Part shown: one piece after another, positions 1 through 64,000 of the stretch
Numbering within the stretch: position 1 is the stretch's first letter
Layout of the letters: each line of letters opens with the position of its first letter
Source of the DNA: Gordonia humi
GTDB taxonomy: Bacteria; Actinomycetota; Actinomycetes; Mycobacteriales; Mycobacteriaceae
Assembly: GCF_014197435.1 (NCBI RefSeq)
Contig: NZ_JACIFP010000001.1
Location: 2,232,001-2,296,000 of the forward strand
Reading direction: 5' to 3'
DNA length: 64,000 bases
Position numbers and translations under genes: made by a program
Notes under the pieces: generated by a model
Told to the model about the DNA's origin: nothing
Databases searched by the model: none
Seen by the model: only the letters and a program-made list of their open reading frames with translations

Positions 1-545
1 ACCAGCGTGTCGAAGAACTCGCCGACGACGGTCGAGGAGATCAGACGTGCCCACAGGTGTCGCTCGCCGGCTCGTTCCTTCATCTTGACCAGCACGTACG
101 AGTTCAGCAGCTCGCCGACGACGTAGCCGGCAAGGCCGGCGGCGACGATCTGCGGAACCGACCCGAGGACGGTGTCGAACGACGACTGGCCGTCGTAGAA
201 GTCGGCGGCGGGCAGTTTGATGGCGATCCAGAAGCACAGCGAGGCGAGCAGGATCACGACGAAGCCCGCCGCGACGGTGCGACGCATCGCCCGGAAGCCG
301 TACACCTCGCTGATCACGTCGCCGATCACGTAGCTGAGCGGGAACATGAAGAACGCGCCGTCGGTCACCAGTCCGTTGACGTGCAGCGGTCCGAGGTCGA
401 AGTGCAGCCAGCCGTCGAACAGCACGACGGCCTTGGTCGCCGCGATGTTGCTGATCAGCATGATGCCGACGAACAACGCGGTCAGAATCGGAAAGTACGG
501 GCTGGAGATGCGCGCGAAGACGGCGCGCCCGACGGTGGTGGTCAT
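1..545 (-). CDS. VUT family (YhhQ-type) queuosine precursor transporter, 3' end outside the window
   Basis: The minus-strand frame opens at the ATG at 543-545 and stays open to base 1, giving about 181 residues before the window ends. The start MTTTVGRAVFARISSPYFPI is followed by hydrophobic segments typical of the VUT/YhhQ family, including a glycine/aspartate-rich stretch (PLSYVIGDVISEVYGF, about residues 70-85) that is the family hallmark. Known members are inner-membrane proteins implicated in uptake of queuosine precursors. The start overlaps the stop of the DUF4307 gene (ATGA), so the two are probably co-transcribed. The C-terminus is missing only because the window begins inside the gene. 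The family assignment is firm and the substrate is inferred. Confidence 0.85.
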   Translation of the reverse strand, partial: MTTTVGRAVFARISSPYFPILTALFVGIMLISNIAATKAVVLFDGWLHFDLGPLHVNGLVTDGAFFMFPLSYVIGDVISEVYGFRAMRRTVAAGFVVILLASLCFWIAIKLPAADFYDGQSSFDTVLGSVPQIVAAGLAGYVVGELLNSYVLVKMKERAGERHLWARLISSTVVGEFFDTL

Positions 546-1000
546 GCGGCGGGCTTCAGATACGGGGGAACGGATGTGCTGCAGCCGAAGACCTCACCGA
601 TGACGGCGGGTTCCGACGTGTGCACCTCGGTCTTGGCGCCGACCTGCGTCTCGCCGCCCGCGGGCACGAGGACTTCGCGGCGACCGACCTCGGCGCCGTC
701 CTGATTGCGGGCGCGCACGACGCAGGCGACGGCCTCGTCGGGATCGGCCCGGTTCACCGTGTACTGCACCGACACGGTGTCCGACGACACGATCTCGAAG
801 GCGGTCGCGTCGCCCGACACCGCCGGATCGGCGAATCGGTCGTACGCGAAATACGCGATGGCGACTCCGATCACAACGACGCCGATCGAGAGCACGTAGA
901 ACCATCGTTTCCTGCTCGATGGAGTCTGTTCGGTCGGATATGTCGCGCGGGGACCGCTGTGCGGGGTGGGGCCGATGCCGCCCCCGTCTGAACTGCTCAC
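542..1000 (-). CDS. DUF4307 single-pass membrane protein (Rv1081c-like)
   Basis: This is a 152-residue protein starting with GTG. A short polar N-terminus rich in Ser/Gly/Pro is followed by one hydrophobic helix (about residues 35-52, YVLSIGVVVIGVAIAYFAY). The rest is a predicted extracytoplasmic beta-rich domain with conserved cysteines (ACVVRARNQDG and the CSTS near the C-terminus). This matches DUF4307 proteins, encoded divergently from mca in mycobacteria (Rv1081c next to Rv1082), as here. No function is established. Its stop overlaps the start of the downstream transporter by four bases (ATGA), indicating an operon. Confidence 0.85.
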   Translation of the reverse strand: MSSSDGGGIGPTPHSGPRATYPTEQTPSSRKRWFYVLSIGVVVIGVAIAYFAYDRFADPAVSGDATAFEIVSSDTVSVQYTVNRADPDEAVACVVRARNQDGAEVGRREVLVPAGGETQVGAKTEVHTSEPAVIGEVFGCSTSVPPYLKPAA

Positions 1001-1048
1001 GTGTCAATACCTACCATGAGTACTAACAGCGAGCGAAGGTGAGGAAGC

Positions 1049-1930
1049 GTGAGCGAACACGCGAACGGTCTGCGTCTCATGGCCGTGCACGCACATCCCG
1101 ATGACGAATCGAGTAAGGCGGCCGCGACCTTGGCGAAGTACGCCGCCGAGGGACACGACGTGATGGTCGTGACCCTCACGGGCGGCGAGCGCGGCGACGT
1201 GCTCAACCCGGCGATGGACCGTCCGGGCGTGCTGGAGAATCTGCCGGAGGTGCGACGCGAGGAGATGGCGAAGGCCGCGGCCGCACTGGGCGTGCAACAC
1301 CACTGGCTCGGCTACATGGACTCCGGTCTGCCCGAGGGCGATCCGATGCCGCCCCTGCCGGAGGACTGTTTCGCACTGGTGCCGCTCGAGGAGTCGACCG
1401 GCCGTCTCGTCGAAGTGATCCGTTCGTTCCGGCCGCACGTGATCATCACCTACGACGAGAACGGCGGCTATCCGCATCCAGACCACATCCGCTGCCACGA
1501 GGTCTCGGTCGCGGCGTTCGACGCCGCAGGCGATGCCGAGCAGTACCCGGACGCCGGCGAGCCGTGGACTCCGCTGAAGCTGTACTACACGCACGGATTC
1601 ATTCGTGCCCGCATCAAGCGGTTCGCCGAGGCCTTCGACGCCGAGGGCCGGGAGAACCCGTTCGCCGAATGGCTGAGCAAGTGGAGGACCGACCAGGGCG
1701 ATCTGATGGCGCGAGTGACCACCCAGGTCACCTGCGGCGACTACTTCGGTCAGCGCGATGACGCGCTCCGCGCCCACGCCACCCAGGTGGACCCGAACGG
1801 ATTCTTCTTCGCGGTGCCGCTGGAGTGGCAGCGGGAGATGTGGCCGACCGAGGAGTTCGAGTTGGCCCAGACGAGGGTGAAGACGTCGATCCCCGAGACC
1901 GACCTCTTCGCGGGAATCGAGCAGGTATGA
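1049..1930 (+). CDS. mca: Mycothiol S-conjugate amidase
   Basis: This 293-residue protein of the PIG-L/LmbE zinc hydrolase fold cleaves mycothiol S-conjugates to release mercapturic acids and glucosaminyl-inositol, a cytosolic detoxification step specific to Actinobacteria. The metal-binding motif AHPDDE is at residues 15-20 and the second histidine motif HPDH at 143-146. The length matches M. tuberculosis Mca (288 aa), and the long insert after residue 150 distinguishes it from most PIG-L proteins. The GTG start is preceded by a purine-rich ribosome site (GGTGAGGAAG). MshB is the close paralogue and the main alternative, but the Rv1081c-Rv1082-Rv1083-like neighbourhood supports Mca. It overlaps the next gene by four bases. 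Confidence 0.93.
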
Positions 1931-2223
1931 GTCTGTCAGCATGGGCGAGCAGCGCGGTGGTGCTGGCGGCCGATCAGGAGCCCAAGGGCCCCGAGTTCGG
2001 CAAGGCGTCGCCCCTGGGGCTTCTCATCATCATCGTGCTGCTCGTCGCGGTGTTCCTGCTGATCCGCTCGATGAATCGTCAGCTCAAGAAGCTTCCAGAG
2101 AGTTTCGACACCGATCATCCCGAAGCCGATCAAGCCTTCGACGAGGGCACCGAGGCGTCAGCGGCCGATGAACCGGACCCCGGCGAGACCGAGTCGAAAT
2201 CGGATGCAGGGGGATCGTCGTAG
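1927..2223 (+). CDS. Small single-pass membrane protein (Rv1083-like)
   Basis: This 98-residue protein has its ATG overlapping the mca stop (ATGA), so it is translationally coupled to mca. A short Ala-rich N-terminus is followed by a linker ([14 protein letters not shown]), one hydrophobic helix (about residues 32-48, [18 protein letters not shown]) and an acidic, low-complexity C-terminal tail rich in Glu, Asp and Ala. Its place immediately after mca matches Rv1083 of M. tuberculosis. Nothing in the sequence indicates an enzymatic role. The acidic cytoplasmic tail might bind a partner, but this is a guess. Confidence 0.8.
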
Positions 2224-2312
2224 GCGCATTCGTGGCTGAACGGCGCCGCTCGACCCGGGATGATGACGACGGGTAGTCCGTGGGCCGACCACCTCCGTGG
2301 CACGCTGGAGTA

Positions 2313-4310
<1,998 letters not shown>

Positions 4311-4387
4311 CACGGTGCGGCGGCGGTTCCGGGCGGTGGACGGGGGTGCATTCGACACGTCGTCGGCGCGGTGCTACCGTCGACGAC

Positions 4388-4453
4388 GTGTCCAACACCT
4401 CGTATTGGCGGTTCTTTATCCAGGCTCCGGGTGAGCCTGCGATGAAGCGGTAA
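4388..4453 (+). CDS. Aromatic-rich leader peptide of the DAHP synthase gene
   Basis: A 21-codon ORF starts with GTG at 4388 and ends at TAA 4451-4453. It encodes MSNTSYWRFFIQAPGEPAMKR if GTG is read as Met. The run Tyr-Trp-Arg-Phe-Phe at codons 6-10 contains all three aromatic amino acids, the end products that regulate the shikimate pathway. The ORF lies 150 bases upstream of the DAHP synthase gene, overlaps the left arm of a perfect 12-base stem, and is followed by a second hairpin. This is the classic layout of transcription attenuation by ribosome stalling. The peptide itself is expected to have no function after translation. No consensus ribosome site is obvious before the GTG. Confidence 0.7.
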   Translation: MSNTSYWRFFIQAPGEPAMKR

Positions 4454-4506
4454 TACGCGCGTCGAAGACCCGGAGCCTGAAGCAGTGACCACTCGGTCGC
4501 TGCTTC
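4421..4506 (+). promoter_or_regulatory. Attenuator-like tandem hairpins in the DAHP synthase leader
   Basis: Two stable structures follow the aromatic codons of the leader peptide. Stem 1 pairs CAGGCTCCGGGT (4421-4432) perfectly with ACCCGGAGCCTG (4468-4479) across the leader stop codon. Stem 2 is GAAGCAGTGACC (4479-4490), a four-base loop, and GGTCGCTGCTTC (4495-4506), 12 pairs including one G-U, followed by a weak T-containing stretch (TGTCGTTTC). A ribosome stalled on the Tyr-Trp-Phe codons would cover the left arm of stem 1 and change what the right arm can do. Which structure ends transcription, and whether a third pairing competes, cannot be decided by eye. Confidence 0.65.
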
Positions 4507-4603
4507 TGTCGTTTCCGGGATGGATCACGCACAGTGAAGCGTTTCGGATACGGCGCCGGTAGATCAGATACCCCGCGATATGCGCACCGAAAGGCGACAA
4601 CCC

Positions 4604-5698
4604 GTGACCATCACGACTCCCGAAGCAACCAGTACCGCGACGTCCGACCGGCGGGTGGTCGCATTCTCGCCGATTCCGTCGCCGCGCGAGTTGCTGGCCG
4701 AACTCCCGCTGACCGACCGTCGCGCCGAGGTCGTGGCCCGCGACCGCGAGGAGATCGCCGCGATCATCGCCGGCCGCGACGACCGGATGATCGTCGTCGT
4801 CGGGCCGTGCTCGGTGCACGACCCCGAGGCCGCCCTCGACTACGCGCGGCGTCTGGCACCGCTGGCCGCCGAATACGCCGACACCCTGAAGATCGTGATG
4901 CGCGTGTACTTCGAGAAGCCGCGCACCACCGTCGGATGGAAGGGCCTGATCAACGATCCGGGCATGGACGAGACCTACGACGTGGAGCGCGGTCTGCGTA
5001 CGGCGCGCCGACTGCTGCTCGACGTGATCGACCTCGGGCTGCCCGTCGGCTGTGAGTTCCTGGAGCCGACCAGCCCGCAGTACATCGCCGACACCGTCGC
5101 CTGGGGCGCGATCGGCGCACGTACCACCGAGTCGCAGGTGCACCGCCAGTTGGCGTCGGGGCTGTCGATGCCGATCGGCTTCAAGAACGGCACCGACGGC
5201 AACGTGCAGGTGGCCATCGACGGCGCGCAGGCCGCGGCCGCCCCGCACGTGTTCTTCGGCGTCGACGACGCCGGGCGCGGCGCCGTGGTGCAGACCTCGG
5301 GCAACGAGGACTGCCACATCATCCTGCGCGGCGGCACCCCCGGGCCGAACTACGATGCCGCCTCGGTCACCGCGGCCGTCGCCGCACTGGCGAACGCCGG
5401 ACAGTCGCCGAAGGTGATGGTCGACTGCTCGCACGCCAACTCGGGCAAGGACCACGAGCGCCAGGCGGTCGTGGCCGTCGAGGTGGCGAACGAGTTCGCC
5501 GCACGACGGGCCGCGGGCGAGCCGGTCCGTCTGTCCGGCGTGATGCTGGAGAGCTTCATCGAGCCCGGCAACCAGCCCGTGCCGTCCGACGCCGACGGCC
5601 GCGCCGCCCTCGTCTACGGCAAATCGGTCACCGACAAGTGCATGGGCTGGGACGCCAGCGTCGACGTGCTCCAGGCGTTGGCTCGAGCCGCTCGGTGA
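4604..5698 (+). CDS. aroF: 3-deoxy-7-phosphoheptulonate (DAHP) synthase, class I
   Basis: This enzyme condenses phosphoenolpyruvate with erythrose 4-phosphate, the first step of the shikimate pathway. It is 364 residues from the GTG at 4604, with the AroFGH signatures VVVGPCSVHDPEAALDYA, RVYFEKPRTTVGWKGLIND, GARTTESQVHRQ, GFKNGTDGN and DCSHANSGKD in order. This is the class I (E. coli-like) type, not the class II AroG typical of M. tuberculosis. It resembles corynebacterial AroF. GTG 4604 is preferred because AAAGG lies about ten bases upstream, whereas the in-frame ATG at 4580 has no ribosome site. An aromatic leader peptide and hairpins upstream suggest attenuation. Confidence 0.93.
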   Translation: MTITTPEATSTATSDRRVVAFSPIPSPRELLAELPLTDRRAEVVARDREEIAAIIAGRDDRMIVVVGPCSVHDPEAALDYARRLAPLAAEYADTLKIVMRVYFEKPRTTVGWKGLINDPGMDETYDVERGLRTARRLLLDVIDLGLPVGCEFLEPTSPQYIADTVAWGAIGARTTESQVHRQLASGLSMPIGFKNGTDGNVQVAIDGAQAAAAPHVFFGVDDAGRGAVVQTSGNEDCHIILRGGTPGPNYDAASVTAAVAALANAGQSPKVMVDCSHANSGKDHERQAVVAVEVANEFAARRAAGEPVRLSGVMLESFIEPGNQPVPSDADGRAALVYGKSVTDKCMGWDASVDVLQALARAAR

Positions 5699-5734
5699 CT
5701 GACGACCCGCGGTGACCGATGGCGCGCGCTGCGG

Positions 5735-7471
5735 TCACGTCGCGATCGAGAACTGTTTGATCTTGCGGTAGATCGTGGCGCGACTCAGACCGAGGGACTC
5801 GGCGGCCGCGCGCTTGTTGTAGTCGTTCTCGGTGAGTGCTCGGACGATGGCGTCCCGTTCGAGCGCCTCCATCTGCGAGAGTGTGTGCCGGCCGAAGGTC
5901 CGGCACACCGGCGGCAGCTGATCGACCTCGATCACCCCTGCTCGCTGCTGTCGGACCACCATCGCGAGTATGTTCCGGAGCTCGGCGACGTTCCCGGGCC
6001 ATCCGTACTTGGCGAGCTGACGCATCGCGGCCGGCGACATGCTCACGTCGTCGCCGCGCGTCAGGCGCCGTAGGAGCAGGGGGACGAGGTCCTGGAGGTC
6101 TTCGACGCGGTATCGCAGCGACGGGACGCCGATGGTCCGCATGAACATCGGCAGAAGCACGGTGTCGAGGGTCGTGTCACCGTCGCTGATGTCGGCGGTC
6201 ATGCCGAGCCACCCGTCGTCGACCTTGTCCGAGACGAGCGCCGCGATGTGCTCGACCGTGTCGGCGTCGAGGGTGTCGATATCGCGGAGCACGATGTTGA
6301 AGCCCTCGTGGTCGAGCTCGTCGGCGAGTTCGACCAACCCGTCCCCGGTGGACAGATGTTCCGGCGCGAACACGCGGACGTGACCGGATCGGTGGACCTC
6401 GGCGGCGGCCTTGAGCGCCGAGCATCGGCCGGTGCCGCGTTCGCCCGCGGCGACCGCCCACTGCGATGTCTCCAGCGCGCGCAGCAGATCCGAGCAGGTC
6501 TGCCGCCACATGGAGCTCCGACCGACCATGCCGGGGAGCGACACCGGGACTCGGCGGACGTTCGGCCGCGTGGCCGCGGCCTCCACGACGTGCACGGTGA
6601 ACAGGGCCGCCGCATCCATCGTCTCGATCGTGTCGACTCGTGTGATTCGCACCGTGATCCCGCTGGGGAGTTCGTCGACAGTCGAGCGGGTCGCCGTCGA
6701 CGTGGCGTCGACGGCGTGCTCGATCAGCGCCGACTGGTCGGTCGACTCGATGGTCCGACGGAGCCGCTGATTCATCAGGACGAGATCGTCGCTCACCGCG
6801 AGGACCATGGTGCCGACGTGTCGGCGGCAGGCGACGTTGTAGGCCTGCAGAAGCGCCGACTGCACGGTGCCGCTGAACTCGAGGAGACGATCCTCGATCT
6901 GTTTGGCGGCCGACAATGCGAGCGTCATCATGAGACCGCCGCCGTGCTCGATGCGGCCGGTCAGGTCGAGGACACCCAACAGGCGTCCGCTCGTCGGGTC
7001 GACGATGGGCACACCGGCGCACGCGAGGTCGACGAGCGACTCCCGGTAGTGTTCGGCGCCGACGACGAGCGTCGGCTTCCTCGTCTCGAGTGTGGTCCCG
7101 ATGCCGTTGGTGCCGACCGAGCTCTCCGAATAACTGAATCCGGGTGCGAGGTGGACGGTGTCGAGGTCGCGGCCGAGGCGCCCGACGGCGCCGGCCCGGC
7201 TGAGGACGACACCGTCGTCGGATGTGAGGATGGCGCTGACCGGTTCGGCCTCGAGCCCTTCGGCGAGTCGACGCATGATCGGACGTGCGGCCTGGACGAG
7301 GGGACTGTCGAGCTCGGGCTCCCGGATGAACGGCAGGTCGACCGGATCGACCGACACCTCCATGGCTTTGGATCTTCGCCACGAGTTGAAGATCGATTCG
7401 CGCACACCGCTCGACAGCGCCTCTTCCGAGAGAAAGCGGTATCGGACCGCGGTGAGATCGAGTTCAGGCAT
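5735..7471 (-). CDS. AcoR/MimR-type transcriptional activator of the monooxygenase operon
   Basis: A 578-residue regulator with an N-terminal GAF-like sensor (about residues 50-190), a central AAA+ region (about 310-500) and a C-terminal Fis-type helix-turn-helix ending NDYNKRAAAESLGLSRATIYRKIKQF. The arrangement is that of AcoR and of MimR, the acetone-responsive activator of mycobacterial mimABCD. The Walker A is altered (AGERGTGRC, with Arg where Lys is normal) and no GAFTGA loop is present. It therefore looks unable to engage sigma-54, in keeping with the absence of sigma-54 from Actinobacteria. It lies downstream of the operon on the same strand, separated by a strong hairpin. A palindrome upstream of it recurs upstream of prmA. 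The inducer, perhaps a ketone or secondary alcohol, is inferred. Confidence 0.88.
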   Translation of the reverse strand: MPELDLTAVRYRFLSEEALSSGVRESIFNSWRRSKAMEVSVDPVDLPFIREPELDSPLVQAARPIMRRLAEGLEAEPVSAILTSDDGVVLSRAGAVGRLGRDLDTVHLAPGFSYSESSVGTNGIGTTLETRKPTLVVGAEHYRESLVDLACAGVPIVDPTSGRLLGVLDLTGRIEHGGGLMMTLALSAAKQIEDRLLEFSGTVQSALLQAYNVACRRHVGTMVLAVSDDLVLMNQRLRRTIESTDQSALIEHAVDATSTATRSTVDELPSGITVRITRVDTIETMDAAALFTVHVVEAAATRPNVRRVPVSLPGMVGRSSMWRQTCSDLLRALETSQWAVAAGERGTGRCSALKAAAEVHRSGHVRVFAPEHLSTGDGLVELADELDHEGFNIVLRDIDTLDADTVEHIAALVSDKVDDGWLGMTADISDGDTTLDTVLLPMFMRTIGVPSLRYRVEDLQDLVPLLLRRLTRGDDVSMSPAAMRQLAKYGWPGNVAELRNILAMVVRQQRAGVIEVDQLPPVCRTFGRHTLSQMEALERDAIVRALTENDYNKRAAAESLGLSRATIYRKIKQFSIAT

Positions 7472-7519
7472 GGTTCTCTCTTTCAGACGACTGGGCTTGG
7501 GCCGTCCTCCTCTAGATTA

Positions 7520-7555
7520 TGACGTAAGTCACGCTGGGGTGTCTCACTCTGAGAC
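7520..7555 (-). promoter_or_regulatory. Promoter region of the activator gene with two palindromes
   Basis: GTCTCACTCTGAGAC (7541-7555) is a perfect inverted repeat with 6-base arms (GTCTCA/TGAGAC) and a 3-base centre. The same sequence with two changes occurs upstream of prmA at 17076-17090. A second palindrome, TGACGTAAGTCA, lies at 7520-7531. Reading the minus strand, CATAAT then follows at about 7513-7518 as a plausible -10 hexamer, and the activator ATG is about 45 bases further on. The shared palindrome is a good candidate binding site for the Fis-type regulator, so the gene is probably autoregulated. The binding itself is inferred. Confidence 0.6.
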
Positions 7556-7633
7556 GATCCTCGCGTGGGTCAATGCTCTGTGGTGTGTTCTCGCCCGGTG
7601 GTTCGAGGCCGGGCTGGACAGAGAACAGTGCTG

Positions 7634-7685
7634 AGGGCGGGGCGGTGAAGACTTCCGGGGAATCATCTTCACCACCCCGCCCTCA
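7634..7685 (-). terminator. Strong hairpin terminating the monooxygenase operon
   Basis: Nineteen-base arms, 7634-7652 and 7667-7685, pair with a single mismatch around a 14-base loop. The left arm begins GAGGGCGGGG and the right arm ends CCCCGCCCTC. It starts 20 bases after the stop of the ABM-domain gene and precedes the activator gene promoter. It therefore separates the nine-gene operon from its regulator. There is no clear U-tract, which is common for hairpins in high-GC Actinobacteria. Confidence 0.8.
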
Positions 7686-7704
7686 GCGCGGCAGGATCGA
7701 CAGG

Positions 7705-8025
7705 TCAGACCTGCAACTCGCCCATCTCCGACCACCCGTCGCCGTCGACCTCGCGGCTGATGATCCGCGGGGTCTCCTTCAGTGCCGGGCGCATCGCGTC
7801 GAGGCCGTCCTTGAAGTGCTGCGCGTTGACGTGCGCGCCTCCGGCGTCACCGTCGGCGAAGGCTTCGACGAGGGCGAACTCCGACGGGTCGTCGGTGCTG
7901 CGGAACCAGTCGAACCAGAGATTCCCGGGTTCGCCGCGGGTCGCTTCGGTGAAGGGCCGGGTGCGGTCGAGCCAACCGTCGACGTGCTCGTCCTTCACCT
8001 TGAATCGGACGACGATGAAGATCAT
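7705..8025 (-). CDS. ABM-domain (antibiotic biosynthesis monooxygenase-like) small protein
   Basis: A 106-residue protein with the ferredoxin-like alpha/beta fold of the ABM/quinol monooxygenase family. It has MIFIVVRFKVKDEHVDGWLD at the start, GNLWFDWFRSTDDPSEFALVEAF in the middle and AHVNAQHFKDGL before the last strand. Members are dimeric and range from quinone-forming oxygenases (YgiN, ActVA-Orf6) to proteins of no known activity. Here it is the last gene of the monooxygenase operon, nine bases after groEL. A role in handling an oxidised product, such as a quinol if the monooxygenase also hydroxylates phenols, is conceivable but unsupported beyond context. Confidence 0.85.
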   Translation of the reverse strand: MIFIVVRFKVKDEHVDGWLDRTRPFTEATRGEPGNLWFDWFRSTDDPSEFALVEAFADGDAGGAHVNAQHFKDGLDAMRPALKETPRIISREVDGDGWSEMGELQV

Positions 8026-8034
8026 GGCTGCTCC

Positions 8035-9753
<1,719 letters not shown>

Positions 9754-10779
9754 CTAGGGGATGAGGATGGCGCGTCCTCGGACCTTGCCCGCGTCGAGGT
9801 CGGCGAGCGCTGTCGCGAAGTCGGCGAGTGGGTAGGTGCTGGTGTGGAGCTTCACTTTGCCCTGTGCGGCCAGGACCATGAGCTCCCCGAGATCGTTGTA
9901 CGACCCGACGAGGTTGCCGATGAAATTGATCTCGGTGGAGATGATGTCGATCGTCGGGACGTCGATGTTCTCGCCGTAGCCGACCACGTAATAGCTGCCG
10001 GCCCGGCGGAGCATCGCGACGCCCTCGGCGGTGGCACCGCCTTCGCCGACGAAGTCCAGGACTGCTTCGGCACCGTGGCCGCCGGTCATCTCGAGGATCT
10101 TCTCGACATGGGTTCCGTCGGCGACGATGCCGTGGTTGGCGCCGACCTCGACGGCCAGCGCCACCGCGTCCGGGTTGCGGTCCACGACGACGATCGTGAC
10201 GCCGCTGATCGCGGACAGGACTTGGATGCCGATGTGGCCGAGGCCGCCCGCGCCGATCACGACGCAGGTCTGTCCCGGTCGAGTGTCTCGGGCCACTTTC
10301 GCGGCCGCGTGGTAGGCGGTCAGGCCCGCGTCCGCGAGCGCCGCGACGTCGGCGGGCTCCAGCGAGTCGTCGAGTCTGACGACGCTGCGCGCAGTGGTCT
10401 TCAGATACTCGGCGTACCCGCCGTCGGTGTCGATGCCCGGGAACTGCTGGTTCTCGCAGTGGACGTCGTCCCCGGCGCGGCAGGCCCGGCACAGCCCGCA
10501 GGTGATCAGCGGATGCAGGATCACCTTGTCGCCGACAGCGACGTTGGTGACCGCGGAGCCGATCTCCTCGACCCAGCCGGCGTTCTCGTGACCGATCGTG
10601 TACGGCAACGCGACCTGTGATTTCGCTTCCCACTGGCCCTCGAGGACGTGCAGGTCGGTGCGGCACACGCCGGCGCCGCCGATCCGCACGATCACGTCCA
10701 GGGGTCCGCTGACCTCGGGTTTGTCGATCTCGGTCAGTTCCATCGGCTGGTGGTAGCCGACGACGCGTACAGCTTTCAT
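9754..10779 (-). CDS. adh1: Zinc-dependent alcohol dehydrogenase of the monooxygenase operon
   Basis: This 341-residue medium-chain dehydrogenase has catalytic zinc ligands in GAGVCRTDLHVLEGQ and GHENAGWVEEIG. Four structural-zinc cysteines are in CGLCRACRAGDDVHC, and the NAD-binding GAGGLGHIG lies near residue 175. In propane-oxidising Gordonia an adh gene sits next to prmABCD and oxidises 2-propanol to acetone, the presumed role here. The ATG at 10777-10779 overlaps the stop of the DUF59 gene by four bases, so translation is coupled. An upstream in-frame ATG would add 16 residues overlapping that gene and was rejected because MKAVRVVGYHQP is the usual family start. Confidence 0.92.
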   Translation of the reverse strand: MKAVRVVGYHQPMELTEIDKPEVSGPLDVIVRIGGAGVCRTDLHVLEGQWEAKSQVALPYTIGHENAGWVEEIGSAVTNVAVGDKVILHPLITCGLCRACRAGDDVHCENQQFPGIDTDGGYAEYLKTTARSVVRLDDSLEPADVAALADAGLTAYHAAAKVARDTRPGQTCVVIGAGGLGHIGIQVLSAISGVTIVVVDRNPDAVALAVEVGANHGIVADGTHVEKILEMTGGHGAEAVLDFVGEGGATAEGVAMLRRAGSYYVVGYGENIDVPTIDIISTEINFIGNLVGSYNDLGELMVLAAQGKVKLHTSTYPLADFATALADLDAGKVRGRAILIP

Positions 10780-11552
10780 TGCTTCTCCCGGGTGTTCGTG
10801 ATGAGCGGGCCCGAGGTGCCGTCGCACTCGTCGCCCTCATAGCGGGTGGCCAGCACCCCGCGGCACCAGTGGCCGTTGCCTTCGATGGAGATCCGGACCG
10901 AGCGCGCGAACCGGAGTTTCACCGGGATCTCGTCGTCGGGGATCGGATGCCCGTGATCGTCCACCAGGACGCGGCTGTTGGGGCAGGCGGACAGGCCTAT
11001 CGCCACGCGGCGACGCAGCAGTGCCGTCTTGTACTGGCCGGACGGAAGGTCACGCAACAGGACCTTGCCGACGGCCTCGTTGGTGGTGCCGCCCGCCTTG
11101 ATGAGGGAGGTCAGCGAGCGTTCCATCGCGGCCGTGTGGGCTTTGCGCATGAACGTCAGGCGGAGTTCGTCGAGACTGTCCTGCGCCTCGTGACCGAACG
11201 TCCCGCGGTATCCGGCGTGCGCGGCCAGGCCGGCGTTGATCTTGTCGCTGTCGTGGTGATCGTCGAGCATCACGCGCACGATGCCGATGTCGTCGATCAT
11301 CTCCAGGGCGTCCAACGCGTCGGAGGCCATCAGGTACGCGAAGTTCGGCGAGCAGAACGCGGTCGGAAGCCGCAGATGGACCTCCACGCCCTGGTCGTCG
11401 ACCGCGACGGAGCGCACGAAGTACAGGTCGGTGATGGGTTCGTCGAGCTCGGGGTCGATCACGGTGTCGAGTGCGGCCATGATGGCCGCCTCCAGAGACG
11501 GTGCGTCGGGGCTCGACCGGCGGGAGGTCGGCCGTTCATCCAGAGTGGTCAT
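10776..11552 (-). CDS. DUF59/MIP18 metal-sulfur assembly-type protein of the monooxygenase operon
   Basis: A 258-residue protein. Residues about 20-110 form a DUF59 domain (ALDTVIDPELDEPITDLYFVRSV) with the conserved Pro-Thr-x-x-Cys loop (PTAFCSPN). The remaining 150 residues are an alpha-helical extension then a small beta domain with two CxN/CxG cysteines (SACPNSR, HWCRGVL). DUF59 proteins take part in Fe-S cluster assembly or transfer. In this operon it could help metallate the di-iron hydroxylase or the Fe-S reductase, which is inference from context. ATG 11552 was chosen over 11570 because GAGG lies eight bases before it and 11570 would overlap the amidohydrolase stop. Confidence 0.85.
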   Translation of the reverse strand: MTTLDERPTSRRSSPDAPSLEAAIMAALDTVIDPELDEPITDLYFVRSVAVDDQGVEVHLRLPTAFCSPNFAYLMASDALDALEMIDDIGIVRVMLDDHHDSDKINAGLAAHAGYRGTFGHEAQDSLDELRLTFMRKAHTAAMERSLTSLIKAGGTTNEAVGKVLLRDLPSGQYKTALLRRRVAIGLSACPNSRVLVDDHGHPIPDDEIPVKLRFARSVRISIEGNGHWCRGVLATRYEGDECDGTSGPLITNTREKQ

Positions 11553-11562
11553 GGCAGCGGCC

Positions 11563-12570
11563 TCACGCATTCGCGCCGACGGGAGTCTTGATCTTCAACT
11601 CCTCGGGGACCTGGATGTGCGGGTACAGATTCACCGCGTTCAGGCCCAACACCTTGCGCTTCTGATCGAGGGTGATCGGCGCGTACTCGGTCATGTCCTC
11701 CGGGATCTGGAAGTCGACGAACTGCTCGATCAGCCACTTCGGCGTCCACAGCGCGTAGTCGCTGGAGAAGATGATCCGGTCCTCGTCGAGCCAGTACAGA
11801 AGCTCGCCCATCATCTGCGCGAAGTACCGCGGACGAGTGTGGATGAACGGCATCGCCACCGCCATGCCCGCGTACACGTTCGGCTCCTGCGTGGCGATCC
11901 AGCAGAAGTCCTCGAGACGGGGCAGCCCGATGTGCTCGACGACGAAGTTCAGATCGAGGTAGTCGGTGGCCACCTTGTCGACGTCGGCGACATCGAACGC
12001 GTCGCGGTCGAGCGGACGGATCGTCGGTCCCTTGTGGACGTGGATGTTCTTGACGCCGAGTTCCTGCGCGACATCGAGGTACTTGCGCGACCACATGTCG
12101 TCGAGCTTGTAGCCACGCGATTCGCCGTGCCATTCGGCGGTGTACAGCTTGACGCCGGTGAAGCCGTACTTGGCGTGCGCCTTGCGCATCTCGGTGATGC
12201 CGTCCTCACCGTCGCGCGGATCGTAGGCGTAATTGTGAGTGAGCTTGCCCGGGTTGGCCTCGACGAGGTCCTGGGTCTCACGGAACTGTGAGAAGTTCGT
12301 CTCGTAGAAGTCCCGCAGCAGCGTGGTCTGGAAGATCGCGTGATCGACGTATCCGTCTTCGAACAGATCCTTCATCAGACGCTTGCCGCCGTAATAGAGA
12401 TAGGTCTCGTAGTCCCACTTCTCCGATTCCGGACTCAAGTTCGAGTGGTAATCGAAGAAGCAGTCGATGAACTGCTTGCCGTGAATGTTCGACTGGTTCT
12501 GCGGACGCGCGTCCCACAAGTGCACGTGTGCGTCGACAATGAAGAATTTCTCGCCGTTCTTCTCATACAT
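11563..12570 (-). CDS. Amidohydrolase-family (amidohydro_2) metal-dependent hydrolase
   Basis: A 335-residue TIM-barrel hydrolase with metal ligands DAHVHLW (about residues 13-19), a lysine or histidine in IHVHKGP, VVEHIGLP, and the catalytic aspartate in IIFSSDYALWTPKW. This is the order of the ACMSD/amidohydrolase-2 family. A homologue occupies the same place directly after mimABCD in mycobacteria. Its substrate is unknown; hydrolysis or decarboxylation of a ring-cleavage or ketone-derived product would fit the context. A GC-rich hairpin between prmD and this gene may reduce its expression relative to prmABCD. Confidence 0.88.
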   Translation of the reverse strand: MYEKNGEKFFIVDAHVHLWDARPQNQSNIHGKQFIDCFFDYHSNLSPESEKWDYETYLYYGGKRLMKDLFEDGYVDHAIFQTTLLRDFYETNFSQFRETQDLVEANPGKLTHNYAYDPRDGEDGITEMRKAHAKYGFTGVKLYTAEWHGESRGYKLDDMWSRKYLDVAQELGVKNIHVHKGPTIRPLDRDAFDVADVDKVATDYLDLNFVVEHIGLPRLEDFCWIATQEPNVYAGMAVAMPFIHTRPRYFAQMMGELLYWLDEDRIIFSSDYALWTPKWLIEQFVDFQIPEDMTEYAPITLDQKRKVLGLNAVNLYPHIQVPEELKIKTPVGANA

Positions 12571-12624
12571 GACAGGACTCCTACAGGTTGGGCTGAAATC
12601 GAAATAGTGGTGAAACTGTGGTGG

Positions 12625-12662
12625 CCCGCCGGGGATCGAGATGATTCTCGGTCCCCGGCGGG
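12625..12662 (-). terminator. Intercistronic hairpin between prmD and the amidohydrolase gene
   Basis: Arms CCCGCCGGGGA (12625-12635) and TCCCCGGCGGG (12652-12662) pair perfectly around a 16-base loop that itself contains GAGA/TCTC. It begins 14 bases after the prmD stop. As the only strong structure between the four monooxygenase genes and the five accessory genes, it probably attenuates read-through or protects the prmABCD message. No T-tract is present, so complete termination is unlikely. Confidence 0.6.
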
Positions 12663-12675
12663 AGTATGTGCGCGA

Positions 12676-13014
12676 CTAACTCGTCGCGGTCAGATCGAAT
12701 CCGATGAACTCGGCGGCGTCTTCGGGGCTGGCGAAGAGCATCGTCTTATCGTCGAGGTGGACCATGCGGCCGTAGTGGGTGGACGAGATCTCCTCGAACA
12801 CCGATCCGTCGAAGTCCTCGCCGAGCGCGTCGGTGAGTTCGTCGTAGTCGAACTCGATCCGATCGGTGCCGTCGACGCGGATCATCGACGGGTACTCGGT
12901 CAGCGAGACGCCGTCCTTGGCGCCCATCACGTCGGCGACGACGCGGCCGATCGGGGTGTTCATCAGGGTGACACCGCACATGTTCGAGAACTCTGTGGCG
13001 GCTCCGAATTCCAT
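12676..13014 (-). CDS. prmD: Propane/phenol monooxygenase coupling (effector) protein
   Basis: A 112-residue MmoB/DmpM-family effector protein containing no cofactor. Such proteins bind the hydroxylase and gate substrate and electron access to the di-iron centre. The core [39 protein letters not shown] and the following EEIS segment match MimD/PrmD. The start ATG lies two bases after the prmC stop; a longer in-frame opening to 13194 merely overlaps prmC and was ignored. Co-located with the hydroxylase and reductase genes in the order A-B-C-D. Confidence 0.92.
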
Positions 13015-13016
13015 GC

Positions 13017-14123
13017 TCACTTGTTCAACTCCTTCGGGATCTCGACCTCGATGGATTCGAGGACTTCGGCGAACTTCGCCTTGGCGGCGTCCATGCTCGT
13101 GGCGAACGTCACCGACTTCTCGGCCGGCTGCGACCAGATCGGCTGCAGGGCGTTCGCCGCGTCCAGGCAGCGCGGCACCCATTCGGCCATCCACTCGGCG
13201 AACAACGCCTTGTTCGCCTCGCCGTGCTCGTCGTCGCGCGAGAGCATCCGGAACAGATTGCGGGTGTACGCGAGGTCACGCGCGTAGTCGTGTTCGCCGG
13301 TGCCGACGATGGTCGGAGTGATGTAGTCGCCGTTGCGCGCGGCGACCTGCATCACCAGCTCGCTGCGGAACAGCGATCCGACGAGCTGCTCGAACACGAT
13401 GTTGGTGACGAACAGCAGCTTGCACCAGTCGCCGATCGCGGTGAGGCGCTCGACGGCCTCACGAGTGGGCTGCCACTCGGGTGCGTTGCGCCAGACATCG
13501 ATGTGCGCGCTGCCGTCGAAATCCGCCACCTCGTCGTCCAGATCGAGGTTGAACAGCGCCAGGTCCTGGGCGAACCGCATCTTGTGCGCGGCGTTCACCG
13601 CGACCGCGGTGTTGATCATGTTGACCGGACCGGATCGCTGAATCGACGTGAACACATGCAGGGCCATTCCGTTCTCGGCGTGCATCCAGGCGCCGAGGTT
13701 GCGTTCGATGAAGTTCAGCCAGGGCCGATTCCACCCGCTGTAGGCATGCGCCCGCTTGGCGTTGGTCAGACACAGCTCCACCTGGTGGACCACCGCCGAA
13801 TTGTTGCGGTAGATGGTCTGATCCCACTCCTCGTTGGGATCGCGGAAGGCGTGCCAATCGCTCGACTGCGCCGTCGTCCATTCCTTCGGATAGCCGCCGG
13901 GACCGTCGCCGAACCCGTAGATCCACCCCTGCGTCAGATACCGGTCGGGGTCGGGCTGCACGTCGACGGTGACGTCCTCGTACATCGTGGCCCGCTTCTT
14001 GACCGGCTCGAAATAGCTGTACTTCCTGCTCTTGGAACTCGGGAAGTCCAGCGCGCCGGCCTCGGCGTCGGTGAACTCGATGCTGGGGAAACTACGTTCC
14101 TTGGGTGCTGTTGGTGCGGACAT
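13017..14123 (-). CDS. prmC: Propane/phenol monooxygenase hydroxylase small (beta) subunit
   Basis: A 368-residue beta subunit of a soluble di-iron monooxygenase. It has the ferritin-like fold without the full EXXH ligand pairs, and is expected to form an alpha2beta2 hydroxylase with PrmA. Recognisable blocks are [23 protein letters not shown] near the N-terminus, [14 protein letters not shown], and the helical [19 protein letters not shown] region. It is positioned between the reductase and the coupling protein, the order of prm/mim clusters. The stop is two bases upstream of prmD. Confidence 0.93.
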
Positions 14124-14183
14124 GCGTTGTCATCCTGTCGTTACGGCCAGTCGATGTGGGCTGGCGAGTCAAAGGCGAATGCG

Positions 14184-15227
14184 TCAGTCGAACGCGGGGC
14201 TGGTGAACTTGTCGTAGAAGACCTGGTCCTTCGGGACTGCCTTGGCCTCGGCGAGGGCTAGTGCCGCGTCGACCATCGGCGGAGGACCGCAGAGATACAC
14301 CTCCGTCCTGTTCAATTCGGGTTCGGCCTGGTCGACGACGTCGGTCACGTTGCCCTGGGCGACGGTGACGCCGTCGGGCGGAGAGTCCATCGATTCGGAC
14401 AGGCACGCGGTGAACGTGAAGTCGGGCAGGTGTGCGCCGAGGCGTTCGATCTCATCGAGGTAGAACAGGTCGGCGGCGGTGCGTGCGCCGTAGTAGAAGC
14501 GGATCGGGCGCGTGAGCCCGATCTCGCTGGCGTGTCGCAGGAGGGCGAGCACGGGGGCCATGCCCGCGCCGCCACCCATCAGGACGATCGGCAGCACGTG
14601 TCCGTCCTTGATCGTGAACGAGCCGTACGGCCCGGTGATCGCGAGCTGCCCGCCGGCTTCGAGCGACTCGTCGAGCATGCCGGCGAACACGCCGCCCGGA
14701 TACTTCTTGATCAGGAACTCGAGCTGTTTCGGGTTCGACGGTGTCGTCGCCAGGGAGAACGACCGGGTGTTCTCCTCGTCGCCGGGAATGTGGATGTCGC
14801 AGAACTGGCCTGCTTTGAACTCGAATTCGGCGGGCTCGGTCAGATCGAGCTTGAGGGACACGATGTCGCCGGTCATCGGGGTGATCGACGTGATCGTCGT
14901 CGTGATGTCTTGGATCGGGGCGCCGCCGAGAAGCTCGTCCTCGTCGAAGTTGAGGAGTTCGATCTCGCAGTCGTCGTACGCCCAGGTCTTGCACAGGAGG
15001 ACATAGCCCTCATCGGCTTCGGCGTCGTTGCAGGCGAAGGTTGAATGGCCGTCCATCTGAACATCGCCGTCGAGCACATAGCTCTTGCAGGCGGAGCAAC
15101 GGCCCTCGCGGCAACCGTGCATCAAGTGAATGCCCTGACGGAAGGCGGCGTCGAGGATGGTCTCGTCTTCGGTCACTTCCATCTCGATGTCGACGGGGAC
15201 GAAGGTGACGCGATGGGTCTCGCTCAC
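14184..15227 (-). CDS. prmB: Propane/phenol monooxygenase reductase component
   Basis: A 347-residue NADH oxidoreductase that passes electrons from NADH through FAD and a plant-type [2Fe-2S] cluster to the hydroxylase. The N-terminal ferredoxin domain has cluster cysteines C39, C44, C47 and C79. The FAD site is in RSFSLATTPSN (about residue 155) and the NAD loop in MGGGAGMAPVLALLRH (about 222-237). It starts with GTG, with AGGAG eight bases upstream. The 106-base gap to prmA holds an inverted-repeat element. Its domain order matches MimB/PrmB and other SDIMO reductases. Confidence 0.95.
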   Translation of the reverse strand: MSETHRVTFVPVDIEMEVTEDETILDAAFRQGIHLMHGCREGRCSACKSYVLDGDVQMDGHSTFACNDAEADEGYVLLCKTWAYDDCEIELLNFDEDELLGGAPIQDITTTITSITPMTGDIVSLKLDLTEPAEFEFKAGQFCDIHIPGDEENTRSFSLATTPSNPKQLEFLIKKYPGGVFAGMLDESLEAGGQLAITGPYGSFTIKDGHVLPIVLMGGGAGMAPVLALLRHASEIGLTRPIRFYYGARTAADLFYLDEIERLGAHLPDFTFTACLSESMDSPPDGVTVAQGNVTDVVDQAEPELNRTEVYLCGPPPMVDAALALAEAKAVPKDQVFYDKFTSPAFD

Positions 15228-15255
15228 GGAGTTTCTCCTGGGTGTGTCGGGTGGG

Positions 15256-15327
15256 GGTCTCGACTCCGCTCGACCAGCAGTCGGGTCGAGCGGAGCGAAC
15301 CGGGTGATCGAGCGGAGTCGAGAACCC
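15256..15327. repeat. REP-like inverted repeat between prmA and prmB
   Basis: CTCGACTCCGCTCGA (15259-15273) is the exact reverse complement of TCGAGCGGAGTCGAG (15308-15322). A third related block, GGTCGAGCGGAGCGA, lies between them at about 15284-15298, so alternative foldings are possible. Similar GGTCTCGACTCCGCTCGACC-type palindromes are dispersed in many actinobacterial genomes. Inside the operon it would fold in the mRNA just after the prmA stop, where it could stabilise the prmA message or lower expression of prmB and the genes after it. Confidence 0.75.
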
Positions 15328-15333
15328 GAGGGA

Positions 15334-16983
15334 CTATGCGCGCGAGTAGTACTCGGCGGCCACCGTGTCAGCGCGGTAGTCGTCCAAGTGCTTCTTGCGG
15401 TCCTCGTCGCTCATCTCGTTGAGCAGCACGTTCGGGCTCTGGAACGTGATGCCGCGGATGTCGTCGAGGGTCCACATCTTCTTCGGATCGTCGAGATGCA
15501 GGTGCGGCTGACCGATGAGGGTCTTGCCGTCGTCGCGGACGTATCCGAGGTTGCTGACCACATCCGCCAGATCGGTGTCGTGGTGCAGCGTCTCCCACTC
15601 GCGGAAACCGGTGAGACGACCCATGTTCGGGGTCTCGCGGCCTTCGTACTCGCCGCGGAACGCGGTGGTGTCGGTCCAGCGGCAGGTCTCCGAGCAGTAG
15701 GTGCGCCACTGACCGTCGACCTTGTCCTCGACCAGATCCTCGCGAATCAGGCAGGGGACCATGCACGTCCAGCAGCGGTGCGGGTACTGGTAGCCCACGT
15801 CCTCGAACGCGATGGGCTTGTTGCGGCCCGGGTACGCGAGGCGGTTGTAGTTCTCCCACCACTTGCCGAACTTGCTGTACCAGCCCGGGTACTTCTCTTC
15901 GAACCACTCGAAGTCGGCGTCGGTCATGGCGTCGATGCGCCAGTAGTTGACCGGCCAGCCGGTGGCGAAGAAGCGGGCGACCTCGTGGACGTAGTGCTTC
16001 TCGGTGATCCGCTTCCACGACTCCTCGACCAGATCGTGCGGGATGGTGAGCCCGTACTTCTCCAGCGGCAGCAGGTAGCTGCGGTAGTAGTCGTCGTAGA
16101 TCCAGCGACGCCACATCTCGGCGTAGCTCTCGCGGTCCTTGCGGCGGTCCTTGGTGCCGTACTCGATGAAGGTTCCGATCGCGGCGTCCACGACGCAGTG
16201 GTTGTTCCACCACGCGTAGCGAAGGTCGCGCTCGAGAAGCGGACGGTTGCGCTCGTCGGCCAGCGCCATCAGGAGGATGGAGTAGCCGTTCGAGATGTGG
16301 CGGGACTCGTCGGACTGGACCGAGTGGAAGACCGTCGGCAACAGGTAGTCGCCGTTGGCTGCGGCCTCGTCGGGCATGGCGACGAACAACGTGTTGGTGA
16401 ACGCGGTCTCGGCGACCACCGTCAGGTAGATGTTGGCCGCGGTGATCGCGTCACCGGTGATGAATCCCTCACCGAACTGCCGGCCGATGGTGCCCGCGTA
16501 GTTGTTCGCGAACGCCTTCTCGGTGATGTCGAATCCGGCGGGATCGATGTAGTTGTTCATGTACAGCTTCTTCAGATTCATCTGAATCGTCGAATGCCGT
16601 ACCTCGTCGATCATCTGAACGGCGAGACCGTTGTGGATCTCGGGGTTCGGAACAGCGTCGATGGCCATGGGCATGGCACGGGCCGCCGAGATCTCCGGGA
16701 ACGGAATGATCGACAGGAACAGCTTCTGCCATTCGAGCCACCGCTCCTGAACCTGACGGAACATGTTTCCGCGAATAGCTCCGTCCATCGCGCCGTAGAC
16801 GCGATTGTCCTTCTCCTCCTCCATCGGGAAGTACGAACGCATGATCTGCTTGAGCGGGTCCTTCTTGGGGGCCTTCTCAAATGTGTAGTCGGTGCCGAAT
16901 CGTGTCGCCGGGGTGGCGAAAGTCGGTTCCCACGACAATTCGGTGATCTTTGCATGAGCCTTGGTAAGGCTTTGCCTGCTCAA
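15334..16983 (-). CDS. prmA: Propane/phenol monooxygenase hydroxylase large (alpha) subunit
   Basis: A 549-residue catalytic subunit of a binuclear iron monooxygenase (PrmA/MimA type), which in relatives converts propane to 2-propanol and can oxidise acetone and phenol. All six di-iron ligands are visible: E97, E127 and H130 (DEVRH), E192, E226 and H229 (DESRH). A cysteine-rich patch (CWTCMVPC, then CSETC) sits about residues 412-440. I place the start at TTG 16983 ([20 protein letters not shown]), with GAGGAGG seven bases upstream; an ATG further upstream would add 23 unrelated residues. It is the first gene of a nine-gene operon. Confidence 0.96.
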
Positions 16984-17075
16984 AATGCGCCTCCTCATTG
17001 TGCGAGGCCGACCGGAGTGTCGACCTCGGTTGACGTGGTAGGAGCCATTCAAGTGTGTGAATCAATGCATGTGCG

Positions 17076-17090
17076 TCTCACTATGAGATT
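17076..17090 (-). promoter_or_regulatory. Candidate activator site upstream of prmA
   Basis: GTCTCACTATGAGAT is an imperfect palindrome that differs at two positions from the perfect palindrome GTCTCACTCTGAGAC in front of the regulator gene (7541-7555). It lies 93 bases upstream of the prmA TTG, a normal distance for an activator site. Because the two copies sit before exactly the two transcription units that the regulator should control, a shared regulator-binding function is likely. No convincing -35/-10 pair could be fixed between it and prmA. Confidence 0.6.
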
Positions 17091-17121
17091 CAGATCACAA
17101 CGATTGAGCCGGCGGTATGCG

Positions 17122-17181
17122 AATCGGCTCGACACCGCCGGTCAGGAGCGTGTGCTCCGCGGGGCGAGTGTCGAGCCGATT
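17122..17181. promoter_or_regulatory. Long inverted repeat between prmA and the PepSY gene
   Basis: AATCGGCTCGACAC (17122-17135) and GTGTCGAGCCGATT (17168-17181) are exact reverse complements around a 32-base loop, and the loop holds a further GGAGC-GTGT-GCTCC hairpin. It lies about 140-200 bases upstream of prmA, where an upstream activating site would be. It is also only 16 bases past the stop of the minus-strand PepSY gene, so it may simply terminate that gene. No T-tract is present on either side. Confidence 0.5.
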
Positions 17182-17197
17182 GCGGTGAGCTCTGACG

Positions 17198-18604
17198 TCA
17201 GCCGACGGCTGCCGGCTCTCGGGTGTCCTGAACGTCGGGATCGTCACCCGTCGGGCGACGGCGACCGCGGACCGCCGAGACTGTGACGTCGACGATCACG
17301 AAGGCGAGCAGCGGCCACCCGAACAGCGGGGCGAACCAGCCGATGGCGACCGCGACGGCGGCCACGGCGACGACGAGTGGCAGCGGTGCTCGACGCAGTG
17401 CGCCGGGCTGCGGCGCCCGGCCCACCAGTCGGTCGCGGCGTGCTCGCTGGAACCACGAGCGGTAACCGAGGACGATCATCGCGATCAGAGCGAGTGCGAG
17501 CACGAGCAACAGGATCTGATTCGTGATGCCGAACAGCAGGCCCATGTGCAGAGCGATTCCCCATGCCGCGAGTTTCGCGGGCAACGGCCAGTCGGAGAAT
17601 CTGTTGACGCTGGTCACCGAATCGCTCGACGGGTCCACGGCGACGCTGCTCGTGGAGAACTGCCAGGAGCGTCGTACCTGCGTGACGGTGAACGCGGTGC
17701 GCGTGTCGGCCGGGAGCGTGATCTCGACGCCGTCAGACACGCCGGCCGACTTCGCGAGCGCGAGCGCGGCGTCGATCTGCGGGATCGCGGTGGACGTGTC
17801 GCCCGCGGCATCGCCGGGCATCGGCATGGACATGCCGCCGTGGTCGGCGTGCTCGTTCCCGGGCGGTGCGGCCGCCGGGGCGCCGGGCAGTGCGGTGTCG
17901 GTCGCCGGGGTGCTCCAGCTCAGCGCGCTGCGCAGATCGGTGATGTGTGCACCGGCATAGGTCGACCAGGTGAGTCCGGTGGCCGACAGGAACAGCAGTC
18001 CGACGGCGATCCACACACCGATCAGACCGTGCCGGCCGATGGTGCGGGCGCGGCCGGTCTTGCGTCGTCGTGTGCGGGCGCGGGTGAACCACAGAACCAG
18101 ACCCGCGACGACCACCACCCACAGCCACGATGCGGCGAGTTCGCTGTACAGCCGACCGGTGTCGCCGAGGTGCAGCTGTCGATGCAGGCGGTCGAGCCAG
18201 GTTCGCAGCGGCAGGGCGCTCGCGCTGCCGTAGACCGGCAGATCGCCGAGTGGTCGCGCAGTGACCGGGTCGACGAACACGGCGCGGCGTTCGGATTCGC
18301 CGAGCGAAGGATCGTCGAACAGGACGCGGGTCGTGTCACCCGCTGCGACGGGGGGTCGTACGGCGTTGACGGTCAGGTCGGGGACGGTTGTCTGCGCCGC
18401 GCGGACCTGTGCGGCCAACGACTGCTCCGGCCCCGTCGATGACGTGTGCAGCTGATCGCGGTACACGAAGTTCTCGATCGACGGCGCGAGTGCGTACAGT
18501 GCGCCGGTCACGGCTGCGATGAGAAGAAACGGTGCCACGAGGACGCCCGCGTAGAAGTGGAGTCGATGGAACATGCGGACACCCGCACGTCTGAATTCCG
18601 ACAT
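17198..18604 (-). CDS. PepSY-associated TM (PiuB-type) membrane protein
   Basis: This 468-residue protein has about four transmembrane helices: residues 13-35 (LHFYAGVLVAPFLLIAAVTGALYAL), around 165-185, 195-220, and a C-terminal pair around 375-430. Two periplasmic PepSY-like regions lie between them. Family members accompany iron-siderophore and copper uptake, sometimes acting as ferric reductases. A His/Met-rich loop (HADHGGMSMPMPGD, about residue 250) suggests metal, perhaps copper, binding. ATG 18604 is preferred over the upstream ATG at 18691 since MSEFRRAGVRMFHRLHFYAG is the usual N-terminus. A His-containing membrane protein is encoded upstream on the same strand. Confidence 0.85.
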   Translation of the reverse strand: MSEFRRAGVRMFHRLHFYAGVLVAPFLLIAAVTGALYALAPSIENFVYRDQLHTSSTGPEQSLAAQVRAAQTTVPDLTVNAVRPPVAAGDTTRVLFDDPSLGESERRAVFVDPVTARPLGDLPVYGSASALPLRTWLDRLHRQLHLGDTGRLYSELAASWLWVVVVAGLVLWFTRARTRRRKTGRARTIGRHGLIGVWIAVGLLFLSATGLTWSTYAGAHITDLRSALSWSTPATDTALPGAPAAAPPGNEHADHGGMSMPMPGDAAGDTSTAIPQIDAALALAKSAGVSDGVEITLPADTRTAFTVTQVRRSWQFSTSSVAVDPSSDSVTSVNRFSDWPLPAKLAAWGIALHMGLLFGITNQILLLVLALALIAMIVLGYRSWFQRARRDRLVGRAPQPGALRRAPLPLVVAVAAVAVAIGWFAPLFGWPLLAFVIVDVTVSAVRGRRRPTGDDPDVQDTREPAAVG

Positions 18605-18747
18605 GGAGATACATGCCTTTCGCTGAAGAGGTCGCGTCTGCCGACCGCCACGTCCTCGCCGGACGAGGTCGCTGTCGGAGGTCCGTGGCACGAGCAGACG
18701 CGTCGAATCCGGACCGATGTCATCGATCCGGTGTGGAAGAGAGAACC

Positions 18748-19248
18748 TCAGCGAGCGGGTGGTCCGCGGAGCCCGACCGAGCCCAGTTGCAGGGGGGCGG
18801 CCGGAGCGTCGATGATCCGGACGACGCGCGGCCGCATGCTCGAACGACGCATGCCGCGGTAGGTCAGCAGTGAGACGACGAGTGCGACGACGCCGATCGC
18901 CGTCGATGCGAGTGCTTCGATCGCCGCGATGAGCGCCAGGGCGGCGACGGTGCCGAGTCCGTGCGTCAGAACCATCGACGGTTGCAGGAGGTCGTGGTGA
19001 TGACCGGAGAGGAGCGTCAGCAGCAGGTGGACGGCGCCCTGTCCGATCGCGAGAGCGACGATCCCGGGAAGTCGGGGCGCGGCGACGACTGCCGCCCCGA
19101 TCGCGACCGCCGCCGCGAGAACGATCAGCAGGGACGAAGTGGACGGCAGTATGCCCATCGCCGCGGCGTGGGCGGCGATGCCGGTGAGTGCGGACGCCCC
19201 GCCGACGACCCCGCCGCGCACACGCGCGGGTACGAGGTCGGCAGGCAT
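18748..19248 (-). CDS. Polytopic membrane protein with a His triplet, function unknown
   Basis: This 166-residue protein is almost entirely hydrophobic, with about four or five transmembrane helices. A polar loop, SGHHHDLLQPSMVLTHG (about residues 80-96), contains four histidines and a methionine between helices. The polar C-terminal tail is RRSSMRPRVVRIIDAPAAP. It lies 143 bases upstream of the PepSY membrane protein on the same strand, and the two may share a metal-related role. I recognise no named family. TAGACT lies exactly seven bases before the ATG, so the transcript is probably leaderless. Confidence 0.7.
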   Translation of the reverse strand: MPADLVPARVRGGVVGGASALTGIAAHAAAMGILPSTSSLLIVLAAAVAIGAAVVAAPRLPGIVALAIGQGAVHLLLTLLSGHHHDLLQPSMVLTHGLGTVAALALIAAIEALASTAIGVVALVVSLLTYRGMRRSSMRPRVVRIIDAPAAPLQLGSVGLRGPPAR

Positions 19249-19279
19249 GGGGTGGAGTCTAGTGCCTGACGGGATCGTC

Positions 19280-19978
19280 TCAGTTCAGCACCACGAGCCA
19301 GACGGCGATGTAGTGCAGGAGTGCGGCGATGGCGGTGCAGGCGTGGAACACCTCGTGGTGTCCGAACACACCCGGCCACGGGTCGGGCCAGCGGAGCGCG
19401 AATAGGACGGCGCCCACGCTGTAGAAGACCCCGCCGACGGCGAGCAGGACCAGCACCGCGACACCCGCGTTGTGGATCAGCGACGGTGCGACCGCGATGA
19501 TCACCCAGCCCAGGACGATGTAGAGGATCACACCCAGCCAACGCGGCGAGCCCGGCCATGCGAGCTTCAGCACGACACCCGCGAGGGCGCCGACCCACAC
19601 GGTGCCGAGCACCCACCAGCGGGCGGGGCTGTGCAGACCCATCATGCAGAACGGTGTGTACGTGCCCGCGATGAACAGGAAGATCATCGAATGGTCGGCG
19701 CGCTTCATCGCTATCCGCATCGACGGCGACGTCCAGTCGATGCGGTGATAGACGGTGCTGACGATGAACAGGGCGCAGATCGTGACGACGTAGACGATCA
19801 CCGACAGCAGCGGGCCGACGGTGCGGAGCATCGCCGTGCCGACGATCAGGATGACGCCGACGGCGACCGCGATCACCGAGGAGTACTGGTGGATCACACC
19901 GCGCAGAGTCGGTTTCCCGACCGGCCGCGTGCCGCTGTCATCGGTGGCCGGGGCTTCGGCCTGTGACAAGTCCGTCAT
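19280..19978 (-). CDS. trhA: Hemolysin III / PAQR-family membrane protein
   Basis: This 232-residue, seven-helix PAQR homologue corresponds to Rv1085c. The conserved metal-binding histidines are present: H in STVYHRIDWTSP (about 93), D/H in KRADHSMIFLFIAGTYTP (about 110), and the HHEVFHACTAIAALLHY motif near the C-terminus (about 206-222). Members are implicated in membrane-fluidity homeostasis; true haemolysis is doubtful. The ATG at 19978 has TACCGT seven bases upstream, a leaderless layout, and this hexamer is part of a 12-base palindrome likely to be an operator. A longer ORF exists upstream but overlaps the divergent isoprenyl synthase gene. Confidence 0.9.
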   Translation of the reverse strand: MTDLSQAEAPATDDSGTRPVGKPTLRGVIHQYSSVIAVAVGVILIVGTAMLRTVGPLLSVIVYVVTICALFIVSTVYHRIDWTSPSMRIAMKRADHSMIFLFIAGTYTPFCMMGLHSPARWWVLGTVWVGALAGVVLKLAWPGSPRWLGVILYIVLGWVIIAVAPSLIHNAGVAVLVLLAVGGVFYSVGAVLFALRWPDPWPGVFGHHEVFHACTAIAALLHYIAVWLVVLN

Positions 19979-19984
19979 GCAACC

Positions 19985-19996
19985 TACGGTACCGTA
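19985..19996 (-). promoter_or_regulatory. Palindromic operator overlapping the trhA promoter
   Basis: TACGGTACCGTA is a perfect 12-base palindrome. On the minus strand its right half, TACCGT, is placed exactly seven bases before the trhA ATG, the position of a -10 hexamer in leaderless genes. Any repressor binding here, for instance of the TetR type, would block trhA transcription directly. The divergent isoprenyl synthase promoter is 30 bases away and need not be affected. No candidate regulator gene is adjacent. Confidence 0.55.
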
Positions 19997-20038
19997 AGTT
20001 TCGCGCCGGTAACATACGTCGCGCGTAACATCTCCAGG

Positions 20039-20815
20039 GTGAAACTGCTTCCCGACACTCTCCGCAGCGGCATGTACCGAGTGTACGAGCGTCGGCTCGT
20101 GCAACTCATGGATCGCGGCCGGGTGCCGCGGCATGTCGCCATCATCTGCGACGGCAATCGTCGTTGGGCGCGGGAAGCCGGCTTCGACGACGTCAGTCAC
20201 GGCCACCGCGTCGGCGCCAAGCGGATCGCCGACATGCTCGGCTGGTGCAGCGAGTTGGACATCGGAGCCGTGACGATCTACCTGCTCTCGACCGAGAACC
20301 TCTCGCGCGATTCCGAGGAGCTCGACGCACTCATGCAGATCGTGCCCGACATCGTCGAAGAGATCAGTCACGGAGACTGGCGGGTGCGGATCGTCGGCAA
20401 TCTCGATCATCTGCCCGACCCGGTGGCCGCCCGGCTGCGGGAGGCCTCGGCACGCACCGACGGGCTGTCCGGAATGAACGTGAACGTCGCCGTCGGCTAC
20501 GGCGGGCGCCAGGAGATCGTCGACGCGGTGCGCAAGCTGCTCACCGACGCGGAGGCCAAGGGCGCCACCCCCGCCGAGATGGTCGAGGCGGTCACGGTCG
20601 CGGGCATCGATGCGAATCTGTACACGTCCGGTCAGCCGGATCCCGATCTGGTGATCCGCACCTCCGGCGAACAGCGGTTGAGCGGCTTCCTCCTCTGGCA
20701 GAGCGCGTACTCGGAGATCTGGTTCACCGACGCGTACTGGCCGGAGTTCCGTCGCGTCGACTTTCTTCGCGCGCTGCGCGACTACGCGGCGCGTAACCGC
20801 CGTTTCGGAAAGTGA
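20039..20815 (+). CDS. Short-chain Z-isoprenyl diphosphate synthase (Rv1086-like)
   Basis: This 258-residue cis-prenyltransferase has the five family regions in order: HVAIICDGNRRWA (about residues 35-47), TIYLLSTENLSR (80-91), the VRIVGNLDHLP block, VNVAVGYGGRQEIVDA (150-165), and the C-terminal DLVIRTSGEQRLSGFLLWQSAYSEIWF. In M. tuberculosis Rv1086 makes omega,E,Z-farnesyl diphosphate, feeding decaprenyl phosphate for cell-wall synthesis. Undecaprenyl diphosphate synthase is the close alternative; synteny with Rv1085c-Rv1086 favours the short-chain enzyme. GTG start with TAACAT exactly seven bases before it. It overlaps ybaK by four bases. Confidence 0.9.
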   Translation: MKLLPDTLRSGMYRVYERRLVQLMDRGRVPRHVAIICDGNRRWAREAGFDDVSHGHRVGAKRIADMLGWCSELDIGAVTIYLLSTENLSRDSEELDALMQIVPDIVEEISHGDWRVRIVGNLDHLPDPVAARLREASARTDGLSGMNVNVAVGYGGRQEIVDAVRKLLTDAEAKGATPAEMVEAVTVAGIDANLYTSGQPDPDLVIRTSGEQRLSGFLLWQSAYSEIWFTDAYWPEFRRVDFLRALRDYAARNRRFGK

Positions 20816-21297
20816 GCGCGTCCACCCCGGCCGTCGCGGCGTTGGATCAGGCGGGCGTCGAGTACGCGGTGCACGGCTACGACCACGATCGGCGGAGCAC
20901 CGATTACGGTGCGGAGGCCGTCGAGGCCATGGCGGAGCGGGGGTTCGAGGCCGACCGGATCTTCAAGACGCTCGTCGTCGACCTGGGTGGGCGCTTCGGC
21001 GTCGCCGTCGTACCGGTGCCGTGCAAGCTCTCGCTCAAAGCCGTCGCGAAGGCGCTCGGTGCGTCGAAGGCGGTGATGGCCGACGCCGCGAGGGTTCAGC
21101 GGATGACCGGCTATGTTCTGGGCGGGGTGTCGCCGGTGGGACAGAAGGTGGCGTTGCCGACCGTCGTCGACGAGACCGCGATCCTGTGGGACACGATCCT
21201 GTGCAGTGCGGGCCGGCGGGGTCTGGAGATCGAGCTGTCACTCGACGACCTGGTGGCCGTGACCGGTTCGACGGTCGCCGCCATCGCCGCGGAGTAG
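20812..21297 (+). CDS. ybaK: Cys-tRNA(Pro)/Cys-tRNA(Cys) deacylase YbaK
   Basis: This 161-residue editing-domain protein of the YbaK/EbsC type hydrolyses cysteine mischarged on tRNA(Pro). The core shows FKTLVVDLGGRFGVAVVPV (about residues 50-68), the catalytic lysine region CKLSLKAVAKALGASKAVMAD, and the conserved TGYVLGGVSPVGQK. The GTG start overlaps the stop of the isoprenyl synthase gene (GTGA), so the pair is co-translated, although no functional link is evident. A weak inverted repeat follows the stop. Confidence 0.92.
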   Translation: MSASTPAVAALDQAGVEYAVHGYDHDRRSTDYGAEAVEAMAERGFEADRIFKTLVVDLGGRFGVAVVPVPCKLSLKAVAKALGASKAVMADAARVQRMTGYVLGGVSPVGQKVALPTVVDETAILWDTILCSAGRRGLEIELSLDDLVAVTGSTVAAIAAE

Positions 21298-21313
21298 GAA
21301 CTCGGTCGTGACG

Positions 21314-21344
21314 TCGGCGGGGCGATGTCCGCCGCGCCCGCCGA
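21314..21344. terminator. Weak bidirectional hairpin between ybaK and coaA
   Basis: TCGGCGGG (21314-21321) pairs with CCCGCCGA (21337-21344) around a 15-base loop, in the 68-base gap between the convergent ybaK and coaA genes. Placement is right for a shared terminator. The stem is short and there is no T-tract, so this is tentative. Confidence 0.4.
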
Positions 21345-21365
21345 TCCGACGAGATCTCGCCGACC

Positions 21366-22307
21366 TCACAGCTTCCGCAGACGCACCCGATTGATCGAGT
21401 GGTCGCGGTCCTTACGGAGTACGAGTGTGGCGCGCGGGCGCGTCGGGAGCACGTTCTCGATGAGGTTCGGGCGATTGATCGAGGTCCAGATGTCGCGGGC
21501 GGCGATCTTGGCCTGCTGATCGGTCAGCGACGAGTAGTGATGGAAGTGCGAGTCCGGGTTCTGGAAGGCGGTGTTGCGCATCTGCAGGAAGCGGGAGATG
21601 TACCAGCGCTCGATGTCGGAGGTCTTCGCGTCCACGTAGATCGAGAAGTCGAACAGATCCGAGACGGTCAGCGTCGGACCGGTCTGCAGGACGTTGAGGC
21701 CCTCGACGATCAAGATGTCGGGCTGGCGGACCTCGATGAACGCGTCGGGCACGATGTCGTAGCTGACGTGCGAGTACACCGGGGCCGTCGCGACCGACGC
21801 ACCCGACTTCACCTCGGTGACGAACCGGAGCAGAGCGCGGCGGTCGTACGACTCGGGGAACCCCTTGCGATGCATGATGCCGCGGCGTTCCAACTCGGCG
21901 GTGGGGTAGAGGAACCCGTCGGTGGTCACCAGGTCGACCTTGGGGTGGGTCTCCCAGCGGGACAGGAGCTTCGCCATGACGCGAGCGGTGGTCGACTTGC
22001 CGACCGCGACGCTGCCCGCGATGCCGATCACGAACGGCACCTGCCGGTTGCGCTGATGCTCGCCGAGAAATGTGCTCGTCGCCGCGAACAGGCGACGCTG
22101 GGCCTCCACACGCATGTGGATCAGACGGGAGATCGGCAGATACACCTCGGCGACCTCGTTCAGGTCGACCTGTTCGCCGAGGCCCACGAGCTCTTCGAGT
22201 TCGGCCTCGGTGAGCACCATCGGCATCGACTGGCGCAGTTCACGCCACTGCTTGCGGTCGAGTTCGAGGTACAGGCCGGGGTCGCGGTCACTGGAATGGC
22301 GCGCCAT
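21366..22307 (-). CDS. coaA: Pantothenate kinase, type I
   Basis: This 313-residue kinase makes 4'-phosphopantothenate, the first committed step of coenzyme A synthesis. The P-loop is [15 protein letters not shown] (about residues 95-109). Typical CoaA blocks follow: [71 protein letters not shown] and [23 protein letters not shown]. Length equals the M. tuberculosis enzyme (Rv1092c). ATG 22307 gives the family start [18 protein letters not shown]. It is divergent from the DUF885 gene, the two starts lying 70 bases apart. Confidence 0.95.
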
Positions 22308-22378
22308 GCCCGATAACGCTACAGGCATACGTGAGCGAGCCGACACGTCCGGCACCGAGCTGACTACCCTCGTGGCAT

Positions 22379-23602
22379 ATGAGCACATCTGCGCGCCCGT
22401 CCGACGACCCGGTGATCGAGTACCTTCGCATCGGTTTGGCGTTCGACCGTCTGGAAGAGGGCTTCGTCGACGCCTTCACGGGGGATCCCGCGCTCCGCGT
22501 CGAAGCGCGGAACGCTCCGCGCCCGGACCCGGTCGATCTCGCGGTGCGGGCTCGCGCACTGCTCGCCCGACTGCCCGACGGGCTCCCCGACGACCGTGCC
22601 GAGTTCATCGGCTCGCATCTGCGCGCGCTGGAGTGCTCGGCCCGTAAGTTCGCCGGCGAGGACATCGGTTTCGTCGACGAGGTCCGCGCCTACTTCGACG
22701 TCGACATCGCTCCCGCCGACGAGGAGACCTATCGGCAGACGCACGCCGATCTGGCCGTCGCACTGGGCGTGCCGGGCGCCACCGGTGACGCGCTGGCCGC
22801 CGAGTATCAGCGGTACCGTCGGGCCGAGGAGATCCCGGCCGAGCTCACCGAACCGTTGATCGCGGCCTTCGCCTCCAGCCTGCGCGACGTGGTCCGCGCG
22901 GAGTTCCCGCTGCCGGCCGCCGAGACCGTACAGTTCGACGTTGTCTCCGACAAGCCGTGGTCGGGCTTCAACTACTACCTCGGCGACTACCGCTCGAACG
23001 TCGCCGTCAACACCGATCTGCCGCAGCATCTCTCGGGTCTGCCCGGGTTGATCGCCCACGAGGCGTACCCCGGCCATCACACCGAGCACTGCCGCAAGGA
23101 GCAGAAGCTGGTCGGAACCGGGCAGCTCGAACACCAGATCTTCCTCGTCAACACGCCGCAGTGCCTCATGGCCGAAGGGCTGGCCGACCATGCGCTCGCC
23201 GCCGCGATGAGTACCGCATGGCATGAGTGGGCCGCCGAGATCTACGCCGACTTCGGGCTCCGATTCGACGCCGAGAAGGCCCGCGCCGTCTCGCGCGCGA
23301 CCGCGGGACTGCTCACAGTCCGTCAGGACGCCGCACTACTGCTTCACGACCGCCATGCCGATGAGGACTCGGTGGCCGCGTTCCTGCAGCGATGGCTGCT
23401 GGTGAACCCCGACCGCGCCCGGCAGCAGCTGCGCTTCCTGACCTCGCCGCTGTGGCGCGCGTACATCTCCACGTACGTCGAGGGGTACCAGCTTCTGGAT
23501 CGCTGGCTCGACGCCGCGGATGAGAGCCGTCTCACACGATTCGGCCGGCTGCTCGACGAACCGCTCACCCCGGCGGTCCTCCGACGCGAACTGTCCATTT
23601 AG
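22379..23602 (+). CDS. DUF885 family putative metallopeptidase
   Basis: This 407-residue cytosolic protein of the DUF885 family is distantly related to M3-type metallopeptidases. The family motif is present as [18 protein letters not shown] (about residues 222-239), and a second conserved glutamate occurs in [14 protein letters not shown]. No signal peptide is seen. Substrates are not known for actinobacterial members. The gene lies between coaA (divergent) and glyA, whose -10 hexamer overlaps this gene's stop codon, so the two appear to be transcribed separately. Confidence 0.85.
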
Positions 23603-23612
23603 ACTGGTCGGC

Positions 23613-24905
23613 ATGAGCCTGTTCACGCAGTCCCTGGCCGATCTCGATCCCGATGTGGCTGCCGCCATGAACGGGGAGCTGTCCCGCCAGCGCGACACCC
23701 TCGAAATGATCGCCTCGGAGAACTTCGTGCCCCGCGCCGTCCTGCAGGCGCAGGGCAGCGTGCTCACCAACAAGTACGCCGAGGGCTACCCGGGCCGTCG
23801 CTACTACGGCGGCTGCGAATACGTCGACGTCGTCGAGGACATCGCACGCGACCGCGCCAAGGCACTGTTCGGTGCCGAGTTCGCCAACGTTCAGCCGCAC
23901 GCCGGCGCACAGGCCAACGCCGCCGTGCTGCAGGCCCTGATGGAGCCGGGCGAGACGCTGCTCGGCCTGGACCTGGCCCACGGCGGTCACCTCACGCACG
24001 GCATGCGCCTGAACTTCTCGGGCAAGCTGTACGAGAACGCCTTCTACGGAGTCAGCAAGGAGGACTTCCGCGTCGACATGGACGAGGTGCGCAAGATCGC
24101 TCTCGACACCAAGCCGAAGGTCATCGTCGCCGGTTGGTCGGCGTATCCGCGCACCCTCGACTTCGCGGCGTTCCGGTCGATCGCCGACGAGGTCGGCGCC
24201 CACCTGTGGGTCGACATGGCGCACTTCGCGGGCCTGGTCGCCGCCGGACTGCACCCGAACCCCGTCGAGTACGCGGACGTCGTCTCGACCACCGTCCACA
24301 AGACCCTCGGCGGCCCGCGGTCGGGCATGATCCTGGCGCGCAAGGAATGGGCCAAGAAGCTCAACTCCGCCGTCTTCCCCGGCCAGCAGGGCGGCCCGCT
24401 CATGCACGCTGTCGCCGCGAAGGCCGTCGCCCTCAAGGTGGCCGGCACCGAGGAGTTCGCCGAACGTCAGCGTCGTACGCTGTCGGGCGCCTCGATCCTG
24501 GCCGACCGTCTCCTGTACGACGACGCGAAGAAGGCGGGCGTCACCGTCCTGACCGGCGGTACCGACGTGCATCTGGTCCTGGTAGACCTGCGCGACTCCG
24601 ACCTCGACGGCCAGCAGGCCGAGGACCTCCTCCACGAGATCGGCATCACCGTCAACCGCAACGCCGTGCCGTTCGATCCGCGTCCGCCGATGGTCACCTC
24701 GGGTCTGCGTATCGGTACGCCCGCACTGGCCACCCGCGGTTTCGGCGACACGGAGTTCACCGAGGTCGCCGACATCATCGGCACCGCGCTCGCAGCGGGC
24801 CGCTCGGCCGACGTCGCCGCCCTGCGCGCGCGTGTCAGCGCCCTGGCCCTCGACTTCCCGCTGTACGAGGGACTCGAGGACTGGGGCCTGATGAGCGGCA
24901 AGTGA
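23613..24905 (+). CDS. glyA: Serine hydroxymethyltransferase
   Basis: This 430-residue PLP enzyme interconverts serine and glycine and charges tetrahydrofolate with one-carbon units. It has the N-terminal [32 protein letters not shown] block, the PLP lysine in [16 protein letters not shown] (about residue 230), and the substrate-binding [16 protein letters not shown] segment. TAGACT (23600-23605) stands exactly seven bases before the ATG and includes the stop codon of the preceding gene, so glyA very likely has its own leaderless promoter there. It corresponds to Rv1093. Confidence 0.97.
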
Positions 24906-24956
24906 CCGCCGTCATCGATATCCGGTTTTTCGCCAACGTCGTTTAGGGTGGTCCAC

Positions 24957-25826
24957 GTGGCAGTTTTGAGTGAAGACGAGTTGATCGCGGCGTTGGAGAA
25001 GGCCCTTCCCGAGATCGCCGAAGAGCACAGCCAGGCCGCGCTGGACTGGAACCCGGGTGAATGGGTGCCGTGGTCCAAAGGCCGCAATTTCGCGTTCCTC
25101 GGCGGCGAGGACTTCGAGCCCGGGCAGGCGACACTGTCGCCGACGGCGGCCGCCGGCCTGCTCGCACTGCTGCTCACCAAGGACAACCTGCCGTCGTTCC
25201 ACCGTGTTCTGGCGCGGCACTTCCCGCCGTTCACCGACTGGCGTCAGCTCATCGGCGTCTGGACCGCCGAAGACAACCGGCATTCGATCGTGCTGCGCGA
25301 CTACCTGGTGGTCACGCGCGCGATGGATCCGGTCGACGCGGAGAACCGTCGCCGCATCCACGTCGTCGCCGGGTGGAAGCAGACGCCGGAGGCCGTGGCC
25401 GACCTCGGTCCGCTCGAAACGCTCGCGGTGCTCGCCGTGCACGAGAACCAGTGCGTGCACTTCATCACCGAACTGCTCGCGTACGCCGAGGATCCCGACC
25501 TCGTCACGATCCTGGAGAAGATCAGGACCGACGACGCCGCACAGGCCGCGATGTTCCAGGCCTACCTGATGGCCGGCATCGTCGCCGATCAGGAGACCGC
25601 GGTGCTGGCCGTCGACAAGGCGCTTGCGAACATCGAGCCGATCGGCTCGGACGTCGCCGACTTCGACACGCAGCGCGAGTACATCTCCGACTTCGAGGAC
25701 GTCGCCTCGCACGCGGCCATCGCGGCGAAGCTCGCGGACGAACTCAAGCTGGAGAGTCTGCAGAGCCTGAGCGCGCAAGCAGAGGCCGCGCGCACCAGGA
25801 TCCTGGAGCGCGCCGCCGGTCACTGA
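24957..25826 (+). CDS. desA2: Acyl-ACP desaturase-family protein (DesA2-like) with degenerate di-iron site
   Basis: A 289-residue member of the soluble acyl-ACP desaturase fold, corresponding in order to Rv1094 (desA2). The fold blocks are recognisable (GRNFAFLGGEDFEPGQATLSP; VWTAEDNRHSIVLRDYLVVTRAMDP). The six metal ligands are only partly kept: K75 stands for the first Glu, D106/H109 for the first ExxH, E163 is kept, and D193/Q196 replace the second ExxH. Catalysis by the usual di-iron chemistry is therefore doubtful. I set the start at GTG 24957, not 24948, because TAGGGT lies exactly seven bases before it. Another lipid-binding or regulatory role is possible. Confidence 0.82.
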   Translation: MAVLSEDELIAALEKALPEIAEEHSQAALDWNPGEWVPWSKGRNFAFLGGEDFEPGQATLSPTAAAGLLALLLTKDNLPSFHRVLARHFPPFTDWRQLIGVWTAEDNRHSIVLRDYLVVTRAMDPVDAENRRRIHVVAGWKQTPEAVADLGPLETLAVLAVHENQCVHFITELLAYAEDPDLVTILEKIRTDDAAQAAMFQAYLMAGIVADQETAVLAVDKALANIEPIGSDVADFDTQREYISDFEDVASHAAIAAKLADELKLESLQSLSAQAEAARTRILERAAGH

Positions 25827-25846
25827 ACCGATTCGACACCGGACAC

Positions 25847-25892
25847 CAGGCGTTCGAGTGCCCTTCGACGGGCCTCGAACGCCTGTCGTCTT
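25847..25892 (+). terminator. Intrinsic terminator after the desA2-like gene
   Basis: CAGGCGTTCGAG (25847-25858) pairs perfectly with CTCGAACGCCTG (25874-25885), and the loop adds GCCC/GGGC pairs, followed by TCGTCTTT. It begins 20 bases after the stop codon. The remaining approximately 325 bases to the phoH2 start contain no ORF or strong motif that I can support. Confidence 0.85.
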
Positions 25893-26217
25893 TCACCACC
25901 GGATTCACGGTGCCCTCCGGCCGTGGAGGAGACGCTGCTACCTCCGTCGTCGCCAGCGACAGCGGGGCTTCACGCAGCCTTAACCGACACGCTGCCTGCG
26001 CTTCGGGTGTTGTCGAGGTCACACGGCGTAGCGTCACGCATGACGGGCCGTGGGGAAGCGGTTCGTTCGGGAGGTTCGATTCGTTGACTGCCTATGTCAC
26101 GACAGGACCGGCCCCGGTCCTTGCTCGTGCGACCTCATCCCCGGGTCGCAGGGTACGAACCGACCGGCCGGAGAAACTCGGACCGTGCGGGAGCCGCACG
26201 GCGCCAAGGAGCCAGAC

Positions 26218-27519
26218 GTGACCGCACGCACTTATGTCCTCGACACCTCCGTTCTGCTCTCCGACCCGTGGGCGGTGACTCGGTTCGCCGAGCACCACGT
26301 CGTCCTCCCACTCGTCGTGATCAGTGAACTCGAGGGCAAACGGCACCACAGCGAACTCGGCTGGTTCGCCCGCCAAGCTCTGCGACTGCTCGACGACATG
26401 CGCGTACAGCACGGTCGGCTCGACGTGCCGCTGCCGGTCGGCGACGACGGCGGCACCGTCCAGGTGGAGCTGAACCACACGGACCCGGCCGTCTTGCCCG
26501 CGGGATTCCGCAACGACACGAACGACTCGCGGATCCTGGCCTGCGCGCTGAATCTTCGCGCCGAGGGCCGAGACGTCACGCTCGTCTCCAAGGACACCCC
26601 GCTGCGTGTCAAAGCGGGCGCGGTGGGGCTCGTCGCCGACGAGTATCACGCGCAGGACGTCGTCGTCTCCGGCTGGACCGGAATGGCCGAACTCGATGTG
26701 GTCGACTCCGAGATCGACACCCTGTTCGCCGACGGCGTCGTCGACGTCGACGACGCGCGTGACCTGCCGTGCAACACCGGCACCCGACTGGTCGGTACCT
26801 CGGGAAGCGCGCTCGGTCGCGTCACCGAGAACAAGCAGGTCAAACTGGTGCGCGGCGATCGCGAGGCATTCGGTCTGCGAGGTCGTTCCGCCGAGCAGCG
26901 GGTGGCGCTCGACCTGCTGCTCGACGAGTCCGTCGGCATCGTCTCCCTCGGCGGAAAGGCGGGCACGGGAAAGTCGGCGCTCGCGCTGTGCGCCGGACTG
27001 GAGGCGGTGCTCGAACGCCGGAGCCAGCGCAAGGTGGTCGTGTTCCGCCCGCTGTACGCGGTCGGCGGCCAGAACCTCGGCTATCTCCCGGGCAGCGAGC
27101 AGGACAAGATGGGTCCGTGGGCGCAGGCGGTCTTCGACACCCTCGAGGGGCTCGTCTCGTCGGAGGTGATCGACGAGGTCCTCGACCGCGGAATGCTGGA
27201 AGTGCTGCCGCTCACGCACATCCGTGGCCGGTCGTTGCACGACTCGTTCGTCATCGTCGACGAGGCCCAGTCGCTGGAGCGGAATGTACTGCTCACCGTG
27301 CTGTCTCGCCTCGGTTCCGGATCGAGGGTGGTGCTCACCCACGATGTGGCCCAGCGTGACAACCTGCGCGTCGGCCGGCACGACGGCGTCGCCGCGGTGA
27401 TCGAGAAGCTCAAGGGCCACCCGCTGTTCGCCCACGTCACACTGACCCGGAGCGAGCGGTCGCCGATCGCGGCTCTGGTCACCGACATGCTGGAGGAGTT
27501 CGCGCCCGGCACGCTGTGA
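26218..27519 (+). CDS. phoH2: PIN-PhoH fusion protein (PhoH2-type RNA helicase/RNase)
   Basis: This 433-residue two-domain protein is the same length as M. tuberculosis PhoH2 (Rv1095). Residues 1-140 form a PIN nuclease domain ([16 protein letters not shown] with the first acidic ligand, [23 protein letters not shown]). Residues about 215-433 form a PhoH ATPase with P-loop [14 protein letters not shown] and Walker [13 protein letters not shown]. The known activity is sequence-selective RNA unwinding and cleavage. GTG 26218 is chosen because AAGGAG stands upstream and the family begins exactly here. A palindromic repeat lies 17 bases past the stop. Confidence 0.92.
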
Positions 27520-27535
27520 CTCCCTCGCGTGCGTG

Positions 27536-27588
27536 GTACCTGTGCTCGGAGCCGACGGCTGTACGGGACCGGCTCCGAGTGCAGGTAC
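27536..27588. repeat. 53-base palindromic repeat, left copy
   Basis: The element begins GTACCTGTGCTCGGAGCC and ends GGCTCCGAGTGCAGGTAC, so its two ends fold into an 18-base stem with two mismatches around a 17-base loop. A second element of exactly 53 bases lies at 28516-28568. By eye the two match at 42 of 53 positions when one is inverted, and at 36 of 53 in direct orientation. This copy sits between the convergent phoH2 stop and the stop of the broken AbiEi-like gene, so it could also serve as a terminator for both. Confidence 0.75.
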
Positions 27589-27591
27589 CTT

Positions 27592-28416
27592 CTACGCGAG
27601 CTGAGAAGGGCGACGGTGCGCGCCGTTGCGGATCGCGGTCATGATCCGGCGGTGGGTCGCGACATCGTCGAACGCGACGTGTTCGTAGGTGAACGGCAAG
27701 TCGGTGTAGCCGAGGTTCTGGGCGTCGACCATGCGTGTCCGGTCGCTGTTGAAGTGAGGCTTGTCCCCGTGAAACTCCCAGCCGTCGAGCTCGATGATCA
27801 GCCAGTCGCCGACGAGCAGGTCGACGCGGCCCACGCCGGTGATCGTCACCTGAATGTCGAGCTTGACCTGTTCCGTGAGCAGTCGTGATCGGATCATGCT
27901 CTCGGGCCCCGATTCTGCGCGGCTGTCGATACGGGTCAGGACACGCTGAATCCATTAGGGGGCGTCGCGAAAGAGGTGGGCGACCTCGTCGTATGACATG
28001 AGCCCGCGATGGATGATCGAGTCGATCACGACGATCATCCCTTCGGCGTCGAGACAGTGCACGCTGTGCTCCAAGGCGGTCGGGACGTCGTCTACGGCGC
28101 CGTACTCCGGAAGCGGACGCCCGTAGCGGCGGCAGAACGGCCCCGTGCGGTCGGCGACGGCTCGCCGGTTTCCCCGAACATGGACATCGTGGAACTCGGG
28201 CACCCAGACGTGATGCCGCTTGAGTGCGGACAGACAGCTGCAGACCCCTCCTCGTCGAACGGCCGCGACGATGTCCTGCGGTGCGGCGCCGACCTGGATC
28301 CAGCCCTTTCGCAGGACCTGCGCCTTCTGCTCACGAAGCAGCTTCTCCAGGCTCGCCCGTCCGATCGACCTGTACAGTTCGCGGGTCGGGAACACACCCG
28401 TCGGAATCTCGTCCAT
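27592..28416 (-). pseudogene. AbiEi-like/DUF559-type protein gene, split by an in-frame stop
   Basis: One minus-strand frame runs from ATG 28416 (MDEIPTGVFPTRELYRSIGR) to the TAG at 27592, interrupted only by TAA at 27955-27957. The N-terminal part (about 153 residues) resembles the AbiEi-type antitoxin winged helix: SLEKLLREQKAQVLRKGWIQVG. The part after the stop reads on in frame with WIQRVLTRIDSRAESGPESM and a Vsr/DUF559-like nuclease fold (GRVDLLVGDWLIIELDGWEFHG with acidic residues). Intact actinobacterial relatives carry both parts in one protein. The stop makes it a pseudogene unless it is read through or is a sequencing error. The frame may open as far upstream as 28491. Confidence 0.75.
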
Positions 28417-28515
28417 GCCCAGAGCATGGTTCGAAGTCGGCGCGGAATACGGCGTGCATACGATCTGTGGATAACCGGACGCCGTATGCACAGATTCTCC
28501 TGGGCCGCGTCACGA

Positions 28516-28568
28516 GTACCTGTGTTCGGAGCCGACCTCGTATAGCCGACGGCACCCCGCACAGGTAC
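28516..28568. repeat. 53-base palindromic repeat, right copy
   Basis: It begins GTACCTGTGTTCGGAGCCGAC and ends GCACAGGTAC, and its outer 9 bases are perfectly self-complementary, with a less complete inner stem than the left copy. It has the same length as the element at 27536-27588 and matches it best in inverted orientation. It lies four bases after the stop of the methyltransferase gene and 100 bases upstream of the AbiEi-like ORF. The pair therefore encloses that gene exactly. Confidence 0.75.
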
Positions 28569-28571
28569 ACT

Positions 28572-29177
28572 TCACGCGTGGCGCAGAATCGACACCGCGA
28601 ATTCGGCGTCGTCGTGCCACGGTTTCACGTCCCAGGTCGACAGGCGCAGATCCAGGCGCAGGGCGGTCTGGGCGAGGGCCGCGTCGAACTGCTCCACCGG
28701 CAGCTTCTCGACGTGGAAGCCGACGACGACGAAGCCGTCGTCGACCAGGTGTTCGTCGAGGCGGTTCAGCACGAGTGACTCGGTATCGGGTGCGACGAAC
28801 GCGAGGACGTTCCCGGCGCAGACGATCGCATCGAAGGTGCGGCGGCCGCCGTCGTCGTCCCGCAGGTCGAGAGCGGCCAGGTCGTGGACCTGCCAGTCGG
28901 GGCCGGGGTAGTCGGCCGTCGCGGCCTCGATGAGGATCGGGTCCACGTCCACGCCCACGACCTCGTGACCCACGGAGTGGAGGTACCCGCCGACGCGGCC
29001 GGGGCCGCAACCCGCGTCGAGGATCCGGGCCGAGCGTCCGACCATCGCGTCGATCAGCCGGGCCTCGCCGAAGAGATCGGCGCCCTGAGCCGCCATGGTG
29101 CGGAACCGTTCCACGTACCACTCGCTGTGCCCGGGGTCGGTGTCGGTGATCCAGCGGGGCTGCCCGGGTGTGGTCAT
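28572..29177 (-). CDS. Class I SAM-dependent methyltransferase
   Basis: A 201-residue Rossmann methyltransferase: motif I is ARILDAGCGPGRVGGYLHSVG (about residues 50-70), the acidic end of strand 2 is VVGVDVDPILIEAA, and motif IV/post-I is FDAIVCAGNVLAFV. The C-terminus carries the usual beta-hairpin strands (GFVVVGFHVEKLP). The methyl acceptor is unknown. ATG 29177 is selected because TATGGT lies six bases upstream as a possible leaderless -10; an ATG 24 bases earlier is possible. The stop is followed at once by a palindromic repeat. Confidence 0.85.
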   Translation of the reverse strand: MTTPGQPRWITDTDPGHSEWYVERFRTMAAQGADLFGEARLIDAMVGRSARILDAGCGPGRVGGYLHSVGHEVVGVDVDPILIEAATADYPGPDWQVHDLAALDLRDDDGGRRTFDAIVCAGNVLAFVAPDTESLVLNRLDEHLVDDGFVVVGFHVEKLPVEQFDAALAQTALRLDLRLSTWDVKPWHDDAEFAVSILRHA

Positions 29178-29272
29178 TCCTCCACCATAGACGCCAGTCA
29201 TCGCGTTGCAGAAAGGTGACGATGCTCTCGCCGGGGTGGCGGACGCCCGGCACCCGCTGGCACACTGAGGTG

Positions 29273-30145
29273 GTGCTGAAGTTACTGATGAGGCGAATGT
29301 GGCAAGTGGGGCTGCTGGCGTTGGCGGGTGTCGTCGCGTTGGCGGTCGGGTCCGGGCAGGCGTCCGCCGCGCCGACAACTCCCGCACCCGAGGGTCAGAA
29401 CAGCGAGATCACGAAGCTGATCGAGAACATCCTCAAGGCGCTCAAGGGCGACGAGCCCGTCGACGACACGCAACAGATGGTGATGGTGAGTGCGCCGGTG
29501 GCGTCGTCGCAGACCGCGACGCTGACCGCGTTCGAGAAGGACGCGAACGGTCAGTGGCAGAAGGTCGCCGACATCGGCCCGGCCAAGGCGTTTCTCGGTG
29601 AGAAGGGCATGGGCAAGGCGCAGGACAACGTGTATCGCACCCCGCAGGGCACGTTCGCGTTGAACCAGGCGTTCGGCCGCAAGGCGAACCCCGGCACCAA
29701 GATGCCGTACTTCCAGACGACGACGCGTGACTGGTGGGATGCGAACCCGAAGTCGCCGACCTACAACCAGCACGTCCAGAGCGATCGAAGCCCGGGCGGC
29801 GACAGTGAGAACCTCTACAACATGGGGTCGGTGTACGACTACGCCGTCAACATCAACCACAACCCCACCAACACCCCGGGCGACGCGTCGGCGATCTTCC
29901 TACACGTGTCCAACGGCGAGCCGACGTGGGGTTGCGTGTCGACCGACGAGTCGACCGTGGTGAACATTCTCAAGTGGCTCGACCCGACGAAGAATCCGAA
30001 GATCACGATCGGCGTCAACCAGGACACGCCGCCGGTGGCTCAGGCGGAGACGAGCCCCAATGGCGACGTCCTCGGCGGGCTGCTCGGCAACCTGGCCGCA
30101 CTGCTCCCGAACGAACTGGCGAACTTGATTCCCAGCGCCAGCTGA
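29273..30145 (+). CDS. Secreted L,D-transpeptidase-like (YkuD) protein
   Basis: A protein of about 290 residues, starting at GTG 29273 (29288 ATG is also possible). The N-terminus is a signal peptide: MLKLLMRRMWQVGLLALAGV, hydrophobic core to about residue 25, cleavage near ASAAP. The catalytic YkuD motif is present as IFLHVSNGEPTWGCVSTDES (about residues 208-227), with His, Ser-Gly and the nucleophilic Cys in the expected spacing. Such enzymes form 3-3 cross-links in peptidoglycan or attach proteins to it, outside the membrane. It is shorter than the Ig-domain-containing Ldt enzymes of mycobacteria, resembling stand-alone murein-linking YkuD proteins. A long hairpin terminates it. Confidence 0.85.
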   Translation: MLKLLMRRMWQVGLLALAGVVALAVGSGQASAAPTTPAPEGQNSEITKLIENILKALKGDEPVDDTQQMVMVSAPVASSQTATLTAFEKDANGQWQKVADIGPAKAFLGEKGMGKAQDNVYRTPQGTFALNQAFGRKANPGTKMPYFQTTTRDWWDANPKSPTYNQHVQSDRSPGGDSENLYNMGSVYDYAVNINHNPTNTPGDASAIFLHVSNGEPTWGCVSTDESTVVNILKWLDPTKNPKITIGVNQDTPPVAQAETSPNGDVLGGLLGNLAALLPNELANLIPSAS

Positions 30146-30164
30146 CCAGACGTCTCTTCAGCGA

Positions 30165-30202
30165 TCCGAGGCCGCACGCGACACATCGCGTGCGGCCTCG
30201 GA
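30165..30202. terminator. Bidirectional terminator hairpin
   Basis: TCCGAGGCCGCACGCG (30165-30180) pairs perfectly with CGCGTGCGGCCTCGGA (30187-30202) around a six-base loop. It lies in the 70-base gap between the convergent L,D-transpeptidase-like gene and the membrane-protein gene, 20 and 13 bases from their stops. It is one of the strongest stems in the window. Confidence 0.85.
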
Positions 30203-30215
30203 GCTGTGTGGTCGT

Positions 30216-30863
30216 CTAATCGGCGGCGACGTCGACGAAGGCGTATCGCATCCACCAAAACGCCAGTCGGCCGAAGAGATACGAGATTGTGGGCAATGCG
30301 ATCAACCCGGCGGGTCCGGCAGACAGGCCCGCGAGAGCGATCTGATACGCGGTCGCGACCAGGGAGGCCGCGATCACTGCGTACACCACGCGCCACATTA
30401 AAGGGGCGTGCGCTCGAACGAGGATCCAGGTGGGGGCGGCAAGGAGAGAGGCCGCTGTGGCGGCGTATGCGGGAACGGCCATATCGAGTCCGACGAAGAC
30501 CATCGTCGTCGTGACAACGACTGGCGTCGCGCCCTCGATCGTGCTCCACGTTCGGTTCGTCGGAACCTGAGTTCGGACTCGAGAGACGGTCGCTCGCCAC
30601 ATCTGCACCGCGAACGCTGCAGCGGCGTGAACGGACTGATGGACGGCGATCGGCGCGAGGATGCCGACCGGTGCCGCCAGGCCGACCGCCACCCCGATCA
30701 TGTCCACTCGTGACCGGACTGGCAGATCATGTCCTAGATGCCAGCCGAGCCCAATCGCAATCACCTGAATGGACAGGTACTCGAGAACGACGAGTCGGGA
30801 TCGGTCTGCGCCTCGCACCGGTCCCAGGATGATCTCGACCAGCTGTGTCAACGCGTAGCGCAT
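30216..30863 (-). CDS. Polytopic membrane protein of unknown function
   Basis: A 215-residue protein with about five or six hydrophobic helices (residues about 23-45, 55-75, 105-125, 128-148, 155-175, 178-198), few charged residues between them and no recognisable catalytic motif. I do not recognise a family. It has no counterpart at this position in the M. tuberculosis gene order that the neighbours follow (methyltransferase, L,D-transpeptidase and this gene all appear to be additions). It is probably an accessory gene. The ATG at 30863 has no clear ribosome site; the upstream PIG-L gene ends only 25 bases away, so the two may be one operon. Confidence 0.65.
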   Translation of the reverse strand: MRYALTQLVEIILGPVRGADRSRLVVLEYLSIQVIAIGLGWHLGHDLPVRSRVDMIGVAVGLAAPVGILAPIAVHQSVHAAAAFAVQMWRATVSRVRTQVPTNRTWSTIEGATPVVVTTTMVFVGLDMAVPAYAATAASLLAAPTWILVRAHAPLMWRVVYAVIAASLVATAYQIALAGLSAGPAGLIALPTISYLFGRLAFWWMRYAFVDVAAD

Positions 30864-30888
30864 GGTTTTCGTCGCTGCCGTTCGCCGA

Positions 30889-31566
30889 CTATGCGTCGCC
30901 GCGGACCAGAGTGAAGCCCGACGCCCGCGCGGCGTCGAAGCCGTCGATGGGGCCGGTGCCGCGGTCGACCTGCGCCGTCGCCTGCTCGACGACCGGCGTG
31001 TTCGGATCGAGGACCTCGAGGTAGACGCGGTGGCATTCGAGCGCCGCGATCGCGGCGTCGGTGAAGCCTTCGACGTCGGCGGCGTGCGTCACGTCCGGTC
31101 CGTTGGTGAACAGCGCCCGCGGCTTGTTCTCGAGGCCGTCGAAGGCGTCGACCACGGCGGCGGCGAACTCCATGTGGTCGCGTTGGTTCGGGAAGCCGGG
31201 CGCCCACTCCGGTCCGCCGTACAGGCTCAGGACGACGTCGGGTGCGATGCGTTCGATGGTCTCGGCGACCTTCGCACGCAGTTCCGGCGTGTTGAAGATC
31301 TGACTGTCGGGGAAACCCCAGAACTCGACCTCGTCGACGCCGACGACTGCTGCCGAGGCGATCTGTTCGCCTTCGCGCAGCGGCCCGCACTCATCGGGCG
31401 ACATGCCCTCGATACCTTCTTCACCGCTGGTCGCGAGGGCGTAGACCACCCGTTTGCCCTGAGAAGTCCAGCGGGCGACGGCTGCCGCCATCCCGTACTC
31501 GGGGTCGTCGGGGTGGGCGACGAGCGCCAGGGCGGTGGACCAGTCTTCGGGGAAAGTCTCAGTCAT
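30889..31566 (-). CDS. PIG-L family N-acetylglucosaminyl deacetylase-type hydrolase
   Basis: This 225-residue zinc hydrolase of the LmbE/PIG-L fold has the metal motif LVAHPDDPEYG (residues about 14-24) and the distal zinc histidine in FPNQRDHMEFA (about 128). It is shorter than Mca at the start of this window and lacks its insert, so it is a generic member. Relatives act on GlcNAc-linked lipids, mycothiol-pathway intermediates or secondary metabolites, and the substrate here is not evident. TACCCT lies exactly seven bases before the ATG, a leaderless promoter arrangement, so it is likely transcribed separately from glpX. Confidence 0.87.
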   Translation of the reverse strand: MTETFPEDWSTALALVAHPDDPEYGMAAAVARWTSQGKRVVYALATSGEEGIEGMSPDECGPLREGEQIASAAVVGVDEVEFWGFPDSQIFNTPELRAKVAETIERIAPDVVLSLYGGPEWAPGFPNQRDHMEFAAAVVDAFDGLENKPRALFTNGPDVTHAADVEGFTDAAIAALECHRVYLEVLDPNTPVVEQATAQVDRGTGPIDGFDAARASGFTLVRGDA

Positions 31567-31607
31567 ACCGGCCAGGGTAGCCGGGAGGTCCGACGGGTGC
31601 AGATGTG

Positions 31608-31643
31608 ACGAACGGCCCCGGTGCGGACACCGAGGCCGTTCGT
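31608..31643 (-). terminator. Hairpin terminator downstream of glpX
   Basis: ACGAACGGCC (31608-31617) pairs perfectly with GGCCGTTCGT (31634-31643), and the 16-base loop adds CGGTG/CACCG pairing. It lies 12 bases past the glpX stop on the minus strand and before the leaderless promoter of the PIG-L gene. It cleanly separates the two. Confidence 0.8.
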
Positions 31644-31655
31644 GGGAGCGGTCGG

Positions 31656-32645
31656 TCAGAGATCCAGGCGCGCGTACTCGCGAAGCTTGGAGGTCTGGTG
31701 GACGGCCTCGACGGTGCGGATGGTGCCCGACTTGGAGCGCATCACGAGCGAGCGGGTCGTCGCGCCGGTCGGCCGGTAGGTGACGCCGCGCAGCATGTCG
31801 CCGTTGGTGACGCCGGTGGCGCAGAAGAACGAGTTCTCGCCGGCCACCAGGTCGTCGGTGCCGAGGACACGGTCCAGATCGTGGCCCGCGTCGATGGCCT
31901 TCTGACGCTCGGCGTCGTCCTTCGGCCACAGCTTGCCCTGGATCTCGCCGCCCATGCACTTCATGGCGACGGCCGTGATGATGCCCTCCGGCGTGCCGCC
32001 GACGCCCATCAGGATGTCGACCGAGCTGTCCGAGCTCGCGGCCGCGACCGCTCCGGCGACGTCGCCGTCGGAGATGAGGCGGATCTTGGCGCCCGCCTGG
32101 CGGATCTCGGCGATCAGATCGGCGTGGCGCGGACGGTCGAGGACGACGACGGTCAGGTCGGCGACGTCGATGCCCTTGGCGGCGGCGACGGAGTTGATGT
32201 TCCACTCGACCGACTGGTTGATGTCGATGGCGCCCTTGGCCTCGGGGCCGACGGCGATCTTGTCCATGTAGAAGACGGCCGACGGATCGAACATGGTGCC
32301 GCGCTCGGAGACGGCGATCACCGCGATCGAGTTGGGGCGGCCCTCGGCCATCAGAGTGGTGCCGTCGATCGGGTCGACGGCGACGTCGACCTCGGGGCCC
32401 TCGCCGTTGCCGACCACCTCGCCGTTGTACAGCATCGGCGCCTCGTCCTTCTCGCCCTCGCCGATCACGACGGTGCCGCGCATGGAGACGGTCGAGAGGA
32501 GTTCACGCATCGCGTCCACGGCGGCGCCGTCGCCGCCGTTCTTGTCGCCCCGTCCCACCCAGCGGCCGGCGGCCATCGCCGCGGCCTCGGTGACTCGGAC
32601 GAGTTCCATCGCGAGGTTACGGTCGGGGGCTTGCTTGGTCGACAT
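31656..32645 (-). CDS. glpX: Class II fructose-1,6-bisphosphatase
   Basis: This 329-residue enzyme hydrolyses fructose 1,6-bisphosphate to fructose 6-phosphate, the gluconeogenic step for which GlpX (Rv1099c) is the main enzyme in mycobacteria. Family motifs in order are [30 protein letters not shown], the catalytic [13 protein letters not shown] (about residues 89-101), [26 protein letters not shown] and the [20 protein letters not shown] block. The ATG at 32645 has GGAGA upstream. It is divergent from the DUF4245 gene, as in M. tuberculosis; the fumarase gene that lies beside glpX there is absent here. Confidence 0.95.
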
Positions 32646-32748
32646 GGGTCTCCGCTCGATAAGACAACTCAGACCTGGCCATTCTTTCACGCGGTCGGGG
32701 GCACCCGCCCTCGAGGGTCGCCGCAGCGGCTGATGGATAATGGCTGGC

Positions 32749-33333
32749 ATGGCCGACAAACCCAGGATCCTGCAGGACGGCAAGGACCTCATCTGGTCAC
32801 TCATCGCGTTGGGAGTGATCATCCTGGTCGTCGCCGGAATCGCCGGCAGCTGCAGCTGGGGCTTCGGGTCCGACGCCAGTGAACAGAAGGTGCCGCACTT
32901 CGACGTGTCCGAGGGACTGCACGCGGACGCGTCCGCCATGCCGTTCCCGATCCGCGAGCCGACGGTGCCGCGGGCGTGGCAGCCCAACTCCGGGTCGACG
33001 CAGGAGATCGGTGACAAGCTGAGCAGCAACGTCGGCTGGATCACCGAGGGCGGCGCGTACGTCCAGCTCACGCAGACCGATGCGACCGAGGAGAAACTCG
33101 TTCGCAGCCTTCTCGGCGACGAGGTGTCCGGCACCGGCACCCAGGACATCGGCGGACAGATGTGGGTCACCTACGAGAACCTCGAAGACCATCAGAAGGC
33201 GTGGATCGTCGACCTCGGCGACGTCCGCGTCGGCGTCAAGAGTCGCGGCAGAGACGAGTCCATGCGCGTCCTGGCCGACGGTGTGATGGCGGCGCAGCCG
33301 ATCGCGTCGGATCGGCCCAAGCCGATCGGGTGA
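32749..33333 (+). CDS. DUF4245 membrane-anchored protein (Rv1100-like)
   Basis: A 194-residue protein with a short cytoplasmic N-terminus, one transmembrane helix (about residues 16-35, [21 protein letters not shown]) and an extracytoplasmic domain of about 150 residues. This domain has the DUF4245 features [10 protein letters not shown] and [25 protein letters not shown]. Function unknown. GATAAT sits seven bases before the ATG at 32749, so a leaderless transcript starting there is favoured over the in-frame ATG three codons upstream. Position opposite glpX matches Rv1099c-Rv1100. Confidence 0.87.
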
Positions 33334-33342
33334 CCGATCCGG

Positions 33343-33564
33343 TCAGTCCTCGTCGTCCGGGTTCAACGCGGCCTCGATCCGTGTCCGCGCACCTTCGAGG
33401 TGCGCGGTGCAGCGGGTGGCCAGCGCCTCGCCGCGTTCCCACAGGGCCAGCGACTCGTCCAGCCCGAGGCCACCGCGTTCGAGAGCGGTGACGACCTCCG
33501 ACAGCTCGTTCCGGGCGTCCTCGTACGACAGTTCGTCGACCGGTGTCGGGGTGGATTCGGTCAT
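33343..33564 (-). CDS. xseB: Exodeoxyribonuclease VII small subunit
   Basis: A 73-residue protein of the XseB family, a two-helix coil: [41 protein letters not shown], the signature block at about residues 12-50. It joins XseA to form exonuclease VII, which degrades single-stranded DNA to acid-soluble oligonucleotides. Its ATG overlaps the xseA stop, giving translational coupling that sets subunit ratios. Third gene of a three-gene operon. Confidence 0.93.
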
Positions 33565-34811
33565 GACTGATCTCCTTCGACGATGGTGGCGTGCCGTGAG
33601 CCGTCGGCCACCCGGATGCGGACCCGCGCACCCGCGGGCAGCTCGTCCACACTCGAGACGGCGTGGGGGCGGTCCGTGTCGGTGCGCTGGACGACGGCGT
33701 AGCCGCGCGCCAGGGTCTGTGCGGGCCCCAAGGTCGACAGACGCGCGGTGAGCTGCGCGTTCCGGTGTTCTTCGACGGTCAGCAGGTGCCGCGCACTGCG
33801 CCGGATGTCGACGACGGCGGCGTCGACCCGCTCCTGGCGGGCGTCGATCATCGTCAACGGGTTCGCCAGGACGGGCCGCGTACGCAGTCCGTCGAGCACA
33901 CGCTGTTCGCGGTGCACCCAGTTGCGCAGCGCGTTGGCGTTGCGATCACGCAGCGATGCGATGGCCGCGAGTTCCGCGGTCACATCGGGGACGACGCGCT
34001 TGGCGGCGTCGGTCGGGGTGGCCGCACGAAGATCGGCGACCAGATCCAGGAGCGGGCTGTCGGGTTCGTGACCGATCGCACTCACGACCGGTGTGCGACA
34101 GTCCGAGACGGCACGCAACAGTGTTTCGTCGGAGAACGGCAAGAGGTCCTCCACGCTGCCGCCGCCGCGCGCGATGATGATGACCTGCACGCGTGGATCC
34201 GCGTCGAGTGCGGCGAGTTCGGTGAGGATCGCCGGTACCGCCGTCGGCCCCTGAACCGGAGTGTCGCGGACGTCGAACTGCACGGCCGCCCACCGTTGCC
34301 GCGCGACGGCGAGCACGTCCCGCTGGGCTGCGCTGGCTCGTCCGGAGATCAGGCCGACGGTGTGGGGGAGGAACGGGAGCGGACGCTTGCGACGCGCGTC
34401 GAAGAGCCCCTCCGCGGCCAACAGGCCGCGCAGCCGCTCGATCCGGGCCAGCAGCTCACCGACTCCGACCGGCCGGATCTCGGTGATCCGCAACGACAGC
34501 GTGCCCCGTCCGGAGTAGAAGTTGGGGCGGCCCGAGACGATCACCCGGGTCCCGTCGGTGAGTGGAACCGGACTGCGCCGCAGGATGTTCGGATCGCACG
34601 TCACCGAGATCGAGATGTCGGCGGCCGGATCGCGCAGCGTGAGGAACGCGGTCCGGGTCCCCGGCCGCGCGTTGATCTGGGTGATCTGTCCCTCGACCCA
34701 CACCTGGCCGAGACGGTGAATCCATTCGGCGAGCTTGAAACTGAGTGTGCGCACCGGCCACGGCGTCTCCGGAGAGCTGGCCGGTGTCTGTCCCTGGGAA
34801 CCCGATGTCAC
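33561..34811 (-). CDS. xseA: Exodeoxyribonuclease VII large subunit
   Basis: A 416-residue protein with an N-terminal OB-fold (about residues 15-110, containing [23 protein letters not shown]), the catalytic central domain with [19 protein letters not shown] and [20 protein letters not shown], and a C-terminal coiled region. It is the nuclease subunit of exonuclease VII. The GTG start overlaps the stop of the upstream lipid-droplet-protein gene (GTGA) and its stop overlaps xseB, so all three are coupled. Same order as Rv1109c-Rv1108c-Rv1107c. Confidence 0.95.
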
Positions 34812-35434
34812 TGGGCGGCGTCGGCCTTCTTCTGCTCACCGGTCACGCGATTGTCGATCATCGTGACGAAAGGCGAACGGTTGCGATTGGCGCGCTCGTA
34901 CTCGGCGAGCGTCTGCAGATCGGCCAGCCCCAGGGTGCGGACCTTGGCGCGCAGCTGCGCCAGGGTCAGCGAGTCGTAGCCGATCTCGGTGACGATCGCG
35001 GGCGACGACCCCGACGGCTCCACGGGGGCGGTGGCGGTGGTTCCGGCGGTCACGTCGGCGGGCGGCGAGCTGTACAGGGCGAAACGCCCCGCTGCGGGCT
35101 CGGGTTCGGCGGCGTCGTCAGGAGTCTCCACCGCCGAGGCGGGTTGCGCGGGCGCCTTCGGTGCGGGCGCGGGCGCGGGTGGATCGATCTCGTCTTCGTC
35201 GAACGTCGCCCAGGCCGGCTGCTCCTCGGTCTTGTCGAAGATCGGCGCCAGGATCTCGTCGCCCTTGATCGCCAACTCGGCGACGTTCTGCTGCAGTCGC
35301 ATGCCGGCCTGCACCGCACTGCTGACCGCCGACATCGGCATGGTGATGACGCGTGTCGGCAGCTTCCGGGTCTCTTCGACGGTGGTGACGAGCAGGCCCG
35401 CGACCACGCGAGCAGCATACGGAGGTCGGTTCAT
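34808..35434 (-). CDS. Lipid droplet-associated protein (Rv1109c-like)
   Basis: A 208-residue protein with an amphipathic N-terminal helical region ([52 protein letters not shown]) followed by a Pro/Ala/Glu-rich linker (about residues 80-150). A C-terminal Rho-N-like helical motif follows ([38 protein letters not shown]). Homologues in rhodococci were found on triacylglycerol droplets. GAGAAGG precedes the ATG. It heads the xseA-xseB operon and is divergent from ispH; why these functions are coupled is not known. Confidence 0.85.
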
Positions 35435-35468
35435 GTAAACACCTTCTCATAGCCCGTACGATTGAGGT

Positions 35469-36422
35469 ATGGCTGAATCCAAGCGTGTCCTCCTCGCCTC
35501 GCCGCGCGGCTACTGCGCGGGCGTCGACCGGGCGGTCGAGACCGTGGAACGTGCGCTCGACAAGCACGGTGCCCCGGTCTATGTGCGTAAGGAGATCGTC
35601 CACAACCGACATGTCGTCGACACCCTCACCGAGCGCGGCGCGGTGTTCGTCAGCGAGACCGACGAGGTCCCCGAGGGGGCGATCGTGGTGTTCTCCGCGC
35701 ACGGCGTCTCCCCGGAGGTTCACAAGACCGCCGCACAGCGGAGCTTGAAGACCATCGACGCGACCTGCCCGCTGGTCACCAAGGTCCACCAGGAGGCCAA
35801 GCGGTTCGCGCGGGACGACTACGACATCGTCCTCATCGGCCACGAGGGTCACGAGGAGGTCGAGGGCACCGCGGGGGAGGCGCCCGAGCACATCCAGCTC
35901 GTCGACGGCCCCGGCTCGGTCGATCAGGTCGAGGTCCGCGACCCCGAGCGCGTCGTCTGGCTGTCTCAGACCACCCTGTCCGTGGACGAGACCATGCAGA
36001 CCGTCGACCGCCTGCGCGAGAAGTTCCCGCTGCTCAACGACCCGCCGTCGGACGACATCTGCTATGCCACGCAGAACCGCCAGGTGGCGGTCAAGGCGAT
36101 GGCTCCGCAGTGCGACCTGGTGCTCGTCGTCGGCTCCAAGAACTCGTCCAACTCGGTGCGGCTGGTGGAGGTGGCCCTGCAGAACGGCGCGGTCGCGTCG
36201 CACCTGGTCGACTATGCCCGTGAGATCGATCTGGCGTGGCTCGACGGCGTGCGCACCGTCGGCGTCACCTCAGGCGCCTCGGTCCCCGAAGTACTGGTGC
36301 GGGGCGTCGTCGAGCTGCTCGCCGAGCACGGGTTCGACGATGTGCAGACCGTCACGACCGCCGAGGAGACGCTGACCTTCGCGCTTCCCCGGGAACTGCG
36401 CCCCGCGCGAACCGCAGACTGA
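35469..36422 (+). CDS. ispH: 4-hydroxy-3-methylbut-2-enyl diphosphate reductase
   Basis: A 317-residue [4Fe-4S] enzyme, the last step of the MEP isoprenoid pathway, making IPP and DMAPP. The three cluster cysteines are visible: C16 in [14 protein letters not shown], the cysteine in [14 protein letters not shown] (about 101), and the one in [13 protein letters not shown] (about 199). The catalytic glutamate is in the [11 protein letters not shown] block. TACGAT lies six bases before the ATG, so the transcript may be leaderless. The 3' end overlaps the convergent mycP gene by 71 bases, and this is the junction between the two blocks of mycobacterial synteny. Confidence 0.96.
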
Positions 36423-37659
36423 GCGCGAGCACGGCAGCGGCGACGACGAGCGCGATCGCGATCCGGAACCCGCCGCCGGGTTCGATGTCTGGTGGTGCGG
36501 GGGCGGCGACGGCGTGCGTCCTCGACGAGTCCGGGCGCGACGGCAGATGAGCGGTGAGCGCTGCGACGGGGTCGATGACGCCCGCGCCGAGGGCGCCGTC
36601 GCGCCCGCCGCCCTGCGCGGTGGCCACGATCCGCTCGATCACCTCGGGCGCCGACAGCTCCGGAAAGCGTGCCCGCACCAGGGCCGCGGTCCCGGAGACG
36701 TACGGTGCGGCGTAGCTCGTTCCGGCCAGCGGCGCCGGACCGCGGTCACCGGCCAACGCGTAGACAGGTCCGATCCCGCGACCGACCGGCGCGACACTGA
36801 CCACGTCGGTGCCCGGCGCCCCGACCGACACCCACGGACCGCGCAGACTGAACGGCGCGGCGTGCCCGTCGTCGGCGTCGGCGGCCCCGACGGTCAACAC
36901 CAACGGCGCGAAGCGGGCCGGGGTGGCGATCGTCGCGATCGCGGTCGCCGGATCCGGATTCTGCTCCCGGCACGCGGTGGCCTCGGCGAGATTCCCGGCG
37001 GCCACCACGACGACCACGTCGCGGTCGATCGCGTACCGCACGGCCCCGGCCACGGCGTCGTCGTCGAGTCGTGACTCGTCGGCGACGCACGCGGTCTCGG
37101 AGATGTTCACGACGGTCGCGCCGAGGTCGACCGCGCGCCTGATCGCCTGCGCCAGCGTGCCCAGCGGTCCGAACCCGACGCCGACGGTCACATCGTCGTC
37201 GGCGCGTGAGTTCTTGGCACGGAACGCACCGCTGGACTGGCGGATCGCGATGATCCGCGCCGCCGGCGCCACGCCCACGAAGTCGTCGGCGGGATCGGGG
37301 CGGGCCGCGATGATCCCCGCGACGAGTGTGCCGTGCGCATCGCAGTCGCTCAGGCCGTCGCCGTCGGAGACGTAGTCGCCGCCGCCGATCACGCCGGGCA
37401 GCCGGCGATGCGGGTTCACCCCGGTGTCGATCACCGCGACGGTGACTCCCTCGCCACGGCTGAAACGATGCGCCATCGCGACGTCGAGCAGTTCATGACC
37501 GGCGGGCACGCCCGGCGACGGCGACGCGACCGGCCTCGCGCACCGCGCGAACTGCTCGGTGGCCGTCGGAGGAGCCGCCGGAATCGGAGCGGCGAGCACC
37601 GGTGCCGGCAGGAGGGTCGCCGCCGTCAGCGCCGCGACGACGACTCCGATCGCGCGCAC
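36352..37659 (-). CDS. mycP4: Mycosin, subtilisin-like protease of the ESX-4 type VII secretion system
   Basis: A 435-residue S8 protease with a signal peptide (residues 1-23). The catalytic triad is Asp in [11 protein letters not shown] (about 78), His in [12 protein letters not shown] (about 110) and Ser in [14 protein letters not shown] (about 330). A C-terminal transmembrane helix (about 395-418) anchors it at the outer face of the membrane. Mycosins are needed for stability of the ESX membrane complex. The gene starts one base from the eccD stop. The last 23 codons overlap the end of the convergent ispH gene. Confidence 0.92.
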
Positions 37660-37660
37660 G

Positions 37661-39100
37661 TCACCACTCGCGGACGAGACGATATGCGTCGAGCACCCAC
37701 AGGAGCAGTGGGATCAGCGCGATCAGCACTGCGAACTGCGCGATCTCGACCGCGCGGACCTGCAGCGGCGAGAACTCACGGCCCGCGGCCACCGTGCCGA
37801 CCCCGAGGCCGGCCGCGCCCAGTCCGGCCGCGGCGATCATCGCGATCACCGGCGTCGACGCGTCCGATCCGGTCAGCATCGAGGCGACGACGACCGCGGC
37901 GATCGCCGCGGCGCCGCCGAGGATCCCGACGGCCGATTGGATTCGATCGACGTGCACGCGGCCGCGGATCAGCAGCGCGGCCGAGGCGACCGCGCAGTAG
38001 GCGAGCACCACGGTGTCCGGTGCACCGAGCACGGCCGTCACCGTCACCGACGCCACGGTGAAGACGGTTGCGCCGCCGAGTATCCCGGTCAGAAACGACG
38101 ACGCCGCCGCGGTCCGTCGGGCGAGGACCTCGGAGTCGGCGAGCGCGAGGTCGGCGAGCGCGCCCAACGGGTCCGGCGGCATCGGTCCGAGCGCATCCAC
38201 CCCGTCGACCGTCGACCGCCGAGCGGCCGGATCGTCGGTAGGGGGTGCGGCCACCGGAACCGGCGGAAGCGGGAGCCGCGCCAGCGCGATCGATCCGCGA
38301 CCCGCGAGCGCGAGGATCACCACGCCGACCGCGACGGCGACCGCGGCGATCGACGATGCGGGCGCGTGCCACACGGCGGCGAGAGCGCCGATCGCCGCTG
38401 TGGCCGCACCAGCCGTCGCGACGGCGGTGTGCGCGGCGGGAGCGGTCCCGGTGCCGCGACAGCCGACGACCGCGATCGTCCCGGCGGCCACTCCGGCGAG
38501 CGCGATCCGCGCAGACGTCGACGGGCCGGCGGCGGCTACGGCGGCGGCCGCGCCGAAGACGCAGGCGCAGATCGAGAGGGCGGCGCAGGTGCGCGGGTCC
38601 ACCGTCAGGCGACGACCGGCGAGTGCGGCCACGATCAGTGTGAGGGCGACGGCGCCGGTGAACGCCGCGGCTGCCGTCGCACTGCCTGAACACGCGGCCC
38701 GCACGCCCGCCGCGGCCGAGACGACGGAGGCCGTCACGGCCGCCGCGTAGGCCGCCCACCGCGCCGACTCCGCGGTCCACTCGCGGCGTGTCTGGCGGGT
38801 CAGCGCGGCGACACCGGCGGCGACGTCGTCGACCGCGGCGCCCGGCGACGCGGGCGGGTCGTCGGTGAGGATCAGCAGATCGCCGTCGTGCACGTCGGCG
38901 TCGGCCAGGGTCTGCGCGGTGGCCAGCGGACCGTCGCCGATGCGGGCGAGCGTCCAACATCGGTCGGCGTCGTCGACGTGCAGCAAGGCGAGCACATCGG
39001 GTAGCAGCGCGGCCAGCGGCAGATCCGCGGGCACCGCCACATCGACCTGCGATCGTCCCCCGACGACCGAGATCCGTACTGATCCAGTCACAACGGTCAT
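37661..39100 (-). CDS. eccD4: EccD, membrane channel component of the ESX-4 system
   Basis: A 479-residue protein with an N-terminal ubiquitin-like domain (about residues 1-85, VRISVVGGRSQVDVAVPADLPLAALLPDVLALL) and then about eleven transmembrane helices rich in Ala, Val and Gly, the architecture of EccD. EccD dimers line the pore of the type VII secretion inner-membrane complex. The ATG at 39100 was chosen from the family start; the open frame continues 474 bases upstream across the divergent eccC start. Length matches EccD4 (467 aa in M. tuberculosis). Confidence 0.9.
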   Translation of the reverse strand: MTVVTGSVRISVVGGRSQVDVAVPADLPLAALLPDVLALLHVDDADRCWTLARIGDGPLATAQTLADADVHDGDLLILTDDPPASPGAAVDDVAAGVAALTRQTRREWTAESARWAAYAAAVTASVVSAAAGVRAACSGSATAAAAFTGAVALTLIVAALAGRRLTVDPRTCAALSICACVFGAAAAVAAAGPSTSARIALAGVAAGTIAVVGCRGTGTAPAAHTAVATAGAATAAIGALAAVWHAPASSIAAVAVAVGVVILALAGRGSIALARLPLPPVPVAAPPTDDPAARRSTVDGVDALGPMPPDPLGALADLALADSEVLARRTAAASSFLTGILGGATVFTVASVTVTAVLGAPDTVVLAYCAVASAALLIRGRVHVDRIQSAVGILGGAAAIAAVVVASMLTGSDASTPVIAMIAAAGLGAAGLGVGTVAAGREFSPLQVRAVEIAQFAVLIALIPLLLWVLDAYRLVREW

Positions 39101-39212
39101 TCGACAGACCCTCCCCCGAGGTTCGGTGTAGAACCGACATATCGCCGCAAGGCGACCTGGCGTCGAACTTAACCACAGGTCGTCGCCGCACAGTGGGGGA
39201 TTCGGGGGAATC

Positions 39213-42200
39213 ATGAGCACTGAGGGTGTTTCGGACGGGTGGGCGAGGCCCGCGTGGTCGCCGACCATCGGACATCGCCGCCGACCGCGGCCGATGCGTA
39301 GTGTCCCGCCGCCGGGCGATCTGACCGTCGCGGCGCCGCCGGAACTCTCGCGCGGTGTCCCACAGAACATGCTGTTACGTCTTCTGCCTGCGGTTATGGT
39401 CGTCGCCGTGGTCGGCATGATCGCCATGATGGCGATCACCGGAGGCCGCTCGGCGTTCGCCAATCCGCTGTTCCTGATGTTTCCGCTGATGATGGTGATG
39501 TCGATGGTCGGCATGGTCGCCTCGGGTGGGCGCGGCGGTCCGGCGCGTGCCGCGGAGATCAACGAGGACCGCAAGGACTACCTCCGGCACCTCGCGCAGT
39601 TGCGAGAGACGGCCGACGAGGTGGCGGCGACCCAACGGGCCGACGCCGAACACGATCATCCCGATCCGCGCGCGATCGCCTCGTTGATCGGCACCGACCG
39701 CATGTGGGAGCGCCGACCGGCGGACGACGACTTCGGCGACGTCCGCGTCGGCCTCGGCACGCATCGTCTCGCCGGCGATCTGCGTTCACCGGAGACACCG
39801 CCCGTCGAGGCCGTCGAACCCGTGTCCGCGGTGGCCTTGCGACGATTCGTCCAGGCGCGTGCCGCGGTCGCGAACCTGCCGACGGCCGTCGCACTGCGCG
39901 GATTCCCCGCGGTCAGCCTGTCCGGGCCGCACGACGACGTCCACGCGCTGGTCCGCGCGATACTGACCCGGCTCGCCGTGCAGCACGGACCGGACCACCT
40001 CGGGATCGCCGTCGTCGCGGCCGATCCGGTCGCACCGGAGTGGGACTGGCTCAAATGGCTGCCGCACGTCGGGCATCCCGATCGCGTGGACGGTCTCGGG
40101 CCGACCCGCATGTTCTATCGCTCGCTGGGCGCCGCCGAGGACGATCTCGCCGAACACCTCGCGGACCGGGGGCGCTTCTCGCGGACCGAACCGTCGCCCG
40201 GTCTGCGCCATCTGGTGCTCCTTCTCGGCGACGGCGAGGTGACCGGCGAGGAGGAACTGGCCGTCGGCGCAGGTCTCGACGGTGTGACCGTCCTCGAACT
40301 CGGTGCGACGGCCGACTCGTTGGCCACCAGGCGCGGCCTGTCGCTGATCGTCGACGGCACCGCGTTGTCGGCGCGCACGGAGGCGGGAACCGAGGAGTTC
40401 GCCGTCGCCGACCGGTGTGCGCTCGCCGACGCCGAGGCGATCGCCCGACGCCTGGCGCGGTACCGGCCCGCGTCGTTCGGTTCGCTGGCCGACCTCGACG
40501 TGTCGCTGACCGCCTCCGATCCGGGGATCGGCGGACTGCTCGGTGTCCGGGACGTCGGCGCGTTCGAACCGGCGGCGCAGTGGACCGGACGCCGCGGCCC
40601 CGATCGTCTGCGTGTGCCCATCGGGTACACGGCGTCCGGCGATCCGGTGCTGCTCGACCTCAAGGAGAGCGCTCACGGCGGTATGGGGCCGCACGGGCTG
40701 TGCGTCGGCGCGACGGGGTCCGGGAAGTCGGAGCTGTTGAGGACGCTGGTCCTGGGTCTGATCGCCACGCACTCGCCCGACGAACTCAACCTGGTGTTGG
40801 TCGACTTCAAAGGCGGCGCAACGTTTCTCGGCCTCGAGTCGAACCATGTCGCCGCGGTGATCACCAACCTCGAATCCGAGCTGGAGATGGTCGACCGCAT
40901 GGCGGACGCCCTGTCGGGGGAGCTGCATCGCAGGCAGGAACTGCTGCGCGCCGCGGGGAACTTCGCCAATGTGACCGACTACGAGCGGGCCCGCGCGGCA
41001 GGCGCCGACCTCAAGCCCCTGCCCGCACTGCTCGTCGTGGTGGACGAGTTCTCCGAACTCCTCGCGCAGAAACCCGACTTCGCCGATCTGTTCGTCGCGA
41101 TCGGTCGCCTCGGTCGCTCACTGCACATCCATCTGCTGCTCGCCTCGCAGCGTCTCGAAGAGGGGCGCCTGCGCGGGCTCGACAGTCACCTGTCCTACCG
41201 CATCGGTCTGAAGACCTTCTCCGCCAACGAGTCCCGCACCGTCCTCGGGGTGCCGGACGCATATCACCTGCCGAGCGAACCCGGTGCGGGCTACCTCAAA
41301 TGCGATTCGTCGACGCCGATCCGATTCCGATCGTCGTTCGTGTCGGCGCCGTACGCGCCGCCGCACGAGTCGAGTTCGAGCGCCGGTTCGACCGGCGGCA
41401 TCGTGACCGTCCTGCGCGCCGACACCGTGGTCGACCTGCCCGTCGACGACGAGCCGGAGCCCGAGGCGGATGCGATGGGGCCGACCGTGCTGACCACCCT
41501 CGTCGGTCGCATCGCCGGTCACGGGGCGTCGCCGCATCCGGTCTGGCTGCCGCCGCTGGAGCACTCGATCGGCCTCGACGCGGTGATCGCTGAGACCGGC
41601 GCGGGCGCCGGGGCGCTGTGCGCGGTGATCGGCGTCGTCGACCGGCCGTACGACCAGCGTCGCGAGCCGCTGCGTGTGGACCTGTCCGGATCGGCCGGGC
41701 ACGCGGCGATCGTCGGCGGCCCGCGATCGGGGAAGACCACCGCGCTGTGCACCCTGATCTCCTCGCTCGCCCTGGGGCACGGCCCGGACCGGACGAGCTT
41801 CTACTGCCTGGACTTCGGCGGCGGGGGACTGGCCGCGATCGCCGGACTGCCGCACGTCGGCGCCGTCGCACCCCGTACCCGACCCGACGCCGTGCGCCGC
41901 ACCGTCGCCGACGTGACCGGGGTGCTCGCCGCCCGCGAGGCCGCCGCCGACGGGTACGCCGACGATGGTTACGGGGACGACGGTTACGGGGACGTCTTCC
42001 TGGTGATCGACGGCTTCGCCGTGCTCCGCAGCGAGTTCGAGGACCTCGAACAACAGATCGCCGACGTCGTCGCGCAGGGTCTGTCGTACGGGGTGCACGT
42101 CGTCGTCGCGGCCGGCCGATGGGCCGACATCCGCCCGGCCGTCAAGGATCTGCTCGGCACCCGCATCGAGCTGCGGCTCGGCGACGCACTCGACTCCGAG

Positions 42201-43130
42201 ATGGACCGACGCGCCGCAGTCAGGGTCCCCGCCGACCGGCCGGGCCGCGGCATCACCGCCGACGGCCTGCACCAGCTCGTCGCCGTGCCGACCGTCGACG
42301 GGTCGACGCAGACCCTGATCGACGCCGTCGCCGCACGGCACCCCGGTCTGCATGCGCCCGCGGTCCGGACGCTCACCTCGTACCTGTCGGCGGCAGACCT
42401 CGCCGCCCATCCGGTCGCCGTCGACGTCGGGCAGACGGTGATCGGACTGTCCGAGGCCGCGCTGGAGCCGTACATCGTCGACTTCGGCCGCGAATCTCAC
42501 CTGCTGGTGTTCGGCGATGCCGAGGCGGGGAAGACGCATACGCTGCGCGTGCTGGTCGAGGGGCTCGTCGCATCCGGTCCGCCGGACCGCGTCAAGGTGA
42601 TCCTGGTGGACTTCCGGCGCACCCTGCTGGGTGCGGTGCCCGGCGATCACCTGGCCGGATACGCGACGTCGGCGCGGACCGCGGCCCCCATGGCGACCGA
42701 GCTCGCCGAAGTCCTCGCCGGGCGGCTGCCCGCCGACGACGCGACTCCAGAGGCGCTCGCCGATCACACGTGGTGGACCGGCCCCGACGTGTATCTGGTG
42801 ATCGACGACTACGATCTCGTCGCCGGTCCCGCCGGGAATCCTCTCGCGCCACTGACGGATCTGCTCGGTCACGCCCGCGACATCGGACTCCGGGTGATCC
42901 TGGCGCGACGTTCCGGCGGTGTCGGACGGGCGCTGTTCGATCCGTTCATCGCACGGATGCGCGACCTGTCGTGCGACGTGTTCCTGATGTCCGGCGATCC
43001 CGACGAGGGATATGTGGTCGGCCGACACCGGATGCAGCGGTTCGGCGTGGGGCGCGGCGAATACGTCTCGCGCAGCCGGGCCGCCGACATCGTCCAGATC
43101 GTCGCGCCCGACGGCGAGGTCGGGCGATGA
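39213..43130 (+). CDS. eccC4: EccC, FtsK/SpoIIIE ATPase of the ESX-4 system
   Basis: A 1305-residue motor protein with two N-terminal transmembrane helices (about residues 55-100) and a DUF domain. Three FtsK-like ATPase domains follow, with P-loops GATGSGKSELLRTL (about 498-511), GGPRSGKTTALCTL (about 832-845) and FGDAEAGKTHTLRVL (about 1100-1114). The third P-loop lacks the usual final Gly pattern. EccC recruits substrates and drives secretion. GGGGGA stands before the ATG. A local 15-base tandem duplication at 41964-41993 gives a GYGDD repeat in domain 2. It overlaps the next gene by four bases. Confidence 0.96.
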   Translation: MSTEGVSDGWARPAWSPTIGHRRRPRPMRSVPPPGDLTVAAPPELSRGVPQNMLLRLLPAVMVVAVVGMIAMMAITGGRSAFANPLFLMFPLMMVMSMVGMVASGGRGGPARAAEINEDRKDYLRHLAQLRETADEVAATQRADAEHDHPDPRAIASLIGTDRMWERRPADDDFGDVRVGLGTHRLAGDLRSPETPPVEAVEPVSAVALRRFVQARAAVANLPTAVALRGFPAVSLSGPHDDVHALVRAILTRLAVQHGPDHLGIAVVAADPVAPEWDWLKWLPHVGHPDRVDGLGPTRMFYRSLGAAEDDLAEHLADRGRFSRTEPSPGLRHLVLLLGDGEVTGEEELAVGAGLDGVTVLELGATADSLATRRGLSLIVDGTALSARTEAGTEEFAVADRCALADAEAIARRLARYRPASFGSLADLDVSLTASDPGIGGLLGVRDVGAFEPAAQWTGRRGPDRLRVPIGYTASGDPVLLDLKESAHGGMGPHGLCVGATGSGKSELLRTLVLGLIATHSPDELNLVLVDFKGGATFLGLESNHVAAVITNLESELEMVDRMADALSGELHRRQELLRAAGNFANVTDYERARAAGADLKPLPALLVVVDEFSELLAQKPDFADLFVAIGRLGRSLHIHLLLASQRLEEGRLRGLDSHLSYRIGLKTFSANESRTVLGVPDAYHLPSEPGAGYLKCDSSTPIRFRSSFVSAPYAPPHESSSSAGSTGGIVTVLRADTVVDLPVDDEPEPEADAMGPTVLTTLVGRIAGHGASPHPVWLPPLEHSIGLDAVIAETGAGAGALCAVIGVVDRPYDQRREPLRVDLSGSAGHAAIVGGPRSGKTTALCTLISSLALGHGPDRTSFYCLDFGGGGLAAIAGLPHVGAVAPRTRPDAVRRTVADVTGVLAAREAAADGYADDGYGDDGYGDVFLVIDGFAVLRSEFEDLEQQIADVVAQGLSYGVHVVVAAGRWADIRPAVKDLLGTRIELRLGDALDSEMDRRAAVRVPADRPGRGITADGLHQLVAVPTVDGSTQTLIDAVAARHPGLHAPAVRTLTSYLSAADLAAHPVAVDVGQTVIGLSEAALEPYIVDFGRESHLLVFGDAEAGKTHTLRVLVEGLVASGPPDRVKVILVDFRRTLLGAVPGDHLAGYATSARTAAPMATELAEVLAGRLPADDATPEALADHTWWTGPDVYLVIDDYDLVAGPAGNPLAPLTDLLGHARDIGLRVILARRSGGVGRALFDPFIARMRDLSCDVFLMSGDPDEGYVVGRHRMQRFGVGRGEYVSRSRAADIVQIVAPDGEVGR

Positions 43131-44254
43131 CCGGCGTCGTCGACCTCGCCTACGGAGAGCACGACCAGGCGGTGGCCGAGCTGCTCGAACACATCGACGA
43201 CCCGGCGTGGTCGATCACGGTGTCGGTCGCGAACGGCGAGACCACGTGTCCGACCGTCTGGGGCTCACGACGCATCGCCGAACTCCGACGCAGGCTCGAC
43301 GGTGCCGACGTGGTGCCGCGGGCGATCGCCGTGGCGCGCAGCCACACCGATGCGACGGCCACGCGCTGCGCGGTGATCGAGACCGCGCTCCTGCCCGCCG
43401 TCGGACGCTACTGGTCGGCGCATCTGCTGGTCCTGTGCGACGGCGACTGGGCGATCACCGCAGGACTGGTCACAGCGCCCGACGAGGTCGCGGCGGATTC
43501 GGACTGGGCGGCGATGATCGCGGCCGTCGACCTCGTCGTCGTCGACGGCCCCGACGAGGAGTCGATCGACGCGGCGATGCGGACGATTCCGGCCGCGACA
43601 ACCGGTGTGCTCCGCGCCGACCGCGCTCTCGTGGCACGCCACGGCGGTCGGGAACCGTCGATGCGGGAGTCGATCGAGGCCGCGGTCGGGCCGCCGCCCG
43701 CTCCGTCGCCCCGGTCGAAGACGCCCCTGGCCGTCGGCGCGGCGCTCTGCGCGCTCCTCGCCGTCGGCCTCGCCCTGGTACGCCCGGGATCCTCGCCCGC
43801 CGAATCGGCGACCACCGAACACGCGGTGGGCGACGTCGTCGTCGCCGTGCCCGCGGACTGGCGCCGCTCCGACCTCGCCGACGACCGACCCGATGACGGT
43901 TCGGGGGTCCGCGCCGTGTTCGCCGACCCCGCCGACGGCGGTCGCCTGATCGTGGTCGTGACCCCGCTGCGCCCGGGCTCGGACCGCGACTCGGTGTCCG
44001 AGAGCCTGGCCAACCGCCTTCTCCAACGCGGCGACATCGGCATCCTCGAATTCGCACCCGACACCGTGTTCGGCGGCCGCCGTGTCATCTCCTACCGCGA
44101 GACTCCCGCCTCGGGTCCGCCGATCGCCTGGTACGTCGCCGTCGAGAGCGGTGTGCAGACCAGTGTCGGCTGCCAACGGGGGAGCGGCGACGAGACGATC
44201 CACGCGGTGTGCTCGGCCGCCGTCGGCTCGGTGCGGGCACGGCGGAGTCCGTAG
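43127..44254 (+). CDS. Type VII secretion-associated protein (Rv3446c family)
   Basis: A 375-residue protein whose ATG overlaps the eccC stop. The N-terminal half (residues 1-190) is an actin-like or NBD-type fold of unknown role (residues ITVSVANGETTCPTVWGSRR). One transmembrane helix follows (about 210-228, AVGAALCALLAVGLALVR), then a periplasmic domain with two cysteines (VGCQRGS; HAVCSAAV). Type VII secretion-associated proteins of this family sit in ESX-4 loci between eccC and esxU/esxT in M. tuberculosis. Here the esx genes are missing and a yceI fragment follows directly. Confidence 0.87.
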   Translation: MTGVVDLAYGEHDQAVAELLEHIDDPAWSITVSVANGETTCPTVWGSRRIAELRRRLDGADVVPRAIAVARSHTDATATRCAVIETALLPAVGRYWSAHLLVLCDGDWAITAGLVTAPDEVAADSDWAAMIAAVDLVVVDGPDEESIDAAMRTIPAATTGVLRADRALVARHGGREPSMRESIEAAVGPPPAPSPRSKTPLAVGAALCALLAVGLALVRPGSSPAESATTEHAVGDVVVAVPADWRRSDLADDRPDDGSGVRAVFADPADGGRLIVVVTPLRPGSDRDSVSESLANRLLQRGDIGILEFAPDTVFGGRRVISYRETPASGPPIAWYVAVESGVQTSVGCQRGSGDETIHAVCSAAVGSVRARRSP

Positions 44255-44263
44255 GCAGGCCGC

Positions 44264-44416
44264 ATGGGCGATCACCGTCTTCGACCCGGACACCGGCGAC
44301 CTGACGCTGCGCACCGGCGTCACGGGAAGGCCGCGCGCACCGGTCGCCGCCTCACGATCGGTTTCACCGATTGGAGCGCGACCGTCGATGTCGAGTGGAA
44401 CTGGAGTCGCTGCGAT
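44264..44416 (+). pseudogene. Decayed partial copy of yceI (left boundary of accessory segment)
   Basis: From the start at 44264 this copy matches the first ~130 bases of the intact yceI at 50112, both in the coding part and just upstream (TAGGCaGGcCCGCATGG against TAGGCTGGTCCGCATGG). It has an extra G after the ATG and one lost base near 44318, both frameshifts. At GTCGATGTCGA (about 44384-44394) it jumps to sequence matching the last bases of yceI (GTCGAGTGGA, then CGCTG). The central ~360 bases are thus deleted at a short direct repeat. It begins at the stop of the type VII-associated gene. Confidence 0.8.
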
Positions 44417-44778
44417 AGACGATGTGAGGGCTCGGTCAGTACGGGCAGGTGCACCTGTCGGCTTTCACCGCGGACGGCCATGAACATCAGATCGTCGGTG
44501 TTGCCCTTACGGTCGATGGTCTCGGTGAGTGTTTCGTCGCTGTCTCTGGCGGACGGCTTGACTCGGGCGGTGGTTGGCGCGACCTAGTAGGTCGGCGAAA
44601 CGTATCGGGCGAGTCCGACTGGTGGTGGCTAACGCCACCTCTGGGTGGAGTAAGCGCATCTCACGTTGTCTCGTTCGACAACCTACTGTGAGTCACGCCA
44701 CGTTCAGGTCGGGGTATGACGTTATCCGGCCGCAACGCGGGCCCGACTCAAGTTCACCCATTGTAAAAGGACCACGCA
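44417..44778. other. Non-coding or relic stretch between yceI fragment and the deacetylase gene
   Basis: The only notable opening is a GTG ORF of 80 codons at 44449-44691 (VHLSAFTADGHEHQIVGVAL...), which matches no family I recognise and has no ribosome site; it may be a relic. No WXG100-type gene is readable in any frame, although esxU and esxT occupy this place in M. tuberculosis. Near the end are an inverted repeat (44665-44682) and the AAAGGA ribosome site of the deacetylase gene. Confidence 0.5.
44665..44682 (+). promoter_or_regulatory. Inverted repeat upstream of the deacetylase gene
   Basis: GTTGTC-TCGTTC-GACAAC: six-base arms pair perfectly around six bases, 96 bases before the deacetylase ATG. 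It could be an operator for the PucR regulator encoded by the next gene, or part of a small hairpin. It is short enough to arise by chance in this sequence. Confidence 0.35.
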
Positions 44779-45747
44779 ATGTCTCAATTCTGCGCTACAG
44801 AGCCCATTCGGGTCGCCGTCACCGTCGACGAACTCATCTTGTGGGAAGGGTCTCCGCTTCCTACGGGGTACACATCCCAGAGAATCGTGTCATCGATGGT
44901 GGACGCACTCGGCGAGCGCAACATCTCAGGCTGCTACGGATTCCCGCACACCCATCCCGTCGTCGCGTCCCCACAACTGCGAGAGACCCTTGAGCTGTGG
45001 ACCGATTCGGGCCACCACATCGGGAATCACACGCATCATCACGCTTCGTTGAATTGGGTGAGCGGCAAGCAATACGTCGACGACATCGATACTGCCGAAG
45101 AACACCTGGGAGACTTGCTCGACCGCGCTCCGACGCGGTACTTCCGGTACGCGATGGATATGACCGGTAGATCCGAGTACAAGCGCGGAATGGTCGAGGA
45201 CCACCTCCGCGACGCCGGCTATACGGTCGCGCCGATCACCGCGTGGTTCGGCGACTTCGCCTGGATCGCTCCGTACTACCGTGCGAAGGTCAATCGCGAC
45301 GGTGAGGCCCTCGCCATGTTGCGCCAGAGTTATGTCGACGCTGCCGAATTCCACCTGCGCAGTCACGTTCGCGCTGCACGAGAACTATGGAGCACGAACG
45401 TACCCTGCATTTGGCTGATCCACTCGACGCCCATCGCCAGCGACATGCTCGGAGCCATTCTGGATCGGTTCGCCGACATCGGCGTCGAATTCATCGGCCT
45501 CGATGAGGCCATGCGGCACCCCAGCAACAAACTACTCCCGCCTGTGACCCACTTGTTCCGCAACCATCTGGAGCGCCAGCTCAGCGCCGCCGGAGTCGAA
45601 CGAGACCAGATACCGCCCGAAATGGCTGCTGCCGTACTGAACGCGAGCCCCCTCGACGGTTACGACAGCTTCCACGTGTACGAGGACCGGATCCTCAAAC
45701 CGATCGTGAAACGTGTGGGCGGTGAATGGGACTGGGACTGGTCCTAG
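44779..45747 (+). CDS. Polysaccharide deacetylase (NodB/PuuE-type) family protein
   Basis: A 322-residue protein with a NodB-like (beta/alpha) barrel. The first motif is altered (VAVTVDELILW, with Asp-Glu where TFDD is usual, about residues 14-24). The metal-binding second motif is clear: SGHHIGNHTHHHASLNW (about residues 76-92). Later blocks are RYFRYAMDMTGRSEYKR and CIWLIHSTPIASDM. The lack of a signal peptide and the altered first motif recall PuuE-type cytosolic amidohydrolases rather than cell-wall deacetylases, and a PucR regulator follows. The substrate is unknown. AAAGGA precedes the ATG. Confidence 0.75.
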   Translation: MSQFCATEPIRVAVTVDELILWEGSPLPTGYTSQRIVSSMVDALGERNISGCYGFPHTHPVVASPQLRETLELWTDSGHHIGNHTHHHASLNWVSGKQYVDDIDTAEEHLGDLLDRAPTRYFRYAMDMTGRSEYKRGMVEDHLRDAGYTVAPITAWFGDFAWIAPYYRAKVNRDGEALAMLRQSYVDAAEFHLRSHVRAARELWSTNVPCIWLIHSTPIASDMLGAILDRFADIGVEFIGLDEAMRHPSNKLLPPVTHLFRNHLERQLSAAGVERDQIPPEMAAAVLNASPLDGYDSFHVYEDRILKPIVKRVGGEWDWDWS

Positions 45748-45894
45748 CTCCGACTCGCCCGCGGTGATCGTGGCGAGGCGAAGCGTATTCGCCGTGGCGA
45801 ACAGCAACGCGCGTGGCCAGCGGCAGCCCGGAAATGAGGATCGGCGCAGCAGTCACGACGTGCCTGGCGGTGAGGAAGTGAGGACTAGCATCGA

Positions 45895-47112
45895 ATGATG
45901 GATCGGCAAGACGAAGCTCGAGCGTTGACCGGTTTGCAGATCTTCCTCGATTGGCTTGAGCGAGAGAGCGAGACGATCGTCGAGGAGATGTTCGCCGCGG
46001 TCGTTCGCACTACCCCCTTAGTGGCCGGCACCGACGATGATCGCGCACTCTTGCGCTCTGCCCTGACTGCGCACCTGCCGGTCCTCTACCAGGTCGCCGA
46101 GACCGGAGACGTGCGGCCCCAGGTCCGGCTTGCGGCACCGGCGAGGCGCTGGGCCAAGCACCTGGCGACCTCGGGAATCGACCTTCCGGAACTGGTCCTC
46201 GCCTACGACACCGCCGGCGATGTGGTGGTTCGGATGTTCGCCCACTCACTGCGCAACGATCGGCCCCGCGTCGACGACGCCACGCGAGCAGATGCGCTGG
46301 AGATCGCCATGGATCGGCTCTACCGCTACCTGCGAGCGGCGATGACCGCCGCAGTCGCACTCCATCTGCGCGAAATCGAACTGCTGCGCCGTCGCACCGT
46401 GTCCGACCTGCATGAGTGGATACGGCGCGTACTGAGCGACGACGTCGACGAGGCCGCCGCTCAGCAACGCCTCAACTACGGGTTCAAGGGTTACCACGTC
46501 GCATTTGTCTTGTGGTCCGATGATCCGGCGGGCCCCGAGCTCGATCGGGCCGCGGCGCACGTGAAGGCCGCAACGCGGGCGCGGCAACTCCTGCAGCTTC
46601 CCATCGACCATCACACGATCCACGGCTGGCTGGCTCTGGAGTCCCCGTCGTTGAACACTCGCTCGCTTTCCGACGATCTTCCGAACGGGGTAAGGGCCGG
46701 ATTCGGGGCCGCCCACCCGGGAATAGTCGGGTTCCGCACCAGCCATCGCGAGGCGCTCGAAGCGTGGCGTGTGGCAACTACCTTCCGCCCAGAGCCGCGT
46801 CTCATCCATTTCGACGACGTGGCACTGATTTCCATGGGTTCTCATGCCGACGACTTGGCTAGATCGATCGTGACCAGGCGAGTGGGACCGCTGCTGGACC
46901 AGCCCGTCCTGATACTCACGCTGCGGGTCTGGTTCGGCGAGTCGGGCAGCCCCACCAGAACTGCGCGAGCGCTGGGGCTTCACACCAATTCCGTGATCAA
47001 ACGCCTGGAGCGGATCGCCGAGCGACTGCAGATCGAACTCGACCCGGGAGACCTGCTGCTGCGCGTGGCCATCGAGTTGGTCCCGCTGGCCGATCACTCC
47101 GCCCCTCGGTAG
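45895..47112 (+). CDS. PucR/CdaR-type transcriptional regulator
   Basis: A 405-residue regulator. The N-terminal region (about residues 10-160) is helical and RsbRD-like (LQIFLDWLERESETIVEEMFAAV, SGIDLPELVLAYDTAGDVVVRMF). The middle is a GGDEF-like CdaR domain, and the C-terminus is the PucR helix-turn-helix LRVWFGESGSPTRTARALGLHTNSVIKRLERIAERLQIEL (about residues 345-385). Such proteins control local catabolic genes in Actinobacteria. Placed between the deacetylase and the SDR/FadD pair, it is the likely regulator of the whole segment. An inverted repeat in the SDR-FadD gap is a candidate site. Confidence 0.88.
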   Translation: MMDRQDEARALTGLQIFLDWLERESETIVEEMFAAVVRTTPLVAGTDDDRALLRSALTAHLPVLYQVAETGDVRPQVRLAAPARRWAKHLATSGIDLPELVLAYDTAGDVVVRMFAHSLRNDRPRVDDATRADALEIAMDRLYRYLRAAMTAAVALHLREIELLRRRTVSDLHEWIRRVLSDDVDEAAAQQRLNYGFKGYHVAFVLWSDDPAGPELDRAAAHVKAATRARQLLQLPIDHHTIHGWLALESPSLNTRSLSDDLPNGVRAGFGAAHPGIVGFRTSHREALEAWRVATTFRPEPRLIHFDDVALISMGSHADDLARSIVTRRVGPLLDQPVLILTLRVWFGESGSPTRTARALGLHTNSVIKRLERIAERLQIELDPGDLLLRVAIELVPLADHSAPR

Positions 47113-47118
47113 CTGCTG

Positions 47119-47895
47119 TCAGGCGGTCGTGGCGATTCCACCGTCGACCGGGATGATCGCACCGGTCAGGTAGGCACCGGCCTTGCTTGCCAAATAGGTA
47201 GCCGCACCGACGACATCCTCGGGACGACCGATACGGCCCAGCGGTGACAATGCGGCGATCCGATTGCCGTCGGCGGCGAGGACGGCGTCCATCATCCGAG
47301 ACTCGAACGGTCCGGGTGCGATGGCGTTGACGGTGATTCTGGACTCGCCGAGGTCGCGCGCAAGATGCCGAGTCAGTTGGTGCACCGCCGCTTTGCTGGC
47401 CGAGTACGAGTACGAGGGCGTCTCGGGCACGCGGAGGCCGCCGTCGATGCTGCCGATCATGATGACTCGGCTCGGGTTGTCGGCGGTTCCCGACCTCGTG
47501 AGCGTTGGCAGCAGTGCTTGTGTCAACAGGAAAGGGACTCGAACGTTGAGGTCGACGACCTTGTCCCAACCAGATACCGGAAATTCTGCGATCGGCCGTC
47601 CCCAGGTGGTGCCCGCGTTGTTGATCAAGACGTCGAGGCGTCCGTAGTCGCGATTGATGTGCTCGGCCAAGGACTGCGGAGCACCGTCTCGGGCGAGGTC
47701 GACCTGTACGGTCTTCAGACCCGACCGGCGTGCCCGTTCAAGCGACTCGGTCTTGCGGCCGGCGACGATCACCTGCGCGCCCTGCGCGAACAGGCCTTCA
47801 GCGATCATTGCGCCGATGCCACTGGTCCCACCTGTCACCAAGACGAGCTTTTCTTCGACGCTGAAGAGATCTGTGTAGTCCACGCGGATAGTCAT
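47119..47895 (-). CDS. Short-chain dehydrogenase/reductase
   Basis: A 258-residue classical SDR: nucleotide-binding TGGTSGIG (about residues 21-28), NNAGTTWG (about 92), catalytic Ser in MIGSIDGG, and the YxxxK motif in SYSYSASKAAVHQLTRHLA (Tyr and Lys about 161 and 165). PGPFESRMMD and the C-terminal SKAGAYLTGAIIPVDGGIAT complete the family pattern. The Rossmann tip suggests NADP or NAD use but does not decide which. It is convergent with the PucR gene (six bases between stops) and divergent from the acyl-CoA synthetase gene. The substrate is unknown; an alcohol or keto intermediate of the local pathway is implied. Confidence 0.9.
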   Translation of the reverse strand: MTIRVDYTDLFSVEEKLVLVTGGTSGIGAMIAEGLFAQGAQVIVAGRKTESLERARRSGLKTVQVDLARDGAPQSLAEHINRDYGRLDVLINNAGTTWGRPIAEFPVSGWDKVVDLNVRVPFLLTQALLPTLTRSGTADNPSRVIMIGSIDGGLRVPETPSYSYSASKAAVHQLTRHLARDLGESRITVNAIAPGPFESRMMDAVLAADGNRIAALSPLGRIGRPEDVVGAATYLASKAGAYLTGAIIPVDGGIATTA

Positions 47896-47954
47896 GAGGA
47901 GGGTTGTCCGTTCTGTTCATTGGGACGAGCACCGGCGGGCGGAATGAGCACTGA

Positions 47955-47987
47955 TGGTCCACGCGTGCGCCGGCGAGGTGTGGACCA
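47955..47987. promoter_or_regulatory. Inverted repeat in the SDR/acyl-CoA synthetase divergent promoter region
   Basis: TGGTCCAC (47955-47962) and GTGGACCA (47980-47987) are reverse complements separated by 17 bases, so their centres are 25 bases apart, roughly two and a half helical turns. They lie 60 bases from the SDR start and 98 bases before the TATCGT -10 of the synthetase gene. A regulator such as the neighbouring PucR protein could bind here and act in both directions. This is inferred. Confidence 0.45.
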
Positions 47988-48097
47988 CGCTTCAAGAATG
48001 GCGCGATCGGCCGTCGGATTCAGTGGCCGCACCGTCTACCGCGGGGTGGTCTCCGAGGCCGTTTCGCAGCGTCGGACGGGCCCCTATCGTCGTCGTC

Positions 48098-49900
48098 ATG
48101 GATTCTGATGACACCCTGGTTTCGACCTTTCGTTCCACTGTCCGGGCGACACCGGACGCGCGCGCTCTCCGCGACAGCGCCGGCCGGATCGATCTGACCT
48201 GGCGCGAGTACCAGTGCATCGCCGACGATCTGGCCGCGGGTCTATCATCGCTTGGTATCGGACCCGGGTCGACAGTCGCGATCCTGCTGGGGAATCGTCC
48301 AGAATGGCAGCTCATCGACACCGCGTCGCTGATCGCCGGTGCAACGCCGTTCTCGCTGTACATCAACGCCGCCCCGCCTCAGAATGCCGAACTGGTGCGC
48401 CGCGCACGCGCCGGAGTGGTGATCGGCGAGCCGGCACTGCTGGCGGCACTGCGCCTCGAGGAATACAGGCATCCCCTCACCTTCATCGAGGTGGGTCCGT
48501 CGGAACTGCTGGACAAGCCGAGCGGCTCCGGCGACGGCACTCCGGCCACCCTCAGTGCACTCCGGCAGCGGGGATCCCGGACTCCATTCACTCCGCCCAC
48601 CGTCTCGCCGGATTCGCCCGCAACTCTGATCTACACCTCCGGAACCACCGGGCCGCCCAAAGGCGTCGAACTGTCCCACCGGTCACTGCTGTTCGTGATC
48701 CGCTTCATCGGCTCCGTCGTTTCACTCTCGTCCGGACGCACGATCTCGTACCTTCCTCACGCCCATATCGTGGATCGCATCATCGGTCACTACGTCGCGC
48801 TTGTATCGGGCTCATCGGTCACCACGATCGCCGACCACCGCACACTCTTCGACGCTCTACCCGATATCAGGCCGACGCTGTACACCTCGGTGCCACGAAT
48901 CTGGCAGCGACTGCACCTCCGGCTTCTGCACGAGATTGACGAGGAGCCACCTGGCCTCCGGGAAACGATCCGGACCGCCGTCGACGACGCGTGTACGGCC
49001 ATCGAGATGCGGGAGGCGAGACTGCCGATCCCACCCGAGCTGGCAACCAAGGTTGCGATAAGCGATACCGACTGGTTCCTGCCGATGCGCAAGTCCGTCG
49101 GACTCGACGCGGCCGAATGGATCATCACAGGTTCGGCACCCCTTCCGCGCTCCACACACCTGTTCTTCGCGGCCATCGGGATGCCCCTGCATGACCTGTG
49201 GGGTCTCAGCGAGACGTCCGGAGTCGCTACATTCAGCGCCGCCGGAGAACATCACCTCACGACCGTCGGACGCGCACTGCCCGGTACCGAGGTCGTCCTC
49301 GCCGACGATGGCGAGGTCCTAATCCGGGGCCCCCACCTCGCGACCGGCTACCGCGACGATCCCGTTGCGACCGCCGCCGCCTTCGACGCCGACGGATGGT
49401 TTCACTCGGGGGACCTCGGAGAATGGGACGCTGATCGGCTCCGTATCGTCGGGCGCAAACGCGAACTGATGATCAGCGCGGGCGGTGAGAACATGTCGCC
49501 GTCGCGGATCGAGGATGCATTGGCGAGTGCATCCCCACTGGTGTCATCGGTTGTCGTCATCGGCGATCAGCGTCCCTTCAACGTCGCGCTCATCGTTCCG
49601 GACCTGGAGCGAATCGGTGCCGACCTCGGTCTTAGTGGTCCATCCGCCGAGGTCCTCGCCAGCGATCGACTCCACGAAGTCTTCGACACATTGGTCGCGT
49701 CTGCGAACACGCAGCTCGCCCGGCACGAGCGCATTCGCAGATTCGCCTTGCTCGCCGATCCCTGGACCGTAGAGAGTGGGGAGCTGACCCCCACCCTGAA
49801 GATCCGGCGCACCGTGGTGCAGAACAAATACGGCGAGACGATTGACGCGCTCTATGCCGGCGACGAGGTGGATTTCCACCTTCGCGATCGTTCCGGTTAG
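48098..49900 (+). CDS. AMP-forming acyl-CoA synthetase (long-chain FadD15-like)
   Basis: A 600-residue ANL-family ligase that activates a carboxylic acid to its CoA thioester through an acyl-adenylate. It has the P-loop-like motif LIYTSGTTGPPKGVELSH (about residues 185-202), the adenine-binding HDLWGLSETSGVATF (about 365), and the A8/A10 region FHSGDLGEWDADRLRIVGRKRELMISAGGENMSPSRIE. A C-terminal lysine in the TLKIRR segment completes the set. Closest in pattern to long-chain FadD15-type enzymes. TATCGT lies seven bases before the ATG, a leaderless layout. It is the last gene of the accessory segment; the acid it activates is unknown. Confidence 0.92.
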   Translation: MDSDDTLVSTFRSTVRATPDARALRDSAGRIDLTWREYQCIADDLAAGLSSLGIGPGSTVAILLGNRPEWQLIDTASLIAGATPFSLYINAAPPQNAELVRRARAGVVIGEPALLAALRLEEYRHPLTFIEVGPSELLDKPSGSGDGTPATLSALRQRGSRTPFTPPTVSPDSPATLIYTSGTTGPPKGVELSHRSLLFVIRFIGSVVSLSSGRTISYLPHAHIVDRIIGHYVALVSGSSVTTIADHRTLFDALPDIRPTLYTSVPRIWQRLHLRLLHEIDEEPPGLRETIRTAVDDACTAIEMREARLPIPPELATKVAISDTDWFLPMRKSVGLDAAEWIITGSAPLPRSTHLFFAAIGMPLHDLWGLSETSGVATFSAAGEHHLTTVGRALPGTEVVLADDGEVLIRGPHLATGYRDDPVATAAAFDADGWFHSGDLGEWDADRLRIVGRKRELMISAGGENMSPSRIEDALASASPLVSSVVVIGDQRPFNVALIVPDLERIGADLGLSGPSAEVLASDRLHEVFDTLVASANTQLARHERIRRFALLADPWTVESGELTPTLKIRRTVVQNKYGETIDALYAGDEVDFHLRDRSG

Positions 49901-50111
49901 CGGAGCTTCAGGGACTCGCCGGTGACGTGAGACCTCCCGTCGGTGCGTCTGCGTTACGAACAGCGTCGCAATCGCGGCTCAGCGCCGACGATTTCGGCGA
50001 TGCGAGCGAAGAAGTCGGTGGTTCGCATCCCCGTCATGATGGTCGGTCTGGCGATTCCAAGGATGTCCAAGCCTTCTGGTGCGGTTCATCGCGTTCGATA
50101 GGCTGGTCCGC

Positions 50112-50627
50112 ATGGCGATCACCATCTTCGGCCCGGACACCGGCGATCTGACGCTGCGCACCGGCGTCACCGGCAAGGCCGCGCGCACCGGGCACCGCCT
50201 CACGATCGGTTTCACCGACTGGAGCGCGACCGTCGATGTCGACGCGCCGTCGCAGGTCGCCGTCCGCGTCGCGGTCGGATCCCTGGAGGTACGCGGCGGC
50301 GAGGGCGGACTCACCCCGATGACCGCGCCCGAACGGCTCGTCGCCCGTACCAACGCACTGAAGTCGCTCAAGGCCGACAAGCATCCGGAGATCGTGTTCA
50401 CCGCTCCGTCGGCGACGCCCGACGGCGACGGCTACCGTTTCGACGGGACGCTGACTATCGCCGGCGCCTCCCGCGAGCACAGTGTCCGGGTGACTCGTGA
50501 CGGCGACCGGGCGACCGGATCGACGCGGATCCGGCACGCCGACTTCGGACTCAAGCAGTACTCGCTCATGATGGGAGCGTTGAAGGTCGCCGACGAGGTC
50601 GACGTCGAGTGGAGCCTGGCGCTGTGA
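50112..50627 (+). CDS. yceI: YceI family protein
   Basis: A 171-residue YceI-like lipocalin-type beta-barrel: MAITIFGPDTGDLTLRTGVTG at the start, GHRLTIGFTDWSATVDVD, KSLKADKHPEIVFTAPSA in the middle and GSTRIRHADFGLKQYSLMMGALKVADEVDVEWSLAL at the end. Members bind isoprenoid lipids, but the actinobacterial role is unclear. There is no signal peptide, so it is cytosolic. TAGGCT lies exactly seven bases before the ATG. The first ~130 bases are duplicated at 44264. It forms the right boundary of the accessory segment and precedes rplM. Confidence 0.9.
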   Translation: MAITIFGPDTGDLTLRTGVTGKAARTGHRLTIGFTDWSATVDVDAPSQVAVRVAVGSLEVRGGEGGLTPMTAPERLVARTNALKSLKADKHPEIVFTAPSATPDGDGYRFDGTLTIAGASREHSVRVTRDGDRATGSTRIRHADFGLKQYSLMMGALKVADEVDVEWSLAL

Positions 50628-50775
50628 CGTCGTTTTGACCGGCACGCCCGCCGCCCCGTACTCTGAATCCTCGGCGGCGTGCACCGCAGGAGTCCCCGGG
50701 TCCCAACTGGTCGCCGGGAATCGACTCCGCACGACCCGCCCGACCAGCAACGAACACTTCAAGTGAGGACCTACT

Positions 50776-51219
50776 GTGGCTACTTACAGCCCCAAGGCCG
50801 GTGACGTCACGCGTACGTGGCATGTCATCGACGCCACCGATGTGGTGCTCGGCCGCCTCGCCGTGCAGAGCGCGAACCTGCTCCGCGGCAAGCACAAGCC
50901 GACCTTCGCACCCAACGTGGACGGCGGCGACTACGTCGTCATCATCAACGCCGAGAAGGTCGCGATCAGCGGCAACAAGGCCGACGACAAGCGCATCTAC
51001 CACCACTCGGGCCACCCGGGCGGTCTGAAGTCGCGCACCGTCGGCGAGGTCCTCGCGACTCGTCCCGACCGTCTCGTCGAGAAGGCTGTCAAGGGCATGC
51101 TGCCGAAGAACAAGCTGGGCGATCAGATCGCCTCCAAGCTGAAGGTCTACGCAGGCCCGAACCACCCGCACGCGGCCCAGCAGCCCGTCCCCTTCGAGAT
51201 CAAGCAGGTTTCCCAGTGA
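50776..51219 (+). CDS. rplM: 50S ribosomal protein L13
   Basis: A 147-residue ribosomal protein: the family signature [34 protein letters not shown] and [18 protein letters not shown] are all present. The start is GTG with GAGGA upstream. It forms an operon with rpsI (four-base overlap GTGA) and glmM, as in M. tuberculosis. The 148 bases upstream should hold the ribosomal-operon promoter, but no clear one was identified. Confidence 0.98.
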
Positions 51220-51731
51220 GCGAGAACGAGAACGTCGAGGTCGTCGCCGACGAAGAAGTCGTCCTGGAGGACGGTTCGTACACCACCGAGTCGACCGAGG
51301 TCGTCGACGCCGAGGCCGCGCCGTCGCGCGGTCCGGTCGTCCTGGACCACCCGGTGCAGACCGTCGGTCGCCGCAAGGAGGCCGTCGTCCGCGTCCGCCT
51401 CGTGGCAGGCAACGGTGGGTTCACCCTCAACGGCCGCACTCTGGAAGACTACTTCCCGAACAAGGTCCACCAGCAGCTCATCAAGGCCCCGCTGGTGACC
51501 GTCGAGCGCGAAGAGTCGTTCGACATCCACGCTCGTCTCGTCGGTGGCGGCCCCTCGGGACAGGCAGGCGCCCTGCGTCTGGCCATCGCCCGCGGCCTCA
51601 TCGAGGTCAGCCCCGAGGACCGTCCGGCCCTGAAGAAGGCAGGCTTCCTCACCCGTGACGCGCGTGCCGTCGAGCGCAAGAAGTACGGTCTGAAGAAGGC
51701 CCGCAAGGCTTCGCAGTACAGCAAGCGCTGA
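51216..51731 (+). CDS. rpsI: 30S ribosomal protein S9
   Basis: A 171-residue protein with the actinobacterial acidic N-terminal extension (about residues 1-45) followed by the core [47 protein letters not shown] and the basic tail [17 protein letters not shown], which reaches the P-site tRNA. It overlaps rplM by four bases and ends eight bases before glmM. Confidence 0.98.
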
Positions 51732-51739
51732 TCGCTTCT

Positions 51740-53092
51740 GTGGCACGCCTTTTCGGCACCGACGGCGTCCGGGGCCGGGCCAACGACGAACTCACCGCAG
51801 AGTTCGCGTTGGCCCTGGCCTCGGCCGCCGTTTCTGTTCTCGGTGCAGATGCGAACTCCCGACGCGACGATGCGGACCGAGTCCGACCGCGTGTCGTCGT
51901 CGGTCGAGACCCCCGAGCCTCCGGTGAGCTGTTGGAGGCCGCGCTGTGCGCCGGCATCGCCGCCGCCGGTGCGGACGCGATCCGGGTCGGCGTCGTGCCG
52001 ACCCCGGCCGTCGCATTCCTGACCGCGGACTACGGCGCCGACTTCGGCGTCATGATCTCCGCATCGCACAATCCCATGCCCGACAACGGCATCAAGTTCT
52101 TCGCGGCGGGCGGCCACAAGCTGGCCGACGAGGTCGAGGACGCCATCGAGGCCGCGATGGACGTCGAGCAGTTGCGCCCGACCGGAGCCGGAGTGGGCCG
52201 TCTGCACGACGCACCCGACGCCGAGGAACGCTATCTGCGTCACCTCGCCGCATCCGTCCCCGGCTCGTTGGACGGTCTGACGATCGTCGTCGACGGCGCC
52301 AACGGCGCGGCATCGACGGTCGGCCCGCACGCCTATCAGGCGGCAGGCGCCACCGTCATCGCGATCCATTCGGACCCCGACGGACTGAACATCAACGACG
52401 GCTGCGGGTCCACCCACCTCGACGTGCTGCAGGCCGCCGTCCTCGAGCACGGAGCCGATCTCGGTCTGGCGCACGACGGCGACGCCGACCGCTGCCTCGC
52501 GGTCGACTCCACCGGCTCCGTCGTCGACGGCGACATGATCATGGCGATCCTCGCCCTGGACATGCTCGAACGCGGCGAACTCGTCGACAACGTGCTGGTC
52601 GCGACCGTGATGAGCAATCTCGGTCTCCACCTCGCGATGCGTGAGAAGGGCATCGAGGTCAAGGTCACCGGCGTCGGCGACCGGTACGTCCTCGAAGAGC
52701 TCCGCAACGGCGGGTACGCGCTGGGCGGCGAGCAGTCGGGTCACATCGTGATCCCGAGCGCGGGCACCACCGGCGACGGCGTCCTCACCGGTCTGCGTCT
52801 GGCGGCCCGCGTCGCGTCGACCGGCACACGACTGGCCGATCTCGCGGCGGTCGTCACCGTGCTTCCGCAGGAACTGATCAACGTCCCGGTCAGCGACAAG
52901 CACGCGGTCGCCGTCGACCAGGCCGTGCAGGACGCGGTCCGGGTCGCCGCGGCCGAACTCGACGGATCCGGTCGAATCCTGTTGCGCCCCTCCGGAACCG
53001 AGCAGCTCGTCCGCGTCATGGTCGAGGCCGGTACCCACGAGGACGCGCGCGGCATCGCCGAGCGCGTCGCCGCGGTCGTGGCCGCCGTCTGA
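51740..53092 (+). CDS. glmM: Phosphoglucosamine mutase
   Basis: A 450-residue alpha-D-phosphohexomutase that converts glucosamine 6-phosphate to glucosamine 1-phosphate for UDP-GlcNAc synthesis. It has the N-terminal [14 protein letters not shown], the phosphoserine loop [17 protein letters not shown] (Ser about residue 104), the metal-binding [12 protein letters not shown], sugar-binding GGEQSGHIV and phosphate-binding [15 protein letters not shown]. It is a GTG start, eight bases after rpsI. With glmS at 55.2 kb the two consecutive steps of amino-sugar synthesis lie close together. Confidence 0.97.
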
Positions 53093-53156
53093 CGAACCGC
53101 TCCTCCGCGCCCGGTGTGTCGTGGAACCCGATGACGATCCGGTGCGTCTAACAGGT

Positions 53157-53459
53157 ATGGAGCAGACATCGGACGTCCATGTGGATGCGGACGGATTGAT
53201 CGACCACACGGCGCGGCGGGCGGCCCTGGTGGCGGACGCCGCCGAGTGCGCCGCCCTGCTCGCCGGCAGCGGATTCGGCGCCTGGTGGCGAGACGGTCGA
53301 CCGACCGGTCTGGAGCCGCGGCTGACCGACCTGTCGGCCCGCCTCGAACGGGCGGTGTCCGGACTCGACGGTGCGACCGGTGACGTCAGACGCCAGTCGG
53401 CGGTGCTGACCGCTGCCGACGCGGAGGCGTCCACCCGGCTGATCGGACTGCGGAGATGA
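53157..53459 (+). CDS. Small helical protein (Rv3440c-like), possible type VII-associated
   Basis: A 100-residue helical protein in the position of Rv3440c, after glmM. The sequence is mostly helix-forming (AALVADAAECAALLAGSGFGAW; RLTDLSARLERAVSGLDGATGDVRRQSAVLTAADAEAS) with a W-W motif in FGAWWRDGRP at about residues 41-50, loosely like the WXG turn of Esx-type substrates. Its stop overlaps the start of the next small gene (ATGA), which has a clearer WxG. No function is known. A GTG further upstream (53121) would add 12 residues. Confidence 0.7.
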   Translation: MEQTSDVHVDADGLIDHTARRAALVADAAECAALLAGSGFGAWWRDGRPTGLEPRLTDLSARLERAVSGLDGATGDVRRQSAVLTAADAEASTRLIGLRR

Positions 53460-54043
53460 TCGACGACTTCATCGCGATCCTCGACGTGGGTGCGCGGCTG
53501 GGGCTGATCTCGTTCGACGACCACACGGTACGTCGGGCTCACGTCGACGTGCAGGCGTTCGACACCGCAGCGCTCGCCTCGGACGCCGAACGGGTGCGCG
53601 CGGTGGCCGATCGTCTCGGCGACCCGGCATGGGCGGAGTCGTCCGCATTCGGGGACCTCTGGTCGGGGCGCGCGGGCGACACCGCGGCAGAAGTGCTGAG
53701 CTCGGCGACGGCCGACCTCGACGCGGTGGTCGCAGACATCGCGACCACCGCGATCGCACTGGAGTCCGCGGCGACGGCGGCGGACGACGTCCTGGTCCGG
53801 TACCGGCGCGCGATGGCGGCGGTCTGCGACCCGGTTCTGGGCGGCGTCGACGTCGACGCGCTGCCCGCGGCGGTGTCCGCGGGCGCCGTGGCCGACGACG
53901 ACGTCCGCGCGGAGTTGGTGGCACGCATCGAATACGCCGACTCGGTCGGCCGCACCGCGAGTCGCGCGCTGGTCGCGTTGGCGCGGGAAGCGGTCGACGG
54001 CGCCGCGTCCGCCGGGGAACTCGTGCTGGCGGGTCTGCGATGA
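53456..54043 (+). CDS. WXG100-like helical protein (Rv3439c N-terminal-like)
   Basis: A 195-residue, Ala/Asp-rich protein with a W-x-G turn, GDLWSGRAGDTAAEVL (about residues 66-81), flanked by predicted amphipathic helices (VQAFDTAALASDAERVRAVADRLG before; [35 protein letters not shown] after). That layout is the WXG100 helical hairpin of type VII secretion substrates. It corresponds in position to Rv3439c but is less than half as long. Coupled to the preceding 100-residue gene and overlapping the next ORF by four bases. Whether the ESX-4 core 10 kb away exports it is unknown. Confidence 0.7.
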   Translation: MIDDFIAILDVGARLGLISFDDHTVRRAHVDVQAFDTAALASDAERVRAVADRLGDPAWAESSAFGDLWSGRAGDTAAEVLSSATADLDAVVADIATTAIALESAATAADDVLVRYRRAMAAVCDPVLGGVDVDALPAAVSAGAVADDDVRAELVARIEYADSVGRTASRALVALAREAVDGAASAGELVLAGLR

Positions 54044-54225
54044 GCGCCGATCCGATCACGAGGATCGCCGCCGGGGCCGCGGACGAGTTCGACGAGGCCG
54101 AACGCCGCTATCTCCTGCGCCGCGAACAGGCGGTCTCGAAGCCACGGATCGTCGTGGCCGCCGCTGACGACGCTCTGTTGCCGCCGCTCCGCGCGCCCGC
54201 GGCCGGGCGTCGGCACCGACGGTGA
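54040..54225 (+). CDS. 61-residue hypothetical protein
   Basis: The ATG at 54040 overlaps the stop of the WXG100-like gene (ATGA). The 61-residue product is strongly polar at the start (ADEFDEAERRYLLRREQAVSKP) with a short hydrophobic patch (IVVAAADDALLPPL) and a basic end (GRRHRR). Codon usage and overlap resemble the genes before it, so it is probably translated in the same operon. I recognise no family. Confidence 0.5.
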   Translation: MSADPITRIAAGAADEFDEAERRYLLRREQAVSKPRIVVAAADDALLPPLRAPAAGRRHRR

Positions 54226-54295
54226 CCGGCCGCGGCGATTCATCGATCCAGGCGCGTCGGCCGGCGAGCGGACCGCCGCGGGATAGGGTGGAGGC

Positions 54296-55195
54296 GTGTT
54301 CGGGAAGAAAGTGGTGGCGCCGCCGCCCGACAAGCTGATGACAGAACTCGCCCGTCGTGGACCGCACAAGGTGGACCGCGGTGATCTCGGCATCGTCGGG
54401 ATGAGCGGACAGATCTTCGCACCGCGTGACGGTCGTCGCCTTCCCGCCGTCGCCTTCGCACACGACTGGCTCGCCGGAAGTCCGCGCTACCGAGACCTGG
54501 TGTTCCATCTCGCTTCGTGGGGGATCGTCGTCGCGGTGCCCGACGGCCAGACGGGCGTCTTCGCCTCCGACGTCGACCTCGCCACCGATCTCCGGGCGGC
54601 GGTCACCGTCCTGCAGAGCGTCCAGCTGGGCGACGGGACGGTCAGCGTCGATCCCAAGCAGGTCGGCGTCGCCGGTCACGGGTTCGGCGCGGCAGCGGCC
54701 GTACGGGCGGCGTCGAAGTCGACGCTGCTGGGCCGACCGCCGATCGAACTGCGCGCTCTCGCCGCGGTGTTCCCGTCGCCGACCACCGCGGACCTGCTGC
54801 CCGCCGCGGCGACGGTCAGCGCGCCGTCGCTGGTCTTGTCGGCTCCCGGCGAACTCGACTCGATGACCGGCAATGCCCTGGTGCTCGCTGCCGAGCTCGG
54901 CGGCGACGTGGTGTTGCGCACCGTCGACGACGCCGACGATCGCGGCCTGCTGGAGAAGTTCGGACCCAAGGCGCTCCTCGGCATCAACGGCGCCGACAAG
55001 GCCACGCACAAGGCGGTCCGTGCTCAGCTCACCGGATATCTCCTGCACGCACTCACCGGTGACGAACGCTACGCGGCGTTCGCCGACCCGGAGTCGACGA
55101 TGGCCGATGCGATCGCGACCTCGGTGGACGACGCCGACCCCGCGGCGCTCGATCACCTGTCACTCTTGCTGGGAGCCAAGCCGCCCAAGGCGTGA
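54296..55195 (+). CDS. Alpha/beta hydrolase-fold protein (dienelactone hydrolase-like, Rv3438-like)
   Basis: A 299-residue alpha/beta-fold protein. The core includes LPAVAFAHDWLAGSPRYRDLVFHLASWGIVVAVPD (oxyanion region) and a nucleophile-elbow-like QVGVAGHGFGAAAAVRAA, in which the nucleophile position is His rather than Ser or Cys (G-H-G-F-G). The later strand has SAPSLVLSAPGELDSM. The altered elbow suggests it is not an ordinary esterase; a binding role is possible. TAGGGT lies six bases before the GTG start. Position matches Rv3438 between the small proteins and glmS. Confidence 0.75.
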   Translation: MFGKKVVAPPPDKLMTELARRGPHKVDRGDLGIVGMSGQIFAPRDGRRLPAVAFAHDWLAGSPRYRDLVFHLASWGIVVAVPDGQTGVFASDVDLATDLRAAVTVLQSVQLGDGTVSVDPKQVGVAGHGFGAAAAVRAASKSTLLGRPPIELRALAAVFPSPTTADLLPAAATVSAPSLVLSAPGELDSMTGNALVLAAELGGDVVLRTVDDADDRGLLEKFGPKALLGINGADKATHKAVRAQLTGYLLHALTGDERYAAFADPESTMADAIATSVDDADPAALDHLSLLLGAKPPKA

Positions 55196-55222
55196 CGCTC
55201 CCTACCGGTACGATTTCTGACT

Positions 55223-57085
55223 ATGTGCGGAATCGTTGGATACGTGGGCTCGCGTCCCGCGTTGGACATCGTCGTCGACGCCCTGCGGCGGATGGAGTAC
55301 CGGGGGTACGACTCCGCCGGTGTGGCCATTCTCGACGGCGCCGGGGGACTGGCGGTGGAGAAGAAGGCCGGGCGTCTGGAGAACCTCGACAAGCAGATCG
55401 CCGAGGTCGGCGCCGACACGCTGCGCGGCAGCACCGGCATGGGACACACGCGGTGGGCCACGCACGGTCAGCCGACCGACCGGAACGCGCACCCGCATGT
55501 GAGTGTGGACGGTCGGCTGGCCGTCGTGCACAACGGCATCATCGAGAACTACTCGCCGCTGCGCACGGAGTTGGAGAACGCGGGCGTTGACTTCGCCTCC
55601 GACACCGACACCGAGACCGCCGTCCACCTCCTCGAGCGCGAGTACACCTCCGGTGAGCACGCGGGCGACTTCGTGGCCAGCGCCTATACGACGCTGCGTC
55701 GCCTCGAAGGCGCCTTCACCCTGGTGTTCACGCATGCCGACCACCCGGACACGATCGTCGCCGCGCGACGCTCCACACCGCTCGTCGTCGGTGTCGGCGA
55801 CGGCGAGATGTTCGTCGCCTCCGACGTCACCGCGTTCATCGAGCACACCCGCGACGCGGTGGAACTCGGTCAGGACGAGGTCGTGGTCATCACCGCCGAC
55901 GGCTACACGATCACCGACTTCGACGGCGAGCCAACCGGCGGTACCCCGTTCCACATCGATTGGGACCTCGCGGCCGCGGAGAAGGGCGGCTACGACTACT
56001 TCATGCTCAAGGAGATCGCCGAGCAGCCGGAGGCGCTGGCGAGCACCCTGTCGGGCCACCTGCACGACGGCCGGATCGTTCTCGACGAGCAGCGCCTGTC
56101 CGACCAGGACCTGCGCGACGTCGACAAGGTCTTCGTCGTGGCCTGCGGTACCGCGTACCATGCGGGTCTGATCGCCAAGTACGCCATCGAGCACTGGACC
56201 CGCCTGCCCGTGGAGGTGGAGCTGGCCAGTGAGTTCCGCTACCGCGACCCGGTGCTCGACCGGTCGACGCTGGTGGTGGCGATCAGCCAGTCGGGCGAGA
56301 CGGCCGACACCCTCGAAGCGGTCCGCCACGCCAAAGACCAGAAGGCCCGCGTCCTGGCGATCTGTAACACCAACGGCGCGCAGATCCCCCGTGAATCCGA
56401 CGCGGTGCTCTACACGCACGCCGGTCCGGAGATCGGCGTCGCGTCCACCAAGTGCTTCCTCGCGCAGATCGCCGCCGCCTACATGGTGGGTCTGGCACTC
56501 GCCCAGGCCGTCGGCACCAAATACCAGGACGAGGTGGTCCGGGAGTTCGAGGCACTCGAGGAGACCCCGGCCGCCGTCGCGAAGGTCCTCGAGCAGATGG
56601 AGCCGGTCCGCGAGCTGGCTCGTTCGTTCGCCTCCAGCGACACCGTCCTGTTCCTGGGACGCCACGTCGGCTACCCCGTGGCGCTCGAGGGGGCGCTCAA
56701 GCTCAAGGAACTCGCGTACATCCATGCCGAGGGCTTCGCCGCGGGCGAACTCAAGCACGGCCCGATCGCCCTTATCGAAGACGGACTGCCGGTCATCGTC
56801 GTGATGCCGTCGCCCACCGGTCGCGCCCTGCTCCACTCGAAGATGGTCAGCAACATCCGCGAGATCCAAGCGCGCGGTGCCGCCACCATCGTGATCGCCG
56901 AACCCGACGACGAGGCCGCGGCCGCCGTCGCCGATCACCTGATTCCGATTCCGGCGACGCCGACCCTGCTGCAGCCGCTGGTGTCCACGGTCCCGTTGCA
57001 GGTCTTCGCGGCCACCGTCGCCCAGTCGCGCGGCTACGACGTCGACAAGCCGCGCAACCTCGCGAAGTCGGTCACGGTCGAGTAG
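55223..57085 (+). CDS. glmS: Glutamine-fructose-6-phosphate aminotransferase (isomerizing)
   Basis: A 620-residue enzyme making glucosamine 6-phosphate from fructose 6-phosphate and glutamine. The N-terminal glutaminase carries the nucleophile Cys2 (MCGIVGYVGSRPALD) and the TGMGHTRWATHG loop. The C-terminal isomerase half has two SIS domains (VACGTAYHAGLIAKY, VVAISQSGETADTLEA, GRHVGYPVALEGALKLKELAYIHAEGFAAGELKHGPIAL) and ends DKPRNLAKSVTVE. TACGAT precedes the ATG by eight bases. Fourteen bases before the next gene, nnr. Confidence 0.97.
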   Translation: MCGIVGYVGSRPALDIVVDALRRMEYRGYDSAGVAILDGAGGLAVEKKAGRLENLDKQIAEVGADTLRGSTGMGHTRWATHGQPTDRNAHPHVSVDGRLAVVHNGIIENYSPLRTELENAGVDFASDTDTETAVHLLEREYTSGEHAGDFVASAYTTLRRLEGAFTLVFTHADHPDTIVAARRSTPLVVGVGDGEMFVASDVTAFIEHTRDAVELGQDEVVVITADGYTITDFDGEPTGGTPFHIDWDLAAAEKGGYDYFMLKEIAEQPEALASTLSGHLHDGRIVLDEQRLSDQDLRDVDKVFVVACGTAYHAGLIAKYAIEHWTRLPVEVELASEFRYRDPVLDRSTLVVAISQSGETADTLEAVRHAKDQKARVLAICNTNGAQIPRESDAVLYTHAGPEIGVASTKCFLAQIAAAYMVGLALAQAVGTKYQDEVVREFEALEETPAAVAKVLEQMEPVRELARSFASSDTVLFLGRHVGYPVALEGALKLKELAYIHAEGFAAGELKHGPIALIEDGLPVIVVMPSPTGRALLHSKMVSNIREIQARGAATIVIAEPDDEAAAAVADHLIPIPATPTLLQPLVSTVPLQVFAATVAQSRGYDVDKPRNLAKSVTVE

Positions 57086-57099
57086 GGGAGTCGGCGCTC

Positions 57100-58545
57100 G
57101 TGATCGGATTCCACACGGCGGACGCGATCCGGGACGCCGAACGCGCCACGGGACACTTGCTGACCGACGGTGTGCTCATGGCGCGCGCGGCGCACGCCGT
57201 GGCGCACGTCGTCGCGGCCGAGCTGGCCGTGCGCGGCGGCGTCTACGGAGCCACCGTGGTCCTGGTGGTGGGTGCGGGCGACAACGGCGGTGACGCCCTC
57301 TACGCCGCCCGTCACCTGCGACGGCGGGGCGTCCGGGTCCGCGCGGTACTGACCGCCCCGGACCGCGTCCACGCGGCCGCGCTGGCGGACTTCCGCGCCG
57401 CGGGCGGCACGCTCGTCGACACCGTGGACGGCGCCGACCTCGTCGTCGACGCGATCGTCGGACTCGGCGGACGCGGACCGCTCCGCGAGCCCGCCGCCTC
57501 GATCATGGCCGCGCTCGGAGACACACCCGTGGTCGCCGTCGATCTGCCGTCGGGCATCGACCCGGACACCGGCATCGTCCACGATCCGTCGGTGCACGCC
57601 GACGCGACCGTCACCTTCTCCCTGCGACGCCTCGCCCATCTGCTCGCGGCGTCCTCGTGCGGTGCGATCACCGTCGCCGACATCGGGATTCCGGTTCCGA
57701 CGCCGGCCGTCGAGTCGCCGACGGACGCCGAGGTCGCCGCGCGGTGGCCGCTCCCCGGCCCACGCGACGACAAGTACACCCAGGGCGTGGTGGGGGTGAT
57801 CGCCGGATCGACGGCCTACCCCGGTGCCGCGATTCTGGCGACGACCGCCGCGATCGCCGCCACCTCCGGAATGACTCGCTATGTGGGCCCCGCCGCGCCG
57901 CAGGTGGTCGCGCATCGTCCCGAGACCGTCGCCGTGACCGACCTCGCCGCCGCCGGCCGAGTGCAGGCCTGGGTGATCGGCCCCGGATACGGCACCGGAC
58001 GTGATTCTGCCGACCTTCTCCGGCAAGTCCTCGCCGACGACGTCGCCGTCCTGATCGACGCCGACGCCCTGACCGTCCTCGCGGCGAACGACGATCTGCG
58101 CGCGGACCTGCGTGCCCGCGAACGACCCACCCTGCTGACCCCGCACGCGGGCGAGTTCGCGCGTCTGGCGACCGCCGCGGGCAGCGCCGCCGCGGGCCTA
58201 CTCGAGACCGACCGGCTCGCCGCGGTACGCGTGCTGGCCGCCGATCTGAACGCGACGGTGCTGCTCAAAGGCCGTACGACGCTCGTCGTCGACGCCGACG
58301 GCACCGCGTGGGGCACCGACGCGGAATCGTCGTGGGCCGCCACCGCGGGGTCGGGCGACGTCCTCTCCGGCATCGCCGGAGCGCTCCTCGCGGCGGACAT
58401 CGAGCCGCGCGTCGCCGGGACCATGGCCGCCCGGCTCCACGCCCGCGCCGCGGCGACGGCCAGCGGCGGCGCCCCGATCGGAGCGTCCGACCTCGCGGCC
58501 GCCGTCGCACCCGCGCTGCGCGCGCTCCTGCATTTGCGACAATAG
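57100..58545 (+). CDS. nnr: Bifunctional NAD(P)H-hydrate epimerase/dehydratase
   Basis: A 481-residue repair enzyme. Residues 1-205 are the epimerase (YjeF_N; ATVVLVVGAGDNGGDALYAARHL and DAIVGLGGRGPL). Residues about 220-481 are the ADP-dependent dehydratase (YjeF_C; GVVGVIAGSTAYPGAAILATTAA, TLLTPHAGEFARL, and the SWAATAGSGDVLSGIAGALLA signature). It converts damaged hydrated NADH/NADPH back to NAD(P)H. The GTG at 57100 opens 14 bases after glmS; the long upstream frame is a shadow of glmS. Six bases separate it from alr. Confidence 0.93.
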   Translation: MIGFHTADAIRDAERATGHLLTDGVLMARAAHAVAHVVAAELAVRGGVYGATVVLVVGAGDNGGDALYAARHLRRRGVRVRAVLTAPDRVHAAALADFRAAGGTLVDTVDGADLVVDAIVGLGGRGPLREPAASIMAALGDTPVVAVDLPSGIDPDTGIVHDPSVHADATVTFSLRRLAHLLAASSCGAITVADIGIPVPTPAVESPTDAEVAARWPLPGPRDDKYTQGVVGVIAGSTAYPGAAILATTAAIAATSGMTRYVGPAAPQVVAHRPETVAVTDLAAAGRVQAWVIGPGYGTGRDSADLLRQVLADDVAVLIDADALTVLAANDDLRADLRARERPTLLTPHAGEFARLATAAGSAAAGLLETDRLAAVRVLAADLNATVLLKGRTTLVVDADGTAWGTDAESSWAATAGSGDVLSGIAGALLAADIEPRVAGTMAARLHARAAATASGGAPIGASDLAAAVAPALRALLHLRQ

Positions 58546-58551
58546 AGCGCG

Positions 58552-59712
58552 ATGACCATCGCCAACCTGATAGCCACCGTCGACCTCGACGCCATCGCGC
58601 ACAACGTGGGAGTCCTCCGCGCGCGCTCGGGCGCCGAGGTGATCGCCGTGGTCAAAGCCGACGGCTACGGCCACGGGGCCCTGCCGGTCGCTCGCACAGT
58701 CCTGGCCGCGGGGGCGCAGGCGCTCGGCACCGCGAGCATCCGGGAGGCGCGCGAACTGCGGGCGGGCGGCATCGACGCGCACATCACGGCCTGGCTGCAC
58801 CGGCCCGACTCCGACTACGCGGGCGCCGTCGCCGACGGCATCGACGTCGCGGTCAGCTCGCCGCGTCAGCTGACCGCCGTGATCGACGCGGCTCGCGCCG
58901 CGGGCACCACGGCGACCGTCACCGTCAAGGTCGACACCGGTCTCGCGCGCAGCGGCATCGCGCGCGAGGAGTGGGAGACCGCCGCGGCACAACTCGCCGC
59001 CGCCGTGGCCGAGGAGTCCGTGCGGCTCCACGGCGTCATGTGTCACCTCGCCTTCGGCGACGAGCCCGACGACCCGCACAATGACCTGCAGGCGCAGCGG
59101 CTCGACGACGCCGTCGCCGACCTGGCCCGACGCGGTGCGACGCCGCGCGTGGTCCACATGTCCAACTCGCCCGCGGCACTGACCCGCCCGGACCTGTCGC
59201 GGGACGCGGTCCGCCCCGGTCTGGCGCTGTACGGCTATTCGCCGGTCCCGTCCCGCGGCGACTTCGGACTGATCCCGGCGATGACCCTGGAGACGCAGGT
59301 CGCGCTTGTCAAGAAGGCCGACGCCGGACAGGGCGTCTCCTACAACCACACCTGGCACGCGCCCGCCGACACCGTGCTCGGCGTGATCCCGGCGGGCTAT
59401 GCCGACGGCGTTCCACGGCAACTGTCCGGGCGGCTGCAGGTCCACATCGGCGACCGACTGTTTCCGAGCGTCGGCCGCATCTGCATGGACCAGCTGGTCG
59501 TCGACCTGGGGCCCGACGGCGGCGGGGTGCGGGAAGGCGACCGCGCGGTGCTGTTCGGTCCGTCCTCGGCCGCGGACGGAGACCGTGTCCCCACCGCCAC
59601 CGACTGGGCCGATCAGATCGGCACCATCGACTACGAGATCATCTCGCGCATCGGGTCACGCCCGCAGCGCTGTTATGTCGGGGGACCATCGCAGGGGGAG
59701 AACGATGACTGA
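58552..59712 (+). CDS. alr: Alanine racemase
   Basis: A 386-residue PLP enzyme supplying D-alanine for peptidoglycan. The catalytic lysine is K35 in IAVVKADGYGHGALPVA. Later blocks include LHGVMCHLAFGDEPDD, MSNSPAALTRPDLSRDAVRPGLALYGYSP, VSYNHTWHAP with the second catalytic Tyr nearby, and SVGRICMDQLVVDLG. The ATG is six bases after nnr, and the stop overlaps the alpha/beta hydrolase start by eight bases. The order matches Rv3423c. Confidence 0.96.
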   Translation: MTIANLIATVDLDAIAHNVGVLRARSGAEVIAVVKADGYGHGALPVARTVLAAGAQALGTASIREARELRAGGIDAHITAWLHRPDSDYAGAVADGIDVAVSSPRQLTAVIDAARAAGTTATVTVKVDTGLARSGIAREEWETAAAQLAAAVAEESVRLHGVMCHLAFGDEPDDPHNDLQAQRLDDAVADLARRGATPRVVHMSNSPAALTRPDLSRDAVRPGLALYGYSPVPSRGDFGLIPAMTLETQVALVKKADAGQGVSYNHTWHAPADTVLGVIPAGYADGVPRQLSGRLQVHIGDRLFPSVGRICMDQLVVDLGPDGGGVREGDRAVLFGPSSAADGDRVPTATDWADQIGTIDYEIISRIGSRPQRCYVGGPSQGENDD

Positions 59713-60874
59713 TCGACAGAGACGACCAGCGTGGCGATCGGGGCTCGCCCAGGTCGGCGTCCTGGGCAGGGACGTCGCGGGCGGGGCGATGCGCCGCCGC
59801 CGGACACGCAAGGCGCCGGTCGGTGATCCGCACCGCGACGTCGACTTCACCTCGATCTACCGCGACGAGGCGTCCACCGTGACCGTCGACGACGGCGTCG
59901 CGCTCGCCGTACGCTCGGTGGTCACCGGTCCGGCCGCGGACCGCGACGGACAGCCGTGGGGACGCCAGAGCACCCCGGAACTCACCGTGGTCTTCGTCCA
60001 CGGCTTCACCCTGCGGATGGCGTCCTGGCACTTCCAGCGCTACCACCTCGCGCAGCGGTGGTCCGATCGGCGCATCAAGATGGTGTTCTTCGACCAGCGA
60101 GGACACGGTGCGAGCGACCGGGCGTCGGCACGCAGCTCCACGATGGCCCAACTCGGCGACGACCTCGATGCGGTGATCCGCGCCGTCGCACCCACGGGTC
60201 CCGTCGTCCTGGTCGGTCACTCGATGGGCGGCATGTCGATCATGTCCCTGGCCCGCCGCCACCCGAAGCTGTTCGGGCACCGCGGCCGCATCGCGGGCGT
60301 CGCGCTCGTGTCCACGGCGGCGCGCGGCATCACCGAGGCCGGACTCGGCGAGGGATTGAACAACCCGATCGTCGACGCGTTGACCGCCTCGGTCCGCTAC
60401 ATTCCGCGTGCGGTCCAGGCTGGGCGCGGAGTGACCCGACGCATCGTCGAGCCGGTCCTGGTGGCCGCGAGCTTCGGGCCGGGGTACAACAGCCCGGCCG
60501 CCGGGCGCGCAGTGGAGAAGATGATCCAGAACACGCATATCGCGACCATGGTCAACTTTCTGAAAGTTCTCGAGAGCCACGACGAATCGACGGCGCTGCC
60601 GGTCCTGGCCCAGGTCCCGACGGTCGTCGCGTGCGGAGACGACGACCGCCTGACCCCGCTCCCGAACTCGCTGCGGATGTACGCCGAGCTCGGCGACGAC
60701 TCGCGGCTCGTCGTGGGGGAGGGCTGCGGCCACATGCTGCCGATGGAGGCGCCCGAACTGGTGGACGACGCCATCGACGATCTGGTGTCCCGGTCGCGGT
60801 TGGCGCTCGGCCGCCCGGTGATGCCCGCCTACGTCGCGGTACGCGGCGACTCCGAGGAAGACAGCGATGACTGA
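59705..60874 (+). CDS. Alpha/beta hydrolase
   Basis: A 389-residue alpha/beta hydrolase. The basic N-terminus (RRRRTRKAP, about residues 29-37) may be membrane- or nucleic-acid-facing. The oxyanion region is VVFVHGFTLRMASWHFQRYHLAQ (about 97), the nucleophile elbow VVLVGHSMGGMSIMSLA (Ser about 175), the acid in ACGDDDRLTPLPNS, and the His in VVGEGCGHMLPMEAPE. A complete Ser-Asp-His triad is therefore visible. Substrate unknown. It is in operon between alr and tsaE, overlapping both by eight bases. The order suggests cell-envelope or general metabolic work but proves nothing. Confidence 0.88.
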   Translation: MTDRQRRPAWRSGLAQVGVLGRDVAGGAMRRRRTRKAPVGDPHRDVDFTSIYRDEASTVTVDDGVALAVRSVVTGPAADRDGQPWGRQSTPELTVVFVHGFTLRMASWHFQRYHLAQRWSDRRIKMVFFDQRGHGASDRASARSSTMAQLGDDLDAVIRAVAPTGPVVLVGHSMGGMSIMSLARRHPKLFGHRGRIAGVALVSTAARGITEAGLGEGLNNPIVDALTASVRYIPRAVQAGRGVTRRIVEPVLVAASFGPGYNSPAAGRAVEKMIQNTHIATMVNFLKVLESHDESTALPVLAQVPTVVACGDDDRLTPLPNSLRMYAELGDDSRLVVGEGCGHMLPMEAPELVDDAIDDLVSRSRLALGRPVMPAYVAVRGDSEEDSDD

Positions 60875-61340
60875 CCGATCAGGCGGAAGCCGAGAGCTTC
60901 CGGACACCGTCGACACCGAGACCCTCGGTCGTGAACTCGCAGCCGATCTGCGCGCCGGTGATCTGGTGATCCTCGACGGTCCGCTCGGTGCGGGCAAGAC
61001 CGCGTTGACGCGCGGCATCGGGGCGGGTCTCGGCGTCACCGGGCGCGTGTCGTCGCCGACGTTCATCATCGCCCGCCAGCACCCGTCCGGCGGCGACGGG
61101 CGTCCAGGCATGATCCATGTCGACGCCTATCGGCTGGCCGATGCGAACGGGCACGCCACCCTCGACGATCTGGACGCGCTCGACCTCGACACCGATCTGG
61201 CCGACAGCGTGGTCGTCGTGGAGTGGGGCGAGGGCGTCGCCGAACGACTGACCGACGAACATCTGCTGGTGCGACTGCGCCGCGACGACGATTCCGAGAC
61301 GCGGCACGCCGTGTGGGAGTGGGTGAGCAATGACGGGTGA
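60867..61340 (+). CDS. tsaE: tRNA threonylcarbamoyladenosine biosynthesis ATPase TsaE
   Basis: A 157-residue P-loop ATPase: Walker A LDGPLGAGKTALTRG (about residues 36-50), then GRVSSPTFIIARQH, MIHVDAYRLADANGHATLDDLD and VVVVEWGEGVAERL. It works with TsaB and TsaD in making t6A37 in ANN-decoding tRNAs. It overlaps the hydrolase gene upstream by eight bases and tsaB downstream by eleven. Confidence 0.95.
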   Translation: MTDRSGGSRELPDTVDTETLGRELAADLRAGDLVILDGPLGAGKTALTRGIGAGLGVTGRVSSPTFIIARQHPSGGDGRPGMIHVDAYRLADANGHATLDDLDALDLDTDLADSVVVVEWGEGVAERLTDEHLLVRLRRDDDSETRHAVWEWVSNDG

Positions 61341-62025
61341 GTCCGTGGTGCTGGTGATCGACACCGCCACCGAGACGGTGGTGACCGGAGTGGTCCGGCT
61401 GTCCGCGACGGGAGAGGCGACGACGCTCGCCGAGCGCACCGTCCACGATCACCGCAGGCACGCCGAGATCCTGACGACGCTGATCGGCGAGGTGCTCGCC
61501 GAGGCGTCGCTGGTCGGCGCCGACCTGGACGCCGTGGTCGCGGGCACCGGCCCGGGACCGTTCACCGGCCTGCGCGTCGGCCTGGCGACGGCGGCCGCGT
61601 ACGGCGACGCCCTCGGTCTGCCCGTGCACGGCGTGTGCTCGCTCGACGCGATCGCCTCGGTGGCGGGCGAGCAGTCGGCACTCGTGGTGACCGATGCGCG
61701 TCGCCGCGAGGTGTACTGGGCGCGGTACGCGGGCGGCGAGCGGGTGGCCGGCCCCGATGTCGCCGCGCCCGCCGTCGTCGCGGAGACTCTCGACGACGCC
61801 CCGGTGGACACGGTGGTCGGGCCGCCGAGGTTCACCGAGCAGATCGCCGCCGGTCGCGCCGAGGAGGTCGGCGTCGTGCATCCGAGCGCGCGGGCCCTGG
61901 CCGCAGCGGCGTCTCCGGAGCTCGGGACGACGCCCGGTCCGCTCGAACCGCTGTACCTGCGTCGTCCCGACGCGGTCGAACTCAAGGACCAGCGTCGCAA
62001 GTCGCTGCTGCCGGTGAACCCGTGA
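61330..62025 (+). CDS. tsaB: tRNA threonylcarbamoyladenosine biosynthesis protein TsaB
   Basis: A 231-residue ASKHA-fold protein that dimerises with TsaD. It shows [58 protein letters not shown] and [14 protein letters not shown]. Its ATG lies inside the tsaE gene and its stop overlaps the GTG of rimI, so the four genes tsaE-tsaB-rimI-tsaD are one translationally coupled operon. Confidence 0.95.
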
Positions 62026-62501
62026 TCGACGCGTTGACGCAGGTCGATCTGGTGCGGTGCGCCGAACTCGAGGCGCAGCTGTTCGCGGGCGACTCGCCGT
62101 GGCCGCTGGCCGGGTTCGTCGCCGAACTGCGCGCCGAGCACAACCGCTACTTCGCCGCGCGCGACGGCGACGTCCTCGTCGGATACGCGGGAGTGAGCGT
62201 GCTCGGGCCGGTCGGCGACCGCGAATGCGAGGTCCACACCATCGCCGTCGATCTCGCGTACCAGGGGCACGGCCACGGTCGGGCGCTGATGGACGCGCTG
62301 CTGGCCGTCGCCGATGCGGAGAACGCCGCGGTGTTCCTGGAGGTACGCACCGACAACGCGCCGGCCGTCGCCCTGTACGAACGCAACGGCTTCACCGTCG
62401 CCGGGACTCGGCGCAACTACTATCAGCCCTCCGGCGCGGACGCCTACACCATGGTCCGGAGTCCGCGCGGGGAGCGGCTCGAACAGGAGGACCGCCCGTG
62501 A
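62022..62501 (+). CDS. rimI: Ribosomal protein S18-alanine N-acetyltransferase
   Basis: A 159-residue GNAT: acetyl-CoA loop [22 protein letters not shown] (about residues 72-93) and the C-terminal [31 protein letters not shown], both RimI-like. It starts at GTG 62022 overlapping tsaB (GTGA) and overlaps tsaD by four bases. The tsaB-rimI-tsaD linkage matches Rv3421c-Rv3420c-Rv3419c, where RimI has broad N-terminal acetylation activity. Confidence 0.93.
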
Positions 62502-63526
62502 TCGTGATGGGTATCGAGAGCTCGTGCGACGAGACCGGGGTCGGCGTCGTCGACTGGGACGGCGAGAAGGCCACGCTGCTCGCCGACGAGGTGGCCTCGT
62601 CGGTCGACGAGCACGCTCGTTACGGCGGTGTGGTGCCCGAGGTGGCGTCGCGCGCGCACCTGCAGGCCATGGTCCCCACCATGACCCGCGCCCGCGAGGC
62701 CGCCGACATCGACCGCCCCGATGCGATCGCGGTGACCATCGGACCGGGTCTGGCCGGCGCCCTGCTGGTCGGCGTCGCCGCGGCCAAGGCGTACGCCCTC
62801 GCGTGGGACGTGCCGCTGTACGCGGTGAACCACCTGGGCGGTCACGTCGCGGTCGACACCCTGGAGCACGGTCCGATGCCGTCGTCGGTGGCGCTGCTGG
62901 TCTCCGGCGGACACACGCACCTGCTCGGCATCGATGACCTGTCGCGGCCGATCGTCGAGATGGGCACCACCGTCGACGACGCCGCCGGTGAGGCCTTCGA
63001 CAAGGTGGCGCGTCTGCTCGATCTGCCGTATCCGGGAGGCCCGTCCGTCGACGCGATCGCCCGCGACGGCGACCCGACCGCGATCGCGTTCCCGCGCGGC
63101 ATGACCGGTCCGCGTGATGCGCCGTTCGACTTCTCCTTCTCCGGACTCAAGACCGCCGTCGCCCGGTACGTCGAGGGGCGGGTCCGCGCCGGACACGACG
63201 TGTCGGTGCCCGACGTCGCCGCATCGTTCCAGGAGGCGGTGGCCGATGTGTTGACCGCCAAGGCGATCCGGGCCTGCCAGACGCGCGATGTGACGACCCT
63301 GGTCCTCGGCGGGGGAGCGACCGCCAACTCGCGGATCCGTTCGATGGCTCAGGAGCGCACCGCGGCGGCGGGCATCGACCTGCGTGTGCCCAGACCCCGA
63401 CTGTGCACCGACAACGGCGTCATGGTCGCCGCACTGGGCGCGCACGTGATCGGCGGCGGCGCACCGGCGTCGCCGCTGACCGTGGCAACCGACCCCGGCA
63501 TGTCGGTTCAGATCAGCAAACTGTGA
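62498..63526 (+). CDS. tsaD: tRNA N6-adenosine threonylcarbamoyltransferase
   Basis: A 342-residue Kae1/Gcp enzyme, the catalytic component that transfers threonylcarbamoyl to A37 of tRNA. It has [14 protein letters not shown] at the N-terminus, the metal-binding histidines in [12 protein letters not shown] (H-x-x-x-H, about 109-113), [11 protein letters not shown], and [16 protein letters not shown]. The GTG start overlaps the rimI stop. Length equals the M. tuberculosis protein. A 154-base gap with the CIRCE element separates it from groES. Confidence 0.96.
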
Positions 63527-63551
63527 TTGAATCCACCCCACCGGTTGAGCG

Positions 63552-63578
63552 TTGGCACTCGCATGGGTAGAGTGCTAG
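63552..63578 (+). promoter_or_regulatory. CIRCE element (HrcA operator) upstream of groES
   Basis: TTGGCACTC (63552-63560), nine bases, GAGTGCTAG (63570-63578). It is close to the consensus TTAGCACTC-N9-GAGTGCTAA, with the last 7 bases of each arm exactly paired. HrcA repressor is expected to bind here and relieve repression on heat shock. TATAAG at 63629-63634 may be the -10. The prm-operon groEL has no such element. Confidence 0.9.
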
Positions 63579-63680
63579 TTGGCTCTGGCGCTCCCGTCAC
63601 GGCACCCGCGACGACGCGACGGTGCGCCTATAAGAGCCGCGAACGTTATTCGTATAACACGAACGAAAAGGAATGACATC

Positions 63681-63977
63681 GTGGCGAGCGTGAACATCAA
63701 GCCGCTTGAGGACAAGATCCTCGTGCAGACCGTGGAGGCAGAGACCACCACCGCTTCGGGTCTGGTCATCCCCGACTCGGCCAAGGAGAAGCCCTCCGAG
63801 GGCAAGGTCATCGCTGTGGGCCCCGGCCGCGTCAATGAGGCAGGCAACCGCGTCCCCGTCGACGTCGCCGAGGGCGACGTCGTCATCTACAGCAAGTACG
63901 GCGGAACCGAGATCAAGTACGCCGGTGAGGACTACCTGATCCTCTCGGCGCGCGACATCCTCGCCGTCGTCGGCTGA
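63681..63977 (+). CDS. groES: Co-chaperonin GroES
   Basis: A 98-residue Gro[53 protein letters not shown] with the mobile loop in the middle, and [14 protein letters not shown] at the end. GTG at 63681 has AAAGGA eight bases upstream; the frame opens 102 bases earlier at 63579 but that part lies in the promoter. The heptameric lid of GroEL. The window ends 23 bases after the stop, where groEL1 would be expected to follow. Confidence 0.97.
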
Positions 63978-64000
63978 GCCGACATCCGCGTAAGACTACG

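Follow-up and report, generated by a model that had tools for sequence, protein, structure and literature searches.

The closest described system is the aroR-aroF attenuator of Corynebacterium glutamicum, on which Neshat et al. 2014 is said to be the primary paper. Attenuation of aroF by an aromatic leader has been in print for this species since 2013-14, and the passages that deal with it describe an aroF gene for DAHP synthase preceded by a leader peptide that contains a run of aromatic residues, as is also found at the locus studied here (PMC4046766, PMC11802643). The actinobacterial trp, ilv and leu attenuators likewise combine a short ORF with control codons, but in the systems set out by Seliverstov et al. 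2005 (PMC1262725) and in the Streptomyces lividans list (PMC8079986) these codons specify one end product or amino acid group, unlike the three of our locus; the S. lividans attenuators are described as mostly leaderless, some of them with terminators (PMC8079986). Where the 2005 survey of Actinobacteria turns to phenylalanine and tyrosine operons, it reports no conserved RNA structures upstream of them (PMC1262725). The Escherichia coli pheL-pheA and trpL-trpE systems, as outlined in PMC11802643, also have a leader whose control codons precede a biosynthetic gene, with one end product each. A further motif, uORFC-13-1, precedes aroF in Acholeplasma with a uORF beside an apparent terminator and with Phe incorporation as the suggested signal; it belongs to another phylum, has another structure, and its description mentions no three-aromatic run (PMC8632094).

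The step catalysed by DAHP synthase commits carbon to the synthesis of every aromatic amino acid. Sensing of three end products is familiar in the form of allosteric isoenzymes, and pheL-pheA and trpL-trpE act at terminal branches, not at the first common enzyme. A single leader reading all three amino acids would, if true, be a second, translational way of doing so. Here we analysed a window of 64,000 nucleotides from Gordonia humi, and we conclude that the element upstream of its aroF gene is very probably a ribosome-mediated transcription attenuator, the counterpart in position and layout of C. glutamicum aroR.

The aroF leader region in the window

All features of the locus lie on the + strand. 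The leader ORF (MSNTSYWRFFIQAPGEPAMKR, 4388-4453), seen in frame from GTG to TAA, has 21 codons, and the control codons TAT TGG CGG TTC TTT (4403-4417) encode the Tyr-Trp-Arg-Phe-Phe run that the original prediction had reported before aroF. It is a short ORF with a run of codons for end products of the pathway and, as in the aroR type, it lies directly 5' of a class I DAHP synthase gene. This gene, aroF (4604-5698), probably starts at GTG 4604, with an in-frame upstream ATG at 4580 as the alternative (ORF 4580-5698), and its product matches PF00793 with an E-value of 2.2e-91, the sole match in the genome at E 0.001 in a profile search. A Shine-Dalgarno-like GAAAGG (4589-4594) is found 9 nt 5' of this GTG, and GAAAGG, GGAAGG or GAGAGG precedes a start codon in 82 of 85 regions with a leader of the YWRF type; the three sequences with no matching string (L011, L038, L153) were left out of the analyses based on 82 sequences. 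The preceding ORF ends at 4310, and the leader ORF and both hairpins sit between this position and aroF. When the whole window was scanned on both strands in tiles of 270 nt, only one of 474 tiles, that of the aroF leader, contained an ORF in which Tyr, Trp and Phe all fall within a span of seven codons. The Tyr codon (4403-4405) is TAT in 84 of the 85 YWRF leaders, though the genomes look GC-rich, with pairing or slow decoding as candidate causes. The genome also carries a type II DAHP synthase gene (L242, G000:C1:3754584-3755870), and a scan of about 500 nt upstream of it found no ORF with at least three aromatic residues within six codons.

A spacing of 6-7 nt between a -10-like element and a start codon is expected when the transcript begins at that codon. 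In the window, the extended -10-like element TGcTACCGT (4372-4380), a putative promoter, ends 7 nt before the leader GTG. Taking for each leader the match nearest to 7 nt, we found TANNNT 6 or 7 nt 5' of an in-frame start codon in all 85 YWRF-type leaders (77 at 7 nt and 8 at 6), compared with 379 of 4250 shuffled controls, and 68 of the 85 elements carry the TG. The leader ORF is therefore probably translated from a leaderless transcript whose 5' end is at or adjacent to its GTG. Leaderless attenuator leaders are among those described for S. lividans (PMC8079986), and about a third of the mRNAs of C. glutamicum are reported to be leaderless (PMC3890552).

The two 12-pair hairpins that had been predicted were both recovered. 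Arm A (4421-4432) lies inside the ORF, over codons 12-15 (Q A P G), and is complementary at 12 of 12 nt (100%) to arm 3 (4468-4479), which is placed immediately 5' of the second hairpin. This terminator-like hairpin, T (GAAGCAGTGACC / GGTCGCTGCTTC, 4479-4490/4495-4506), also has arms of 12 nt, 92% complementary, with 11 Watson-Crick pairs and one G-U, and shares base 4479 with the A:3 stem. It is followed by a U-rich tail (TGTCGTTTC, 4507-4515) with 5 T in 9 positions. Beyond the tail, arm 4 (TTCCGGG, 4513-4519) is complementary to part of arm 3 (4469-4475), weakly so in the window (z 0.7; 1.2 predicted pairs). For the segment 4375-4535 the folding energy is -80.2 kcal/mol; 200 shuffles averaged -55.4 (sd 4.1; z -6.1), and none of them was as good. 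A search of positions 4000-5000 of the window against Rfam gave no family match up to E 1.

Conservation of the leader and of its RNA structure

The leader is present in all 59 Gordonia genomes, the window's own included, each with an aroF match, and it reads Tyr-Trp-Arg-Phe(-Phe), mostly followed by x-x-Ala-Pro-Gly. Across the order we compared 148 aroF upstream regions, made up of the 59 from Gordonia, 9 named loci and 80 hand-picked among the matches listed to span genera. Tyr, Trp and Phe fall within seven codons of one ORF in 132 of the 148, against 40 of 2960 shuffles, controls that keep no account of kinship among sequences; the remaining 16 regions had no three-aromatic ORF. The conservation of the aromatic run on which the original prediction depended is therefore borne out, and both stems are kept in the YWRF alignment. 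The YWRF core recurs in 15 of 15 regions of group g2, from the same family, and in 6 of 6 named Tsukamurella regions; from our assignments, g2 would be Mycobacterium, g5 Tsukamurella and g6 Corynebacterium. At the nucleotide level, of 298 genomes searched in the order, 21 contain the core TATTGGCGNTTY..GGCTCCGG, in one copy each and always shortly 5' of the aroF match, and the reversed-pattern control had 0 matches in the same genomes. A record labelled Acidobacteriaceae (L039) has an aroF with 70% identity and a YWRF-type leader as in Tsukamurella, for which a binning error is a possible explanation.

By our filter, 15 of the 148 regions had no leader, yet one of these (L211) does have one. 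Leaders were not found in any of the 8 f16 regions or in L224, L225 and L227, whose enzymes are only 41-51% identical to that of the window, nor in L219, L171 and L235, despite their closer enzymes; the leader of L172 is doubtful and that of L237 is without Tyr. Among the 9 other actinobacterial named loci, those of Actinoplanes (2), Symbioplanes and Lolliginicoccus have a leader and those of Nocardiopsis (3), Mumia and a Conexibacter MAG have no such leader. For g6, probably Corynebacterium, 15 of 61 genomes had an aroF match at a cut-off of 1e-60, and 13 of the 15 upstream regions carry an RFYF leader, in agreement with the Phe-Tyr-Phe leader described in the accounts of C. glutamicum (PMC11802643). 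Trp stands directly before RFYF in 6 of these 13, and its codon seems to be variably present within g6 (L243-L257). Across most of the genera seen, Trp is part of the conserved set of putative control residues, and the predicted family spans much of the order.

In other genera the residues occur in the orders YFWF, YRWF, RWYAYF, RWFTYF, FYWF and WYQRF, and 129 of 133 leaders contain Phe-x-x-Ala/Pro, in line with a reading of the codons. Since the residues are kept while their order drifts, the reading of codons fits better than an active peptide. An arrest peptide, whose nascent chain would itself stall the ribosome and sense something besides tRNA charging, agrees with the core YWRF(F)-x-x-A-P-G being nearly invariant within the YWRF group, but other genera have the residues in a different order, and within the YWRF group the nucleotides are conserved too (TAT in 84 of 85 leaders, with the APG codons forming arm A); we regard it as very improbable.

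The paired elements were examined in an alignment of 60 YWRF-group sequences. In A:3 and T together, 97.8% of cells were paired, compared with 94.0% after shuffling, and two-sided changes were seen in 7 pairs and 51 cells, compared with 2.6 and 9.7 in shuffles, a covariation signal that was abolished by sliding the pairing partners. These changes fell in 6 of the 11 pairs of T and in 1 of the 10 of A:3, which hardly varies within the YWRF group. For A:3, the top-scoring helix had z above 2 in 81 of the 85 leaders of the YWRF type and in 19 of the 48 outside it, and between groups A and arm 3 change together, with one mismatch allowed (GGCTCCGGG/CCCGGAGCC, TGGCTCTGGAG/CTCCAGAGCCA and GCCGGCCCTGGTG/CACCAGAGCCGGC). 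In 82 sequences, the 9 nt after T never contain fewer than 4 T and average 5.4, compared with 0.9 in 9 nt farther downstream. Because this U-rich tail follows T in 82 of 82 sequences, T looks like an intrinsic terminator between the leader and aroF. Two g6 regions that were folded had, as in the window, an A/3 pair and a U-tailed hairpin. That the whole arrangement is a chance ORF with functionless hairpins has in its favour the short aromatic ORFs that arise in 40 of 2960 shuffled regions, but the conservation and covariation refute it as far as sequence allows and make it hardly credible.

The 32 nt that follow T also hold a complement to arm 3 (59 of 82 sequences at the 5% level; mean z -2.27), and under a stricter ungapped test the 3:4 helix reached z above 2 in 30 of 85 members of the YWRF group and in 20 of 48 outside it. 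Arm 4, being complementary to arm 3, could compete with A for it. In g3 and some f14 regions, 3 and 4 are close together and form a plain hairpin with no intervening T; the leader-only hairpin was described from single folds. In several g2 regions (L141-L155), the stretch from T to the start of aroF contains a GGTGCC that might pair with GGCACC beside the Shine-Dalgarno site; it showed no consistent link to arm 3 in these regions.

Ribosome position and the amino acids that may be read

In the attenuator model that we favour, a leaderless transcript would begin at the GTG of the leader ORF. With charged aromatic tRNAs plentiful, the ribosome would pass the aromatic codons and RNA polymerase would stop at T; with these tRNAs short, the ribosome would stall in the aromatic codons, the A:3 pairing next to T would be altered, and more polymerases would read through into aroF. 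The leader, its control codons, the promoter spacing, the A:3 helix, T with its U-rich tail and arm 4 are the supported parts of this model, on the basis of sequence comparison, and translation, stalling, termination, the direction of the response and the prevention of T by altered pairing are the steps that we infer. The original claim of leader attenuation of aroF finds strong support in the conservation, the terminator-like hairpin and the conserved alternative helix.

Folding with and without a ribosome was a check proposed in the original prediction. When the ribosome is represented by a simple footprint, A:3 is predicted in 81 of 82 sequences for a ribosome at Tyr, in 82 for one at Trp and in 77 for one at the stop codon, and in 0 of 82 for one at the last Phe; in the window it also forms with no ribosome at all. 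T, which A:3 abuts and which should respond to this conserved helix, was still predicted in every ribosome position tested, with a mean probability of 0.96-0.98 over 82 sequences, a result against the model. From the dependence of A:3 on ribosome position, stalls at Tyr and Trp would resemble completed translation and only stalls at Phe would differ, so that at face value Phe would be the effective signal, as reported for C. glutamicum; alternatively, equilibrium folding may miss kinetic competition during transcription. We also considered whether A:3 continues into the left side of T. The extended helix looks long, but a shuffled aromatic-codon stretch mostly does as well, and the extension did not exceed what chance would give (mean z -0.49; 4 of 54 distinct sequences significant at the 5% level).

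A different mode of action, in which a cascade of helices would free or hide the Shine-Dalgarno site and control translation of aroF, is suggested by arm 4, which is located between T and this site and can pair with arm 3, and by folds of single regions, which show further helices near the start codon. Such a sequestration cascade, from 3:4 through helices to the aroF start, had no consistent effect in our folds: with arm 3 blocked, the predicted openness of that site rose by over 0.1 in 5 of 82 sequences and fell by over 0.1 in 10, and in the other 67 any shift stayed within this limit. The conserved U-tailed hairpin also argues against translation control, which we consider very unlikely.

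Within transcription attenuation, the question is which amino acids are read. That one leader reads Tyr, Trp and Phe together, any single stall raising DAHP synthase, is in our view a real possibility that falls somewhat short of an even chance. This single sensor, advanced in the original prediction, gains from the conserved occurrence of all three residues; against it, the Phe stall gives an RNA fold different from those of the Tyr and Trp stalls, and the C. glutamicum leader is reported, in the passage concerned, as responsive to Phe and not to Tyr (PMC11802643). An attenuator sensing only or mainly Phe, with the Tyr and Trp codons setting spacing or speed, is a version of the same attenuator model, with which its probability overlaps, and we hold it as a serious alternative that is less likely than not. 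The reported response of aroR (PMC11802643) favours it, as do the position of Phe two residues before Ala/Pro in 129 of 133 leaders, the covering of arm A solely by the ribosome at the last Phe, and the presence of Trp directly before RFYF in only 6 of 13 g6 leaders. Standing against a Phe-only signal, 131 of the 148 regions retain all of Tyr, Trp and Phe despite the changes in their order.

Leaders outside the Actinobacteria and described attenuators

A set of 57 non-actinobacterial regions, taken from relatives of the enzyme in named genomes and first intended as a negative control, provided further evidence against Phe alone being read. Of the 57, 37 have an ORF in which seven codons take in Tyr, Trp and Phe, compared with 60 of 1140 shuffles, mainly in alpha- and betaproteobacteria, although the set is dominated by Bradyrhizobium and Burkholderiales and the 37 are therefore not a count of independent events. 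The genera with such leaders include Bradyrhizobium, Ralstonia, Caballeronia, Paraburkholderia, Duganella, Kaistia and Devosia, with TSYFWYFSYDSSLAAGG in Bradyrhizobium and KFFYFYFWHLAPLAEGEG in Ralstonia as examples (proteobacterial loci within L053-L111); a few of the 37 (e.g. L078, L087) look like chance ORFs, and none of the loci counted as gammaproteobacteria in this set had a three-aromatic ORF. A U-tailed hairpin lies between leader and gene in 32 of the 37 regions with a Trp, Tyr and Phe leader, compared with 3 of the 20 without, and in 29 of these 32 a leader segment of 6 nt or more is complementary to the hairpin's left arm, compared with 238 of 3200 shuffled leaders. These proteobacterial leaders look like textbook attenuators.

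If a single sensor for all three amino acids is true, its proteobacterial equivalent with a textbook terminator would mean that it is very old or has evolved more than once. The leader could then be used as a ready-made reporter of aromatic starvation, with relevance to aromatic production in actinobacteria, and the conserved trio makes the reported response of C. glutamicum to Phe and not to Tyr a testable question. Replacement of aroR for the engineering of aromatic production in C. glutamicum is already described (PMC7356990).

Our search covered open-access papers. Within this scope we found nothing on the Gordonia or Mycobacterium form, no paper on Tyr, Trp and Phe together as a family feature, and nothing on the proteobacterial aroF leader set, for which an earlier prediction in subscription papers is possible. 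Vitreschak et al. 2004 is said to be a survey of proteobacterial attenuators. The remark in the original prediction that such a layout is less familiar for class I DAHP synthase is thus apt for Gordonia, for which nothing was found in print, and does not apply to C. glutamicum, whose aroR-aroF system was published in 2013-14.

Compared with that system, the leader of the window reads Tyr-Trp-Arg-Phe-Phe, and the Phe-responsive Phe-Tyr-Phe run described for aroR (PMC11802643) is absent from it. Given YWRFF in the window and RFYF in g6, we call the two corresponding in position and layout and not the same leader type. What is new, on the evidence of the regions compared, is the place of Trp in the conserved set, the putative family across much of the order, and the predicted proteobacterial leaders with Trp, Tyr and Phe and with terminators. 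The element in the window is a real, conserved and attenuator-like one, of a kind already known through C. glutamicum aroR.
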